Position numbers and translations under genes: made by a program. From assembly GCF_947492555.1 (NCBI RefSeq), contig NZ_CANLNE010000001.1, positions 1,054,001 through 1,118,000 on the forward strand: a DNA stretch of 64,000 nucleotides. Reading direction: 5' to 3'. The notes under the pieces were generated by a model. The model ran no database searches. It had not been told where the DNA came from and saw nothing but the letters and a program-made list of their open reading frames with translations. Below, piece after piece: positions 1 to 64,000 of this stretch (within the stretch, counting starts at the first letter, position 1; the number at the start of each line of letters is the position of its first letter). This DNA comes from an uncultured Roseobacter sp. Its GTDB lineage: Bacteria > Pseudomonadota > Alphaproteobacteria > Rhodobacterales > Rhodobacteraceae.

Positions 1-2
1 GT

Positions 3-140
3 CTGGCCTTTGGCGGCGCGGGCCATACCGTGACCACCCGCGCCGAACTGACCGAAGCCCTACACACCGCGATGACAGCTGACACCTTCACCGTGATCGC
101 TGCCGTGATCGACCGTGGAGCCTACGATGGCCGTATCTGA
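3..140 (+). CDS. C-terminal end of a CDS truncated by the window start, possibly a thiamine-diphosphate enzyme (oxalyl-CoA decarboxylase/acetolactate synthase-like)
   Basis: Open frame from base 3 ending LAFGGAGHTVTTRAELTEALHTAMTADTFTVIAAVIDRGAYDGRI*; overlaps the CoA-transferase start. Family call rests on about 45 residues and context. Confidence 0.4.
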   Translation: MAFGGAGHTVTTRAELTEALHTAMTADTFTVIAAVIDRGAYDGRI

Positions 141-1332
141 CGCTCCCATGGCGCTCGACGGTCTGGTCGTGCTGGACCTCAGCCGCATTCTCGCCGGGCC
201 GACCGCCACACAGATGCTGGGCGATCTCGGCGCGACCGTGATCAAGGTCGAGAACCCCAAGAGCAACGGGGATGACACCCGCAGTTGGGGCCCGAACTAC
301 GCCAAGGACGCTGCGGGCAACCCGACCGATCTGTCGGCTTACTTCATGGCCGCCAACCGCAACAAGCTGTCGATCTCCGTCGATCTGTCGAGCGATGAAG
401 GCCAGCACACTGTGCGCCAGCTGGCAGCGCGGGCGGACATCGTGGTTGAAAACTACAAACCCGGCGGTCTGGAGAAATATGGGCTGGATCACGCGACCCT
501 TCTGAAGGCCCATCCCGGCCTTGTCTATTGCTCGATTTCCGGATTTGGCCAGACCGGCCCCAACAGCGCACAGCCGGGATATGATCTTATGGCCCAAGGC
601 TATGGCGGGATCATGTCCCTGACCGGTGCCCCGGACGGCCCGCCGATGAAAGTGGGCGTGGGCATTGCCGACGTGATGTGCGGGATGTACGCGACCATCG
701 GCATTCTGGCCGCCCTACGCCACCGCGACAGGACCGGCGAGGGTCAGCACATTGATCTGGCGCTGGTCGATGCGCAAATGGCCTGGCTGATCAACGAAGG
801 CACCAATTTCCTGACCTCCGGTAAACTGCCGGAGCGGCGCGGCAATGCGCACCCGAACATCGTGCCCTACGATGCCTTTCCCTGCGCTGACGGGCACGTG
901 TTGTTAGCCGTCGGCAACGATGCCCAGTTTGCGCGGTTCTGCGATGCCTTCGGTATGTCCGCCCTTGCAGAAGACCCTGCCTATGCCACGAACCTTGCCC
1001 GGATCGAAAACCGCGTGGCGTTGACCGCAAAGATCACGGCAGCGCTGGCCGATTTACCGCGCAAAGACGTCCTGGCCCGCTGCCACGCCGTAAAGGTGCC
1101 CGCAGGCCCCATCCACACCGTGGCCGAAGCGCTGAACTCCGACCAGGCCAAGGCGCGCGATACCGTCGTGCAGGTCCAAGCCGCGGACACCGCGGGTGAC
1201 GCCGTTGCCCTTTTGGGCAATCCCCTGAAGTTCTCCCGCACACCAGTCACGTACCGGCACGCGCCGCCGCGCTTTGGGCAAGACACCCAGACCGTGCTTC
1301 GCGCCTTTGAAATCAAGCCCAAGGCGGACTGA
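127..1332 (+). CDS. CaiB/BaiF family (class III) CoA-transferase
   Basis: LDGLVVLDLSRILAGPTATQMLGDLGATVIKVENP and DLSSDEGQ motifs; ATG at 127 more plausible than GTG at 115. Confidence 0.93.
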   Translation: MAVSDAPMALDGLVVLDLSRILAGPTATQMLGDLGATVIKVENPKSNGDDTRSWGPNYAKDAAGNPTDLSAYFMAANRNKLSISVDLSSDEGQHTVRQLAARADIVVENYKPGGLEKYGLDHATLLKAHPGLVYCSISGFGQTGPNSAQPGYDLMAQGYGGIMSLTGAPDGPPMKVGVGIADVMCGMYATIGILAALRHRDRTGEGQHIDLALVDAQMAWLINEGTNFLTSGKLPERRGNAHPNIVPYDAFPCADGHVLLAVGNDAQFARFCDAFGMSALAEDPAYATNLARIENRVALTAKITAALADLPRKDVLARCHAVKVPAGPIHTVAEALNSDQAKARDTVVQVQAADTAGDAVALLGNPLKFSRTPVTYRHAPPRFGQDTQTVLRAFEIKPKAD

Positions 1333-1506
1333 AACACACCCGCGATATCGGCTTCATTTCGCCTGTATTCCGGGCTTATTCCTGAAACATTGGCGGAAAT
1401 CTAACACGCGGCTTCACGTTGGCGTGTACCGGCTGGCCGGAACCTTCGCGCGTGGCGTTATTGAGGTAAAGAATTGTTCTGTTCCGAGAATAAAGGCGCG
1501 ATCCTG

Positions 1507-2856
1507 ATGATGTATGATATCTGTAACAGCCCCGTTTCGCTTTCCACGCAAAAGGCGCTGGAGCACTGGAATGGCATGGTACGGGCGTTTCTGGCCCATA
1601 GTACCGCAACGCCAATCCATTTGGGTGCCGTGCTCACGAGCCATCCGGATTTCGCCATGGGCCACGCAGCACGCGGATTGTTCTCCCTGATGCTGGGACG
1701 TGCGGAGTTAACGAAAACGGCGCAAGAGGCGGCAATAGCTGCCCATCTGGCCTGCGCGAACACAACCCCAAGCTTTCGCGAGGCCGCCTGGACACGCGCC
1801 CTGGATCACTGGCTCGACGGGCACCCCACCAAGGCTGTCGCCGCAATGGAAGGCGTCTTGACCCGGCACCCCGAAGATACGCTAACAGCCAAGGTCAGCC
1901 ACGCCATTCGCTTCATTCTCGGGGATGCCACCGGCATGCGCGCCTCCATCGAACGGGTGCTGGAGGCGCATGGCCCCGATCATGCCTGTCGCGGGTTTGC
2001 CCTAGGGTGCCACGCCTTCGCATTGGAAGAAACCGGGGCCTACGACCGGGCCGAAGCCGCAGGGCGCGAGGGGCTGGCACTGGCGCCGGACGATTCATGG
2101 GGGCTGCATGCGGTCACCCACGTCTATGACATGACGGCGCGGCCCGACCTGGGGATCGCCTTGATTGAAGGCAACACCGGTGCCTGGGATCATTGCAACA
2201 ATTTCCGCTACCACGTCTGGTGGCACAAGGCGTTGTTGCACATGGACCGCGGTCAGCTTGATGTGGCACTTGGCCTCTACGACGCCCAGATTCGCGCTGA
2301 CAAAACGGATGACTACCGTGACATCTCGAACGCCACATCGCTATTGATCCGGCTCGAGCTGGAGGGCGTGGATGTCGGCCCCCGCTGGGAAGAACTGGCC
2401 GATCTTGCGCAGAACCGTACCGAAGACGGCTGCGTCGTCTTTGCCGATTTGCACTACATGCTGGCACTAACTGGAGCGAACCGTCCGGAGGCGAAAGCTG
2501 CGATGACCCGGCGGTTTGCACAGGATGCCGCGAAATCCGGTGAGATGCCAAGGCGCTATGCCGATCCCGGGATGGCGGCCCTTGCCGGGCTGAATGCCTT
2601 TGCCGAAGGGCGCTATGACGCGGCTTTCGCCGATCTGACCGCCGCACGCCCGACGATGCAAACTATCGGCGGCAGCCACGCCCAGCGCGACGTTTTCGAA
2701 CGCATCACCATTGACGCTGGCCTGCGCGCGGGTCGTTACGAGCAGACCGAAGCCGTGATTGCAGACCGTCTGGCGCGGCGCGCAGGACGGCCGGACCGTT
2801 TCACCACCACCCGTCTGGCCAGCATTCAAGAGGCCCGGCGGATCCCCGCACAATGA
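1507..2856 (+). CDS. tetratricopeptide repeat protein, TTC38-like
   Basis: ORF 1474..2856; HPEDTLTAKVSHAIRFILGD..., WGLHAVTHVYDMTAR, NNFRYHVWWHKALLHMDRGQ resemble TTC38-type proteins; start uncertain. Confidence 0.75.
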   Translation: MMYDICNSPVSLSTQKALEHWNGMVRAFLAHSTATPIHLGAVLTSHPDFAMGHAARGLFSLMLGRAELTKTAQEAAIAAHLACANTTPSFREAAWTRALDHWLDGHPTKAVAAMEGVLTRHPEDTLTAKVSHAIRFILGDATGMRASIERVLEAHGPDHACRGFALGCHAFALEETGAYDRAEAAGREGLALAPDDSWGLHAVTHVYDMTARPDLGIALIEGNTGAWDHCNNFRYHVWWHKALLHMDRGQLDVALGLYDAQIRADKTDDYRDISNATSLLIRLELEGVDVGPRWEELADLAQNRTEDGCVVFADLHYMLALTGANRPEAKAAMTRRFAQDAAKSGEMPRRYADPGMAALAGLNAFAEGRYDAAFADLTAARPTMQTIGGSHAQRDVFERITIDAGLRAGRYEQTEAVIADRLARRAGRPDRFTTTRLASIQEARRIPAQ

Positions 2857-2904
2857 TCGCAAGCCCCTGATGACAATTCCTTTTACACAGCATAAAGACC
2901 GGCC

Positions 2905-4146
2905 ATGACACTTGCCGACCCCGCCCATATGACCCCAAGCGCCTCCCCTTCGCGCACCAAACCTGCCCCCGTGGCAAAGCAGCGTGACGTCCGTCTGGAT
3001 TTCTTTCGCGGCATTGCGATGTTCATCATTCTCTTTGCTCATACGCCGGGGAATTTCTTTACGTCCTGGATTCCCGCGCGCTGGGGCTTTTCAGACGCGA
3101 CCGAGATCTTTGTGTTCTGTTCGGGCATGGCCTCTGCCATCGCCTTTGGACGCGCATACGATACCGTCGGCTGGCGGCTCGGCACGGCGCGGGTCAGCTT
3201 TCGGGTCTGGCAGGTCTATTGGGCGCACATCGGGCTCTTCTTCGCCGTGGCGACCCTGCTGGCCGCCATCGACATGACCGGGGCGTACGACAAGGTCTAT
3301 ATCGGCACGCTGAACCTGTGGAAGTTCTTTGCCGAACCGGGACCGCAACTCGTTGGGTTGCTGACCCTGACTTACGTGCCGAACTATTTCGACATTCTGC
3401 CCATGTATATGGTCGTGCTGGCGATGATGCCCCTGATTATGGCATTGTCCCGGGTGCATCTCGGTCTGGTGGCGGCCTTTGTTGGGCTTGTCTGGCTCTT
3501 TGCGCAGGAACGGCTGCTGGCTTTGGTCGGAGTTGATCACCTGAACCTTGCCCTCCCGGCGGAGCCGTGGTCGGACAGGACGTGGTTCTTCAACCCCTTT
3601 GGCTGGCAGCTCATTTTCTTTACTGGCTTTGCCTTCATGCGCGGCTGGTTGCCCAAACCTCCTGTTTCGCCACTGTTGATCGGTATCGCACTGGCTCTTG
3701 TCTTGGTGAACATCCCGCTGTCGAATATCGGCGTGCGTGAATTTGGTTTTGACTGGGCCCGCGACTGGCGCATTGCCAACAAGATGCTGATCGACAAATC
3801 CGATTTCGGGCTGCTGCGGTATGTGCATTTCCTGGCGCTTGCGTATCTCTGCTGGGTGGCGGCAGGCGACAAGGGTGCGCGGCTTTTAACACAAGGCGAC
3901 GGTATCGCGGCCCGCATCTGGCAGCGCACGCTCGCGATCATCCTGAAGGTCGGACAGCAGTCGCTCGCCGTCTTCATCGTGAGCATGTTCACTGCGCGGG
4001 TCAGCGGATTTGTCATGGATAACATCGGTCGCGACACATGGACTGTCGTGGCTGTCAACTTCGCAGGCATGGGTGTGCTTGTCCTGACCGCCTACGGCGC
4101 GGGCTGGTACAAATCCCAACCCTGGCGCAAAAAGGCGGTGCACTGA
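2905..4146 (+). CDS. opgC: OpgC-type multi-TM acyltransferase (osmoregulated periplasmic glucan modification)
   Basis: VRLDFFRGIAMFIILFAHTPGNFFTSWIPARWGFSDATEIFVFCSGMASAIAFG; next to opgG/opgH. Confidence 0.85.
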   Translation: MTLADPAHMTPSASPSRTKPAPVAKQRDVRLDFFRGIAMFIILFAHTPGNFFTSWIPARWGFSDATEIFVFCSGMASAIAFGRAYDTVGWRLGTARVSFRVWQVYWAHIGLFFAVATLLAAIDMTGAYDKVYIGTLNLWKFFAEPGPQLVGLLTLTYVPNYFDILPMYMVVLAMMPLIMALSRVHLGLVAAFVGLVWLFAQERLLALVGVDHLNLALPAEPWSDRTWFFNPFGWQLIFFTGFAFMRGWLPKPPVSPLLIGIALALVLVNIPLSNIGVREFGFDWARDWRIANKMLIDKSDFGLLRYVHFLALAYLCWVAAGDKGARLLTQGDGIAARIWQRTLAIILKVGQQSLAVFIVSMFTARVSGFVMDNIGRDTWTVVAVNFAGMGVLVLTAYGAGWYKSQPWRKKAVH

Positions 4147-5669
4147 TGCTACGTCGTGATGTTCTGAAATCCCTTGCCGCACTGGCTGCGGTGCCATCGG
4201 CCAGCTTCGCCGAAGAGCCCGGATTGCAACTGGGGGATGCGCAGCCCTTCGATGCATCCACCGTGCGCGCCCGCGCAGTGGAGCTGGCAGAGGCAGAGTA
4301 CACGCCGCGCCCGTTGATCCCCGAAAGCTGGCGGAACCTGACCTATGACCAATATCGCAAGATCTGGTTCGACGGGCGCAACGCGCTCTGGGAAGGCTCG
4401 CTCAGACCGCAACGTGTCGATGTCTTTCCGCCCGGGCTCTATTTTCCACAGGCGGTGGAGATCAATGTCGTCGAGAATGGCACCGCGCGGCCTCTCGCCT
4501 TTGATATGGGCGTTTTCGACAGCACCGACAAATTCCCCGATGTCGAGATCGACGCGACGCTGGGCTATTCCGGCCTGCGTCTGCGGGCGGAGTTGGAGCA
4601 AGCGGGCATTTTCCAGGAATATGCCGTCTTCCAGGGGGCCAGCTATTTCCGCGGGATCGGCACAGGCGAGACATACGGTTTGTCCGCGCGCGGACTTGCC
4701 ATAAAAACCGGCGATCCGATGGGCGAAGAATTCCCCGACTTCACCGCCTTCTGGCTGGAAACACCGCAACCGGGGTCCGGGTCTGTTTTGCTGCACGCCC
4801 TGCTCGACAGTCCCAGCTGCACCGGTGCCTACCACTTTGATATCTCCCACGGCGACACGCTGCGCATGGCGGTATCGGCGGAGATTTTCGCGCGAACGGA
4901 CATGGACCATGTGGGCATCGCTCCGCTGACCTCCATGTTCCTTTTCGACGAGACCATGCGCCAGCGGTTCGACGACTTTCGCCCCGCGGTGCACGACAGT
5001 GATGGCCTGCTCATCCACAATGGCGCGGGTGAGACGATCTGGCGGCCGCTTGCAAACCCACTAACGCTGCAGATCAGCGCGTTTTCCGACAATAATCCGC
5101 GCGGTTTTGGCCTGATGCAGCGCCCCCGTGAGTTCCGTGACTATGCGGATCTCGAAGCACTTTATCACTCGCGGCCCTCCCTGTGGATCACCCCGCAGGA
5201 GGATTGGGGGCAAGGCTCTGTCACCTTGGTCGAGATCCCGGCAGATCTGGAGATTTACGACAATATCGTCGCCTATTGGCGCCCGTCAGAACCCATTCTG
5301 GCCGGGCAAAGTCACCAGATGAGCTACCTGATGGATTGGGGCGACGATCCGGCCCCAAAGGCTGACATGCCGCTGCGCGTACTCAGCACGGCCATAGGCG
5401 GGCGCCCCGAAGGCGGCAAGGTGGTCACCATCGATTTCGAAGATGGTGCGCTGGTGCCTGACGATCTGTCACGGCTCGATATCATCCTGCGCGGCAGCGA
5501 TGGCACGCTGTCCGACGGGCTGGTGCAAAGAAATCCTGAAACCAATGGACCCCGTTTGGCGTTCACCTTTCAGGCGGGTGAAGCCAGATACATCGAATTC
5601 AGGGCGCAACTGCGCCTCGATGGCACGCCGCTCAGTGAGGTTTGGCTCTACAGGTGGACAACGGGATGA
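4146..5669 (+). CDS. opgG: glucan biosynthesis protein OpgG/MdoG family
   Basis: Signal-like MLRRDVLKSLAALAAVPSASFA, then YDQYRKIWFDGRNALWEG; start overlaps opgC stop (TGATG). Confidence 0.9.
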   Translation: MLRRDVLKSLAALAAVPSASFAEEPGLQLGDAQPFDASTVRARAVELAEAEYTPRPLIPESWRNLTYDQYRKIWFDGRNALWEGSLRPQRVDVFPPGLYFPQAVEINVVENGTARPLAFDMGVFDSTDKFPDVEIDATLGYSGLRLRAELEQAGIFQEYAVFQGASYFRGIGTGETYGLSARGLAIKTGDPMGEEFPDFTAFWLETPQPGSGSVLLHALLDSPSCTGAYHFDISHGDTLRMAVSAEIFARTDMDHVGIAPLTSMFLFDETMRQRFDDFRPAVHDSDGLLIHNGAGETIWRPLANPLTLQISAFSDNNPRGFGLMQRPREFRDYADLEALYHSRPSLWITPQEDWGQGSVTLVEIPADLEIYDNIVAYWRPSEPILAGQSHQMSYLMDWGDDPAPKADMPLRVLSTAIGGRPEGGKVVTIDFEDGALVPDDLSRLDIILRGSDGTLSDGLVQRNPETNGPRLAFTFQAGEARYIEFRAQLRLDGTPLSEVWLYRWTTG

Positions 5670-7570
5670 GCGAAGGTACGGACACGATGGGTGGGATGGC
5701 AGCCACAATGCCTCCTCGTGCGCCTTTGCGAATGCGCGCCCAAGATCTGTCCGCCTCTCCGGGCACTCCTCGGATTGCGCCGACACAAGGGCCCGAGCGC
5801 ACGATTGGCTGGCGGCTCGCCCTGTTTTTGCCAGCACTGATCGGCACGGCAATGCTGATGTCTGCCTTGCACGGCTGGCTATCTGAGACCGGCATGACAG
5901 GGTTGGAATGGGCGCTGCTGGCCCTGATTGGTGTGACCTTTGTCTGGGTCACCCTCTCTGTCAGCACCGTCGGCGTGGCCATTGCCGGGCTGCTGGCCCG
6001 GGAAACGGCCCAAGGCCGCAGCCCCAAAGAGGTGGTTCCGATGGATGTCGCCTTGCTGGTGCCCATCTATAACGAAGTGCCCAGCGACGTTTTTGGCAAT
6101 GCAACGGCGATGCTGGACGACCTTGCACGACGCCAGAGCGCGCACAGCTATACGCTGTTCGTGCTGTCGGACACACGCGACCCGGCCATTGCCGAGGATG
6201 AGCAACGCGCCTTTGCCGATCTGGCCGCCTCCGCGCCGGAAGGGTTTGCTGTTCACTATCGCCGCCGGGCTGCGAACACGGATAAGAAGGTTGGCAACCT
6301 TGTCGACTGGATCACCGGATGGGGCGCCGCCTACGAAGCCATGGTGGTGCTGGACGCCGACAGCCTGATGACCGGGCGCGCCATCGACCGCCTTGCAGAC
6401 GAGCTTAGCGTTGACCCAGAGACCGGTCTGATTCAGACCTTCCCGATGCTGATCGGAGCAGAAACCATCTTCGCCCGGTTGCAGCAATTCTCCAACATTG
6501 CGTATGGCTGGTTGCTGGCCGAAGGGCTGGCGAAATGGGCGCGTAGCGAGGGCAATTACTGGGGCCACAACGCGATCATCCGCACGCGCGCCTTTGCGGC
6601 ATCTGCCGGGCTGCCCCATTTGCAGGGGCGCAAGGGCCAGGCGGAACTGATCCTCAGCCACGACTTTGTCGAGGCGGGGCTCCTGCGCCGTGCCGGATGG
6701 CGTGTACGGTTTCTGCCGCGCGTCTCTGGCAGTTTCGAAGAGACACCCGGCACGCTGATCGATTACGTGCTGCGGGACCAGCGGTGGTGCCGCGGCAACC
6801 TGCAGCACCTGCGCCTGCTGGGCACTGCGGGTCTGCACCCGGTGTCGCGCTTCCATCTCTTCCACGGCGCAGTAAGCTATTTGCTGTCACCTGCGTGGTT
6901 TGTCTTGCTGGTGATCTGGGCCCTGCTGGGTGTCGACGCGGACACCAATGTCGTGCGCTACTTCAACGAGACCAATCCGCTCTTCCCGGATTGGCCGCCA
7001 GAGATGAGCCACATCGATTCCGCCGTCTTCCTGGTGATCATGTACGCCATGCTGCTGACCCCCAAACTTGTGGGCGCCGGCATCATCGCCCTGCATCCCA
7101 AGGCCACGCGGGTCTACGGGGGACGCGGCGCTTTCCTGACTGCCTTTCTGGTCGAAATCATCTTGTCGATTGCCTATGCGCCAATCCTGATGATCCAGCA
7201 GACCCGCGCTGTATTGCGCGCCATGCTTGGCCAATCCGACGCCTGGGCCGCGCAGTCGCGCCATGCCCATGCCTACCCGCTGCGCACCCTGATCCGGTTC
7301 CACTGGGCGGAGATCTTGCTGGGCTTTGTGCTGCTGATCGGCCTGGCCTCTGGCCTTGTCTCTCTCTGGCTCATTCCGATTGTCGCCAGTCTCTGCCTCG
7401 CCGTGCCGTTGTCAGCGCTCAGCGCTGTGCAACTGTCGCGCGCGCTGCCGGGCGGGCTGCGCATGCAAAGCCCGCACACCATTCGCGAACCCGCCATTGT
7501 CGGCCGCGCGCGCCTTGAGAGATCGCGGCTGCGCAATCTGTTGGACGCAGGCCAGCTTCCCGCTGAATAA
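5666..7570 (+). CDS. opgH: glucans biosynthesis glucosyltransferase OpgH/MdoH
   Basis: ALLVPIYNEVPSDVFGNATAML, VVLDADSLMTGRAIDRLADEL, DQRWCRGNLQHLRLLG; ATGA overlap with opgG. Confidence 0.93.
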   Translation: MSEGTDTMGGMAATMPPRAPLRMRAQDLSASPGTPRIAPTQGPERTIGWRLALFLPALIGTAMLMSALHGWLSETGMTGLEWALLALIGVTFVWVTLSVSTVGVAIAGLLARETAQGRSPKEVVPMDVALLVPIYNEVPSDVFGNATAMLDDLARRQSAHSYTLFVLSDTRDPAIAEDEQRAFADLAASAPEGFAVHYRRRAANTDKKVGNLVDWITGWGAAYEAMVVLDADSLMTGRAIDRLADELSVDPETGLIQTFPMLIGAETIFARLQQFSNIAYGWLLAEGLAKWARSEGNYWGHNAIIRTRAFAASAGLPHLQGRKGQAELILSHDFVEAGLLRRAGWRVRFLPRVSGSFEETPGTLIDYVLRDQRWCRGNLQHLRLLGTAGLHPVSRFHLFHGAVSYLLSPAWFVLLVIWALLGVDADTNVVRYFNETNPLFPDWPPEMSHIDSAVFLVIMYAMLLTPKLVGAGIIALHPKATRVYGGRGAFLTAFLVEIILSIAYAPILMIQQTRAVLRAMLGQSDAWAAQSRHAHAYPLRTLIRFHWAEILLGFVLLIGLASGLVSLWLIPIVASLCLAVPLSALSAVQLSRALPGGLRMQSPHTIREPAIVGRARLERSRLRNLLDAGQLPAE

Positions 7571-7780
7571 CTCCGGCACCTGACTCTGGGAATTAGGGGG
7601 TCTGGTACCCGCCATAGATAGGCATCCGCACATTCTTAAGGGGTGCCGGTGCCCCCGGAAGTTGGAGCGGCACTGGATCGCGGCCCGGTCACAGGCGACC
7701 TTCTGGCCCACCTCCGACCTGTGCGGAGTGTCCGGTTGATCGGTCTGGACACCCAGGCGGCTTGCCGCGCAGCGCTGTGC

Positions 7781-8617
7781 TCAAAGCCCCTCGTACCAGT
7801 CCAACATCATGCCTGCCCAGCCTTGCGGCACGACATGCCCACCGGGAAAGAGCGCGAATTCCAATGCGGAGCCGTCGGCACAGCGATCCCACGCCCGGCG
7901 CATAAATTCGCCCTTGGTGACATATCGGTCCGCGCGCAACTGGTTGCAGGCGTTTACCTCGCGCCACATGCGCAGCGTGTAGAAGATATCCCCCTGCACC
8001 AGCGCCTCCGGGTCCGTCGCGTCACTACCGCGCAGAACACGGCCCTCGAGCGGCACGGTGCCATCAGTCCACCCGTGGGTGTGCAACAGGCGCACGGGTC
8101 CCGCGCAGTCGGTCGGATGCGGGCGCCAGAAACCACCGGCCACCGGCGCATAGGCTGAAAAGCTGTCCGGCACGTCGCAGGCCATGTATGAGGTCATGGA
8201 GCCGCCAATGGAGAAACCGCTCAGGATCACGCGTTCCGCCGCGAAACCGAAACGGGCGGCAGCATCATCCCGCACGGCCTGCAGGAACGCAGGCTCATCG
8301 CGCAATTTCGGGCGGCCCGGGATGAACGACCAGCCACGCCCGCGCCCCTCCGCATAAGGCAAGCCATCCGGCGCGATCAGCACATAGCCACGGTCGAGCG
8401 CCGTGTTCACCCAGTCCTTGGGTCGCAGCGCGCCCTCCCCCGACCCGCCGAACCCATGCAGATAGAGTATCGCGCCCTTGACGGGGCCCTCCGGCACGCG
8501 CGCGTGATAGGTCCCCATCTCAATCGAGCAGGCCCCCGTGTCTTCGCCACAAGCGGCATGCGACGGTGCCGCCCCGCCCAACCAGGCCGCGGCGGCCAGC
8601 GCGAGGAACAGTTTCAT
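7781..8617 (-). CDS. secreted alpha/beta hydrolase, LpqC/PHB-depolymerase-like esterase
   Basis: Signal MKLFLALAAAAWLGGAAPSHA; LHGFGGSGEG, GFSIGGSMTSYMAC, HTHGWTDGTVP. Confidence 0.8.
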   Translation of the reverse strand: MKLFLALAAAAWLGGAAPSHAACGEDTGACSIEMGTYHARVPEGPVKGAILYLHGFGGSGEGALRPKDWVNTALDRGYVLIAPDGLPYAEGRGRGWSFIPGRPKLRDEPAFLQAVRDDAAARFGFAAERVILSGFSIGGSMTSYMACDVPDSFSAYAPVAGGFWRPHPTDCAGPVRLLHTHGWTDGTVPLEGRVLRGSDATDPEALVQGDIFYTLRMWREVNACNQLRADRYVTKGEFMRRAWDRCADGSALEFALFPGGHVVPQGWAGMMLDWYEGL

Positions 8618-8618
8618 C

Positions 8619-9119
8619 TCAACTCTCCTTGCGCAGGGGCAGTTCGCGTTTGATCCAGCCAGGCCCCGCACCGGAGCCCAGCATGCCTTCGGGCACGTCG
8701 ATAATGCGTGTGAACCCGGCCTTGGTCAGTTTCGCGCTCTGATGACGAGATCGCACGCCGCGTGCGCAAATCAGGGCGACGGGGCGTGTGGCGTCATTCC
8801 CCACGGCGGCCAGAAGCGCTTCGGTAAAATCTTCGCGCCGCATGTCGAGCGTTATCGCGCCTTCGCCGACGCCTGTCAGAGCCCATTCATCCGGCCTTCG
8901 GATGTCAACCAAGAGGATATCACCGGACAGGGCCGCTTGATGAGCTTCGGGCGCGCTCAGCGCGTTCTCGCCCGTCTCGGCCCAGATATTGAACCACCGT
9001 GACGCCACGGCGCCCGCCGTGACCACGGAAACAGTACCCAGCGCCAAAAAGCCTCGTCGCGTCAGACGCGGCGAGGCTTCCGGGGAACGAGAAGGCAGGT
9101 CCTTCTCAGTCATGATCAT
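8619..9119 (-). CDS. rhodanese-like domain protein with twin-arginine signal
   Basis: TRRGFLALGTVSVVTAG; LLVDIRRPDEW; active-site-like ALICARGVRS. Confidence 0.85.
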   Translation of the reverse strand: MIMTEKDLPSRSPEASPRLTRRGFLALGTVSVVTAGAVASRWFNIWAETGENALSAPEAHQAALSGDILLVDIRRPDEWALTGVGEGAITLDMRREDFTEALLAAVGNDATRPVALICARGVRSRHQSAKLTKAGFTRIIDVPEGMLGSGAGPGWIKRELPLRKES

Positions 9120-9640
9120 TCAACCGGTGCAGCGCTTTCAAACTGCGGGATCGCCCGGTCAGAGGCTGGTGCCGCTTCGATATCGACCCAATTCGATTCA
9201 GAGAGCTGGATGTTGCCGGGAATGTCTTCTTCCCAGAAGCCCACGACATTTTGGGTGATGTTGAGGTAGAGTTTGCCATCCAGAATACGCCATAGGTTCG
9301 GGTTGCCGGGCACCTTGCCGCCCTTGGCCACACCATAGGCGCAATGGCCATCGTACTGCGGCACATATTTTTCGGGATCGGCCTCGAACGCGGCCTTGTT
9401 GGCTTCGGACGAGAACGCGAACGTCGCGCCATTATAGGTCGATGTGATATCCTTGTCACCGGGCACCGCCGCAGGCTGCGCCGTGCCGACCGGGTTCTGT
9501 TCGAGGTCGAAATAGGCCACGACGTCATATCCGGACACAGCAAACCCGGTCGGATCAACGTATTGATCACCGGCCCAGGCCGACGACGCGATGGTCAGCG
9601 CGATGGCGACACCTGCAATTTTGAGGGGGAAGCGGTTCAT
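9116..9640 (-). CDS. secreted YHS domain-containing protein
   Basis: Signal peptide, then FAVSGYDVVAYF ... YNGATFAFSSEANKAAFEADPEKYVPQYDGHCAYGVAKG. Confidence 0.85.
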   Translation of the reverse strand: MNRFPLKIAGVAIALTIASSAWAGDQYVDPTGFAVSGYDVVAYFDLEQNPVGTAQPAAVPGDKDITSTYNGATFAFSSEANKAAFEADPEKYVPQYDGHCAYGVAKGGKVPGNPNLWRILDGKLYLNITQNVVGFWEEDIPGNIQLSESNWVDIEAAPASDRAIPQFESAAPVE

Positions 9641-9799
9641 CAGAAAACTCCAGTTCTTCAAGAGGATCATTAGGGGCGGGTTTTGAGCTCTTGGGATATT
9701 TAGACGGCGATCCCGCCGCTTTGCACCCTCTGTAGCGCCGCCTCTCGCCCTTGTGAAAATCACCGTGTTCCGCGTGAGGACAACGTGAAGGGACCGACA

Positions 9800-10594
9800 C
9801 TAGCGGAGTTTAGGCGGTTTGGCGGGGTCTCCTCCCGGAATGCTGGGTTGCTGTGGCGCGGGGTGCTGCAGCTGAGGTAAATCAAACCGCAAACCGACAG
9901 AGTCCATCCGAGGGGTCATCGGATCAGCGTGACGGAAAAATCCGATATCGATGGCACCCGCCTCAATGCCGGAGAACGTGAGCGCCTCACCGGCTGCACG
10001 CGCCAATGCGCCCTCTGCTTCCGGCACCGCTCCTACAAATCCGAGCAGATGCCCGCGCGCGCCAGTGTCATTGGTCACCCCCACGAGATAGGCCGTTTGT
10101 GCCAACCCAAGTGCCGTCGCCAGTTTGCCGTCAAGCGCGGTGATGAAATGCTCCGGCAGACCTTTCGGCGCATGCACCTGGACAATGGCGGCTTCGACCT
10201 CGCGGGGCTGATTGCTCAACGTGTCATGCAACCAGACTATTGCCGTATCCGGTAGCAGGATCGACGAAGGCGCCACCTCCAGATTAACGCCTAACCCGAT
10301 CCCCTGCCCTGCCAGCATCCCGGCGATCATCCGACCTGACAGCGCGACATAAGGCACCGGCTTGCCTGCAAAGGCGGCGAGTCGCTCCTCCCGGTCAAAG
10401 ACAAGCACATAGCGGGCATCGCCCAAATCGAAGAGCTCAGGCGATACCTGATCGCCCTCGTTCGCCTCCTCGGCAAGCATCAAGAAGAGCTCGCACTCGG
10501 CCAGACGCTCATAGAACCGCAGCCGGACCGCATCGTCACCGGGGGCCGCTTCCATCGCGCCGTGAGCCTGATCCAGTGGAGTTACTTCAGTCAT
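9800..10594 (-). CDS. SseB family protein
   Basis: RFYERLAECELFLML...YVLVFDREERLAAFAGKPVPYVALSGR...GLGVNLE. Confidence 0.75.
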   Translation of the reverse strand: MTEVTPLDQAHGAMEAAPGDDAVRLRFYERLAECELFLMLAEEANEGDQVSPELFDLGDARYVLVFDREERLAAFAGKPVPYVALSGRMIAGMLAGQGIGLGVNLEVAPSSILLPDTAIVWLHDTLSNQPREVEAAIVQVHAPKGLPEHFITALDGKLATALGLAQTAYLVGVTNDTGARGHLLGFVGAVPEAEGALARAAGEALTFSGIEAGAIDIGFFRHADPMTPRMDSVGLRFDLPQLQHPAPQQPSIPGGDPAKPPKLR

Positions 10595-10693
10595 GCACGT
10601 ATTTCCCCAGAGGTGAGCGCTGCCGTCGCAGCGGACACCATTTGAACGGTAGATTTTCAATGATCCCGCTGATGTGACGCAAATCAACGCCGG

Positions 10694-10882
10694 TCAACAC
10701 GAAAACGCGCCTTGCCTGATCCGACAGGCGCTCCGCCAACGAAGGCATTCTGGCGCCATTTTCACGGGTTGCCCGACCCCCATCTGCACAGCGGCCGTCA
10801 GATGCGCAGCCGGTAACGTACTCAGCTCCCGAACAGCGTTCTGGGAAACGATCTCTCGAAGCCAATGCTTCATCTTATGCAC
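10694..10882 (-). CDS. possible small protein (62 aa), unknown
   Basis: ORF with AAGGAGG upstream on the minus strand; no recognised domain. Confidence 0.25.
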   Translation of the reverse strand: MHKMKHWLREIVSQNAVRELSTLPAAHLTAAVQMGVGQPVKMAPECLRWRSACRIRQGAFSC

Positions 10883-10893
10883 CTACGTCCTCC

Positions 10894-11496
10894 TTATACC
10901 CCGGAAGGCGTATCCAGTATCCGCCTCACACTCTGTTGGATGCGCGGGATCACCTCCGTTTCGAACCAGGCATTTTGTTTCAGCCACCGATTGTTTCGGG
11001 GGCTAGGGTGCGGCAGCACGAACATGTTCCCGTCTCCCCTGGAAGATTGCCGGACGGCTTCCGTCACCGATTTACCCCCGAGGTCTGGCAGGTGCCATGC
11101 AATCGCGTAGGCCCCCAGAACCAGTGTCAACTCAACCTGTTCCAGCGCTTGCAATACGGACGACCGCCAGGTCGTGGCACAGATTTTCGGCGGCGGCAGA
11201 TCGCCGCCCGATCCCGTGCCGGGAAAGCATAATCCCATCGGAAAAATTCCAACCCTGGGATCGGTGTAGAACGTGGGTTTGTCGACGGCGAGCCAACTGC
11301 GGAGGCGGTCGCCGGAGGGATCGTCAAAGGGTCGGCCTTTTGCATGTGTGATACGGCCTGGCGCCTGTCCGACAATCAGAATTCTGGCTTGCCGGTCCAA
11401 TTGGAAGATAGGGTTTGGCCCCAGCGGCAGATCCTTGCAAAGCGTGCACGCAAGCATTGCGGATTTGAGGGCCTGTAAATCCTTGGGCATCTGCAT
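10894..11496 (-). CDS. uracil-DNA glycosylase family protein
   Basis: ILIVGQAPGRITHAKGRPFDDPSGDRLRSWL ... VLPHPSPRNNRWLKQNAWFE. Confidence 0.88.
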   Translation of the reverse strand: MQMPKDLQALKSAMLACTLCKDLPLGPNPIFQLDRQARILIVGQAPGRITHAKGRPFDDPSGDRLRSWLAVDKPTFYTDPRVGIFPMGLCFPGTGSGGDLPPPKICATTWRSSVLQALEQVELTLVLGAYAIAWHLPDLGGKSVTEAVRQSSRGDGNMFVLPHPSPRNNRWLKQNAWFETEVIPRIQQSVRRILDTPSGV

Positions 11497-11746
11497 CCTT
11501 TAGACCGAAGATTGTTACCGGAAAGGCGTTTGTCGGCGCCCATTGTTGTTTTGCTCTAATAGTAATTTAGGTCAGCGAAACGTCTATGCAATCAAGTTTG
11601 GCACGGCGCATTTCGAGCACATGGTTATGCCATGACCTTCAAACCCGTCGAAAATCAAATGCTCTGTATAGTGCAAGCGCTTGTAAGCAGTGACCTGCTC
11701 CCTGCACACATCGGCTCTTTATGTGAGCTTGAGACGGCCAGAGTGA

Positions 11747-13387
11747 CTATTGAGGAATTCGCGCCAGCGCATAGAGAAGGAGAACCAGTTTGGATAGAAC
11801 CTCGCCCTCCTCCAGCATCGGATCGGGCATGGACGTGCCGGGAGCAAACTCATTTGGATTGTCGAGGAAGGCCGTCAGCGTTTCTTCGTTCCAGACCTGA
11901 TTGGCCGCACTCAATGGACCCTCGTAGCGTGCCGATATCTCGGCTGAGAAAGCGCTGCCGAATACGCTGCCAAGGGCGGGAACTGCACTGTTGGAAACCT
12001 GCCCCAGGGAGTGACATTGAGAGCAAGCATCCAGCGTCTCCAGAAAGGACGCGCGTGTCGCTGTATCCACATCCAGTTGATCCGCGAAGGTCAAAGCATA
12101 CTCAAACGCGTGATCCGCGGCACCAACCGACAGCAATTCAACAGTTTTTGCATCGGTGAAAATTGCAATCCGACCATCTTCCAACATCTGGAGATGGCGC
12201 ACGCGCTGCCCAACAGGAATTCTCTCTGCAAACAAAACGCGGTCATTTCTCACCCTGATCCGGTACAAGGCCTGATCTTTGAAAGTGCCCAGAAGAAGAT
12301 CGCCATCCCAAAGAGGATCGAACCCGTCGATCAACATGAGCGCACCAGGAGCGACGGAGGGGAGCCATGCATAAACCGGTGCCTCAAACGCTCCGGAATG
12401 CTGACCGTTTTCCATCACTGTCGGAATGGCGAGTTTGTTGTAACGCGTGCCAAGAGATGTCAGTGGCCAGCCATAGTTCTTGCCATCCTGTATGTGGTTC
12501 AGTTCGTCGCCGCCACGACGTCCATGCTCTGCAATCCAGATTTCTCCGTCACGGTCCAGTGCAATCCCCTGCGGATTGGAGTGGCCGCTGCTGATATGGC
12601 GCGCGGCGCCGGTGTCGAGATCGATTTCGATGATCTTGCCATAGTCGTAATCATCCGCCTGCGCCGCCATGGGCGGCGCATGAAGACCGTCCTTGCCATA
12701 GTCGCCGCTGGCCAACAGGATCTTGCCGTCGTCCCTCTGCACAAGGCGACCCCCAGCCATCTGGCCGTGGATCGGGCTTCCGAACTCCGAAATCGGGAGG
12801 CATGGGGCAGTTTCATATTTCACCACCCAGTCACCAGTGATCGGACCGGGCCGGTCCTCCGCAGGGGCCACCGCAATCGCATTGGTGGCGCATGCATTCG
12901 TATCGTTCCAGAGAGAATAGGATAAGATAAGCTCGCCGCGCTCCCTGGAATAGAGAACATCGTTGTAGCGAAACCAATACTCCCTGGGATCACGGTCACT
13001 TGTCTCTTTGACATAAGCGGCATAGGCATCGACCCCGTTTTCAGGGGCAGAAATTGCAAGCTTTATCGCCTCGCCATTTTCGACGGCGATGAATTCACCT
13101 GTCGCCGTGACGACAACCGGAACGCCGCTCCACGAGGTCATCCCTCCTCCAGATCCAATGGCCTCTGACGGAATCGGGATAATCTCGCGATCAATCGGCA
13201 TGAAGATCGTCTCAATCTGCGTTGCGTCGGTGACGTTTTGATCGTCTCCTATCGCCGGGACATCGATGCGATCCCAAAATCTGGCAGCCGTTATGCCGAT
13301 CACGCTGACGGTCGCGGCAACACCAATGAAGATCAGGGCGTTGCTTCGCAAGCCGCGCCTGCTTTTGAAAAAGCCTAAAATATTCAT
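11747..13387 (-). CDS. PQQ-dependent sugar dehydrogenase-like beta-propeller with C-terminal c-type cytochrome domain
   Basis: SSGHSNPQGIALDRDGEIWIAEHGRRGGDELNHIQDGKNYGWP plus C-terminal CSQCHS heme motif and downstream GTSMPDP. Confidence 0.85.
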   Translation of the reverse strand: MNILGFFKSRRGLRSNALIFIGVAATVSVIGITAARFWDRIDVPAIGDDQNVTDATQIETIFMPIDREIIPIPSEAIGSGGGMTSWSGVPVVVTATGEFIAVENGEAIKLAISAPENGVDAYAAYVKETSDRDPREYWFRYNDVLYSRERGELILSYSLWNDTNACATNAIAVAPAEDRPGPITGDWVVKYETAPCLPISEFGSPIHGQMAGGRLVQRDDGKILLASGDYGKDGLHAPPMAAQADDYDYGKIIEIDLDTGAARHISSGHSNPQGIALDRDGEIWIAEHGRRGGDELNHIQDGKNYGWPLTSLGTRYNKLAIPTVMENGQHSGAFEAPVYAWLPSVAPGALMLIDGFDPLWDGDLLLGTFKDQALYRIRVRNDRVLFAERIPVGQRVRHLQMLEDGRIAIFTDAKTVELLSVGAADHAFEYALTFADQLDVDTATRASFLETLDACSQCHSLGQVSNSAVPALGSVFGSAFSAEISARYEGPLSAANQVWNEETLTAFLDNPNEFAPGTSMPDPMLEEGEVLSKLVLLLYALARIPQ

Positions 13388-13693
13388 TTTACAACTGCTC
13401 CAATGGACCGTCGGCATTTTTTTAATGCCCTTAAATCATTGATGAAGCCTAAAACACTAAACGTCAGCTAAAAACTCTTCTTCTTTGAAACGAAAACACC
13501 AGAAACCAGGAGGCGATGATCCAGTCCTAATCGGTTTATCCCTTTGAAACCGGCAGTGTTTCAGCACCGCTGACGGCACGATATTGGGTTGTGATCTCTA
13601 TAAGCCGCAAAGCCGAATGGTTCTGCAGATGTTCAAAGTGTTTGTGAAGGTCGGTGCATGCATCGTGGTCGCGGAACACTGCGGCCATTGCAG

Positions 13694-13828
13694 TTAGAAG
13701 TTCTTGAGAGGCATGATGCCACGCCCAACCGATATGGCCTTGGTCCAATTCGGATTTTCGCAAATAGTCAACGGCCATCCGCAGCATATCAGAGCCATCA
13801 AGACCGCAATGTGGAGCTTTTGTTTCAT
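13694..13828 (-). CDS. possible signal-peptide-like short ORF (44 aa)
   Basis: Strong SD AGGAGGTAGCG-ATG; MKQKLHIAVLMALICCGWPL...; overlaps ORF 13536..14024 in another frame. Confidence 0.25.
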   Translation of the reverse strand: MKQKLHIAVLMALICCGWPLTICENPNWTKAISVGRGIMPLKNF

Positions 13829-13911
13829 TCGCTACCTCCTGTGCAGCAACAAGAACCGCAGGGGGCCGGGCGGACAAACGATCCGGCACCCCAAAAGGTA
13901 TTTCTGAACGT

Positions 13912-14706
13912 CTAGAAGCGGAAAATGATCCCTGTCGATATCTCTGTTTGACTGTCATCAAATGAGATCGGGCTGTCTTGAGCATCCCCGAGAAGGCGCG
14001 CATGCTCGACCCCGAGGAAAACACCGGTGCGAACGGTCAGATCATACGACGCGCGAAGCTCGACCCCGACACGCTCAAAGCCTGACCCCGCCTCAAAGCG
14101 AGAAAACGACGAGGTTGCAGCGTTTGCCGCAGATACACCGTAAAACGCGTCTGTGTAAGAACCATCCGCCCATGTGACGAAGGGTTTGGCAGACAGATAG
14201 ACCCGCTTTCCAACCGGCATGCCAAATTCAGCAGCCGCCGTGGCACGGGTTCCCTCGTGCCCGTCGCTGCTCAGCCCGTGACTGACCTCGAATTCCAGAT
14301 CGGCAATGCCCGCATCATACTCGGCAAAGGCGGTCAGCAGGGCACCCGCCTCAACATCCTTGAGCCCTGCCAGACGTGCGTCATCTGCTACCAGCCGCTC
14401 GTTGAAGTCATACCCGATCGCGATGCCGACGGAGAGATCATTCGGACCATGGTTCCGCAGTGCGTAAACACCCAAACCCCGTTGGTTGAGGAAGTACCGG
14501 TCGCGCCAGGTCAAATCGAAGATCGGAAAAACGCCGGCTGAGGTCTCATCTGATCCATTGAATTCCGGTCCGGAACTGATGCCGAGCCCGATTGCGCCTG
14601 TCAGGTCACGCCCCGTCTCCTGGGCGCCTGCGATCTGTGCATTGAGGAGTGTCAGTGAAAACACGGTAAGGGGAACCAGTGTTAAGGTCTCGCGATATCT
14701 CGACAT
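13912..14706 (-). CDS. MipA/OmpV family outer-membrane protein
   Basis: Signal peptide, IGLGISSGPEFNGSDETSAGVFPIFDLTWRDRYFLNQRGLGVY..., C-terminal IIFRF. Confidence 0.87.
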   Translation of the reverse strand: MSRYRETLTLVPLTVFSLTLLNAQIAGAQETGRDLTGAIGLGISSGPEFNGSDETSAGVFPIFDLTWRDRYFLNQRGLGVYALRNHGPNDLSVGIAIGYDFNERLVADDARLAGLKDVEAGALLTAFAEYDAGIADLEFEVSHGLSSDGHEGTRATAAAEFGMPVGKRVYLSAKPFVTWADGSYTDAFYGVSAANAATSSFSRFEAGSGFERVGVELRASYDLTVRTGVFLGVEHARLLGDAQDSPISFDDSQTEISTGIIFRF

Positions 14707-14949
14707 GGGAAGTCCTTTGATCATTGCCTGTTTTGCCGCACAATCCTGTTGAGCGCGGCACGCCGCAGACAGGTACCGATGTGGTCAGGTTCGAAAACGA
14801 AAGGTTCATCAACACGTCTCTGGAATTCGCGAATTGCACAGGTCTGTTCGCCAGTGGTCAAATATCGACCGTTGGCGAATTTTTCATTCGCGAGACAGGA
14901 TCGCACATGTAAAAGCACCACTGATTGAGTCGTGCTGGAGGAGAAAATT

Positions 14950-15801
14950 TTGACGGATACTGCGACCGAGAGGTCCAGCACAGGAAACGACCGCTTTCAA
15001 TCCGTCCTGCTCTCAGTCTTTGGGTTGCGTGACATCTCGTGGCGCCAGCTGGTCTGGTACTGTCTGGTGTTTTCAGTTGTCGGTGGCGTCATCATCACCA
15101 GTTTTGAGCCATTGGTCACCGCCCCCCTCCCTGTGTGGGTCGCGATCCTGCATTGGTTTTTTCACCTTTTTGTTGCCGCTAGCGCACTGATACTCACAAC
15201 GGTTTTGGGTGTCATTGCGGGGCTGCGCATGCCGTGGCCGTTGGTTGCAGCCGTTATCTTGCTGCCTTTTCTCCTGGCGCCCTTCTCGATGGTCGCTGAT
15301 ATCATTCTCGATGTTCCAACACTGAATGACGATGCCTCGCTCAACATCACACAGCTCTACATTTTGGAGCTGGGTGACATTGCAATCCCTTCCCTCGGTC
15401 TCTCGGCACTCATGGCTGTGCTCGCCTACCGGGCAGCTGACATTGTCCAAAAACACCAAGCAGATCGCCTCCTTAGACAAGCCCCTGAACCGACTTTGCG
15501 CAGTGTGATTCCCGCAGCGCCGCACAATTTGGGCGATGATCTCATTCGCGTGGAGGCGCAAGATCATTATGTCCGCCTGATCACCTCCGATGGCACTGCC
15601 ACGCTGAAGCTTGCATTTTCGGATTGCGTGGCAGCCCTCGCCAGATTTCAGGGAGGGCAGTGCCACAGATCACATTGGGTGAGGTTTAAACATGTGAAAA
15701 CCATCAAACGCTCCGGAAGCGCGTACGTGTGTACCCTTAAGGATGACACGCAAATTCCTGTCAGTCGGCGACGCTACAGTGAACTGAAGCGAAGAGCCTA
15801 A
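14950..15801 (+). CDS. membrane-anchored LytTR-domain transcriptional regulator
   Basis: Several TM helices, then DDLIRVEAQDHYVRLITSDGTATLKLAFSDCVAAL...HRSHWVRFKHVKTIKR...IPVSRRRYSELKR; TTG start after GGAGGAG proposed, GTG at 14932 possible. Confidence 0.85.
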   Translation: MTDTATERSSTGNDRFQSVLLSVFGLRDISWRQLVWYCLVFSVVGGVIITSFEPLVTAPLPVWVAILHWFFHLFVAASALILTTVLGVIAGLRMPWPLVAAVILLPFLLAPFSMVADIILDVPTLNDDASLNITQLYILELGDIAIPSLGLSALMAVLAYRAADIVQKHQADRLLRQAPEPTLRSVIPAAPHNLGDDLIRVEAQDHYVRLITSDGTATLKLAFSDCVAALARFQGGQCHRSHWVRFKHVKTIKRSGSAYVCTLKDDTQIPVSRRRYSELKRRA

Positions 15802-15858
15802 GCCTCGCCAGGCCATTCAGTTTCGTCCTTCAGGCGCCAGGCAGCACCAGCGCACCGC

Positions 15859-18800
15859 TCAACTGGCGCGTTCCGGTACCTCGGTTTCGGTTTGCGTCAC
15901 GCGAAAGAAGATTGCGTAGAGCGTTGGCACCACGATCAGGGTCAAGATCGTTGCAAAGCTGAGCCCACAGATGATCACCACCGCGAGCGATTTGAAGAAT
16001 GGATCCCAGAGCAGAGGCACAACCCCCAACACGGTCGTAAGAACCCCAAGCGACACCGGGCGCACCCGGCTGACGGCCGCATCGACAACGGCGGACATTC
16101 GGGCCTTGCCACTGGCAATCTGCGTATCCGTTTCATCTATCAGCACGATGGCGTTCTTGATCAGCATACCGGTAAGCGAGAGCACTCCGAGAATAGCCAT
16201 GAATTCCAGCGGGGTTTGGGAGCCTGCCAGGCCGTAGATCACGCCGATCAGAGCCAATGGCACGGCCAGCCAGATGATAATCGTTTGCCGCCAAGCGTTG
16301 AAGAGGAACAGCACGACGAGGAACATCGCCCCGAACCCAAGAGGCATCGTCGAGGCCAGCCCTTCGTTGGCCTCCTGACTGTTGCCGTACTCGCCTCTCC
16401 ATTCCAGCGTGTAACCGGGTGGCAGGTTGATGGCCTCGACCGGGCCGCGCACCGCATCGAATAGCTCACCTGAAAGAACACCTGGTGCGTTGTCAGCCTG
16501 AGCCATGATCGCCAGCTTGCGATCAATTCTTCTGAGGTTTCCTGCCTCGAAGACGATGTCGAACCGGTCCACCACCTGGCTTATTGGGACGTAACCACCG
16601 ATTACCTCGCTGAAGACCTGAATGTCTCGCAGTGCACCGATATCGTTTCGGGCCTCTTTCATCGGTCGCATGATCACGTTGCGAAGCTCATCGCCTTCGC
16701 GGTAAAGGCCCAATGTCGCGCCGGTCAGATGGTTGTAGAGTGCATTGGAAATCTCGCCCTGGGTCAACCCGAGCCTTCGCGCATTCTCGGTGTCGACAAT
16801 GGGCTGAACCACCTGCACCTGCTCGCGCCAATCATCCTTGACCGCAACACCACCCGCCTTGGCCATGATTGCTTTGGCCTCGCCTGCAAGCCCCCTGAGC
16901 ACCACCGGATCTGGTCCTGTAAACCGCGCCTCAACCTTCGAACCGCCTCCCGGACCCAGAACGAACTTCCAGACCTTGGCGTTCGAGGCCGGGTAAGTCT
17001 CGTCAATATGGGTCTGCAGTTGGACCCGCAGATCGTCGATGACCGGGTACCCTTCGACATCGACCAGAATCTGCCCATAGGCCGCGTTCTGGTTCTCACC
17101 TTCATAGATCAGCATGAACCGCAGATGCCCGGCTCCAACGATGCTGTTGGTGCCGGTCACCCCGTCAAGGCGGCGCGCAAACTCGGCGATCTCCAAAACA
17201 TCTGCTTGTGTCTCGGTGATGTCAGTACCCTGTGGCAGAAAGTAATTGATCACAAACTGGTCGCGGGTCGAGGAGGGAAAGAACCCCGGCGGCACAAATT
17301 TGAAAAGTGCGATTGCGGACAGAAAGAGAAGAACCACGCCACCCACCGTGAACCAGCGCACCCGGATCGCCAGCGCCAGGAGTTTGCGATAGGCGATAAG
17401 GATTCCGTTCTCCTGAGTGTCCTCTTTAGTCGCGCCTTTCTTTAGCAACAGCGCACAATAGTAAGGCGTAAGCCAGATCGCCACCAACCAGGAAAAGAGC
17501 AGCGCAATCGCGATTGTCCAGAACAGGCTGCCTGCGTATTCACCGGTATTATCCGGCGAGAACCCGACCGGCGAAAACGCCAGAATGCCCACGATTGTGC
17601 CGCCCAACAGGGGCCAGATCGTCTGCCGTACCACAGCGCGCGACGCCTCGGCGGCGTCTTCGCCACGCTGCACCCGCACGAGAGTCCCCTCGACAACCAC
17701 GATGGCATTGTCGACCAGCATCCCCAGGGCAATGATCAGCGCCCCCAGCGAAATACGCTGCATATCGAGCCCGTAGAGATACATGCCAAAAAGCGTGCCG
17801 GCGACCGTCACCAACAGGATGCCTCCCATCAGGATGCCCGAGCGCAGCCCCATGAAGACGAGCAGTGTGCCAACAACGATGGCCAAAGCCAGCAGCACGT
17901 TCACAACAAAATCACTGACCGAAGCCTGCACGCTCACGCCCTGGTCCGAGATCGGTTCGACATTGATGCCAATGGGGCGCTCGGCCTCCAGCGCATCAAT
18001 GCGTTCCTGAACCGCAGCCCCCATATTGACCACGTTCCCACCGAGCGTATTGGACACCCCAATCCCAATGGCTTGCTGGCCGTTACGATAGAGCAGGGTT
18101 GTCGCCGGATCCGTCAGCCCGCGACGGATCTCTGCGATATCGCCAAGACGGAAGGAAACGCCCGTTTGCGGATTGGAGATCAGCAGATCACCAATGGCAT
18201 TGATCGAGTCGAACGCCGCTTCGGGCCGCACGGCCAAACGGGCGGATCCTGCAACGATTGTCCCCGCGGGCGTGACAAGGTTCTGGCCCTCCAGAATTTG
18301 CTGGACTTGTTGTGGTGCCAGGCCCAGTTCCGTCAGGCGCGCGGGGGTGTATTCGACGTAGATTACCTCGTCGCGAACCCCGTTGAGCACGACTTTGGAG
18401 ACCCCATCGACGGTCACCAGTTCGCGTTGCAGGTCCTTGGCGTATTCATAGAGCTCGGTGATCTCGAACCCGTCGCCTGTAATCGCATAATAGAGCGCAT
18501 AAACATCGCCAAAGTCGTCATAGACTTGGCTATCCAGTGCGTTGGGCGGCAGCAGTGACTGCGCATCCAGTATCTTGGCGCGCATCTGTTGAAAACGCTG
18601 GTAGAGCTCCGGATAGTCAGGTGTCGACGCGATGGTAAACTCAACCGTGACCGTACTGACACCGGGGGAAGACACGGAGCGAACCTCGTCAATTCCCTGA
18701 AGTTGTTGCAAGGCGTTCTCGACCACCTCGGTCACTTCCTCGGCCACTTCTTCGGCGGAGGCACCCGGATAGGGCGTTATGATCTGAGCTTGCCGGATGA

Positions 18801-18921
18801 CGAATTCCGGATCTTCGAACCGCGGCAGAGCAGTGTAGGCAAAATATCCCGCCAGCAAGATTAGAACGGTGGACACAGCCGAGATGAGACGCTTCTCAAG
18901 CGCGAAACGGGCAAGATCCAT
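15859..18921 (-). CDS. RND efflux transporter permease subunit
   Basis: 1020 aa; FEDPEFVIRQAQIITPYPGASAEEVAEEVTEVVENALQQL; GMLIKNAIVLIDE; GMLVDNAIVVVEG. Confidence 0.95.
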   Translation of the reverse strand: MDLARFALEKRLISAVSTVLILLAGYFAYTALPRFEDPEFVIRQAQIITPYPGASAEEVAEEVTEVVENALQQLQGIDEVRSVSSPGVSTVTVEFTIASTPDYPELYQRFQQMRAKILDAQSLLPPNALDSQVYDDFGDVYALYYAITGDGFEITELYEYAKDLQRELVTVDGVSKVVLNGVRDEVIYVEYTPARLTELGLAPQQVQQILEGQNLVTPAGTIVAGSARLAVRPEAAFDSINAIGDLLISNPQTGVSFRLGDIAEIRRGLTDPATTLLYRNGQQAIGIGVSNTLGGNVVNMGAAVQERIDALEAERPIGINVEPISDQGVSVQASVSDFVVNVLLALAIVVGTLLVFMGLRSGILMGGILLVTVAGTLFGMYLYGLDMQRISLGALIIALGMLVDNAIVVVEGTLVRVQRGEDAAEASRAVVRQTIWPLLGGTIVGILAFSPVGFSPDNTGEYAGSLFWTIAIALLFSWLVAIWLTPYYCALLLKKGATKEDTQENGILIAYRKLLALAIRVRWFTVGGVVLLFLSAIALFKFVPPGFFPSSTRDQFVINYFLPQGTDITETQADVLEIAEFARRLDGVTGTNSIVGAGHLRFMLIYEGENQNAAYGQILVDVEGYPVIDDLRVQLQTHIDETYPASNAKVWKFVLGPGGGSKVEARFTGPDPVVLRGLAGEAKAIMAKAGGVAVKDDWREQVQVVQPIVDTENARRLGLTQGEISNALYNHLTGATLGLYREGDELRNVIMRPMKEARNDIGALRDIQVFSEVIGGYVPISQVVDRFDIVFEAGNLRRIDRKLAIMAQADNAPGVLSGELFDAVRGPVEAINLPPGYTLEWRGEYGNSQEANEGLASTMPLGFGAMFLVVLFLFNAWRQTIIIWLAVPLALIGVIYGLAGSQTPLEFMAILGVLSLTGMLIKNAIVLIDETDTQIASGKARMSAVVDAAVSRVRPVSLGVLTTVLGVVPLLWDPFFKSLAVVIICGLSFATILTLIVVPTLYAIFFRVTQTETEVPERAS

Positions 18922-18925
18922 CGTC

Positions 18926-20173
18926 TCAGTTCCCGACGCGCGTGATCGGACGGATCGTCATGCCGTCGAGGATCTGACTGATCCCCGCGGCAACAATGGT
19001 GTCACCCGATGAAAGCCCTTCGGTGATGGCCACCTCGCCACCGGTTGCTTCGCCAAGCGTGACCGGTTGTGCTGCAACCATGTTGTCGTCGCCGACCAAC
19101 CAAACCAATGGGGCGCCGTCAGGGCCTGCGGCAATGGCGGACAGCGGTGCACGGACCTCAGCTGCGGCGCCGGGTGTTGAAGAAATGACGCGCGCAATCA
19201 TGCCCGGCAAGATCACGGCATCTTCGGGCACCTCAACCGCAACTCGACCGCGATAGGTCTGCGTGGCGGCATCCGCCTGGACAGAAAACTCGACCAACTC
19301 GGTGGGAAACTCCTGATCGGGTAGCGCGTCAAAAAAAGCTGTGTTGCTGATCTGGTCGGTACCGTTAAGGGTCAGTGCTGTTACATCAGGGGCAGGAATA
19401 TCAAATGCGAGATGCACGACATTGAGACCCTGCAACAACACGATGCTCTGACCTGCCTGCACATTGGTGAAGTTATCGATGTCACGCCGCGCGATAATAC
19501 CGTCGAAGGGGGCCATCAACGTGGCATCCGCAAGATCGTCACGCGCGGCCTGCAACTGTGCCTCGACCCCACGCAATGCGGCTTCGGCAGCTGAAATGTC
19601 CTCTGCGCGGCCTCCGACCTGGCCGATGCGGAGTTGCTCACGTTGGGCCCGCAGGTTGGCCTCGGCCACGCGAAAGTCTGCACGGGCCGTTTCTGATTGC
19701 GCTTCTGCTGATACGCCGCGCTCCACCAGTTCTTCTACACGGGTCAGGTTGTCACGTGCCTGTTCGACCTGGGCTTCGGCGGAGGCGACCGCCGCTTCCA
19801 AAGCCGCAACCTCTTCTGGCCGGGCACCGCTGCGCAAAGCGCTCAGCTGGGCTATCGCCTCATCCCTTCTGCTTTCGAGTTGCGCAATCTGGCTTTCGAA
19901 ATCACGCGGGTCGATCCGCGCAATGACATCCCCTTGAAGCACTTGCGATGCCGCGCGGACCGGTAACTCGATCACGGGGCCGGACACCTTGAAGGATAAC
20001 TCGACCTCCCGTGATGGCAACACAACTGCCGGATAAGAGCGCTGGATAATACTGTCCGTTGCCACCACCGTGGTGACTTTAGCGGGTCGAACCGGGCTAT
20101 CTTGCGCGCTGACATCTATGACATGCAGGCAACCGGCGGCGACCAGAGATAGGAAAAATATCTTGCACTGCAT
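18926..20173 (-). CDS. RND efflux periplasmic adaptor (membrane fusion) subunit
   Basis: Coiled-coil hairpin, GDVIARIDPRDFESQIAQLESRRDEA, APFDGIIARRDIDNFTNVQAGQ; upstream of the permease. Confidence 0.93.
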   Translation of the reverse strand: MQCKIFFLSLVAAGCLHVIDVSAQDSPVRPAKVTTVVATDSIIQRSYPAVVLPSREVELSFKVSGPVIELPVRAASQVLQGDVIARIDPRDFESQIAQLESRRDEAIAQLSALRSGARPEEVAALEAAVASAEAQVEQARDNLTRVEELVERGVSAEAQSETARADFRVAEANLRAQREQLRIGQVGGRAEDISAAEAALRGVEAQLQAARDDLADATLMAPFDGIIARRDIDNFTNVQAGQSIVLLQGLNVVHLAFDIPAPDVTALTLNGTDQISNTAFFDALPDQEFPTELVEFSVQADAATQTYRGRVAVEVPEDAVILPGMIARVISSTPGAAAEVRAPLSAIAAGPDGAPLVWLVGDDNMVAAQPVTLGEATGGEVAITEGLSSGDTIVAAGISQILDGMTIRPITRVGN

Positions 20174-20439
20174 CTGTTGGGCTCCGTCTGATATTCTTTG
20201 TATTTTATGGCAGAAGGCTTAGATCAAAAAACAATTACTATCAATATCTTAAGCCAAGTGCCGCCAATCCCCGCTCATCCAGCATCCAAAGTGTAGCATA
20301 GATACGGCGTCTGGCAGTCGGGATTGCGGGTTGGGAACCACGCTCGAAATGGCACGCGACCGGAACACCGCGTGCGAGATACATTTCCTCACCCCAACCT
20401 GTTTGACTGTCTTTCTTGCCGCACGATCCTGACCGGCAT

Positions 20440-21066
20440 TTATTTCGTGGAACTGACACTTGCCATTCGGAACCCGGCATAAAGCAATGCGCAGCCCGCG
20501 GTCTTATTGACGAGGCTGACGATCCACTCCTTCAAACCGCCACGTGCCAGCCGATCTCCAAGGAATGCATAGGTACTGTAGGAAATCAGGTCCATCGTTA
20601 AAGTAGTGATGCCCATGACCAAAAGTTGGGGCAGGACAGGAAGAGAAGTATTAAGAAACTGGGGTAGAATGGCAGCAAAATAGAGCAATGCCTTGGGATT
20701 GGCGAATTCGATAACAAACCCTTGTGTGAACAGCCTGATTAGTCCCGAGCGTTTTTGATCGGGATTCACCTTGACGGCTCCGGAAGGGCTCAACAATGCC
20801 ATCAGTCCGAGCCAAACTAGGTAAGCAACACCCACCCATTTGATCACTGAGAATACAAGATTGGATGCGATGATGAGTGCGGCGATCCCGGTGGCAGACA
20901 GCACAAAATAAATAACATTGGCCGCTGCGATCCCAGTGACCCCGGCAAAAGCGCGTCGTCCCCCATTGGCTGCACCCTGGGAGGCAACCGCGATAGCCGC
21001 TGCCCCGGGCGAGAATACCACCACAGCTGTCGTCAGAAGAAAAATGAGATAGGCTTCAATTGGCAT
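20440..21066 (-). CDS. LysE family translocator (amino-acid exporter)
   Basis: FSPGAAAIAVASQGAANGGRRAFAGVTGIAAAN...QGFVIEFANPKALLYFAAILPQF. Confidence 0.92.
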   Translation of the reverse strand: MPIEAYLIFLLTTAVVVFSPGAAAIAVASQGAANGGRRAFAGVTGIAAANVIYFVLSATGIAALIIASNLVFSVIKWVGVAYLVWLGLMALLSPSGAVKVNPDQKRSGLIRLFTQGFVIEFANPKALLYFAAILPQFLNTSLPVLPQLLVMGITTLTMDLISYSTYAFLGDRLARGGLKEWIVSLVNKTAGCALLYAGFRMASVSSTK

Positions 21067-21116
21067 ACTAAAGCTCTCCGTCTTTAGGTAGTTCTGTCAT
21101 GGGGTATTGTCCGCCC

Positions 21117-21692
21117 TCACGTTTCCGGTTGATCAGTTCTGGCAGCATAGTGACGTCGTGCCTTTGCCCTGTTGCCGCATGTTTCCATCATGCACCATTT
21201 GCGCCGCCGATTTCGCGACTCATCAAGAAAGAACCATCCACACTCAGGTCCTGCGCACATACCCACGCGCCCGATTTCGCGCGGATCGGACAAAATGGCT
21301 TTGGCCGATGTGAGGATCAAATCAAGCAGTGAGCTCTCAACGGCGAGCCAGGGTTGACTGGTCACCCGAACCACCAACGAAGTGTTTGCCGTTAACGCGA
21401 GAAGATCATTGACCTGTTGGATGGCCACGGCGTTCGGTGCCCGGCCAACAACGGCAGACAAAAACAGTTCCCTTAGCTCAGCCCGTAAATCTCGCAGAGC
21501 CGCCAAATCACAAGCGCGGCCATGGTCAACAGATTGAGTAATGTTCAACGCATCCGTCCATCTGCGAACGTCTTTCTCGTCCCCCAACTTCTCATGAATG
21601 ACTGCCCCATCCGACGACCAGTCAGCTGTATTCAGAAAATCTAGGGCGAGCCGCCCACCGACAGTTCGTACTGGGGCTTCAGCATAGCTCAT
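21117..21692 (-). CDS. CGNR zinc-finger domain transcriptional regulator (ABATE/CGNR)
   Basis: GGRLALDFLNTADW; MCAGPECGWFFLDESRNRRRKWCMMETCGNRAKARRHYA. Confidence 0.93.
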   Translation of the reverse strand: MSYAEAPVRTVGGRLALDFLNTADWSSDGAVIHEKLGDEKDVRRWTDALNITQSVDHGRACDLAALRDLRAELRELFLSAVVGRAPNAVAIQQVNDLLALTANTSLVVRVTSQPWLAVESSLLDLILTSAKAILSDPREIGRVGMCAGPECGWFFLDESRNRRRKWCMMETCGNRAKARRHYAARTDQPET

Positions 21693-21726
21693 TCAACATC
21701 TCCTCAAGTGAACGCAATTCAACTCT

Positions 21727-21748
21727 TATAACCACCATTGCGGTTATA
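21727..21748. promoter_or_regulatory. candidate operator copy 1: TATAACC-ACCATTGC-GGTTATA
   Basis: Perfect 7-bp inverted repeat, 8-nt spacer, between divergent CGNR gene and azlC. Confidence 0.6.
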
Positions 21749-21759
21749 CAATTTTTCTA

Positions 21760-21781
21760 TATAACCGTCATTAAGGTTAGA
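21760..21781. promoter_or_regulatory. candidate operator copy 2: TATAACC-GTCATTAA-GGTTAGA
   Basis: Same dyad with one arm mismatch, 33 bp from copy 1. Confidence 0.6.
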
Positions 21782-21798
21782 CTGAATAGGGACCGCGC

Positions 21799-22494
21799 AT
21801 GCACACTACGCCGATCCGCCTTACATTTTCAGGTGTCAAACGTGGTATGTGGCAGCTTGCTCCGCTTGCAATCTTTGTCATTCCGTTTGGCATGGCATAC
21901 GGGATCGCAGCGATTGAACGAGGAATGTCCAGCGCGCAGGCAATCGGTTCGAGCGTTCTCGTGTTCAGCGGCGCAGCCCAGTTCGCTGTCCTTGATCTTT
22001 GGGATGCTGAGATGTCGCTGCTAGCAGTGTTTCTCGTAACCTGCGCGGTTGGTGCGCGGCATATTCTGATGGGTGCTGCGTTATCGCCCTGGGTCAATCA
22101 GCTCGGCCCGAAACGACGTGTTCTTGCTGCAACCTTTCTGTCTGACCCCAATTTTGCCCATGCACACAAGGCCCTCAAGGAAGACGAGCGGGACATCGGC
22201 ATTCTTGTAGGCAGTGGCGCTATCTTCTGGGTGGCTTGGATTTTGGGGACCGCAATAGGCGCGATTGGCGGCGCCCAAGTAGGAGACCCAAGCACCTACG
22301 GAATTGACGTCATCATGCCGGTCTACTTCGCAGCACTCATTGCGCCGGGTGTCATCGCGGACCGTAGATGGCTGTTTGTCGTCGTTGCCGCTTTGGTTGC
22401 CATCCTGGCTCAACCCATTGTCCCGACGGGTTGGAACATCATTGCCGCTGCGATTGCTGGTGGATTGGTAGGGGTACGAACCATTGATGAATGA
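21799..22494 (+). CDS. azlC: AzlC family permease (branched-chain amino-acid export)
   Basis: LAIFVIPFGMAYGIAAIERGMSSAQAIGSSVLVFSGAAQFA...GARHILMGAALSPW. Confidence 0.92.
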   Translation: MHTTPIRLTFSGVKRGMWQLAPLAIFVIPFGMAYGIAAIERGMSSAQAIGSSVLVFSGAAQFAVLDLWDAEMSLLAVFLVTCAVGARHILMGAALSPWVNQLGPKRRVLAATFLSDPNFAHAHKALKEDERDIGILVGSGAIFWVAWILGTAIGAIGGAQVGDPSTYGIDVIMPVYFAALIAPGVIADRRWLFVVVAALVAILAQPIVPTGWNIIAAAIAGGLVGVRTIDE

Positions 22495-22789
22495 TCAACT
22501 TGCTTGGCTCGCCATAATGGTGATTGCCTCGACCGTTTTTGCACTTCGGTATTCGGGGTTTGCCCTGATGAAACGCGTGCAGATCACGCCGAAGCTCGAG
22601 AGCTTTCTTGAAAAGATGTCTGTATCGGTGCTGGTTGCAATTGTGGCTTCTTCGTTTGCAACCGGGGGCATTCGAACCATCACTGCTGTCGTTATTGGTC
22701 TTTCCGTCATGATGATCTGGCGAAGCCCCATTGTTGCAATGCTTGTCGGTATTGCAATCGCCGCGATCTGGACTGGCGTCGCATCATAA
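22484..22789 (+). CDS. azlD: AzlD family small permease subunit
   Basis: 101 aa membrane protein overlapping the end of azlC. Confidence 0.88.
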   Translation: MMNDQLAWLAIMVIASTVFALRYSGFALMKRVQITPKLESFLEKMSVSVLVAIVASSFATGGIRTITAVVIGLSVMMIWRSPIVAMLVGIAIAAIWTGVAS

Positions 22790-22790
22790 G

Positions 22791-22961
22791 CTCAATTGCC
22801 CCACGGCCCTGCTTTGGGGAGAAAGTAACGAATGGGTTCCGCTTGATCGCGGTCGCAGACTTGCAAGCATGTTGACGGATGGTGAATTCAAAGTCGTCCC
22901 GAATGCTGGGCACCTTGTTCAGGAAGATGCGCCCAAAGCAATGGTCCAGCACGGTGAATAA
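22791..22961 (+). pseudogene. remnant of alpha/beta-hydrolase C-terminus
   Basis: LNCPTALLWGESNEWVPLDRGRRLASMLTDGEFKVVPNAGHLVQEDAPKAM matches the Asp/His end of alpha/beta hydrolases; no N-terminal half. Confidence 0.75.
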
Positions 22962-23044
22962 TCGGAGTGCGGGCAACGTGGATATGCGTGTGCCCTTTCA
23001 CCACTGACAATCACGGGTTGGCCGCGGTTACAAACATATTTGCG

Positions 23045-23767
23045 CTACTTGTTCAGCTGGGAAAACGCGAAACGCGGTGCAACCCGTGACATCAATCGAG
23101 CGGCGCGGCTGAGACCGGGTGCTATTTCATACTGGTCTTTTTCCAGCCCGGCTATTAAGGCGCTCGCGACCTTGTCAGGTGACAACTTTGAAATGCCTTC
23201 AACATGTGCGGCCATCGGCGTGTCAGTCAGAGGTGGAATGAGTTCGAACACCTTGACTTGCGTGTCCCTTAACTGATGTCGAAGCGCGAGCGTCAGCGCA
23301 TGCTGAGCTGCTTTGGTCGCGCTATAGATCGGGGCCTTGGACTCAGCAATGAAAGCGGTGGCAGACGTGACATTCACGACCGCCGCTGTGGTGTGGTTTT
23401 GCATCGAGGGTAAAAACACGTGCAGCATTCTCAGAATGCCATTCAGGTTGATATCAACCTCTTTGATCTGCGCACCAAGATCGGCATTCGCGTGAAGTGA
23501 TAGCTCCTGCACAATGCCTGCGTTGTTGATAAGCAGATTCACCTCAGAACCAATGTCGTCCTTGAGAGCCTCAATTTGCTCCAAATCCTGAATATCACAC
23601 GCTTTCGTTTGGATGCTTGGAATCCGAGATTTGATTTGGGCTAGTCTATCTTCATTTCTCGCGCAGACGATGACCCTATTGCCTAACTCGGAAAGTCGCT
23701 TCGCAAGAGTAGCACCGATGCCAGAGCTTCCCCCAGTAATGAGAACTGTATTATTGTTCGTTTTCAT
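23045..23767 (-). CDS. SDR family oxidoreductase
   Basis: TGGSSGIG, NNAG, YSATKAA motifs. Confidence 0.92.
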   Translation of the reverse strand: MKTNNNTVLITGGSSGIGATLAKRLSELGNRVIVCARNEDRLAQIKSRIPSIQTKACDIQDLEQIEALKDDIGSEVNLLINNAGIVQELSLHANADLGAQIKEVDINLNGILRMLHVFLPSMQNHTTAAVVNVTSATAFIAESKAPIYSATKAAQHALTLALRHQLRDTQVKVFELIPPLTDTPMAAHVEGISKLSPDKVASALIAGLEKDQYEIAPGLSRAARLMSRVAPRFAFSQLNK

Positions 23768-23979
23768 CGATTCTCCAAAGTCAGGACAATACGGATCTTG
23801 TATTCTTCATCCGCAGCAATGCAGCGCATGATGATGCCACAAGCCGGATATGATCGCTTTGTACATGCGACCAACAAAAAAATTGGTTTTGCCATGAGGG
23901 CATTTAGTTGGTTCTCTTGAGATCCGAATATCACCTATCGCTAGCAGTGAAATCGACGCAGGTTTCTATATGGCGCTTG

Positions 23980-24200
23980 TTAAATCTGAACTGCTCCCCT
24001 GAGCGTCCTCATTTGTGAGTTGGCTCTGCTCAGGTTTTGGTCTTCTTTTGACCGGTTGGCATATTCCACTGGCGTCAAGCCAGCGAGGCTTGTGTGGGGT
24101 CGGTGATGGTTAAAATCACTATGCCACACCGCGATCAGATTGCGTGCCTCGCGCATGCTCTCGAACAGGTGCTCATTGGGACATTCATCTCTCAAAGCGC
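23980..24200 (-). mobile_element. IS3-family transposase 3' remnant (OrfB C-terminus plus terminal repeat-like TGAACTGCTCCCC)
   Basis: LRDECPNEHLFESMREARNLIAVWHSDFNHHRPHTSLAGLTPVEYANRS is the integrase-core C-terminus; no upstream OrfA/B. Confidence 0.85.
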
Positions 24201-24476
24201 TTGGAATTTCATTTGATCAAGACATTGTGGCTAGCAAGCCGCCATTCGCCTGGCCGGGAGTTGCTGAAGTAAGCTCGAACACGCTCGAATAGACCCAATT
24301 GATGCTGCGTGCCTAAGAAGATCAATCGTCGAGACAAGCCAAACCCGCAGACCAAACCAACCGTGGGCGGGACCGAGCTGTCCCAGTCACTCCACAATGA
24401 GGGGTGGCAACTAGCTCAGCATCAGAATTTCGCATTCAATGGCCACGTTGGACCGGGCTTTTTATCGGATTTCTTC

Positions 24477-24507
24477 TTGACCTAGAGTTGCTCAAGGCCG
24501 GTATCTA
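24477..24507 (+). promoter_or_regulatory. candidate MerR-type promoter TTGACC-N19-TATCTA with internal dyad GACCTAGAG-TTG-CTCAAGGCC
   Basis: 19-nt spacer and 7/9 inverted repeat 25 nt upstream of the merR-like ATG; -10 is weak. Confidence 0.65.
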
Positions 24508-24531
24508 CCGGTCTACAGGAGGTATTTTGCC

Positions 24532-24885
24532 ATGCGCATCTCTGAGGCAGCGTCCCGGTCGGGGCTCAAAGTTGATACGATCCGATACTACGAGGCTGAG
24601 GGGCTCGTCCCCAAGGTCATGCGCGGCTCGGACGGGCAGAGGCGCTTTTCTCAAGAGAATGTCGACTGGCTGACACTGCTCTTCTGGCTTCGCGAAACCG
24701 GTATGCCGATGAAGGTTATGCAGCGGTTTGCGGCACTTTATGCTCAAGGGGATAAAACCATATCGGATCGAAAGGACATTCTGCTTGATCACTCCCGGCT
24801 CTTGGCCAAGCGCCGCGATGATCTTGATCGGTGTGATGAAATTCTCGCCAGAAAGCTCGAAATCTATGAGGAGTATCTGCGGTGA
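24532..24885 (+). CDS. MerR family transcriptional regulator
   Basis: MRISEAASRSGLKVDTIRYYEAEGLVPKVMRGSDGQRRFSQENVDWLTLLFWLRETGMPMKVMQRF. Confidence 0.95.
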   Translation: MRISEAASRSGLKVDTIRYYEAEGLVPKVMRGSDGQRRFSQENVDWLTLLFWLRETGMPMKVMQRFAALYAQGDKTISDRKDILLDHSRLLAKRRDDLDRCDEILARKLEIYEEYLR

Positions 24886-25481
24886 AAATCATTCTTGTTG
24901 GCGCGTCCGGCGATGTCGGGCAGGCCGCCTTTGCCGAGCTTTCTCAGCACCATGAAGTCGTTTGCGTTGGACGAAAGACAGGAGACGTGCGCGCTGATAT
25001 CTCCGACCCCAACTCAATCGAGGGCATGTACGAAGAGATTGGAGTCTTTGATGCTCTCGTCTCAGCCGCTGGCCATGTTCATTTCGCCCCGCTTGCGGAG
25101 CAGACGGACGCGTCGCTCAAGATGGGGCTTGAGAGCAAAGTGATGGGGCAAATCAACCTGGTTCTGGCAGGGTTGAAAAGGATCTCGGGTAAAGGCTCGT
25201 TCACCTTGACCAGCGGTGTGCTGGACCGCGACCCGGTTATCGCTGGCACTGGCGCCGCACTGGCAAACGGCGCGCTCGGGGGGTTCGTGAAAGGCGCAGC
25301 GATCGAGATGCCGCCTGGGGTGCGGATCAATGTGGTGAGTCCGGGGCTACTTGATGTGTCTGAACGCCGCTACGGCGCTTTGTTTCCCGGTCATGAGCGC
25401 GTGCCGTCGGAGCGGGTCGGACGGGCCTTCGCCAAATGCGTCGAGGGGGCGATCAACGGTCAAGTGGTGGTTGTGGAGTGA
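24882..25481 (+). CDS. short-chain dehydrogenase/reductase
   Basis: GTG start overlapping merR stop; MKIILVGASGDVGQAAFAEL... short SDR-type Rossmann protein. Confidence 0.88.
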   Translation: MKIILVGASGDVGQAAFAELSQHHEVVCVGRKTGDVRADISDPNSIEGMYEEIGVFDALVSAAGHVHFAPLAEQTDASLKMGLESKVMGQINLVLAGLKRISGKGSFTLTSGVLDRDPVIAGTGAALANGALGGFVKGAAIEMPPGVRINVVSPGLLDVSERRYGALFPGHERVPSERVGRAFAKCVEGAINGQVVVVE

Positions 25482-26185
25482 AGGTCGCATATCTCATTGA
25501 GCCGCCGTTCAACTACGTCGATAGCGCGGGAGCCGTGACCGGATGCGATGTCGAACTGGCGCGATATGTCCTTGGTGAACTGGGCATTAATGACGTTGAG
25601 TTTGTTGAAACCGAGTTCGCCCAGCTTTTGCCCGGCCTTGCGCGCAATGACTGGCAAATGACGACCGGTCTTTTTGCGTCTCCCGACCGGCGACTCCGTG
25701 CGCTCTTCAGCAGACCGATCTGGGCTTTGCCTGATGGTTTGCTCGTGCGGGCAGCGGATGCAGACAGCATAGCCGGGTACCGCAGCCTTGCCATAGCTGG
25801 GCATCTGAAACTGGCGATCATACGGGACCAGATACAGCATGTGACCGCCCTCGAACTCGGCGTGACGCTTGACCAGTTCCGTGTGTTTGAGACCTACGCA
25901 GACGCGGCACAGGCGGTGCAAGACAGGATAGTCAGCGCGTTTGCCAGTGTCGCTCGCGCGCATCAAGGTTTCCTCCAAACGAGCACTGCTCCTGGCCTCT
26001 CCGTCGTGAACGTCCCTCTTCGGGAAAGCGCTCCGGCGTTTGGGTGCTTCGCTTTCGCGCCCTCCGCCAATGACCTTCGAAACCGCGTAGATCACGTTCT
26101 GAATACCTTCATCGGCGCTGCAGAGCATCGACAATTGATAAAAGCGTTCGGGTTTGCCGACGCCGATGTTGATCGCGTCCTTTAA
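25478..26185 (+). CDS. type-2 solute-binding-protein-like domain, no visible signal peptide
   Basis: GTG start overlapping SDR stop (GTGA); VKVAYLIEPPFNYVDSAGAVTGCDVELARYVLGELGI...LARNDWQMTTGLFASPDR. Confidence 0.8.
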   Translation: MKVAYLIEPPFNYVDSAGAVTGCDVELARYVLGELGINDVEFVETEFAQLLPGLARNDWQMTTGLFASPDRRLRALFSRPIWALPDGLLVRAADADSIAGYRSLAIAGHLKLAIIRDQIQHVTALELGVTLDQFRVFETYADAAQAVQDRIVSAFASVARAHQGFLQTSTAPGLSVVNVPLRESAPAFGCFAFAPSANDLRNRVDHVLNTFIGAAEHRQLIKAFGFADADVDRVL

Positions 26186-26240
26186 CCTCAGCGAAGAAGG
26201 GATCACCCGCGGACGCGGAACCCAATCATAGCAACCGACA

Positions 26241-26690
26241 TCAGTCGACAACCTGATGAACGCCGGAAGGTTCAGCCAATGTCTCCCGCGGGTGAATGTC
26301 GGCGAAGATTTCAACGATGTTGTGCTCCGGGTCGCGGAAAAACAGCGTTCTGTGTGTCCAATCCTGGTTTGTCGGGGGCTCAATGACATCAAATCCGTCT
26401 TGGACCAACCTTTCATAGGCAAGATCGACATCGGCTGGCGGCACGCGAAAACTGATCTGAATGGATGCGGACAGAGGTGCCACGCTTGGCCCGTCATAAG
26501 CACGGCCGCGCGTTCTCAGACCAAGAAACAGGGTGCCCACCCGAAAGAAGACCATACATTCTGAAAAATCCTCTTCGACTTGGAACTCGAAAAGCCTTTG
26601 ATAGAACGCTTTCATCTTTGCGAGGTCATCACAGAGAAGGATCACATAGTCCAAGCTGCGAATGGCTTTGAAGCCTTCATGTTTGTTCAT
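26241..26690 (-). CDS. VOC (glyoxalase/dioxygenase fold) family protein
   Basis: SLDYVILLCDDLAKMKAFYQRLFEF...RTLFFRDPEHNIVEIFAD. Confidence 0.92.
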   Translation of the reverse strand: MNKHEGFKAIRSLDYVILLCDDLAKMKAFYQRLFEFQVEEDFSECMVFFRVGTLFLGLRTRGRAYDGPSVAPLSASIQISFRVPPADVDLAYERLVQDGFDVIEPPTNQDWTHRTLFFRDPEHNIVEIFADIHPRETLAEPSGVHQVVD

Positions 26691-26702
26691 AGCAGTCTAA
26701 CC

Positions 26703-27125
26703 TCAGTATCTTGGTTCGTGAAAGCGGGCGTCCGGGATCACAGCAATGGGCGCGACCTCAACCAGAAGGTCAGGTGTAATCAGTCCGGCGGCCTGGATGA
26801 GTATGCTGACGGGGCCATGCGCCAGCTGGAGGCGTTCGGCCCTGACTTTCTGGATTGCAGGCATGTCTGCCGGATCAAGGTAGAAGACGGTCAAGGAAAC
26901 GATGTCGTCCAAGCGCCCGCCGACGGCCTTCAGGATGTTTTCGACATTATCGAAGCATTGCCGGGCCTGTGTTTCACAGTCGCCTTTGCCGATGACGTTC
27001 CCGTCACTGTCCCAAGCAACTTGCCCGGTCATATGGAGAACGCGGCCCTTTGGTTCGACCACGCCATGATGGAAGGGGCGGCCAAGTTGCGGCCATCCGG
27101 TCGGGGGATTGTATCTGATCGTCAT
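26703..27125 (-). CDS. RidA family protein
   Basis: VLHMTGQVAWDSDGNVIGKGDCETQARQCFDNVENILKAVGGRLDDIVSLTVFY. Confidence 0.92.
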   Translation of the reverse strand: MTIRYNPPTGWPQLGRPFHHGVVEPKGRVLHMTGQVAWDSDGNVIGKGDCETQARQCFDNVENILKAVGGRLDDIVSLTVFYLDPADMPAIQKVRAERLQLAHGPVSILIQAAGLITPDLLVEVAPIAVIPDARFHEPRY

Positions 27126-27252
27126 GACATCCTCTTTCTGTCTTTTGAGAGGATTTGCGCGAATGGTCCTGCATAATTCAAACGATAGAAATTGAGCACG
27201 AGGCTTAGAAAATCTCGGTCTACTCCGCCGAACGCCCGTGCTAGGAGACTCC

Positions 27253-27828
27253 ATGACCTATCGAATTCCGTCCCTGAACGGCCTCAAGGCGTTTGAAGCG
27301 GCCGCGCGACACATGAGCTTCAAGGCGGCGGCCGCAGAGCTTGGGGTAACGGCCGGTGCCGTCAGTCAACAGGTTAAACGCTTGGAGATGTCTCTAGGGA
27401 TATCGCTCTTCCGGCGGCTGCCACAGGGATTGTTGCTGACGCGGGAGGGTGCGGCCTACCTCCCCAATGTTTCGCGCGCTTTCGACGTTCTGACAGACGC
27501 AACCGAAGCTGTTGCCCCCGCGCTCAACGGTCGCAAGTTGAGTGTCGGCGTGGATCCTCTTGTCGCTGACCGTCTGCCAAACGGATGGCCCCGACATTCA
27601 AAGGAGCTTGAGCCCTATGTCCGGGAGACGCGGACAACGGATAACGTCTCACTGATCTGGTCTAACGAACTTGATGCACTGCTGCTTGCCGCCAAAACTC
27701 GACATAAAGCTCTTGTAGAGCGCGCCGTTTGCCTGAGTGGCACCACGGCGTCTCTTTACTTCGTAACCCGGCCTGGTCTGGCCGAGTGCCGTCAATCGCG
27801 CGCCATAGTTGAAGCTTTGGAGTTGTAG
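27253..27828 (+). pseudogene. LysR (GcvA-like) regulator with apparent internal deletion in the effector domain
   Basis: Intact HTH (LNGLKAFEAAARHMSFKAAAAELGVTAGAVSQQVKRLE) and C-terminus but only about 191 aa. Confidence 0.7.
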
Positions 27829-28115
27829 GAACCAAGTAGACTGCGACAGTATGAGGAATGGTTCCGAATTTTTGCAGTCACGAATGTCCTCACTGCGGGA
27901 TGCGACTGCAGCATTTTGTCTTAGGCTGAGAGTCCGCCTGTAACCGCTCTGACCAAGTCCCAGTCTCGCACCTACCCAAATGGCATCCTCACAGCAATTC
28001 AGCTATCCCAATCAAAAAGAACCGGCGAAATATCTGCACTATACTCCAATGAACGGCAATTCATTGTGCAGTAATGGAAAAACTATGGGCCAATCTGCAT
28101 TGCATTTCCTTCAAA

Positions 28116-30410
28116 TCAACTACACTTGGAGTACCCACAGCTCCCACAAGTCATACACCCCTCAACCATGCGCAGATCGTATTGGCCGCAACTGCCGCAC
28201 GCCTGACCTCGCGGCGCATCCAGGCCAACAACCTGCGCCTGCGGGTCGGACTTCAAGCCCATACCCTCACCTTCGATGAAGCCTGTTGCGATCATATGCT
28301 GCTCAATCACACCGCCAATCGCTGCGAGAATCGACGGAATGTATTTCCCCTGCATCCATGCCCCACCGCGGGGATCGAACACGGCCTTCAGCTCTTCGAC
28401 GACGAATGAAACATCACCGCCACGACGGAACACTGCCGAAATCATTCGCGTCAAGGCGACAGTCCACGCAAAATGCTCCATGTTCTTGGAGTTGATAAAC
28501 ACCTCGAACGGCCGCCTGCGCCCGCCCATCACAATGTCATTGATGGTGATGTAAAGCGCATGTTCGCTATCAGGCCATTTGACCTTATAGGTATTGCCCT
28601 CCAACCCGTTCGGCCGGTCCAGCGGTTCCGACATATAGATGACATCGCCATGCGGCGTTGCCGGCTCTGCGTCTGAATTGGTGATGACTTCCGGTGCGTC
28701 TGCGGACGGCTTTTCCTCTGAAACACTCAAAACAGAACCGGTAACCGCATTCGGCCGATAGGTTGTGCAGCCTTTACAGCCTGTGTCCCAGGCTTGCATG
28801 TAGACATCTTTGAAGGCGTCGAAACCGATATCTTCCGGGCAGTTGATCGTCTTGGAGATTGAACTGTCCACCCATTTTTGAGCGGCAGCCTGCATCTTCA
28901 CGTGATCCAAGGGCGCCAGCGTCTGGGCGTTCACAAAGTAATCCGGCAGTTCCGCATCCCCGAATTTCTCACGCCATAAGTTCACCGCATAGTCCACCAC
29001 TTCTTCTTCCGTACGTGACCCATCTTTCTGCAGGACCTTGCGGGTGTAGGCATAGGCAAAAACAGGCTCGATCCCCGACGAGACGTTCCCGGCATAAAGG
29101 CTGATGGTGCCCGTGGGCGCTATCGAGGTCAGCAGCGCGTTGCGAATACCATGGGCACGGACCGCGTCACGCACGTCTTCATCCATCATCTGCATGGTGC
29201 CGGACGCAAGATACCCTTCCGCATCAAAAAGTGGGAAGGCCCCCTTTTCCTTTGCCAAATCCACCGACGCCAGATATGCGGCGCGGGCGATCCGGTGCAG
29301 CCAGTCCTCCGTCTGACGCGCCGCCTCGTCGGACCCATAGCGCAAGCCGACCATCAGCAACGCATCGGCCAGCCCCGTCACCCCTAGCCCGATACGCCTT
29401 TTTGCCCGCGCTTCCGCAGCCTGTGCCTCTAGCGGGAACCTGGAGGCATCGACCACATTGTCCATCATCCGGACGGCCGTGGCGACAAGCCCGGTCAATG
29501 CATCCACATCCAGTGCGGCACTCTCTTCAAAGGCATCTTTGACAAGGCGCGACAGATTGATGGAGCCCAGAAGGCAGGCACCGTACGGCGGCAAGGGCTG
29601 CTCGCCACAAGGATTGGTTGCCGCAATCGTTTCACAATAGTTCAGGTTGTTGGCGGCATTGATCCGGTCAATGAAAATGACCCCTGGCTCCGCATAATCA
29701 TACGTCGCCTGCATGATCCGGTTCCACAGATCCAACGCGCGCACGGTCCGGTACGTCTTGCCATCAAAGGATAGCTCCCAAGCCGCATCCGCCTTCACTG
29801 CATCCATGAAGGGATCCGTGACCAGCACGGACATGTTGAACATCCGCAGCCGCGCCGGATCTGACTTGGCCGCAATAAAGTCCTCGATGTCGGGGTGGTC
29901 ACAGCGCATCGTCGCCATCATCGCGCCGCGGCGCGACCCGGCGGACATGATCGTGCGGCACATGGCGTCCCAGACGTCCATGAAACTCAACGGGCCAGAG
30001 GCATCCGCGGCCACACCCTTCACATCCGCGCCCTTGGGCCGGATCGTCGAGAAGTCATAGCCGATCCCACCGCCCTGCTGCATGGTCAGCGCGGCCTCTT
30101 TCAGCATGTCGAAGATACCCCCCATGCTGTCGGGCACCGTCCCCATGACAAAGCAGTTGAAGAGGGTCACAGACCGCGCAGTCCCCGCCCCCGCCGTGAT
30201 CCGGCCCGCGGGCAGGTATTTGAAATCTTCAAGAGCCGCGTAGAACTTCTCTTCCCAGTGATCGGGCTTTTTCTCGACCCGCGCCAGATCCTTGGCGATC
30301 CGCCGCCAGGTATCTTCGACAGTCGCATCCTTCGGCGTGCCGTCGGCGTCTTTGAAACGGTACTTCATATCCCAGATCTGTTCGGCAATCGGGGCGGAAA
30401 AGCGGGTCAT
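28116..30410 (-). CDS. nrdJ: adenosylcobalamin-dependent (class II) ribonucleotide reductase
   Basis: LFNCFVMG, NPCGEQPLPPYGACLLGSINLSR, C-terminal CGSCGQYDLRMVEGCMTCGSCGYSKCS. Confidence 0.96.
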   Translation of the reverse strand: MTRFSAPIAEQIWDMKYRFKDADGTPKDATVEDTWRRIAKDLARVEKKPDHWEEKFYAALEDFKYLPAGRITAGAGTARSVTLFNCFVMGTVPDSMGGIFDMLKEAALTMQQGGGIGYDFSTIRPKGADVKGVAADASGPLSFMDVWDAMCRTIMSAGSRRGAMMATMRCDHPDIEDFIAAKSDPARLRMFNMSVLVTDPFMDAVKADAAWELSFDGKTYRTVRALDLWNRIMQATYDYAEPGVIFIDRINAANNLNYCETIAATNPCGEQPLPPYGACLLGSINLSRLVKDAFEESAALDVDALTGLVATAVRMMDNVVDASRFPLEAQAAEARAKRRIGLGVTGLADALLMVGLRYGSDEAARQTEDWLHRIARAAYLASVDLAKEKGAFPLFDAEGYLASGTMQMMDEDVRDAVRAHGIRNALLTSIAPTGTISLYAGNVSSGIEPVFAYAYTRKVLQKDGSRTEEEVVDYAVNLWREKFGDAELPDYFVNAQTLAPLDHVKMQAAAQKWVDSSISKTINCPEDIGFDAFKDVYMQAWDTGCKGCTTYRPNAVTGSVLSVSEEKPSADAPEVITNSDAEPATPHGDVIYMSEPLDRPNGLEGNTYKVKWPDSEHALYITINDIVMGGRRRPFEVFINSKNMEHFAWTVALTRMISAVFRRGGDVSFVVEELKAVFDPRGGAWMQGKYIPSILAAIGGVIEQHMIATGFIEGEGMGLKSDPQAQVVGLDAPRGQACGSCGQYDLRMVEGCMTCGSCGYSKCS

Positions 30411-30433
30411 GGGTGCAGGTCCTCAAGTTGATT

Positions 30434-30534
30434 TGGGCGCCACGACAGGACTTGAACCTGCAACCTTCTCACATTAGTCTTCCGAAACGCCAATCTCGGC
30501 CTCGTGAGCGCTCTTCCAATTGAGCTACGCGGCG
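30434..30534 (-). tRNA. tRNA-like gene with encoded CCA and oversized (31-nt) anticodon loop; isotype undetermined
   Basis: Acceptor CGCCGCG/CGTGGCG, D-arm GCTC-AATTGGAA-GAGC, stem CTCAC/GTGAG, T-arm GCAGG-TTCAAGT-CCTGT, 3' CCA. Confidence 0.6.
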
Positions 30535-30536
30535 AA

Positions 30537-30570
30537 CTCTCCGATTACACAAAAGGGTGTGATCGGAGAG
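30537..30570. repeat. 14-bp inverted repeat CTCTCCGATTACAC-AAAAGG-GTGTGATCGGAGAG
   Basis: 13 Watson-Crick pairs plus one G-T, ending 2 nt from the tRNA-like 5' end. Confidence 0.85.
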
Positions 30571-30598
30571 TATATTTACCCTAGATTCGTCCTGTTTT

Positions 30599-30645
30599 CC
30601 ACAACAAGTTGAAGGTCAACCAGGCCAAACTAATATATATAGTGT
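30599..30645. promoter_or_regulatory. candidate NrdR-box pair (strong at 30630..30645, weak at 30599..30614)
   Basis: CTAATATATATAGTGT matches 13/16 of recalled ACACWATATATWGTGT; CCACAACAAGTTGAAG about 9/16; offset 31 bp. Confidence 0.5.
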
Positions 30646-30668
30646 ATGGTGGAAGGGATTCTGGGGGT

Positions 30669-31118
30669 ATGTCAGTGGGAAAACCTGTGGATAAAACAGT
30701 CAATCTGATCAAGCTCTCTGTGGGCTCGGAAAGCGTGGAGACGCTGATCGCTTGGCAGGCGAGCAAACGGGCACAGGGGCCTGACGGAATGCCCCGCCAC
30801 ATCACCCGCATGTGGCCGAAACGCGAAGCTGAAATCCTGAATGGCGGCTCGATCTATTGGGTGGTCAAAGGCACGCTGCAGTGCCGCCAGAGGATCATCC
30901 GCCTTGATGAGGTGATCGGCGAGGATGGTATCCGCCGGTGCGCCATCGTGCTCGACCCGGAGGTCATCCGCACGCAAAGCAGCCTGAAACGCCCGTTTCA
31001 GGGATGGCGTTACCTGCCGGTCAGCGATGCGCCTCCCGACCTGCCAAAAGGGCGCGCGTCCGAAGACCCGCTGCCCGTCGAGCTGAACCGCGCTTTGGCG
31101 GAAATTGGGGTCCTCTGA
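30669..31118 (+). CDS. DUF1489 family protein
   Basis: VNLIKLSVGSESVETLIAWQASK...HITRMWPKREAEILNGGSIYWVVKGTLQCRQRI. Confidence 0.85.
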   Translation: MSVGKPVDKTVNLIKLSVGSESVETLIAWQASKRAQGPDGMPRHITRMWPKREAEILNGGSIYWVVKGTLQCRQRIIRLDEVIGEDGIRRCAIVLDPEVIRTQSSLKRPFQGWRYLPVSDAPPDLPKGRASEDPLPVELNRALAEIGVL

Positions 31119-31121
31119 TCC

Positions 31122-31814
31122 TCAACCGGTCAGCTGCGAAATCAGCCCGTCGATCACCACCCGATCCGCATCCGATACCGGCGCCACACGGCTGCGCCAA
31201 AGCGTGGCCTGCGACCGCAGAATGGGCTCTTCCCCCAGCACTTTCAGGTGGTTTGCCCGCAGGGTCTCGCCACTGGAGGTGATATCGGCAATCGCCTCCG
31301 CCGTTTCATTGGCCACCGTACCTTCGGTCGCGCCCTGGCTGTCCACCAGTGCGTAGTCGGCCACCCCACCGTGACGCAGATGCTCGCGCACCAGCCGGTG
31401 ATACTTGGTTGCGATGCGCAGGCGCATGTTATGTACCGCGCGGAAGGCCGTTGCTGCCGCGTCCAGATCATCCAGCGTATCTACATCAATCCAGGCCTTT
31501 GGAACGGCCAGCACCAGATCGGCGTGGCCAAAGCCCAGTTCCTGCACGGGTTCGATCTGCTGCTCCCAGAGCGGCAACCTTTCCTGCACAAGGTCTGTGC
31601 CGGTTACTCCGAAATGCAAGCGCCCGGTTGCCAGTTCGCGGGGCACCTCTCCGGCAGAGAGCAGCACCAGCGACACCCCCTGAACGCCATTCACGGCACC
31701 GGCGTACTCGCGTTCCGATCCAGTGCGGGTCAGGGTCACTCCACGCTGACTGAACCAGTCGAAGGTCTTCTCCATCAACCGCCCCTTGGACGGCACGCCA
31801 AGCTTCACGGTCAT
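31122..31814 (-). CDS. hisG: ATP phosphoribosyltransferase (short form)
   Basis: VKLGVPSKGRLMEKTFDWF...LHFGVTGTDLVQE; next to hisZ. Confidence 0.95.
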   Translation of the reverse strand: MTVKLGVPSKGRLMEKTFDWFSQRGVTLTRTGSEREYAGAVNGVQGVSLVLLSAGEVPRELATGRLHFGVTGTDLVQERLPLWEQQIEPVQELGFGHADLVLAVPKAWIDVDTLDDLDAAATAFRAVHNMRLRIATKYHRLVREHLRHGGVADYALVDSQGATEGTVANETAEAIADITSSGETLRANHLKVLGEEPILRSQATLWRSRVAPVSDADRVVIDGLISQLTG

Positions 31815-32890
31815 GATTGCGCCTCCAGTTCCAACATCAGACCGGGTCGCAGCACCCCACCCACTGCCGGTATCTCAGCACCCTGCCCCAACCGCCGCGT
31901 CAGCGCGTCATAGCGCCCACCAGTCGCAAGGGCCGGCAGATCGGCACGGTTCGGGCTGAAGAAGCCAAAAACGAAACCGTCATAATATTCCATCGATGTG
32001 CGCCCGAAACTGGTCTCGAACGGCAGATTTTCCACGTCGACGCCCCGCGCCGCCAAAGCCTCCGCCCGCCTCGATATGCCATCCACCGCCGAAGAGATTG
32101 ATGGCAGATCAACCGCGATGTCGCGCAGCTGCTCAAGCGCGAAGGGCAGTGTCTCCCGCACCCCCAACAGCGCATCGAGCAGGTCCACCTCGGCCGCACT
32201 CACCGGCGGTGCCTTGGCATCGTCGCGCAGCGTTTGGATGCGGCGATCGATCTCTGCCTGTGTGCGCTTGCCCACCAGCGGGGCGTCACAGGCGATATCG
32301 CCTGCCAGCAGTTGTTCGCGACGGGCAGACAGGGGCACGCGGCCAGAAAACCGGTCCAGCAGCGCCCGAAACCGGCGCGGACGCCAGATGTGGCGCAACA
32401 GAGCGGCCTTGCGCGGCTCGGTGGTTTTCAGCCCCCGCACGGCGGCGGTCAAAAGCCCGATATCCCCCGTTGCGGCGCGCAGGTTCAACGGGGCCACGGC
32501 CTGCGCGATCAGGGCAAACACCTCTGCATCGGAGGCGGCCGGATTGGCGCGATCAAACACCTCATAGCCGACCTGGATATATTCATTGGCGCGGTCCGGG
32601 TCGTGCTCCTGACGGCGAAACACCTCGCCGGAATAGGTATAGCGCGCAGGCTCCGCGCCGTCGGCCATGTGCATCTGCACCACCGCAACGGTGAAATCCG
32701 GGCGCAGCATCTGCTCCCCGCGCAGGGCGTCGGAGGTCACATAGGCGCGCGCGCGGATTTCCTCGCCATAAAGATCGAGCAGGGTCTCCGCCGATTGCAG
32801 AATTGGCGTCTCCACCGGCAGGGCCCCGGCTGCTTCGAAGCGCGCGCGCAACTCAGCTGCCCGCGCCAACGTTTGGGCGCGCGTGATCAT
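31811..32890 (-). CDS. hisZ: ATP phosphoribosyltransferase regulatory subunit
   Basis: HisRS-like paralogue: [14 protein letters not shown]...[22 protein letters not shown]; overlaps hisG and hisS. Confidence 0.93.
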
Positions 32891-34539
32891 TTGTCAGCGC
32901 CACCATCCGGCAGATCATGTTGCGCGAGGATGTCCCGCACCTTGACCACCAGGTCATCGCGCGGCACTTCGAACTGGCTGGGCCGGTCTTTCCATTCCTC
33001 CAGCGTGGCGCTTTCAGCAATCTGCGCGCCCAGGATCAGGTCCTTGATCTGGACGACGCCCCGCTCTTTCTCATCCCCGCCTTCGATCACGGCCACAGGG
33101 CTGCCGCGCTTGTCGGCGTATTTGAGTTGGTTGCCGAAGTTCTTGGGGTTGCCCAGATAGACCTCGGCCCGAATGCCAGCCTGACGCAGCTCCGCCACCA
33201 TGGCCTGATAGTCAGCCATGCGGTCACGATCCATGACGGTCACAACGACAGGGCCCGCTTCGCTGGAATGCATCCGCCCCTTGGCCTGAAGTGCTGCCAG
33301 CAACCGGTCGACGCCGATGGAGACACCCGTGGCAGGCACCTCCTGCCCGGTGAAGCGCTTGACCAGATCGTCATAGCGCCCGCCGCCCGCCACCGAGCCA
33401 AAGTTGCGCGTGCGGCCTTTCTCGTCCTGAATGTCGAAGGTCAGTTCGGCCTCGTAGACCGGGCCGGTGTAGTAGCCGAGACCACGGACGACAGAGGGGT
33501 CGATGACGATGCGGTCGGGGCCATACTCACCAGCTTCCATCAGTTTTGCGATTTCTTCCAGTTCGTCTACGCCTTGTTGCCCAATCTGAGATGTGCCAAC
33601 GATGTTCCTTAGGCGAGCGACAGTTTGTCGATTGATAGAGTATGAGAGATCATCCCCGTCCGGTTTCAACTGCTCTATATCAATACCAAACTTCTTTGCA
33701 TCTCTGACCGCTTCGTAGGTACCGGCGCCCAAAACCCCATCGCTTTCCGCTCTGGCATAGTCAATTGCATATGCTCTCGCCAAAACAAAATCGAGAATAC
33801 TGCTGATCTGCCTCTCCTCTAACTCCGCTCCCTCGGTGAAGTCCCCACTTTCATCTTTACGTCCCTGACCAAGCAGCGCACGCACTCCCTCCACTCCCAG
33901 CCGATCCAGCTTGTCGATGGCCCGCAGGACGATACCGCGCTCGCGTTCCTTGTCGTCGCCTGCAAGGCCTGCAACTTCGAGCACGCCGTTCAGCACTTTG
34001 CGGTTGTTCACGCGGATCACATAGTCGCCGCGCGGGATGCCAACCTCTTCGAGGCAATCGGCGAGCATCGCGCAAATCTCCGCGTCCGCCGCCACAGACG
34101 GCGCGCCCACTGTATCCGCATCACATTGATAGAACTGGCGAAAGCGCCCCGGACCGGGCTTTTCGTTGCGCCAGACAGGTCCCATCGCATAGCGGCGGTA
34201 GGGCTTCGGCAGGTCGTTCTGATGTTGCGCGTAAACCCGCGCCAAGGGGGCCGTCAGATCATAGCGCAGCGCCAGCCAGTCGCCCGGTTTGTCGGCATCC
34301 GCATCCTCCTGCCAGGCAAAGACGCCCTCGTTCGGGCGGTCCACATCCGGCAGGAATTTCCCCAAGGCCTCGACGGTCTCTACGCCCGAGCTTTCCAGCG
34401 CGTCGAACCCATAGCGATGATAGACCGCCGCGATCTTGCGCAGCATTTCGGTGCGCTGGGTGACCTCAGCGCCGAAATAGTCACGAAAGCCCTTTGGCGT
34501 TTCCGCCTTGGGCCGCGGGGTCTTTTTGGGTTTGGCCAT
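32887..34539 (-). CDS. hisS: histidine--tRNA ligase
   Basis: [51 protein letters not shown] at 34539. Confidence 0.95.
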
Positions 34540-34644
34540 GGTTCGCCCTCTGGCTTGTCGGTGTCGCGCGCGGTCTAGCCCAAGGGGCCAAGGGGGGCAA
34601 GGCGCGGTCTTTATCAGATCGCCCGCGCGTGCTAGGCGCAGGCC

Positions 34645-34839
34645 ATGGAAAAACTGGAAGAACAGATTGCGCATCTGACGCGCACGGTTGAGGAACTGTC
34701 CGATGTGGTCGCCCGTCAGGAGACGGAGATCGCCACGCTCACGCGCCGGGTTGTCATGCTGATGCAGCGTGAGGGCGAACGCGAGGCGCAGGCTTCGGGC
34801 GGTGTTGTGGTCGGTGACGAACGCCCGCCGCATTACTAA
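34645..34839 (+). CDS. SlyX family protein
   Basis: [43 protein letters not shown]...RPPHY. Confidence 0.85.
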
Positions 34840-34854
34840 GAAGCGCCACGGCCG

Positions 34855-37800
34855 TCAGATATCCTCGACCTCCAGCACCCCGGTCAGGGATTTGATCGCA
34901 CCCTTGATCTGCGGGTTCACCACAAATTCCTGCCCAAGTGCGACCTCGACCTCGCCGGGCAGGCTTGAGTCCATCAGGCAGAATTCCACAGGTCCGCGCC
35001 CGGCTTTTCTGGCAGAGACGGTCGCGCCTTCCAGGACGCTCGCCACGGCTGCAATAGCCTCAGGTGCGTCAACGAAGATCTTGAGCCCGCTGCCACCGGC
35101 GTCAGCCACTACCGCATCCGCAGGCCCGACAGATCGGCCCAGCAGTTTGAGCTGGTCCGCCTCCATCGTCGCCTCGACCGTGACGATGACCTTGGACCCG
35201 GTCTCCAGATGCTCCCGCGCCGCCTCAAGCGTGTCGGAAAAGAGCGTCACCTCATAGGCCCCCGTGGGGTCAGACATCTGCGCAAAGGCGAACCGATTGC
35301 CGCGTGCGGATTTCCGCTCCTGCCTGCCTGCAACGATACCCGCCAGCCGCACATTCATCGCACCGGTCTGGGTGACTTTTTCGGTCAGTTCGTCCAGCGT
35401 CAGGAAAGGCACGCCGCGATCATTGGCTGTTTTGCGCTTCAACGGGGCCATATAGTCATCCAGTGGGTGGCCAGAGAGATAGAAGCCCACCGCCTTGAAT
35501 TCCTCCCCCAACCGTTCGGCGGGCAACCAGTCCTGAACCGGGTGCAGCCGTGGCTCGGGCAGGTCTTCCCCCGCTTCGCCAAAGAGCGAGACCTGGTTGG
35601 AGGACTTCTGTTCATGAATGGCAGCGGAATAGCTCACCAAAGCATCCAGGGCGTCGAAAACACGGTGCCTGTTGGCATCCAGCTGGTCAAACGCGCCGGA
35701 GCGCGCCAGCATCTCCAGCGGGCGCTTGCCCACACGTTTCAGATCCACCCGACGGGCGAGATCAAAGAGCGTGGCAAAGGGTTTGTCAGGGCTGTTCTCT
35801 GCGCTTGGGTCCGCGCGACGCCCGTCGGTGATCAGCTTCATCGCCTCCAACCCGACGTTTTTCAACGCGCCCAGGGCGTAGACCAACGCGCCATCCACCA
35901 CCTTGAACGTCGCGTCCGAGCGGTTCACGCAGGGCGGCACCCAGGGCAGTTGCAGCTGCTTGCGCACCTCTTCGAAATAGACTGCCAGCTTGTCGGTGAG
36001 ATGGATATCGCAGTTCATCACCCCGGCCATGAACTCGACCGGGTGGTTGGCCTTGAGCCAGGCCGTCTGGTAGCTGACCACCGCATAGGCGGCGGCGTGC
36101 GATTTATTGAACCCGTAGTTGGCGAATTTCTCCAACAGGTCGAAAACCTCGGTGGCCTTCTTCTTGTCCACCCCGTTTTCCTGTGCACCCTTTTCGAACT
36201 TCGGGCGCTCCTTCGCCATCTCTTCGGCGATCTTCTTGCCCATCGCACGGCGCAGCAGGTCAGCGCCGCCAAGGCTGTAGCCCGCCATGACCTGCGCGAT
36301 TTGCATCACCTGTTCCTGATAGACGATAATGCCTTGGGTTTCCTGAAGAATATCGTCGATCAGCGGGTGGATGGATTCCAGCTCGCGCAGCCCGTTCTTG
36401 ACCTCGCAGTAGGTCGGAATGTTCTCCATCGGGCCGGGACGGTAAAGCGCAACCAGCGCCACGATATCCTCGATACAGGTGGGCTTCATGCGCTTGAGCG
36501 CGTCCATCATGCCCGAGCTTTCCACCTGGAACACGGCCACGGTCTTGGCGGAGGCGTAGAGTTTGTAAGAGGCTTCATCATCCAGCGGAATGGTGCCGAT
36601 ATCGTCCTCCAGCCCGTCAGGCGGCACGAAAAGCTCGGTCCCGTCCGCCGCGATATGCAGATGCCGCCCCGACGCCTTGATCTGATCCACCGCATTCTGG
36701 ATCACGGTCAGTGTTTTCAGGCCGAGAAAGTCGAACTTCACCAGCCCCGCCTGCTCCACCCACTTCATGTTGAACTGGGTTGCGGGCATGTCCGAGCGCG
36801 GATCCTGATAGAGCGGCACCAGCGCATCCAGCGGTCTGTCGCCGATCACCACACCCGCCGCGTGGGTGGAGGCATTGCGCAAGAGCCCCTCGACTTGCTG
36901 GCCGTACTCCAGCAGCCGGGCCACGACCTCCTCATTGCGCGCCTCTTCGCGCAGGCGCGGCTCATCCGCCAGCGCCTTTTCAATGCTGACGGGCTTCACG
37001 CCCTCAACCGGGATCATCTTGGACAGGCGGTCCACCTGACCATACGGCATTTGCAAAACGCGCCCAATGTCGCGCACAGCAGCTTTTGACAAAAGCGCGC
37101 CGAAAGTGATGATTTGTCCCACCTTGTCGCGGCCATACTTCTCCTGAACGTACCTGATGACCTCTTCGCGGCGATCCATACAGAAATCGATATCAAAGTC
37201 CGGCATCGAGACCCGTTCCGGGTTCAGAAACCGCTCGAACAGCAGGTTGTAGCGCAGCGGATCAAGGTCGGTAATGGTCAGCGCATAAGCCACCAGCGAG
37301 CCCGCACCTGACCCCCGGCCCGGCCCTACGGGGATGTCATTGTCCTTGGCCCACTTGATGAAGTCGGCCACGATCAGGAAGTACCCCGGAAACCCCATGC
37401 CTTCGATAATGCCCAGCTCGAAATCGAGCCGTTTTTCATACTCCTCGACACTGGTCGCATGCGGGATGATCGCCAGCCGATCCTTGAGACCCGCGTGCGA
37501 CTGCCGCCGCAGCTCTTCGATCTCATCATCGGCGAATTTGGGCAGGATGGGATCGCGCCTGTAGGCCTGAAACGCACAACGCCTTGCGATTTCCACCGTG
37601 TTTTCAATCGCCTCTGGAATATCCGCAAAAAGGGTGACCATCTCGGACTGGGACTTGAAGTAGTGCTGAGCGGTCAGGCGGCGGCGCGCATCCTGCTGGT
37701 CGACATAGGCCCCTTCGGCGATGCAAATGAGCGCGTCATGCGCCTCGTACATCTCGGATTTCGGGAAATAGACGTCGTTGGTGGCAACCAACGGCAGATC

Positions 37801-38406
37801 CATCGCATAGGCCATTTCGACAAAACCACGCTCGGTCAGGCGCTCCGCCTCCGGTTGCCCGGCTTCCGTGGGATGACGTTGCAATTCGACATAGAGCCGG
37901 TCGCCGAAATCCGATTTCAGCCGATCCATCACCTCCTGCGCTGCAGGTCTTTGCCCCGCCTGCAACAGCTTGCCAACCGGCCCTTCGGGACCGCCGGTCA
38001 GGCAGATCACATCTTCTGAATACTGCCCCAATTGGTCCAACGTCACCTGCGGTAGCGCCCCACCCTTGTCGATGTAGAGGCAAGAGTTGAGCTTCATCAG
38101 GTTTTCATACCCCGCCTCGCTCTGGGCCAGCAGCACCACCGGCGCGGGCAGGCGCGGCTTGTCACCCGGGCGTGTCTCGACATAGGTCACATCCACCTGG
38201 CAGCCAAGGATGGGCTGCACCCCCGCCCCTGACATCGCCACGGAAAACTCCAGTGCTGCGAACATGTTGTTGGTATCTGTGAGCGCCAGCGCGGGCATCT
38301 CCGCGTCACGGCACAGACCGGGCAGCTTTTTCAACCGCAGCGCCCCTTCCAGCAGGGAATACTCGGAATGGCTGCGCAGGTGAATGAATCGGGGATTTTT
38401 ACTCAT
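34855..38406 (-). CDS. dnaE: DNA polymerase III subunit alpha
   Basis: 1183 aa; FIHLRSHSEYSLLEGALRLKKL, VGPGRGSGAGSLVAYAL, PDFDIDFCMDRREEVIRYVQEKYG. Confidence 0.97.
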   Translation of the reverse strand: MSKNPRFIHLRSHSEYSLLEGALRLKKLPGLCRDAEMPALALTDTNNMFAALEFSVAMSGAGVQPILGCQVDVTYVETRPGDKPRLPAPVVLLAQSEAGYENLMKLNSCLYIDKGGALPQVTLDQLGQYSEDVICLTGGPEGPVGKLLQAGQRPAAQEVMDRLKSDFGDRLYVELQRHPTEAGQPEAERLTERGFVEMAYAMDLPLVATNDVYFPKSEMYEAHDALICIAEGAYVDQQDARRRLTAQHYFKSQSEMVTLFADIPEAIENTVEIARRCAFQAYRRDPILPKFADDEIEELRRQSHAGLKDRLAIIPHATSVEEYEKRLDFELGIIEGMGFPGYFLIVADFIKWAKDNDIPVGPGRGSGAGSLVAYALTITDLDPLRYNLLFERFLNPERVSMPDFDIDFCMDRREEVIRYVQEKYGRDKVGQIITFGALLSKAAVRDIGRVLQMPYGQVDRLSKMIPVEGVKPVSIEKALADEPRLREEARNEEVVARLLEYGQQVEGLLRNASTHAAGVVIGDRPLDALVPLYQDPRSDMPATQFNMKWVEQAGLVKFDFLGLKTLTVIQNAVDQIKASGRHLHIAADGTELFVPPDGLEDDIGTIPLDDEASYKLYASAKTVAVFQVESSGMMDALKRMKPTCIEDIVALVALYRPGPMENIPTYCEVKNGLRELESIHPLIDDILQETQGIIVYQEQVMQIAQVMAGYSLGGADLLRRAMGKKIAEEMAKERPKFEKGAQENGVDKKKATEVFDLLEKFANYGFNKSHAAAYAVVSYQTAWLKANHPVEFMAGVMNCDIHLTDKLAVYFEEVRKQLQLPWVPPCVNRSDATFKVVDGALVYALGALKNVGLEAMKLITDGRRADPSAENSPDKPFATLFDLARRVDLKRVGKRPLEMLARSGAFDQLDANRHRVFDALDALVSYSAAIHEQKSSNQVSLFGEAGEDLPEPRLHPVQDWLPAERLGEEFKAVGFYLSGHPLDDYMAPLKRKTANDRGVPFLTLDELTEKVTQTGAMNVRLAGIVAGRQERKSARGNRFAFAQMSDPTGAYEVTLFSDTLEAAREHLETGSKVIVTVEATMEADQLKLLGRSVGPADAVVADAGGSGLKIFVDAPEAIAAVASVLEGATVSARKAGRGPVEFCLMDSSLPGEVEVALGQEFVVNPQIKGAIKSLTGVLEVEDI

Positions 38407-38629
38407 GCTGTGACACTAATTCAGCACGTGCACCGCCGCCAGCGGGAACACCCCGCGATGTCATTTTTTGAGCGCGCCAGCCAACCGCCGAGACGTCACC
38501 TCGCCTTTCTCCTTGCAAATCAAGGCAGCCCCCGCTTAGCCTCTGGTCCGTTACTGCTCGCCTCTCGTTCTACGCCGCATCGAACGACTGGCATAAGGAG
38601 CCCCTTGGTACCGCGGCGGATCTGACGGA

Positions 38630-40003
38630 ATGGACATTGCGTTTCGCCTGAACGGAGAAACAGTGGCGCTGCAGGATGTGGCGCCCACCACGACCTTGCT
38701 GGACTGGTTGCGCGAGGACCGCGGCCTAACCGGCACCAAGGAGGGGTGCAACGAGGGCGATTGCGGCGCCTGTTCCGTGATGGTCACGGATGACACCGGC
38801 GCGCAGGCGCTCAATGCCTGCATCCTGTTCCTGCCCCAGCTCAATGGCAAGGCGGTGCGCACGGTGGAGGGGATTGCAGCGCCGGATGGCAGTCTGCACC
38901 CGGTGCAAAAGGCGATGGTGGATCATCACGGCAGCCAGTGCGGATTTTGCACACCGGGGTTCATTGTCTCGATGGCCACAGCCCATCTGCAGGGCAGGAC
39001 GGATCATGACACGCAATTGGCCGGCAACCTGTGCCGCTGCACGGGCTATGCGCCGATCATTCGCGCCGCCGTTGCCGCCGAAGACGCCTCTGTTCCGGCG
39101 CATATGCACGATGAGCCGGTGGAGAAAGCGGCGTCTGATCCGGGCGGGCTCTCCGTGCAGCCCCGCTCTGCGGATGAGCTGGCGGCATGGTATCTGAACC
39201 ACCCGGAGGCCACGCTGATCGCCGGGGCCACGGATGTCGGTCTCTGGGTCACCAAGCAGTTTCGCGATCTGGGGCCCGTCGCCTTTCTGAACGGATGCGC
39301 CGATCTTACAGGGATCGAAGAGAGTGCAGAGGGCCTGCGGATCGGGGCCATGACCACCCTGACGGACATGGAAACTGCAATTGAACCGCTCTACCCGTCT
39401 TTTGCGGCGATGATCCGGCGGTATGGCTCGGTACAGGTGCGCAATGCGGCCACCATCGGTGGCAATATCGCCAATGGCTCGCCGATCGGGGACGGCCCGC
39501 CTGCGCTAATCGCGCTGGGGGCGACATTACATTTGCGCCAGGGCCAGACACGGCGCAGCCTGCCTCTGGAGGACTTCTTTCTTGACTATGGCAAACAGGA
39601 CCGGAACCCCGGTGAATTTATCGAAGCCATCACCATTCCGCATCAGCCGGACAGGTTGCGGTGCTACAAACTGTCAAAACGGTTTGATCAGGACATTTCC
39701 GCCCTCTGCGCCTGCCTGTCGATCACCGTGGACAGCGGCCAGGTCAGTGGCGCGCGTCTTGCCTTTGGCGGCATGGCGGGCATCCCGAAACGCGCGGCGG
39801 CGGCGGAAGCCGCCTTGGCTGGCGCCCCGTGGACCGAAGATACTGTGCGGTCTGCGATGCAGGCGCTGGCAGAGGATTTCCAGCCCCTCTCAGACATGCG
39901 GGCCAGCGCGGCGTATCGCCTGAAAACCGCGCAGAACATGCTGCTGCGGTACTGGCATGCCGATCAGGGCACCATGGTCAACCCGCTGGAGGTGACCCCA
40001 TGA
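38630..40003 (+). CDS. xdhA: xanthine dehydrogenase small (FeS/FAD) subunit
   Basis: [44 protein letters not shown]-binding domain. Confidence 0.96.
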
Positions 40004-42297
40004 GCGTCGCCAAATCGCTGCCCCATGATGCCGCGTTGCTGCACGTCACCGGCGCGGCGCGCTATGTGGATGACATTCCTGCGCCCAGGGATGCGTTGCA
40101 TCTGGCCTTTGGTCTGTCCCAGATTGCGGCGGGTGATCTGACCGGCATGGATCTGTCCCGCGTACGCGCCGCGCCGGGGGTTGTTGCGGTTCTGACGGCG
40201 CAGGATTTACCATTCGAGAATGACGTCTCCCCCTCCAACCATGATGAACCGCTGCTGGCCACTGGGTCTGTGCAGTACGTCGGCCAGCCCTTGTTTGTCG
40301 TTGCAGCCACCTCGCATTTGGCCGCGCGTCAAGCCGCCCGGCTAGGCGATGTGGACATCACGCCCGGCAAGCCAATTCTGAGTATCGAAGACGCGCTGGC
40401 GCGTAACAGCCGGTTTGAAGACGGGCCGCGCATTTACGGACGCGGGGACGTGGATCAGGCGCTGCAGGCCGCGCCACATAACATCAGTGGCCAGCTTGAG
40501 GTTGGCGGACAGGAACATTTCTATCTCGAAGGGCAAGCGGCCCTCGCGCTACCGCAGGAAGGTGGTGACATGGTGGTGATGAGTTCTACCCAGCACCCCA
40601 CCGAAATCCAGCACAAGGTGGCCGAAGCGCTTGGCAAACCGATGCATGCCGTCCGGGTGGAAACCCGACGCATGGGCGGTGGTTTTGGCGGCAAGGAAAG
40701 TCAGGGCAATGCGCTGGCCGTGGCTTGTGCCGTTGTCGCGCAGGCCACCGGACGCCCTTGCCGCATGCGGTACGACCGCGATGACGATATGATCATCACC
40801 GGCAAGCGCCATGATTTCCGCATCGACTATACTGTCGGTTTCGATGACGACGGCGGCGTGTTGGGGATCGATTTCACCCATTATGCCCGCTGTGGATGGG
40901 CGCAGGACTTGTCCCTGCCGGTGGCGGATCGGGCCATGTTGCACGCCGATAACGCCTATTTCCTGCCCGCCGTGCGCATCACCAGTCACCGACTGAAAAC
41001 CAACACGCAGAGCGCGACGGCCTTCAGGGGGTTCGGCGGGCCGCAGGGTATGCTGGGCATCGAACGGGTGATGGATCATATCGCCAGCCATCTCGGGCGC
41101 GAACCACTTAGCGTGCGGCGCCGGAACTTTTATGCCTCCGGCGGGGATACTTCCGGCCAGAAGAAACGCGGCGTGACGCCCTATGGCCAAGCGGTTGAGG
41201 ATTTTATCCTGCCTGAGATGACGGACGCGCTTGTGACGTCCAGCGATTATGAAACCCGCCGGGCATCGGTAGCGTTATGGAACGCGCTAAACCCGATCCT
41301 CAAGAAAGGAATCGCGCTGACACCGGTCAAATTTGGCATCTCCTTCACGCTCACCCATCTCAATCAGGCGGGCGCGCTGGTGCATGTCTATCAGGATGGC
41401 TCGATCCACCTGAACCACGGCGGCACGGAGATGGGACAGGGCCTGTTCCAGAAAGTGGCGCAGGTGGCGGCGGCCAGATTTGGCGTGGACGTGGCGCAAG
41501 TGAAGATCACCGCGACCGACACCGGAAAAGTGCCGAATACCTCCGCAACCGCCGCCTCCTCCGGCAGTGATCTGAACGGCATGGCGGTTCAGGCAGCTTG
41601 CGACACCATACGGGAGCGCATGGCGGATTTGTTAGCCGAACGACATCAGTGTTCTGCTGCCGAGGTTGTTTTCCGGGAGGGTTCAGTTGAGGTCGCGGGC
41701 GCGCGCTATAGTTTCGCCGAAGTGGCGCAGATGGCCTATTTCGCCCGTGTCAGCCTGTCAGCAACAGGATTCTATAAAACACCCAAAGTGCAATGGGACC
41801 GGATCAAGGGTGAGGGCCGTCCGTTTTTCTACTTCGCCTACGGCGTGGCGGTGACAGAGGTCGTGATCGACACGTTGACCGGCGAAAACCGTATCCTGCG
41901 GGTGGACATTCTGCATGATGTGGGAAGCTCGCTGAACCCAAGCCTCGACATTGGCCAGATCGAAGGTGGTTATGTGCAGGGCGCAGGCTGGCTGACCACC
42001 GAAGAGCTGGTTTGGGATGATGCAGGCCACCTGCACACGCATGCACCCTCGACCTACAAGATCCCCGCCTGTTCCGACCGACCGGACGTCTTCAATGTCG
42101 CGCTCTGGAAGGGCGAAAACCGGGAAGAAACGATTTATCGCTCCAAGGCGGTGGGAGAGCCGCCACTGATGCTGGGCATCTCTGCCTATGCAGCACTCTG
42201 CGATGCGGTGCAGGCCTGCGGGCCAGCCTATGCCGACCTGCAGACACCAGCCACAGCCGAAGCCGTTTTCGCGGCGGTGCAAAGGACCCGACAGTGA
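40000..42297 (+). CDS. xdhB: xanthine dehydrogenase molybdopterin-binding subunit
   Basis: [33 protein letters not shown] overlaps xdhA stop. Confidence 0.96.
41134..41167 (+). repeat. 34-nt dispersed element, copy inside xdhB (in frame)
   Basis: GCCTCCGGCGGGGATACTTCCGGCCAGAAGAAAC; 30-31/34 identical to the other copies. Confidence 0.8.
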
Positions 42298-43052
42298 GCG
42301 CGCTCTATGTCGAAATCCTCGCCACCAAGGGCTCGACCCCGCGTGATGCGGGTACGGCAATGAAGGTGACGGCAACGGAGACCTTCGGCACGATCGGCGG
42401 CGGCGCGCTGGAGTATGACGCCACCGCGCGGGCCCGTGCCATTCTCGCGGCGGATGGACCGGAGGAGACACAGACCCTGCCCCTTGGTCCTGGTCTCGGG
42501 CAATGCTGCGGTGGCTCGGTGACCTTGCAGTTTACGCGCACGCCGCGACCGACAGACCAGATCGATGCGACGCGGGATACGACCCGCGAAACCCAAGCGT
42601 ATACGGCCCCGATGTGGATCTGGGGCGCCGGACATGTGGGTCGGGCGGTCGTTAGGGCGTGTCCCTCCCACAGCTTCAAAATCACCTGGATCGACAGCGC
42701 CGCAGACCGCTTTCCCGCCGAGGTTCCAGAGGCTGTCACCGTCACTCTTGCCAGTGACATGCCGATGCTCGCAGCGCATGCACCAGCCGATGCACATCAC
42801 CTGATCTTCACCTATTCGCATGACATCGATCTCGCCCTTTGTGCTGCGCTGCTGAAACGCGGATTTGCCTCTTGCGGCTTGATCGGCTCGGACACCAAAT
42901 GGGCGCGGTTTCAAAAACGCCTGAGGGCAGCGGGGCTTGACCCGGCGCCTGTCACCTGCCCTATCGGCGACAAATCTCTCGGCAAACACCCCGATGCTAT
43001 TGCCCGTGGCACCGTGGGCATGTTGCTTTCACAGCTTAAGGCTCCCGCATGA
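42294..43052 (+). CDS. xdhC: xanthine dehydrogenase accessory protein XdhC
   Basis: ATKGSTPRDAGTAMKV; IGGGALEYDATARA; WIWGAGHVGRAVV; GTG start overlapping xdhB. Confidence 0.95.
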   Translation: MSALYVEILATKGSTPRDAGTAMKVTATETFGTIGGGALEYDATARARAILAADGPEETQTLPLGPGLGQCCGGSVTLQFTRTPRPTDQIDATRDTTRETQAYTAPMWIWGAGHVGRAVVRACPSHSFKITWIDSAADRFPAEVPEAVTVTLASDMPMLAAHAPADAHHLIFTYSHDIDLALCAALLKRGFASCGLIGSDTKWARFQKRLRAAGLDPAPVTCPIGDKSLGKHPDAIARGTVGMLLSQLKAPA

Positions 43053-44563
43053 CCCCGCTCCTGTCTCTCGCTGGTCTGACCAAGGCCTACCCCGGCGTCG
43101 TGGCCAATGACGACGTCTCGCTGTCCATCGCACCGGGTGAAGTCCATGCATTGCTGGGCGAAAACGGCGCCGGCAAATCAACGCTGGTGAAAATGATCTA
43201 TGGGCTGGTGAAACCCGATCAGGGCGAGATGCAGATGCACGGGCGCCCCTTTGCACCATCGGAACCACGCGCCGCCCGCGCGGCGGGTGTCGGTATGGTG
43301 TTCCAGCACTTCTCGCTCTTTGATGCCTTGACCGTAGCCGAAAACATCGCGCTCGGGATGGAGAACGCCCCGAAGTTGAGAGACCTCGCGCAGCGGATCA
43401 GGGAGGTTTCGGACACCTACGGGTTGCCGCTCTCACCCGACAGGATTGTCGGTGATCTCTCCGCAGGAGAGCGCCAACGGGTTGAGATCATCCGCTGCCT
43501 TTTGCAGCAACCCAAGCTGCTGATCATGGATGAGCCCACGTCTGTTCTGACCCCGCAAGAGGTCGATATCCTGTTCGAAACACTGCGCAAGCTCAGCGCG
43601 GAGGGTACGGCAATTCTCTATATATCTCATAAGCTTGAAGAAATTCGTACGCTCTGTGACGCAGCGACGATCCTGCGGCTGGGGAAAGTGGTCGGCGACT
43701 GCATCCCGCGCGAGACGACCGCGCGGGACATGGCCGAAATGATGGTGGGAAAGGTGCTTGGCACGCCGACGCGAACCGCCGTTGTGCAGGAGGATGTTGT
43801 GTTGGCAGTGAATGGCCTGTCGCGCCCATCGCCCTCCGCCTTCGGGATGCCATTGCGCGACATATCCATTACACTGCGCAAGGGCGAAGTGTTGGGCATT
43901 GGCGGGGTTGCCGGGAACGGACAGGACGAATTGCTGGCAGCGCTCTCGGGTGAAATGCTGTCGCCGCCCGGGATGATCACCTTCAAGGACAATGACATCG
44001 GTGCATTGGGTCCAAATGCCCGGCGTACCCGTGGCGTGCTGGCAGCACCCGAAGAACGGTTGGGCCATGCAGCAGCCCCGGATATGTCACTGACCGAAAA
44101 CGCCATGCTGACCGGTGCAGCCCGCGAAGGTTTGGAAAAACACGGGTTCCTGAATTGGTCCGCCGCGCGAAGCTTTGCCGAGCGGATCATCGAGGCATTC
44201 GACGTACGCACGCCGAGCCCCGGGAATGCGGCACGATCACTCTCCGGGGGGAACTTGCAGAAATTCGTGATTGGACGAGAAGTGCTGCAACGCCCGGAGG
44301 TGTTGGTGGTCAACCAACCGACATGGGGCGTAGATGCCTCTGCCGCAGCGTCCATACGACAGGCGCTGCTTGATCTCGCCACCGAGGGAGCGGCCGTGAT
44401 CGCGATCAGCCAGGACCTTGATGAGCTGATGGAAATTGCGGACCGCTTTGCCGCGCTGAACGAGGGGCGGTTGTCTGCGCCACAACCCACCGGCGGTCTG
44501 AGTGTGGAGCAGATCGGGCTGATGATGGGCGGCGCCCACGGTATGGAGGTAGCACATGTGTAG
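43049..44563 (+). CDS. ABC transporter ATP-binding protein (double ABC, nucleoside/BMP-type importer)
   Basis: Walker A GENGAGKST; LSAGERQRVEI; second domain LSGGNLQKFVIGREV. Confidence 0.94.
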   Translation: MTPLLSLAGLTKAYPGVVANDDVSLSIAPGEVHALLGENGAGKSTLVKMIYGLVKPDQGEMQMHGRPFAPSEPRAARAAGVGMVFQHFSLFDALTVAENIALGMENAPKLRDLAQRIREVSDTYGLPLSPDRIVGDLSAGERQRVEIIRCLLQQPKLLIMDEPTSVLTPQEVDILFETLRKLSAEGTAILYISHKLEEIRTLCDAATILRLGKVVGDCIPRETTARDMAEMMVGKVLGTPTRTAVVQEDVVLAVNGLSRPSPSAFGMPLRDISITLRKGEVLGIGGVAGNGQDELLAALSGEMLSPPGMITFKDNDIGALGPNARRTRGVLAAPEERLGHAAAPDMSLTENAMLTGAAREGLEKHGFLNWSAARSFAERIIEAFDVRTPSPGNAARSLSGGNLQKFVIGREVLQRPEVLVVNQPTWGVDASAAASIRQALLDLATEGAAVIAISQDLDELMEIADRFAALNEGRLSAPQPTGGLSVEQIGLMMGGAHGMEVAHV

Positions 44564-44588
44564 CCTGTTACACCAAAAGACATTTCTT

Positions 44589-44622
44589 GCCTTCGGCGAG
44601 GATATTTCCAGCCAGAAGAAAC
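44589..44622 (+). repeat. 34-nt dispersed element, copy after the ABC ATPase stop
   Basis: GCCTTCGGCGAGGATATTTCCAGCCAGAAGAAAC. Confidence 0.8.
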
Positions 44623-44635
44623 ATAGGCCAATCCC

Positions 44636-45718
44636 ATGATCTGGTTGGAGAAGCGGCCACAGCCGAGCCGGTTTTTTGCCTATGTCACCCCCCTATTGGC
44701 AGTCTTGGCGACGTTCTTGTTCGGTGGGCTTTTGTTCGCAGCACTTGGCAAGGATCCAGTGCAGTCGATTGTGACGATTTTCTGGGAGCCGCTGTTTGGT
44801 GAGTTCGCGTTTTACTATCGCCCGCAACTGCTGATTAAAGGCGCGCCGCTGGTGCTGATCGCCATCGGTCTCAGCCTCGGGTTCAAGGCCGGGATCTGGA
44901 ACATCGGTGCCGAAGGTCAATACATCATGGGCGCGCTGTTCGGGGCCGGTATGGGGTTGGCGTTTTACCCCGCAGAGAGTGTGCTGATCTTTCCCGCCAT
45001 GGTTCTCGCAGGGGCGTTTGGTGGTTGGATCTGGGCAATGATTCCGGCCTTGCTGAAGGTCCGCTTCGGCACCAACGAGATCCTCGTTTCGCTGATGCTG
45101 GTCTACGTCGCCGAGCAGTTTCTCGCCTCCATGTCGTTGGGACTGCTGAAGAACCCCGAGGGGTTCGGCTTTCCGGGCAGTCGCAATCTGCAGCAATATG
45201 ACAGCGCCCATAACGCCGAAATCATTGCCGGGTCCGGTATGCACTGGGGTGTGGTTGCAGCACTGATCGCGGTGATTTTTGCCTATGTGCTGCTGGCCCG
45301 GCACCGGCTTGGCTTTGCGGTGCGGGTCACCGGGGAAGCGCCGCGCGCCGCGCGGTTTGCCGGTGTGAACCCCAGCCGCCTCATCCTCTTTTGCCTTGGC
45401 ACCTCCGGCATGCTGGCGGGGCTGGCGGGACTGTTCGAGGTCGCCGGCCCGGCGGGACAAGTCAGTATCGACTTCAACGTGGGCTATGGGTTTACCGCCA
45501 TTATTGTTGCCTTTCTCGGTCGGTTGCACCCGGTCGGGATCGTGCTGGCAGGCTTGCTGATGGCGCTGACCTACATCGGCGGCGATATCGCACAAAGCCA
45601 GTTGGGCCTGCCCGCCGCCGCCATTCAGGTGTTTCAGGGCATGTTGCTGTTCTTCCTGCTGGCACTCGATCTTTTCACCAATTACCGGCTGCGGTTTGGC
45701 CGGGCGGAGACTGTCTAG
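44636..45718 (+). CDS. ABC transporter permease (BMP-type importer)
   Basis: LGFKAGIWNIGAEGQYIMGALFGAG; RFGTNEILVSLML. Confidence 0.93.
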   Translation: MIWLEKRPQPSRFFAYVTPLLAVLATFLFGGLLFAALGKDPVQSIVTIFWEPLFGEFAFYYRPQLLIKGAPLVLIAIGLSLGFKAGIWNIGAEGQYIMGALFGAGMGLAFYPAESVLIFPAMVLAGAFGGWIWAMIPALLKVRFGTNEILVSLMLVYVAEQFLASMSLGLLKNPEGFGFPGSRNLQQYDSAHNAEIIAGSGMHWGVVAALIAVIFAYVLLARHRLGFAVRVTGEAPRAARFAGVNPSRLILFCLGTSGMLAGLAGLFEVAGPAGQVSIDFNVGYGFTAIIVAFLGRLHPVGIVLAGLLMALTYIGGDIAQSQLGLPAAAIQVFQGMLLFFLLALDLFTNYRLRFGRAETV

Positions 45719-46639
45719 ATGGATCTTTCTGTCATCAATCCGATCCTTCTGATTGCGGCCCTGATGAGCGCGGCAACCCCAATCCTGCTCGCGGCCACCG
45801 GGGAACTGGTGGTTGAACGGGCGGGCGTGCTCAACCTCGGCGTCGAAGGCATGATGATCCTCGGGGCCATCTGCGGCTTTGCCATCGCCGTGGAGACCGG
45901 ATCACCGCTGACGGGCTTTCTGGCGGCCGCAGCAGGAGGCGCGCTTCTCAGCCTGCTCTTTGCGCTGCTGACCCAGGTGGCACTCGCCAATCAAGTAGCC
46001 TCCGGCCTCGCGCTCACCCTCTTCGGCTTAGGGCTCTCTGCGCTTCTGGGGCAGGGATATGTAGGGGTCAAACCGCCCCGGATGCCGGATATCAACTTTG
46101 GTTTTCTCACGGATATTCCCATTACTGGGCCGATCCTCTTTTCCCACGATCCGGTACTTTACTTTGGGCTGCTGCTGGTAGCCGCAGTCTGGGCCACACT
46201 GAAATTCACCCGCGTGGGTCTCATCCTGCGCGCGGTCGGGGAAAACCACGATGCCGCTCACGCGCTCGGCTACAAAGTCGTTCGCATCCGCACGCTGGCG
46301 ATCATGTTCGGCGGGGCCTGCGCGGGGATGGGCGGCGCTTACATCAGCCTGATCCGCGTGCCGCAATGGACCGAAGGCATGACCGCGGGTGTCGGATGGA
46401 TTGCGCTCGCACTGGTGGTATTCGCCAGTTGGAAGCCATGGCGTGTGCTGCTGGGTGCCTATCTTTTTGGCGGGATCACGCAATTGCAACTCAATCTGCA
46501 GGGCGCGGGCGTTGCCATTCCCGTCGAATATCTGGCAATGTCGCCTTACATTATCACCATCGTCGTGCTGGTCATCCTTTCTGCGGATAAAAGCGCGGCG
46601 CCCGGTTCTCTGGGCCGGACATTCCACGCCTCTCACTAG
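45719..46639 (+). CDS. ABC transporter permease (BMP-type importer), second subunit
   Basis: AATPILLAATGELVVERAGVLNLGVEGMMILGA. Confidence 0.93.
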   Translation: MDLSVINPILLIAALMSAATPILLAATGELVVERAGVLNLGVEGMMILGAICGFAIAVETGSPLTGFLAAAAGGALLSLLFALLTQVALANQVASGLALTLFGLGLSALLGQGYVGVKPPRMPDINFGFLTDIPITGPILFSHDPVLYFGLLLVAAVWATLKFTRVGLILRAVGENHDAAHALGYKVVRIRTLAIMFGGACAGMGGAYISLIRVPQWTEGMTAGVGWIALALVVFASWKPWRVLLGAYLFGGITQLQLNLQGAGVAIPVEYLAMSPYIITIVVLVILSADKSAAPGSLGRTFHASH

Positions 46640-46691
46640 GGGCCAATCAACGCCTCGGATAAGGGGCGGTTCAACATGGGGAAGACCTGAA

Positions 46692-47771
46692 ATGAAACTC
46701 ACAACCCTTCTGGCCAGCGCCGCGGTGGCGCTTGGTTTGGCAGGCGGCGCCTATGCCGACGGCCATGAAAAAACCAAGGTCGGCTTTGTCTTTGTCGGAC
46801 CAATCGGCGACGGCGGCTGGACCTATGAGCACAATAAGGGCCGCCTTGCGGTCGAGGAAGCGCTCGGGGATGCTGTCGAAACCGTTTACGTCGAAAACGT
46901 GGCCGAAGGCCCGGACAGCGAGCGGGTGATGACGCAGATGGCCTTGGACGGTGCCGATCTGATCTTCACCACCTCCTTTGGCTACATGGACCCCACGATC
47001 AACATCGCCAAGAAATTCCCAGACGTGAAATTCGAGCACGCCACCGGGTACAAGCGGGCGGACAATGTCTCGACCTACTCCGCACGGTTCTACGAAGGCC
47101 GCGCAATTCAGGGCCATATCGCGGGCAAGATGACCAAGTCGAACATCATCGGCTACATCGGCTCCTACCCGATCCCCGAAGTGATCCGCGGCATCAACTC
47201 TGCCTTCATCCACGCACAAAAGGTAAACCCGGACGTCGAATTCCGCATCGTCTGGGCCTACACGTGGTTTGACCCGGCCAAGGAGGCGGATGCCGCCAAG
47301 GTTCTGATCGAACAGGGCGCCGATGTGGTGCTGCAGCACACCGATTCCACCGCTCCGCAGGCGGCGGCGCAGGAAGCTGGCAATGTGGTCACCTTTGGAC
47401 AGGCCTCGGATATGGGCCAATACGCTCCCTTCCCGCGTGTGTCTTCGATCATTGACGACTGGGCACCCTACTATATCGCGCGCACCAAGGCGGTGATGGA
47501 CGGTACATGGGAAAGCACCGACACATGGGACGGTATTGGCCCGGGCATGGTGGGCATTGGCGAGATTTCCGACGCGGTGCCTGCCGATGTGAAGGAAGAG
47601 GCCCTGGCCATGAAAGCGGCCATTGCGGACGGCTCCTACCATCCCTTCACCGGCCCCCTGAAAAAGCAGGATGGCAGCGACTGGCTGGCCGATGGCGAAG
47701 TGGCCGATGACGGTACGCTTGCGGGTATGAATTTCTACGTGGAAGGCCTGACCGGCGAAATTCCACAATAA
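46692..47771 (+). CDS. BMP family ABC transporter substrate-binding protein
   Basis: Signal peptide, KVGFVFVGPIGDGGWTYEHNKGRLAVEEALG; ...IIGYIGSYPIPEVIRGINSAFIHAQ. Confidence 0.95.
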   Translation: MKLTTLLASAAVALGLAGGAYADGHEKTKVGFVFVGPIGDGGWTYEHNKGRLAVEEALGDAVETVYVENVAEGPDSERVMTQMALDGADLIFTTSFGYMDPTINIAKKFPDVKFEHATGYKRADNVSTYSARFYEGRAIQGHIAGKMTKSNIIGYIGSYPIPEVIRGINSAFIHAQKVNPDVEFRIVWAYTWFDPAKEADAAKVLIEQGADVVLQHTDSTAPQAAAQEAGNVVTFGQASDMGQYAPFPRVSSIIDDWAPYYIARTKAVMDGTWESTDTWDGIGPGMVGIGEISDAVPADVKEEALAMKAAIADGSYHPFTGPLKKQDGSDWLADGEVADDGTLAGMNFYVEGLTGEIPQ

Positions 47772-47796
47772 GCTAAGCCAGGATAGAAACTGCAGG

Positions 47797-47822
47797 GGCC
47801 TCGGAGTAATCCGGGGCCTTTT
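47797..47822 (+). terminator. rho-independent terminator
   Basis: GGCCTCGGA-GTAA-TCCGGGGCC-TTTT, 25 nt after the BMP gene stop. Confidence 0.85.
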
Positions 47823-47877
47823 GGCTGCTGAGAAGCTTTGCACAGATCAAAAAATCTCAGAGCCAATCTCTGCGAAC

Positions 47878-48795
47878 CTACGCGCCGGTTTCCGGTTGTT
47901 TGTTCCAGTACCTGACGGAGCACGCCAATTCGGTTTCAAGCCAGGATTTGAACTTTCTGACACTCGGGTTCCGTTGAGAACGCGTGCGGACAGCAAACCA
48001 GTAGACGGCACCTGTCAAAGACCTGACGTCGAACGGGGCAACGATCTGTCCACGTTCCAGAGCGTCGCAGGCAAGTGTCTCCCAGGCCATGAACACGCCC
48101 TGCCCTGTCATCGCGGCATCCAAACACAATGAGGCGTCCGCGTATGTCGGTCCAAAGCTCAGATCGCGCCCCTCCAAACCCATCTCGGAAAGCCAGGGCC
48201 GCCAACCATAGAGCAATTCGTTCTCTCGAATGATGGGAACGGTAAAGAGATCGTCAGGAGACTTTATGCGCGCCGCAATCTCCGGCGAGCAGACCGGGAA
48301 GACACGCTGATCGAGCAGTTTCGTGGCCCCGGCGCCCAAGGCGGGGTCTTCCCCAACACGGATGCCGATATCGACCTCGGAATGGTCCAGATCGGCGACA
48401 TCGACAGCGGGCAAGACCCTCAGGCTGATCTCCGGGTTCAGATCATTGAAGTCCTTTATCCTCCAGATCAGCCAACGGCTTGCAAAGATCGGTGCCACGG
48501 TGACGGTCAGCGTGTTCTGTCCAATCGCCTGCACGTCGGACACAACCAAGGACAGCTCACCAATCGCGGCCGTCAGGCGCGGTGATATCTGGGCGCAGAT
48601 CTCCGTCGGCTGCAGACCCGTCGAGGTGCGGGTAAACAAGACCTGGCCCAAAGCAGCCTCAGCTTTGGCGAGGCGTTGGCTCAGGGCACCGGGGGTAACA
48701 CCCAGTTCATCGGCGGCAGCCCGCAATGTTCCGTTGCGTGCGATCACCTCAATCGTTCTGAGTGAGGAAAGCGGAATGGCATTGAGGTTTTGCAT
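47878..48795 (-). CDS. LysR family transcriptional regulator
   Basis: LSSLRTIEVIARNGTLRAAADELGVTPGALSQRLAKAEAALGQVLFTR. Confidence 0.95.
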   Translation of the reverse strand: MQNLNAIPLSSLRTIEVIARNGTLRAAADELGVTPGALSQRLAKAEAALGQVLFTRTSTGLQPTEICAQISPRLTAAIGELSLVVSDVQAIGQNTLTVTVAPIFASRWLIWRIKDFNDLNPEISLRVLPAVDVADLDHSEVDIGIRVGEDPALGAGATKLLDQRVFPVCSPEIAARIKSPDDLFTVPIIRENELLYGWRPWLSEMGLEGRDLSFGPTYADASLCLDAAMTGQGVFMAWETLACDALERGQIVAPFDVRSLTGAVYWFAVRTRSQRNPSVRKFKSWLETELACSVRYWNKQPETGA

Positions 48796-48809
48796 TTAGA
48801 AAATCTAAA
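48795..48809. promoter_or_regulatory. candidate LysR box TTTAGA-AAA-TCTAAA (contains T-N11-A)
   Basis: Perfect 6-bp dyad overlapping the LysR start in a divergent intergenic region. Confidence 0.5.
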
Positions 48810-48865
48810 CGCGCCTTATCTCAAAGTCGATTCAGAATTGACCACTGGGACACCATCTTGGTGCC

Positions 48866-49048
48866 ATGACACATGCCCTCGCCATAAGATTCAGAGGTCT
48901 CTGGACAAAACTCCTGCCGACCTCACAGCGCCTGTCGGACAAAACCCGATTTGAACGGGATCCCCTCTCGCATCCCGACATTGCGCGCATGTCTGAACGG
49001 GAACGCGCCGATCTACCGTTCTGCCCCGCACGCGTCAGGCCGGAATAA
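48866..49048 (+). CDS. small protein (60 aa), possibly DUF1127-related
   Basis: MTHALAIRFRGLWTKLLPTSQRLSDKTRFERDPLSHPDIARMSERERADLPFCPARVRPE; divergent from the LysR gene. Confidence 0.45.
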   Translation: MTHALAIRFRGLWTKLLPTSQRLSDKTRFERDPLSHPDIARMSERERADLPFCPARVRPE

Positions 49049-49067
49049 CACGTCGCGACGCTATCTG

Positions 49068-50438
49068 TCAGTACGAGTATTCGGCGTAAATCCGGCTGAG
49101 ATCGCCATCCCACGCCCCGTTGTACTGCTCCAGCAGCTCATCGGCTGGCACCTTGCCGCTCTCGATGCTCTCGTGCAGCGCGTTCAGAAAATGGGTTTCG
49201 TCAGGGACCATACCCCCTGCACCCGCCCGCGCGCGCGACTTCAGGCCGCTCATACTGATCGCCACCGCTTCGCGGGCGATGTCGTGCAGCTTGATGCCGT
49301 GCACCTCTGCCTGCAGCCCGTCAACAGACGCCGCCACGCGCATCAGGTCACGGGTGCCCATATCCCAGCTTTTCACCAGGTCCCAGGCCGCGTCGAGCGC
49401 GGTTTGATCATACATCAGCCCGACCCAGAAGGCCGGCAGCGCGCAAAGCCTGCGCCACGGGCCGCCATCAGCGCCGCGCATTTCTATGAACCGCTTCATC
49501 CGCGCCTCGGGAAAGGCGGTAGTCAGATGGTCGGCCCAATCGCTCAGCGTCGGGATTTCGCCGGGCAAGGCGGGCAATTCGCCCTTGAGGAAATCGCGAA
49601 AAGACTGCCCAAGTGCATCGACATACTGCCCGTCGCGGTAAACAAAATACATCGGCACATCGAGCGCATAGTCCACCCAACGTTCAAATCCGAAGCCGTC
49701 TTCAAAAACGAACGGCAGCATACCCGTGCGCGCCGCATCAAGGTTGCGCCAGGCCACACTGCGCCAGGATTTGTGCCCGTTCGGGCGGCCTTCAAAAAAC
49801 GGTGAGTTGGCAAAGAGCGCTGTCGCCACAGGCTGCAAGGCCAGCGCCACGCGCATCTTCTGCACCATATCCGCTTCGGAGCCGAAATCGAGATTGACCT
49901 GTACTGTGCAGGTACGTCGCATCATCACGCGCCCCATGGTGCCCACCCGGCCCATGTAGTCGTTCATCAGCTTGTAGCGGCCCTTGGGCATCAGATCCAT
50001 GTCGTCGTGGCGCCAGACCGGCGCCGCCCCCAGCCCGATAAAACCCGCACCAATGCGGTCCGCCACATCCTGCACTTCACGCAGATGGGTGTTCACCTCG
50101 TCGCAGGTCTCATGAATCGTCTCCAGTGGTGCGCCGCTTAGCTCCAGCTGTCCGCCCGGTTCAAGGCTGATATTGGCCCCGTCCTTTTCCAGCCCGATCA
50201 GATGACCGCCCTCTTCCACCGGCGACCAGCCGTGTGTATCCCGCAGACCTTCCAGCATCACCCGGATCGACCTGTCACCTTCATAGGGCAGCGGCTTCAG
50301 CGTGTCCTTGCAGTAGCCGAATTTCTCATGCTCGGTGCCAATGCGCCAATCCTCTTTCGGCTTGCACCCGTCCGAGAGATATTGCGCCAACTGGTCATGA
50401 GAGGTGATCGGGCCGCCACCGGATTGAGGAATGGACAT
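49068..50438 (-). CDS. gshA: glutamate--cysteine ligase (plant/alphaproteobacterial type)
   Basis: WRIGTEHEKFGY, LEPGGQLELSGAPLETIH, MRRTCTVQVNLDFGSEADM. Confidence 0.95.
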   Translation of the reverse strand: MSIPQSGGGPITSHDQLAQYLSDGCKPKEDWRIGTEHEKFGYCKDTLKPLPYEGDRSIRVMLEGLRDTHGWSPVEEGGHLIGLEKDGANISLEPGGQLELSGAPLETIHETCDEVNTHLREVQDVADRIGAGFIGLGAAPVWRHDDMDLMPKGRYKLMNDYMGRVGTMGRVMMRRTCTVQVNLDFGSEADMVQKMRVALALQPVATALFANSPFFEGRPNGHKSWRSVAWRNLDAARTGMLPFVFEDGFGFERWVDYALDVPMYFVYRDGQYVDALGQSFRDFLKGELPALPGEIPTLSDWADHLTTAFPEARMKRFIEMRGADGGPWRRLCALPAFWVGLMYDQTALDAAWDLVKSWDMGTRDLMRVAASVDGLQAEVHGIKLHDIAREAVAISMSGLKSRARAGAGGMVPDETHFLNALHESIESGKVPADELLEQYNGAWDGDLSRIYAEYSY

Positions 50439-50504
50439 GAGGGAGGCTCCGTTCGTTCGGTAATGCATTCAAGACATCAGGGATGGGACGATTTGATCAG
50501 GCTG

Positions 50505-51032
50505 TCAATGCAGAGTGATCTGTGCAGTTTCTCCGGGCCCGCGTTGCCAGATCACGATGGCGTGTCTCTCCGCGCCCTGCAGCGCGTGCAACATGCGCTC
50601 TGTCCGCAGGCCGGACAGGGTAGCAAAAGCGTCGAACAACGCCTCCGCACCCTCTGCGTTCACCGGGATGAGCAGGGCAGGTTGACCCGGTTGCCGCAAT
50701 CGCCAGTGTGCGGGGAAAAGGGTCTTGTCCAGGGTCAGTTCGGTCATTTCGCGCAGCGCGATCACGCCGCCGGTCAGCGGGCCGTAGTAGGTGATCTGCC
50801 CCTCATCGACGCTGACCGATCCTGGCCCCTGCCCGCCACTGCGAAAACGCGCGCGCTGAACGCCGACCCAAATGAGCGCTGCCCCGGCGACCAACAAGGC
50901 AATCGCGGGCAGCACCAGCAACTGCCCCGGCCCAACAAGCCACCACAGCCCTAGGAGCGCAACAGCGCCCCCCGCCAGCACTTCCCGCCAACGCCACAGC
51001 GCCGCCTTTGCTTCGGGTCTGAAAAACGTCAT
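50505..51032 (-). CDS. two-TM membrane protein of unknown function
   Basis: 175 aa, adjacent hydrophobic helices; ATGA-type overlap with GNAT gene. Confidence 0.75.
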   Translation of the reverse strand: MTFFRPEAKAALWRWREVLAGGAVALLGLWWLVGPGQLLVLPAIALLVAGAALIWVGVQRARFRSGGQGPGSVSVDEGQITYYGPLTGGVIALREMTELTLDKTLFPAHWRLRQPGQPALLIPVNAEGAEALFDAFATLSGLRTERMLHALQGAERHAIVIWQRGPGETAQITLH

Positions 51033-51886
51033 GGCGTCTCGCCTGCAGTCATAGGCGTTTCCAGCAAGGCGATGCCGTAGTGCCCGATATGTCGAAATCC
51101 GATGCTCTCATAGGCATGGGCTGCAACGGGGCTGGCGGCAAATAAAATGGCCTTTGTAATGCCTTCGTCCCGCAATTCCGCCAGATGCAACGCCACGATT
51201 CGGGCACCATGGCCTCGCCCGCGATGACACGTTGGAACATAAACGCCCCCAATCTGCACCATATCCTCCGTCCGCGCATTCAGCGCCGACATTGCACAGG
51301 GCACGCCATCGGCCTCCATTATACGTCCGTCCGGTTTGTCGATGAATCTCTTCGCCGCGCTGATGCCATCGACCCCATCGAGGGTCCCCTTGCCGGTATC
51401 CCGGTGATAGCCGTCAAACCAGTCCGCGAGCCAACTGACGTCGTCAGCCGCGGCCCTGCGCAGGCACCTGTTTTGGGAGGGCATTTCGGACAGATCCAAC
51501 AACCGCAATTCATATAGCGGCTCATCGTGCCGCAACCGAAAATCAGCATCACGCAACCCGAGGGCTGTAGCCAATGCACCGATCTGATCTGGCGCGCCCG
51601 TCATGCCGACGATCCGCCGTCCCCCGAGCACCTCCGCGCAATCCGACCAGAATGCGGCTCCTTGACCCGGCGCCTGACACATCAGAAAGCCACCGTTTGT
51701 GCGACCCAGGACACCGGTGATGTCACCGTTGTACCTGCACAAGTAGAAGGTGGTCCCGTTGGCGTGATCCGACTTGCCGATGCCATGCGCCGCAAGGTTG
51801 CCGCGCAAGAACATGGATGTCGCCGAATGAGGGTGCAGAAATGCCTCGAGTGCTGCCGCATCTTCCGGGCGCGCCTCGCGGATCAT
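51029..51886 (-). CDS. GNAT family N-acetyltransferase
   Basis: MIREARPEDAAALEAFL...VQIGGVYVPTCHRGRGHGARIVALHL. Confidence 0.88.
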   Translation of the reverse strand: MIREARPEDAAALEAFLHPHSATSMFLRGNLAAHGIGKSDHANGTTFYLCRYNGDITGVLGRTNGGFLMCQAPGQGAAFWSDCAEVLGGRRIVGMTGAPDQIGALATALGLRDADFRLRHDEPLYELRLLDLSEMPSQNRCLRRAAADDVSWLADWFDGYHRDTGKGTLDGVDGISAAKRFIDKPDGRIMEADGVPCAMSALNARTEDMVQIGGVYVPTCHRGRGHGARIVALHLAELRDEGITKAILFAASPVAAHAYESIGFRHIGHYGIALLETPMTAGETP

Positions 51887-52614
51887 GTCCAGTCTCCCAA
51901 CGCCTGTTGCCACAGGGTGATTGCCGCCACCGCCGCCGTGTCTGCGCGCAGAATACGCGGCCCCAGAGACACCGCATGTGCGTGGTCAAACCCGTGTAAC
52001 TTCTCTCGCTCGGCTGGGGAAAAGCCTCCCTCCGGCCCGATCAGGATCGCCCAAGGCCCTGGGGTGGCAGGTAGGGTGGGCTTCAAGGCCACCTGCGCCT
52101 CATCGCAGAACATGATCCGCCGGTCGGTGTCCCACCCTGCGAGTAGCCGATCCATCCGGACCATCTCCGCCACCTCCGGCACGTAGGTGGCGCCGCATTG
52201 CTCCGCTGCTTCCACGGCATGCGCCTGAAGACGCGACCGCTGAACGCGCCCGGCATTTGTGTACTGCGTCTGAACCGGAAGGATGCGTGCAGCCCCAAGC
52301 TCCACTGCCTTTTCCACAATGAAATCTGTCCGGGCCTTCTTGATCGGCGCAAAAAGCAGCCACAGGTCCGGTGGCATGTGCAGGGGCCGCGTCTGTGCCC
52401 CCACCTGCAGCACGCCGCCGCGTTTGCCCGCCTCTATAACCTCTGCCAGCCACTCGCCGTTCTGGCCATCGAACACCAGTATCTGTGCGCCCACGCCAAG
52501 ACGCATCACCCCAAAGAGGTAATGGGCCTGCTCCCGCGACACAGGGACCGATTGCCCCCGCCCCAGGGAGTGTTCTACAAAAAGCCTGATCTTGGCTGTC
52601 ACCTGTCCGTCCAT
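51883..52614 (-). CDS. rsmE: 16S rRNA (uracil1498-N3)-methyltransferase
   Basis: KIRLFVEHSLGRGQSVPVSREQAHYLFGVMR...ILIGPEGGFSPAERE...LGPRILRADTAAVAAI; start 52614 or 52626. Confidence 0.93.
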   Translation of the reverse strand: MDGQVTAKIRLFVEHSLGRGQSVPVSREQAHYLFGVMRLGVGAQILVFDGQNGEWLAEVIEAGKRGGVLQVGAQTRPLHMPPDLWLLFAPIKKARTDFIVEKAVELGAARILPVQTQYTNAGRVQRSRLQAHAVEAAEQCGATYVPEVAEMVRMDRLLAGWDTDRRIMFCDEAQVALKPTLPATPGPWAILIGPEGGFSPAEREKLHGFDHAHAVSLGPRILRADTAAVAAITLWQQALGDWT

Positions 52615-52626
52615 GGGGAGATACAT

Positions 52627-53589
52627 ATGCAAAGCCCACCCGCTGCGCCAGATGGCCAAGTGGCCGATGCAGTAAAAGGCAATTGGGTTGACACAATGGC
52701 ACCTGCGTGGTCGCGCCCCTACCTGCGGCTCAGCCGGGCGGATCGCCCCATAGGCACATGGCTGTTGCTCCTGCCCTGCTGGTGGGGGCTGGCACTCGCA
52801 ATGATCCATGATCAGCGCGCAGGCCCCGAAGATCTCTGGATCGCTGTCGGCTGCGCCTTGGGGGCGTGGTTGATGCGCGGTGCGGGCTGCACCTGGAACG
52901 ACATCACCGACCGGGATTTCGACAACAGCGTCGAACGCACCCGCTCGCGCCCCATTCCATCGGGGCAAGTCTCCGTCAAAGGCGCCGTGATCTGGATGTG
53001 CACGCAATCTTTGCTGGCGTTCTGCATCCTGTTGACCTTCAACATGACAGCCATCGCCCTGGGCGCTCTGGCCCTGCTGCCCGTCGCCATCTATCCTTTC
53101 GCAAAACGCTTCACCTGGTGGCCGCAGGTCTTCCTGGGTCTTGCGTTCAACTGGGGGGCACTGCTGGCCTGGGCCGCGCATAGCGGCACGGTGCATGCCC
53201 CGGCGGTTCTTCTCTATCTCGCCGGCATCGCCTGGACGCTGTTTTACGACACGATCTATGCCCACCAGGACACCGAGGATGACGCATTGATCGGCGTCAA
53301 ATCCACCGCCCGCCTTTTCGGCGATAAAACCGCCACCTGGCTGCGACGCTTCCTGATGGCGACCGTGGGGCTGATGGGCCTCGCCGTGATTTTCAGCGCC
53401 CTGCCGGAAGCAAGTGTCCTGGCAATGGTACTTGTTCTTGCCGGCCCTTGGGCGATGGGATGGCACATGGCGTGGCAATTGCGGGGGTTGGACATTGAGG
53501 ACAGCGCAAAACTGCTCCAACTCTTTCGCGTCAACCGGGATACCGGCATGATACCGCTGCTCTTTTTTGTGGCGGCTCTGCTGGCGTGA
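52627..53589 (+). CDS. ubiA: 4-hydroxybenzoate polyprenyltransferase
   Basis: RPIGTWLLLLPCWWGLALA; GAGCTWNDITDRDFDNSVERTRSRPIPSG. Confidence 0.95.
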   Translation: MQSPPAAPDGQVADAVKGNWVDTMAPAWSRPYLRLSRADRPIGTWLLLLPCWWGLALAMIHDQRAGPEDLWIAVGCALGAWLMRGAGCTWNDITDRDFDNSVERTRSRPIPSGQVSVKGAVIWMCTQSLLAFCILLTFNMTAIALGALALLPVAIYPFAKRFTWWPQVFLGLAFNWGALLAWAAHSGTVHAPAVLLYLAGIAWTLFYDTIYAHQDTEDDALIGVKSTARLFGDKTATWLRRFLMATVGLMGLAVIFSALPEASVLAMVLVLAGPWAMGWHMAWQLRGLDIEDSAKLLQLFRVNRDTGMIPLLFFVAALLA

Positions 53590-53650
53590 TTGAATCCACC
53601 GGCAGGGCGGCGTATCACCTAGACGACTCTTAACCGGACACCAGGGGACC

Positions 53651-55558
53651 ATGGGCCTGTCATCTTACACCCTGACTGCATCTGCCTTTATCGCTGCGGC
53701 GACGGTTGCCCTCGTGGCCGCGAATTCCTCCGTACAGCTGGTCGAAGATGCCTCCGAAGTCGGTGTTCGAAGCGCGCTGGACGAGAACGCTTTGACATGG
53801 GCCGAAGTCGAGGCGGATGGGCTCCGGTTGGTGCTCGCAGGGACAGCTCCGAACGAAGCCCTTCGGTTTCGGGCTCTGAGCATAGCGGGTTCGGTCGTGG
53901 ACGCGGCGCGGGTTATTGACCAGATGGAGGTGGTGGCGGTTGCCTCCATCGCACCCCCTCGGTTTTCTGCGGAAGTCCTGCGCAATACCGCCGGGTTGTC
54001 GATCATTGGCCTGATCCCTGAAACGACAGACCGCGAAGAGATGGTGACCGGGTTCAACGCGATGAGTGACCTGCCAGTGACCGATCTCTTGGAAACAGCG
54101 GATTACCCCGCGCCCAGCGGATGGGAGGACGCGCTGGCCTTTGCCATAACGGCCATCGAAGATTTGCCCCGCGCGAAAGTGTCAGTCACTGCCGGACGGG
54201 TCGAGATCACCGCAATTGCCGACAGCGCCGAGGCAAAATCTGACATGGAAGCGCGCCTGACACGGGCAGCACCACCCGCCTTGCGTCTGTCTCTCAACAT
54301 CACCGCGCCACGCCCGGTGATCACGCCGTTCACCCTGCGTTTTGTCATGGATGACGCGGGCGCGCGTTTCGACGCCTGCTCCGCCGACACGGAAGCCACC
54401 CAGCAACGCATTGTGGCTGCCGCATTTGCCGCAGGGCTCAGCGGGCCGGGACAATGCACTATCGGGATGGGCGTGCCCTCTCCTAGGTGGGCAGAGGCCG
54501 CCGAAACCGCGATTGCAGCTCTGGCAGAATTGGGCGCGGGCAGCGTTACCTTTTCAAACGCCGATATAACCCTCGTGGCGGCCGAAGGCACGGACCAGCG
54601 GCTCTTTGACCGGATCACGGGCGAGTTGGAGAACGCCCTACCCGAGGTTTTTGCGCTTTATCCGGTGCTGCCGGAAACACCAGATCCGTCTTCCGGCCCG
54701 ACCGAATTCGTTGCCACTCTGAGCCCGGAGGGTCAGGTTCAGCTGCGCGGGCGGCTGTCCGACGAGAATATGCGCCAGGTTGCCGACAGCTTCGCACGGG
54801 CGAAGTTCGGGTCTGAAAACGTCTATACCGCCGCCCGTGTGGTGTCGGATCTCCCCCCCGACTGGTCCGCGCGTGTCCTGACCGGCATTCAGGCCCTAGC
54901 CTACCTCAATAATGGCGCTGTGACCGTGACGCCGGATACCATCAGGCTGACCGGCAACTCCGGCAATCAGAATGTCCGTGCAACCGTCTCCCGTTTCATG
55001 GCCAGCAAACTGGGGCAGGAAGCCACGTTCGACATCAACGTCCTCTACGTCGAAGCGCTGGATCCCATCGCCGCTCTACCAACCCCGGAGGAATGCGAGG
55101 CGGACATTGCGGAAATCGTGTCGGCAGCAAAAATCAATTTTGAGCCGGGCAGCGCAACGATCGACCCCAGCGCGCTCGAAACCATGGACAATATCGCGGC
55201 GGTCTTGAAGGAGTGCGGCGATATCCGTCTTGAGGTGCAGGGGCACACGGACAGTCAGGGCCGTGAGGAAATGAACCTGTCGCTTAGCCAAGCGCGGGCA
55301 GAATCAGTACTCAACGAGTTACGCGCCCGCCGTGTTCTGACAGGCTCCTTCGTGGCCAAAGGCTATGGCGAAGCGCAACCCATCGCCGAAAACGACAGCG
55401 ATGCGGGCCGTGAAGCCAACCGGCGTATCGAATTTCATCTCATTCGACCCACACCATCTCAACCAGAACGAGAAACAACACTGGAAAGCATCGCAGAATC
55501 CGGTGATACAGAGCCATCAGCAGATGGTCCGGAGGTTGAAGGAGGCGGGGATGAGTAG
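53651..55558 (+). CDS. OmpA family protein with repeated BON-like domains
   Basis: C-terminal INFEPGSATIDPSALETMDNIAAVLKECGDIRLEVQGHTDSQGREEMNLSLSQARAESV. Confidence 0.92.
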   Translation: MGLSSYTLTASAFIAAATVALVAANSSVQLVEDASEVGVRSALDENALTWAEVEADGLRLVLAGTAPNEALRFRALSIAGSVVDAARVIDQMEVVAVASIAPPRFSAEVLRNTAGLSIIGLIPETTDREEMVTGFNAMSDLPVTDLLETADYPAPSGWEDALAFAITAIEDLPRAKVSVTAGRVEITAIADSAEAKSDMEARLTRAAPPALRLSLNITAPRPVITPFTLRFVMDDAGARFDACSADTEATQQRIVAAAFAAGLSGPGQCTIGMGVPSPRWAEAAETAIAALAELGAGSVTFSNADITLVAAEGTDQRLFDRITGELENALPEVFALYPVLPETPDPSSGPTEFVATLSPEGQVQLRGRLSDENMRQVADSFARAKFGSENVYTAARVVSDLPPDWSARVLTGIQALAYLNNGAVTVTPDTIRLTGNSGNQNVRATVSRFMASKLGQEATFDINVLYVEALDPIAALPTPEECEADIAEIVSAAKINFEPGSATIDPSALETMDNIAAVLKECGDIRLEVQGHTDSQGREEMNLSLSQARAESVLNELRARRVLTGSFVAKGYGEAQPIAENDSDAGREANRRIEFHLIRPTPSQPERETTLESIAESGDTEPSADGPEVEGGGDE

Positions 55559-55877
55559 GACGGAATTTGTCGTGGCAACGGCCATCATTCTCTTTGTGGC
55601 CTTTTGTCTGGGCTGGTTTGCCAATTGGATCGTACATCGGTTTACCCGCGTCGCTGCGGATGACGTGGCGCAGCTTGACCGTATGAGCCAAGAGCTTCAC
55701 GAAGCGGAAGAAACCCGCGATCAGGCAATCACATACCTGCAGCAGCGCGAGGCGGAACTGACCAACCAACTGGCGCAGACCGAAGCGGAACTGCGTGCCG
55801 CCATGGACGGGCTTCGCGATGCCCGGCACGAAGCGGAAGAGCTTCGTGCACGGGTCAATCACCAGCCCATCGGGTAA
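55551..55877 (+). CDS. single-TM coiled-coil protein
   Basis: TM TEFVVATAIILFVAFCLGWFANWIV plus charged coiled coil; start overlaps the ompA-like stop. Confidence 0.8.
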   Translation: MSRTEFVVATAIILFVAFCLGWFANWIVHRFTRVAADDVAQLDRMSQELHEAEETRDQAITYLQQREAELTNQLAQTEAELRAAMDGLRDARHEAEELRARVNHQPIG

Positions 55878-55879
55878 AC

Positions 55880-56326
55880 TCAGGCCACCGTCAGATGGGC
55901 GCATTTGGCCAAATGGCCAACCCTCTGGGAGGTGCTGCCCAGAACCATACCAGTGAGATTGCCCAAACCTCGACGCCCGGTCACGATCAGATCGCAGCCA
56001 ACCTCGTCAGCATGATCAATCAGCGACTGTGCGGGCTCCCCATCGCCAACATGGGCCACTGGGTCTTTGCAGCCCGCGCTTTCGGCAATACCCCGCGCCT
56101 TGGTCAGTACTTTTTGCGCCGCTTCGGCCACCTCTTCAGCGGAAGGCATCGTCGTGGCAACATGATAGCCCGCGACAGCCCCCATCGCGAAAGCGACCGT
56201 TTCCGGCTTCGGGGTGTGTGAAATATGGAGCTCTGATCCGTACTTCCCAGCCAGGTCGCAGGCTAGCCGCAGCGCATTTTCCGACGGTTCAGATCCGTCG
56301 AAACCTACTGTGATTTTGTTGAACAT
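55880..56326 (-). CDS. universal stress protein (UspA family)
   Basis: FNKITVGFDGSEPSENALRLACDLA...DLIVTGRRGLGNLTGMVLGSTSQRVGHLAKC. Confidence 0.95.
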   Translation of the reverse strand: MFNKITVGFDGSEPSENALRLACDLAGKYGSELHISHTPKPETVAFAMGAVAGYHVATTMPSAEEVAEAAQKVLTKARGIAESAGCKDPVAHVGDGEPAQSLIDHADEVGCDLIVTGRRGLGNLTGMVLGSTSQRVGHLAKCAHLTVA

Positions 56327-56387
56327 CGCTCCTGTCTCCTCTTTGTCAGGTTCGACAGGAGACTAAGGCCTGTGATCACGCCCCGCT

Positions 56388-56401
56388 TTGATGCACGTCA
56401 A
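56388..56401. promoter_or_regulatory. FNR/CRP-family box TTGAT-GCAC-GTCAA
   Basis: One mismatch to TTGATNNNNATCAA; 62 nt upstream of the usp start. Confidence 0.55.
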
Positions 56402-56406
56402 TTGGC

Positions 56407-56850
56407 TCACCAACGGCTGAGCGCGTCTTCGTCTTCCTCTTTTGCAGCCACCCAATCGGTGCCAGCCGCCGTCACCTCGCGTTTCCAGAAGGGCGCGCGG
56501 GACTTCAGGTAATCCATCAGGAATTCCGCCGCTTCAAAGGCATCCTTGCGGTGCCGGGCAGCGGTGGCAACCATCATGATCATCTCTCCTGGCTTCAGCG
56601 CGCCATAGCGGTGAATGACCAGCACATCGCCCAAGGACCAGCGGGTTTGCGCCTCCTGCGCGATTTCAGTCAGCGCGGATTCGGTCATGCCGGGATAGTG
56701 TTCGATTTCCATAACCTGCAAGGGTGCCTTTTCGCTGTCACGCACCACACCGGTAAAGGTCACCACCGCGCCGATATCCATGTGACCTGCAGTGAACTCC
56801 TTGGTCTCCGCACCCAGATCGAAGGGCGCCTCCTGCACCAAAATCCGCAT
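56407..56850 (-). CDS. moaE: molybdopterin synthase catalytic subunit
   Basis: GAVVTFTGVVRDSEKAPLQVMEIEHYPGMTE...RYGALKPGEMIMMVATAARHRKDAFEAAEFLMDYLKSRAPFWKRE. Confidence 0.96.
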   Translation of the reverse strand: MRILVQEAPFDLGAETKEFTAGHMDIGAVVTFTGVVRDSEKAPLQVMEIEHYPGMTESALTEIAQEAQTRWSLGDVLVIHRYGALKPGEMIMMVATAARHRKDAFEAAEFLMDYLKSRAPFWKREVTAAGTDWVAAKEEDEDALSRW

Positions 56851-56855
56851 CGGGC

Positions 56856-57101
56856 TCAGCCCCCGGTCATCGGCGGAAAGAAGGCCACCTCGCGTGCGCC
56901 CTTGAGCGGCGCATCGAAATCGCTCAACTGCTGATCGATGGCCACACGCAGCGCAGACCGATCCGCGAATGCCGCTGCGTAGCGATCCTCGCGTGCGACT
57001 AGCTCATCGACCAGATCCGATACAGTCTCGGCCGCGCTTTCAACCTCCTCGCGCGGCAGACCGATCCGCTCACGCACCCAGGCGAAATACAACACATTCA
57101 T
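56856..57101 (-). CDS. moaD: molybdopterin synthase sulfur carrier subunit
   Basis: VLYFAWVRERIGLPREEV...EVAFFPPMTGG (terminal GG). Confidence 0.94.
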   Translation of the reverse strand: MNVLYFAWVRERIGLPREEVESAAETVSDLVDELVAREDRYAAAFADRSALRVAIDQQLSDFDAPLKGAREVAFFPPMTGG

Positions 57102-57107
57102 GAGCTC

Positions 57108-57773
57108 TCATCCTTTCAGATAGGGGGCCGATTTTCGGAAGTAATCGAACCCGGAGATCAGCGTCAGCGCCGCAGCAATCCATAGCATCCAAAGCCCAAT
57201 CCGTCCTGACCACACCATCGCATGATAAAACGCGCGCAGACCATTTACATCCTCGACCTCGCCCCGCATCACCTGCTCGATCAGCGGTGTACCCATTCCA
57301 TAGCTGTTCATCACCAGATGATGCTCGAAAATCCCACGGGAGAACAGCACCGCAATCGCCACCATCTGTGCGGTGGTCTTCCATTTCGCCAAAGGCGTCA
57401 CCTTCAGCGTACCCGCCGTATCGCCCAGAAACTCCCGCAGCCCCGAGACAAAAACCTCCCGAAACAGGATAACCGTCGCAGGTAACACCAACCAAGGCGT
57501 CCAATAGACGTCCGAAAAGCCGACAATCACCATCAGCGCGATCACTACCATCGCCTTGTCGGCAATCGGGTCGAGCATCGCCCCCAGTTTGGTTTCCTGC
57601 TTCCAGGCCCTTGCAAGATAGCCGTCAAGCCAGTCGGTGATGGCGGCAGACACAAACAGCACCAATGCAAACCAGTCGGCGTAGGGCCGCGTGAAGTACA
57701 GGAACATGACCGCTACCATGGGCGCGGCCACCAGCCTGACAATCGTCAGAATATTCGGCAAGGTCAGAGTCAT
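57108..57773 (-). CDS. pgsA: CDP-diacylglycerol--glycerol-3-phosphate 3-phosphatidyltransferase
   Basis: NILTIVRLVAAP...ITDWLDGYLARAWKQETKLGAMLDPIADK. Confidence 0.95.
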   Translation of the reverse strand: MTLTLPNILTIVRLVAAPMVAVMFLYFTRPYADWFALVLFVSAAITDWLDGYLARAWKQETKLGAMLDPIADKAMVVIALMVIVGFSDVYWTPWLVLPATVILFREVFVSGLREFLGDTAGTLKVTPLAKWKTTAQMVAIAVLFSRGIFEHHLVMNSYGMGTPLIEQVMRGEVEDVNGLRAFYHAMVWSGRIGLWMLWIAAALTLISGFDYFRKSAPYLKG

Positions 57774-57871
57774 GGTCTCACCCTACAACGGGGTAAAAAC
57801 GGGCGAAAGCGGCAACCGAGGCCCAGCTGCCGCCGTGAAGGCCACACCGCAGTAAAAAACGCCGTAAGCCT

Positions 57872-57905
57872 GTTTCTTCTGGCCAAAAATATCCCCGCCG
57901 GAGGC
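57872..57905 (-). repeat. 34-nt dispersed element, copy downstream of uvrC
   Basis: Minus strand GCCTCCGGCGGGGATATTTTTGGCCAGAAGAAAC; adjacent hairpin at 57907..57929. Confidence 0.8.
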
Positions 57906-57935
57906 ATTGGTTTTTCTTGGAAAAGCCAAATCCGA

Positions 57936-59819
57936 TTACCCGCGTTCGTGGAAGAAATCATAGATTTTCTCGGCAAGCGCCCCGGACACCCCGTCGACCG
58001 CCTTGAGATCGCTCAGGTTCGCCCGCGCCACCGCCTTGGCTGAGCCGAAATGCGCCAGCAATGCCCGTTTTCGCGCCGCGCCCACGCCGGGCACATCGTC
58101 GAGAGGCGTCGCCCCCACCGATTTCGCCCGTTTTGCACGATGGGTTCCGATGGCGAAGCGGTGCGCCTCGTCCCGCATGCGCTGGATGAAATAAAGCACG
58201 GGGTCGTTGTGGCGCAGCGCAAAAGGCTGCCTGCCGGTGCGATAGAACTCTTCCTTGCCCGCATCCCGGTCGATCCCCTTTGCGACCCCGACCATCGGAA
58301 TGTCACCGACCCCATGGACCTCCATGATCTCGCGCACCGCACTCACCTGCCCGGCGCCCCCATCGATCAACAAAAGATCCGGCCAATGCCCCTCCTTTCG
58401 CTCAGGATCCTCCTTGATCAACCGCTTAAAGCGGCGCGTCAGCACCTCTTTCATCATTCCGAAATCATCCCCGGGCGTCAGCTCCTCGCCGCGGATGTTG
58501 AACTTGCGGTACTGATTTTTCATGAACCCCTCGGGCCCCGCCACGATCATCGCGCCCACCGCAAAGGCCCCCTGAATGTGGCTGTTGTCATAAACCTCGA
58601 TGCGCGCAGGCGGTGCTTCCAGCCCAAAGGCCTCCGCCACACCCTTCATCAGTCGCGCTTGCGTTGCCGTCTCCGCCATCTTGCGGGCCAGGCTCTCGCG
58701 CGCATTCCTGAGCGCGGAATCGATCAACTCCGCCTTCTCTCCCCGCTGCGGCACCAGCAGCTCCACCTTGCGCCCCAGCTTCCCGGTCAGCGCCTCGGCC
58801 ATCAGGTCCGGGTTCTCGATCTCATTGCTCAGGATCAGCTGTCGCGGCGGCTCTCGCGTGTCGTAAAACTGCCCGATGAAGGCCTCCAGCACCTCTGCCG
58901 CATCCACATCCGGCCCCACACGCGGGTAGTAATCCTTGTTCCCCCAGTTCTGGTTCGCGCGAATGAAAAACACCTGCACGCAGGCCTGCCCACCATCCAT
59001 GTGCAGGGCGATGATATCCGCCTCCGCCACGCTCTGCGGATTGATGCCCTGCGCTGTCTGCACCTGCGTCAGCGCCTTGATCCGGTCGCGCAGCGCGGCT
59101 GCCCGCTCGAACGCCATCGCCTCCGACGCCGCGCTCATCTCGGTCGCCAGCCGTGCCTGAATATCCGTTGTCTTGCCGGTCAGGAACTTCTCTGCATCGC
59201 GCACCGTCTGGCCATAGTCCTCGGCGCTGATCTTGCCCACGCAAGGTGCGCTGCACCGCTTGATCTGAAATTGCAGACAGGGCCGCGTCCGGCTCTCGAA
59301 CATGGCATTGGAACAGTCGCGCAACAGGAACACCCGCTGCAACTGGTTCAGTGTTCGGTTCACCGCGCCCGCGCTGGCAAAAGGCCCGTAATACGACCCC
59401 TTTTCCTTTTTCGCGCCCCGGTGCTTCTTGATCTGCGGAAAATCGTGATCCGCCGTCACCAGGATATTCGGAAAGCTCTTGTCGTCACGCAACAGCACAT
59501 TGAACTTAGGCTTGAGCTGCTTGATGAGGTTCTGCTCCAGCAGCAGCGCCTCGGTTTCAGTGCGCGTTGTCAGGAACATCATCGACGCGGTCATTGAGAT
59601 CATCCGCGCGATCCGCGCAGAGTGTCCCGAAGGGCGTGCATAATTGCTCACCCGCGCGCGCAAATTACGCGCCTTGCCAACGTAAAGCACACGGCTTTCA
59701 GCATCGAGCATCCGGTACACCCCCGGCGAGGTGTCCAGTGTCTTCAGATAACTCTGGATTACCTCGTAACCGGTCGCCACATCCTTAGGCTGCGTCTCAT
59801 GCTGGTCTGACATATCCAT
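57936..59819 (-). CDS. uvrC: excinuclease ABC subunit C
   Basis: [63 protein letters not shown]-terminal HhH. Confidence 0.96.
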
Positions 59820-60102
59820 AGGCCTGATTCTTAGCCTTGGCTGCACTGTAGGTGAAGGGACTGCAAGGGATAAGCTGTCCACGGATCATGTGGATAACTC
59901 TGCCGATAACTTCCAGGCATTCGGATTTTTCCTTTGCAATTGGGGCATTTCAGCGATTTGCCTAAAAAATAGGCAATTACTCAAGCCCTTGTTTTCAAAT
60001 AATATTTTCTTATGCACAGTGCAAGTTTTTGAAAACAAAGGCATTTTGGTAACGAATTTGTAACACTCATTAAGCCCGTGCAAAACTTTCATTCGGCAGC
60101 GC

Positions 60103-60888
60103 TTATTCCACGCCCAGCACATCCGGTGTTTGCCACGCCAGATGCTGTCCACCATCTACGCAGAGCAACTGACCGGTGACGGCAGGAGCATCCAGAAAAT
60201 AGCCGAGCGCCGCAGTCATATCCTGTGTGTTCGAGCCCCTTTCCAGCGTGGTCGCTGCACGCTGTTTGGCAAAGTGTTCTGCCGATTGGCGCCCCCCCCG
60301 CAGCGTCGGGCCCGGCCCGATGGCGTTGACCCGGATCGCCGGAGCGAGGGCCTGGGCCGCGGTTTGTGTCAGCGCCCAGAGACCCATTTTGGCGAGCGTG
60401 TAGGTCATGAACTCCGGGGTCAGCTTGCGAACCCGCTGATCGATCATGTTCACGATAAGGCCTGCCGCCCGTGGCTCCCCTGCGTCATCGATCATCGGTG
60501 CGAGCCCCTGCGCCGCCACGCGCTGCATCAACAGAAAGGGCGCGCGCAAATTGCTCTGCATATGGCGATCCCAGTTCTCCCGCGTTGCGGTTGCCAGCGT
60601 ATCATATTCAAAGATCGAGGCGTTATTTACCAGACAGGTCACAGGTTCATCGAACGCCTTCACAGCCGCGTCAAAGAGCGCCCCGGTCTCCGCATCCTTC
60701 AACAGATCGGCCTGCAGTGCCACGGCCCGGCCCCCTGCAGCCTCGATACCGGATACCGTCTCCTGCGCGCCCTGATGGGAAGAGGCGTAGTGCACCGCCA
60801 CATCAAACCCCCGCCCTGACAGATAAAGCGCGATTGCGCGTCCGATCCGGTGCCCCGCACCGGTTACCAATGCTGTCGCCATGCCCAC
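60103..60888 (-). CDS. SDR family oxidoreductase
   Basis: ALVTGAGHRIGRAIALYLSGRGFDVAVHYASS...YTLAKMGLWALTQTAAQALAP. Confidence 0.92.
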   Translation of the reverse strand: MGMATALVTGAGHRIGRAIALYLSGRGFDVAVHYASSHQGAQETVSGIEAAGGRAVALQADLLKDAETGALFDAAVKAFDEPVTCLVNNASIFEYDTLATATRENWDRHMQSNLRAPFLLMQRVAAQGLAPMIDDAGEPRAAGLIVNMIDQRVRKLTPEFMTYTLAKMGLWALTQTAAQALAPAIRVNAIGPGPTLRGGRQSAEHFAKQRAATTLERGSNTQDMTAALGYFLDAPAVTGQLLCVDGGQHLAWQTPDVLGVE

Positions 60889-60894
60889 TCCCTC

Positions 60895-61845
60895 CTAGCT
60901 GAGCACGATCACCAGATAGGTCACGTAGAGACCACTCAGGATCACGCCCCAGAACCGCGTGATGTTCCAGCTTAGATAGACGAAAGGAAGCAAAAGGACA
61001 GAGGCCCCCAGCATGACCCAGAGATCGAAGGCCAGGAACCCGGGATCAACAGGGATTGGCCCCACGAAACTGGCGATCCCGATGATGGCCAGCAGGTTGA
61101 ACATGTTGGACCCGATAACATTGCCCAGGGCGACATCTGCCTGCCGACGCAACGCCGCCATCACCGTCGTGGCCAGTTCCGGCAGCGAGGTACCGATCGC
61201 GACCAGCGTCAAACCGATCACAGTATCTGAAACGCCGTATTGCTTGGCAATGATGGTCGCATTGTCCACGAGCAGATCGGCCCCCAGAGGCAGGCCGATC
61301 AATCCCAGCACCAGAAAGACGACGATGCGCCACCAAGGCATATCCGGATCAGCGCCCTCAGGCTCATCGTCGGGCGCGCCCTTGCAAGCCTGACGATGCA
61401 GGTGCGCGTCCCGAAATGCATCCCCCAGCATCAAGGCAAGCCCCAAGAGCAACACCGTGCCCGCGATCCAGTCGAACACCCCGCGAAACGCCAGTGCAAT
61501 AAACAGCAGGCTCGCCGCAATCATGATGTTGTAGGTCTTGCGGGTATTGCACTCAGCCGTGTGCATTGTCGCGAGCAAGGCAGGCACGCCGAGCACCAGC
61601 AGGATGTTGGCGGTGTTCGAGCCCACAACGTTCCCCAGTGCCAGCCCTGGTGCGTTGTCCCGGATGGCCTGCACGGAGATCAGCAGTTCAGGCGCGGATG
61701 TTCCAAAAGCGACGATTGTCAGGCTGACAATCAGTGCAGGCACACCGAGGCGCAGCGATACATTGACCGCACCCTTGACCAGCGCGTCCCCGGCCAGCAG
61801 CAACAGCACAAGGCCGAAGCCGCACAGGAGCCAGGGCATGATCAT
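60895..61845 (-). CDS. CaCA-family calcium/sodium exchanger
   Basis: VSLTIVAFGTSAPELLISVQA...GLALGNVVGSNTANILLVLG and second repeat GLTLVAIGTSLPELATTV...ALGNVIGSNMFNLLAIIG. Confidence 0.95.
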   Translation of the reverse strand: MIMPWLLCGFGLVLLLLAGDALVKGAVNVSLRLGVPALIVSLTIVAFGTSAPELLISVQAIRDNAPGLALGNVVGSNTANILLVLGVPALLATMHTAECNTRKTYNIMIAASLLFIALAFRGVFDWIAGTVLLLGLALMLGDAFRDAHLHRQACKGAPDDEPEGADPDMPWWRIVVFLVLGLIGLPLGADLLVDNATIIAKQYGVSDTVIGLTLVAIGTSLPELATTVMAALRRQADVALGNVIGSNMFNLLAIIGIASFVGPIPVDPGFLAFDLWVMLGASVLLLPFVYLSWNITRFWGVILSGLYVTYLVIVLS

Positions 61846-62012
61846 GCATTTCCACCTTTGCCGCAGGAACAGGGACCACGTCCAATCTGATACCGCCCGC
61901 AGCGGCGGCATTTGGCATTTTCAAGGCGTTTACCCCCCAGCCAGTGCATCTTGCCGAACATCGCAAGGACGCCCATGACGACCAGGAAAAGGGTGACGAT
62001 CTTGAAAATCAT
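61842..62012 (-). CDS. small protein (56 aa), N-terminal TM and zinc-ribbon-like cysteines; not in the ORF track
   Basis: MIFKIVTLFLVVMGVLAMFGKMHWLGGKRLENAKCRRCGRYQIGRGPCSCGKGGNA*; ATGA overlap with the exchanger start. Confidence 0.8.
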   Translation of the reverse strand: MIFKIVTLFLVVMGVLAMFGKMHWLGGKRLENAKCRRCGRYQIGRGPCSCGKGGNA

Positions 62013-62017
62013 AAAAT

Positions 62018-62815
62018 CTATAGCCCGAACTGCGCAAAGGCGCTGCGCTCTTCGATGCCGTGCAGCGCATCGCCCATGATCTGCGCGCCAAAGCGGGCGA
62101 GGAAAGGTTTGCGCACGCCGTAGCGGCGGAACTTCACCTTCTCGCCAAAACGCTCCTGCATCATCGGCTTGAGGTGCCCGATCCCGTCGATCAGCCCCAG
62201 ATCAACCGCTTTGCGTGCTAGCCAGATCTCACCAGTGAAAAGGTCGCGATCTTCCGGAAGCTTGCCCTTGCGCCGCGCGGTCACGTGATCCTTGAAGTTG
62301 ACGTGGATGTCTTCCAGCAGCTCTTTCAGCCGCGCGACATCTTCGGGGTTCTCCGGGCGGAACGGGTCGAGCATGGATTTCGACTTGCCGGCTGTATAAA
62401 CGCGCCGCTCGATGCCCTGCTTGACCAGAAATTCATGCGCCCCAAAAGAAGCCGAGATCACCCCGATGGAGCCAACAACAGAACTGTCATCGGCATAAAT
62501 CTCATCCGCTGCCGTGGCCAGCCAATAGCCACCGGATGCCGCGACATCCTCGACAAAGGCGATCACCGGCACGTCCTTCTCCTCGGCCAGCCGTCGGATG
62601 CGGCTGCCGATGAGCGAGGATTGCACAGCACTTCCGCCGGGCGAGTTCACTTCCAGCACCACCGCATCCGGTTTGCCGCGTGAAAATGCCTTTTCGATGA
62701 CGGGGCCGAGGCTTGCGTCATTGAGGGCGCCGCGCCCGGAGGCGCTGATCATGCCCGACAGACGAATGATCGCGACCGTGGGGTCCGATTTTACAAAGGG
62801 TATCCAGCGTTTCAT
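62018..62815 (-). CDS. S49 family (SppA/SohB-like) serine peptidase
   Basis: VAIIRLSGMISASG...VLEVNSPGGSAVQSSLIGSRIR...FVEDVAASGGYWLATAADEIYADDSSVVGSIGVI. Confidence 0.95.
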   Translation of the reverse strand: MKRWIPFVKSDPTVAIIRLSGMISASGRGALNDASLGPVIEKAFSRGKPDAVVLEVNSPGGSAVQSSLIGSRIRRLAEEKDVPVIAFVEDVAASGGYWLATAADEIYADDSSVVGSIGVISASFGAHEFLVKQGIERRVYTAGKSKSMLDPFRPENPEDVARLKELLEDIHVNFKDHVTARRKGKLPEDRDLFTGEIWLARKAVDLGLIDGIGHLKPMMQERFGEKVKFRRYGVRKPFLARFGAQIMGDALHGIEERSAFAQFGL

Positions 62816-62884
62816 GTGACCCCATGTAGAATGGCGACCCCCGGCAAACAAGGAGGCGCGTAAGGAGAGTTTTATCCTGCGTCT

Positions 62885-63646
62885 TTATTGCCGGATGCGC
62901 CACCCGGATTTGAAAATCCAGCCGATGACCAGAAGGCAGGCCAGCGTGAACCCGGCAATCGCCAGCAGGGACAGGGCAATCGGCACATCCGCGCTGCCGA
63001 AAAATGCCCAGCGAAATCCCGAGATCAGGTAAACCACAGGGTTGAAGTAGGAAATCGTCTGCCACACCGGCGGCAGCATTGAAATTGAATAGAAAGCGCC
63101 GCCCAGGAACACCAGCGGCGTGACCACCAGCAGAGGCACCAGCTGCAGCTGTTCGAAGTTGCCCGCCCAGATGCCGATGATGAAGCCCAAGAGCGAAAAG
63201 CTCAGGCAGGTCAGCAACAGGAACGAAACCATGGCCAGCGGATGCGCGATGGTCACATCGACAAAGAAGAAGGCGGTGATCAGGATGATGACCCCGATGA
63301 ACAGCGCCTTGGTGGCCGCCGCCCCGACGTAGCCCGCCACGATTTCGAGGAAATTCACCGGCGCCGAGAGCAGCTCGTAAATCGTGCCGATGAACTTGGG
63401 GAAATAGATCCCGAAAGACGCGTTGGAAATCGCCTGGGTGATCACCGACAGCATGATCAGCCCCGGCACGATGAAGGCACCGTAGCTCACGCCTTCGATC
63501 TCCTGGATGCGGCTGCCGATGGCCGCCCCGAAGACCACGAAATAGAGCGAGGTCGAGAGCACGGGCGAAATCAGGCTCTGCGCCAGCGTGCGGAAGAACC
63601 GCGCCATCTCGAAGAGATAGATCGCCCTGATCGCGGTCCAGTTCAT
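62885..63646 (-). CDS. ABC-2 type transporter permease
   Basis: Six-TM ABC-2 permease; [30 protein letters not shown]; overlaps the ATPase gene. Confidence 0.92.
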
Positions 63647-64000
63647 GACGTGGCCTCCTCTTCTTCGTGCACGAGACCGACAAAGATATCCTCAAGGCTG
63701 CTCTGCCGGGTGACCACGTCGCGCAGCACCAGACCGGCTTCGGAGACATCGCGCAGCAGCTTGGTGATGCCGGTGCGCTCGGCCCGGGTGTCATAGCTGT
63801 AGGTCAGCGTGCGCCCGCCATCGCAAAGCGTCAGGTCGTAGGACGCCAGCGCCTCGGGCACATTCTCCAGCGGCGCAGACAGCTGCACGTCGAGCTGTTT
63901 CTGCCCCATGCGCGCCATCAGCCGCGCCTTGTCCTCGACCAGCAGCAACTCGCCCTTGGCGATCACGCCAACACGGTCTGCAATTGCCTCGGCCTCCTCG
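63643..64000 (-). CDS. ABC transporter ATP-binding protein, C-terminal part (N-terminus beyond window)
   Basis: [35 protein letters not shown] runs to the window edge. Confidence 0.92.

Follow-up and report, generated by a model that had tools for sequence, protein, structure and literature searches.

A tRNA-like element with an extended anticodon arm upstream of nrdJ in a Roseobacter, and related elements in other Alphaproteobacteria

Some tRNA genes are co-transcribed with mRNAs, as in tRNA-tufB and secG-leuU, and in tRNA-mRNA transcripts the tRNA body is cut by RNase P and 3′ processing enzymes. In tRNA-tufB and secG-leuU, processing of the embedded tRNA would set the mRNA ends, as is proposed here for a tRNA-like element (TLS) upstream of nrdJ; however, the tRNAs of those transcripts decode, whereas the TLS cannot. 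The T-box, which reads tRNA, and the cobalamin riboswitch (nrdJ uses B12) are likewise structured leaders, but neither has an Rfam match in the TLS leaders, where the leader itself is tRNA-shaped.

Roles of tRNA-shaped RNAs outside translation are already known. The Bacillus cereus pseudo-tRNA tRNA-Other, which adjoins a genomic island, was reported to be non-functional in translation and is thought to act in trans (PMC3399842); unlike the TLS it has a Trp anticodon, and the accessible part of that report mentions neither an extended arm nor a link to nrdJ. Viral tRNA-like structures also represent tRNA mimicry within messenger RNA, but, as far as the accessible part of the source goes, they are viral, mostly located at 3′ ends and of a different architecture (PMC5723415). 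A search of mainly open-access literature returned no description of the element itself.

The element of the window and its surroundings

The window, that is, the whole stretch of DNA analysed, comprises 64,000 nucleotides from an uncultured Roseobacter sp.; the features around nrdJ are the following, with positions counted from the first letter of the window.

28116..30410, minus strand: nrdJ, adenosylcobalamin-dependent ribonucleotide reductase, 764 aa (TIGR02504, 588.9 bits)
30415..30428, minus strand: ACTTGAGGACCTGC, probable ribosome-binding region of nrdJ, with complementarity to the T arm of the TLS (GCAGGTTCAAGT)
30434..30534, minus strand: TLS, 101 nt (ARAGORN, Rfam tRNA; orthologue in the same-genus genome G002)
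30434..30437, minus strand: discriminator C73 and encoded CCA
30438..30444, minus strand: acceptor stem, 3′ strand, CGTGGCG
30445..30461, minus strand: T arm, GCAGG-TTCAAGT-CCTGT
30468..30472, minus strand: anticodon stem, 3′ strand, GTGAG
30473..30503, minus strand: 31-nt insert replacing the 7-nt anticodon loop
30504..30508, minus strand: anticodon stem, 5′ strand, CTCAC
30528..30534, minus strand: acceptor stem, 5′ strand, CGCCGCG (C1:G72)
30536..30571, minus strand: 10-bp hairpin, ACTCTCCGAT...ATCGGAGAGT, absent from 17 same-genus relatives
30574..30604, minus strand: putative nrdJ core promoter, TTGTGG...GGTAAAT (by eye)
30630..30645, minus strand: ACACTATATATATTAG, NrdR-box-like

Both ARAGORN, a check named in the preliminary description, and the Rfam tRNA model return a tRNA fold of 101 nt in which the loop insert is 31 nt long (Rfam, 41.3 bits, E 2.4e-5, cut-off 29 bits); the cloverleaf has a 7-bp acceptor stem and D and T arms, and it is the sole tRNA called by ARAGORN in the window, with a meaningless anticodon label ("Leu gag"). 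The preliminary description is confirmed for coordinates and strand, for the acceptor stem, the CTCAC/GTGAG stem and the T arm, for T8, A14 and G18G19, and for a loop of 31 nt, a variable region of 6 nt and an encoded CCA. Among the tRNAs of the same genome, tRNA-Arg(CCU) comes closest to the body of the TLS, at 82% identity when the anticodon arm is disregarded; with it, as with tRNA in general (RF00005), the TLS shares the acceptor, D and T arms, T8, G18G19 and the encoded CCA. In the minimum-energy structure the 31 nt of the loop fold onto themselves; the fold energy is no better than that of shuffled sequences (z -1.05), so that it is the tRNA model and the conservation, and not free energy, that make the case for the TLS.

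The TLS differs from RF00005 tRNA in the features that serve decoding and in its location in an mRNA leader. In place of the 7-nt anticodon loop with U33 required of a decoding tRNA it has a loop of 31 nt, and U33 is absent from every reading of that loop, which extends to all of them what had been noted earlier for the 3′-most one. The discriminator is C73, and no isotype can be assigned; the presence of C73 in none of the 28 ordinary tRNAs of the window genome argues against a decoding role. Misregistration of an ordinary tRNA was excluded, since no 7-nt loop fits with either program. Replacement of a missing isotype was also considered and no evidence was obtained for it, the loop holding no GUA. 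As a separate observation, tRNA-Tyr was not recovered in the window genome, either in the tRNA list or with a pattern allowing 2 mismatches, probably an effect of search sensitivity or of the assembly.

The TLS ends 23 nt upstream of the nrdJ ATG, and no terminator was found in this gap; given this spacing and the terminator result, TLS and nrdJ should share a transcript. On the far side of the TLS a DUF1489 gene diverges from nrdJ. The 10-bp hairpin lies one base 5′ of the TLS and is part of the same insertion. The putative core promoter is kept, as judged by eye, in a number of relatives, some with the TLS and others lacking it; a consensus promoter scan returned none. Farther upstream, ACACTATATATATTAG resembles an NrdR box.

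Conservation, recurrence and covariation

All of the 19 same-genus genomes sampled contain nrdJ; the TLS was found upstream of it in the window genome (G000) and in G002, and is absent from that position in the other 17. The two copies differ at 1 of 101 positions and nowhere in the loop (0/31), the sole change turning G5-U68 into A5-U68 with the pair kept, versus 89 of 384 fourfold sites of nrdJ (23%); the promoter region differs at 9 of 193 positions. Recombination between the two genomes could have reduced the TLS difference, although the DNA flanking the TLS is 5-9% different. By these sequence comparisons the element is conserved and not decaying. On the contrast of 1/101 with 89/384 a recent pseudogene or strain-specific junk was rejected; together with the covariation across genera, the same contrast disfavours the recent pseudo-tRNA listed among the options of the preliminary description.

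A pattern in which a long gap separates a type-I D arm from a following T arm, and which holds no information on nrdJ, matched a Roseovarius locus (L183); there, a strong hairpin comes first, next a TLS of 101 nt whose loop has 31 nt, and then nrdJ. Among 397 Rhodobacteraceae genomes it matched a TLS just before nrdJ in G278 (L340), while the third match, in G406, was not of the TLS kind; in both L183 and L340 the element lies 20-30 nt upstream of nrdJ, on the same strand. Inspection of the regions upstream of nrdJ in Rhodobacteraceae added copies in G307, G287 and G078, the last one at 175 nt from the gene. Thus, the TLS is located directly before nrdJ in Roseovarius and three more genera, and at 175 nt in a fourth; the architecture is common to these genera, but the sequences differ. 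The Rfam tRNA scores of the copies in G278, G307, G287, G078 and G002 are 41-55 bits. CCA is encoded in most TLS and is replaced by CACA, CTAA and TCAA in three nrdJ copies. Most nrdJ genes have no upstream TLS, and hence nrdJ does not need it. A separate feature of G278 is an open frame of about 37 codons with a long inverted repeat, located between DUF1489 and the TLS (L340, about 1371-1484).

The same pattern found TLS in Bradyrhizobium (L120), Flavimaribacter (L159), Elioraea (L162) and a member of Rhizobiaceae (L191). A covariance model built from eight TLS sequences was run over 385 genomes of the class, where the three top-scoring matches and one lower match were long TLS (L492, L493, L494 and L518); a further one, L526, came from the model search of the family genomes. 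In L159, L162, L191, L493, L494, L518 and L526 the element is about 30 nt or less from the end of the neighbouring gene, with a slight overlap in L494; the reading frame upstream of L120 and L492 is either broken or overlapping. The scanned neighbours of non-nrdJ copies match HTH_36/DnaD_N, HTH_3 or DndB/DpdB, that of L494 lying below the cut-off and that of L526 being assigned by eye from its sequence. The window copy has the tRNA body, an anticodon loop of at least 31 nt and conserved pairing, and adjoins nrdJ on the same strand; it is one of a sporadic group in Alphaproteobacteria, located before nrdJ or after DNA-binding or DndB-like genes.

Covariation, which the preliminary description had proposed as a check on the fold, is strong. 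In the eight-sequence alignment 94.7% of the cells pair and 15 of the 26 pairs have changed on both sides (0/500 shuffles), a signal that is destroyed by sliding the pairing partners; in an 18-row alignment of 16 long TLS and two ordinary-length tRNAs, which is fitted to the model and so leans that way, 97.3% are paired and 21 of 26 pairs have changed on both sides. Loop lengths range from 31 to 46 nt, and C73 is present in 11 of the 16 TLS. In most copies the lower stem of the anticodon arm, of 6-7 bp, is separated from the upper one by a 5-nt bulge on one side only, UNC[U/G][A/G]; this motif keeps a fixed offset in 11 of the 16 TLS (shuffle mean 0.54, maximum 4), and, since it was spotted in the first eight, the later ones are a better test, although the model that found them contains the motif. 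The bulge is absent in the window copy and in G002 and doubtful in L183, and the family model scores the window copy and its G002 orthologue (63.3 bits) below an ordinary tRNA-Arg of the same genome (66.9 bits). Both are assigned to the family on the basis of position, of fold and of L183 as an intermediate, and not of the bulge motif.

Rfam 15 families other than tRNA, including riboswitches and leaders, gave no match above cut-off to the TLS copies scanned. An origin from phages or plasmids was rejected: phages had no match, plasmids had short matches to the 3′ half only, and viral contigs had none for the loop.

A proposed role in the mRNA leader and its alternatives

As the shape, and not the sequence, is kept in unrelated bacteria, the TLS appears to be an RNA element, so far unrecognised, that uses the tRNA fold, and not a defective tRNA. 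It is somewhat probable that it represents a conserved, non-decoding tRNA-like element embedded in the 5′ leader of the nrdJ mRNA and processed by tRNA enzymes. Among the options listed in the preliminary description, a tRNA mimic acting as an nrdJ leader gains from the recurrence before nrdJ in unrelated genera, from the conserved fold and from the lack of room for a separate terminator or promoter. More tentatively, the group may constitute a family of tRNA-like RNAs that has not been described before: embedded in mRNAs, non-decoding and equipped with a purpose-built extension of the anticodon arm (5-nt UNCUA-type bulge), they would serve Alphaproteobacteria as a module for processing or regulation, both of nrdJ and of genes of small DNA-binding proteins.

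According to this proposal, the TLS would be transcribed together with the neighbouring gene, and tRNA-processing enzymes would recognise the body, with its acceptor, D and T arms, and cut it out, RNase P acting at the 5′ end and, at the CCA end, either RNase Z/E or exonucleases. Excision would leave an nrdJ mRNA that starts about 23 nt before the ATG, while at the non-nrdJ loci the upstream mRNA would end just past the stop codon; the extended anticodon arm would block decoding and may offer a binding site. If true, the tRNA fold would be reused as a cis element in bacterial mRNAs, and the TLS would provide a case in which the setting of protein-coding mRNA ends by tRNA-processing enzymes can be tested, at a gene of DNA-precursor synthesis. 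Such elements are easily overlooked, as annotation software can label them as ordinary tRNAs with a false anticodon.

The weakest step of the mechanism concerns the window copy, in which the T arm might pair instead with the nrdJ ribosome-binding region, so that nrdJ could become accessible to translation once the TLS folds or is cut. In the window leader this alternative fold is predicted to lie 9.7 kcal/mol below the TLS fold (3/150 shuffles); in the other nrdJ leaders with a TLS the energy gaps are not clearly beyond those of shuffles, hence the switch is at most local, and it was rejected as a property shared by all nrdJ copies. For the window copy it stands as a weak idea. The motif ACTTG overlies the ribosome-binding region in 3 of 6 TLS lineages versus 4 of 147 without TLS (p 0.001, with small numbers).

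Alternatively, the TLS may be the remnant of a mobile island, namely a tRNA-like attachment or cargo sequence of integrative elements, carried with a helix-turn-helix gene, left upstream of nrdJ and kept passively. The window copy is indeed an insertion relative to the 17 congeners, and the surroundings of several relatives resemble islands, with HTH_36 genes before the element and with a tRNA, recombinase and IS3-type transposase nearby (L526, L159); passive keeping, however, explains neither the contrast between 1/101 and 23% at fourfold sites nor the covariation and the repeated placement before nrdJ with different sequences, and this origin is considered unlikely. As regards L526 itself, a frameshifted HTH_36-like gene lies directly before the TLS on the reverse strand, and recombinase- and IS3-type transposase-like frames together with an ordinary tRNA mark an island edge.

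It is quite unlikely that the TLS is an independent gene for a trans-acting small RNA, with nrdJ as a chance neighbour: a tRNA-like body would make a stable small RNA, and a non-translating pseudo-tRNA with phenotypes is known (PMC3399842), but the TLS is repeatedly found 20-30 nt before nrdJ, on the same strand and with no terminator between them.

Removal of the 24-39 extra nucleotides by splicing, giving an ordinary decoding tRNA, is very unlikely, even though nothing is missing from the tRNA body, ARAGORN allows an intron to be placed, archaeal short-intron tRNAs matched the same search pattern and the first 7 loop nucleotides (CTTNCTA) include U33 in several relatives, because the window loop lacks U33 in any reading, position 37 is U or G in the relatives (a normal product has U33 and a purine at 37), the implied anticodons vary among them (UUC, UAC, UGC and UCC), C73 is foreign to the tRNAs of the window genome, no bulge-helix-bulge site was seen and loop length is variable. 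A tRNA splicing endonuclease is not known from bacteria, which also counts against it. The intron-like insertion offered in the preliminary description is thus disfavoured.

The pattern also matched sequences of other kinds. The archaeal matches mostly look like ordinary short-intron tRNAs, and many viral and Firmicute matches fall in groups other than the TLS. A second group of tRNA-like sequences with a long anticodon loop occurs in Firmicutes (L113, L128, L138, L164, L168, L190, L205 and L211) and in viral contigs (L230, L237, L241, L260 and L270), often from Lachnospiraceae and phages; many of its members share a hairpin followed by (A)CAGCAA in the loop. In addition, genes resembling tRNA-Ile(UAU), in which the loop has the normal 7 nt but the variable arm is long (about 22-24 nt), were observed in viral contigs (L222, L224, L225, L226, L244, L252, L253, L275 and L294) and in L142 and L151.
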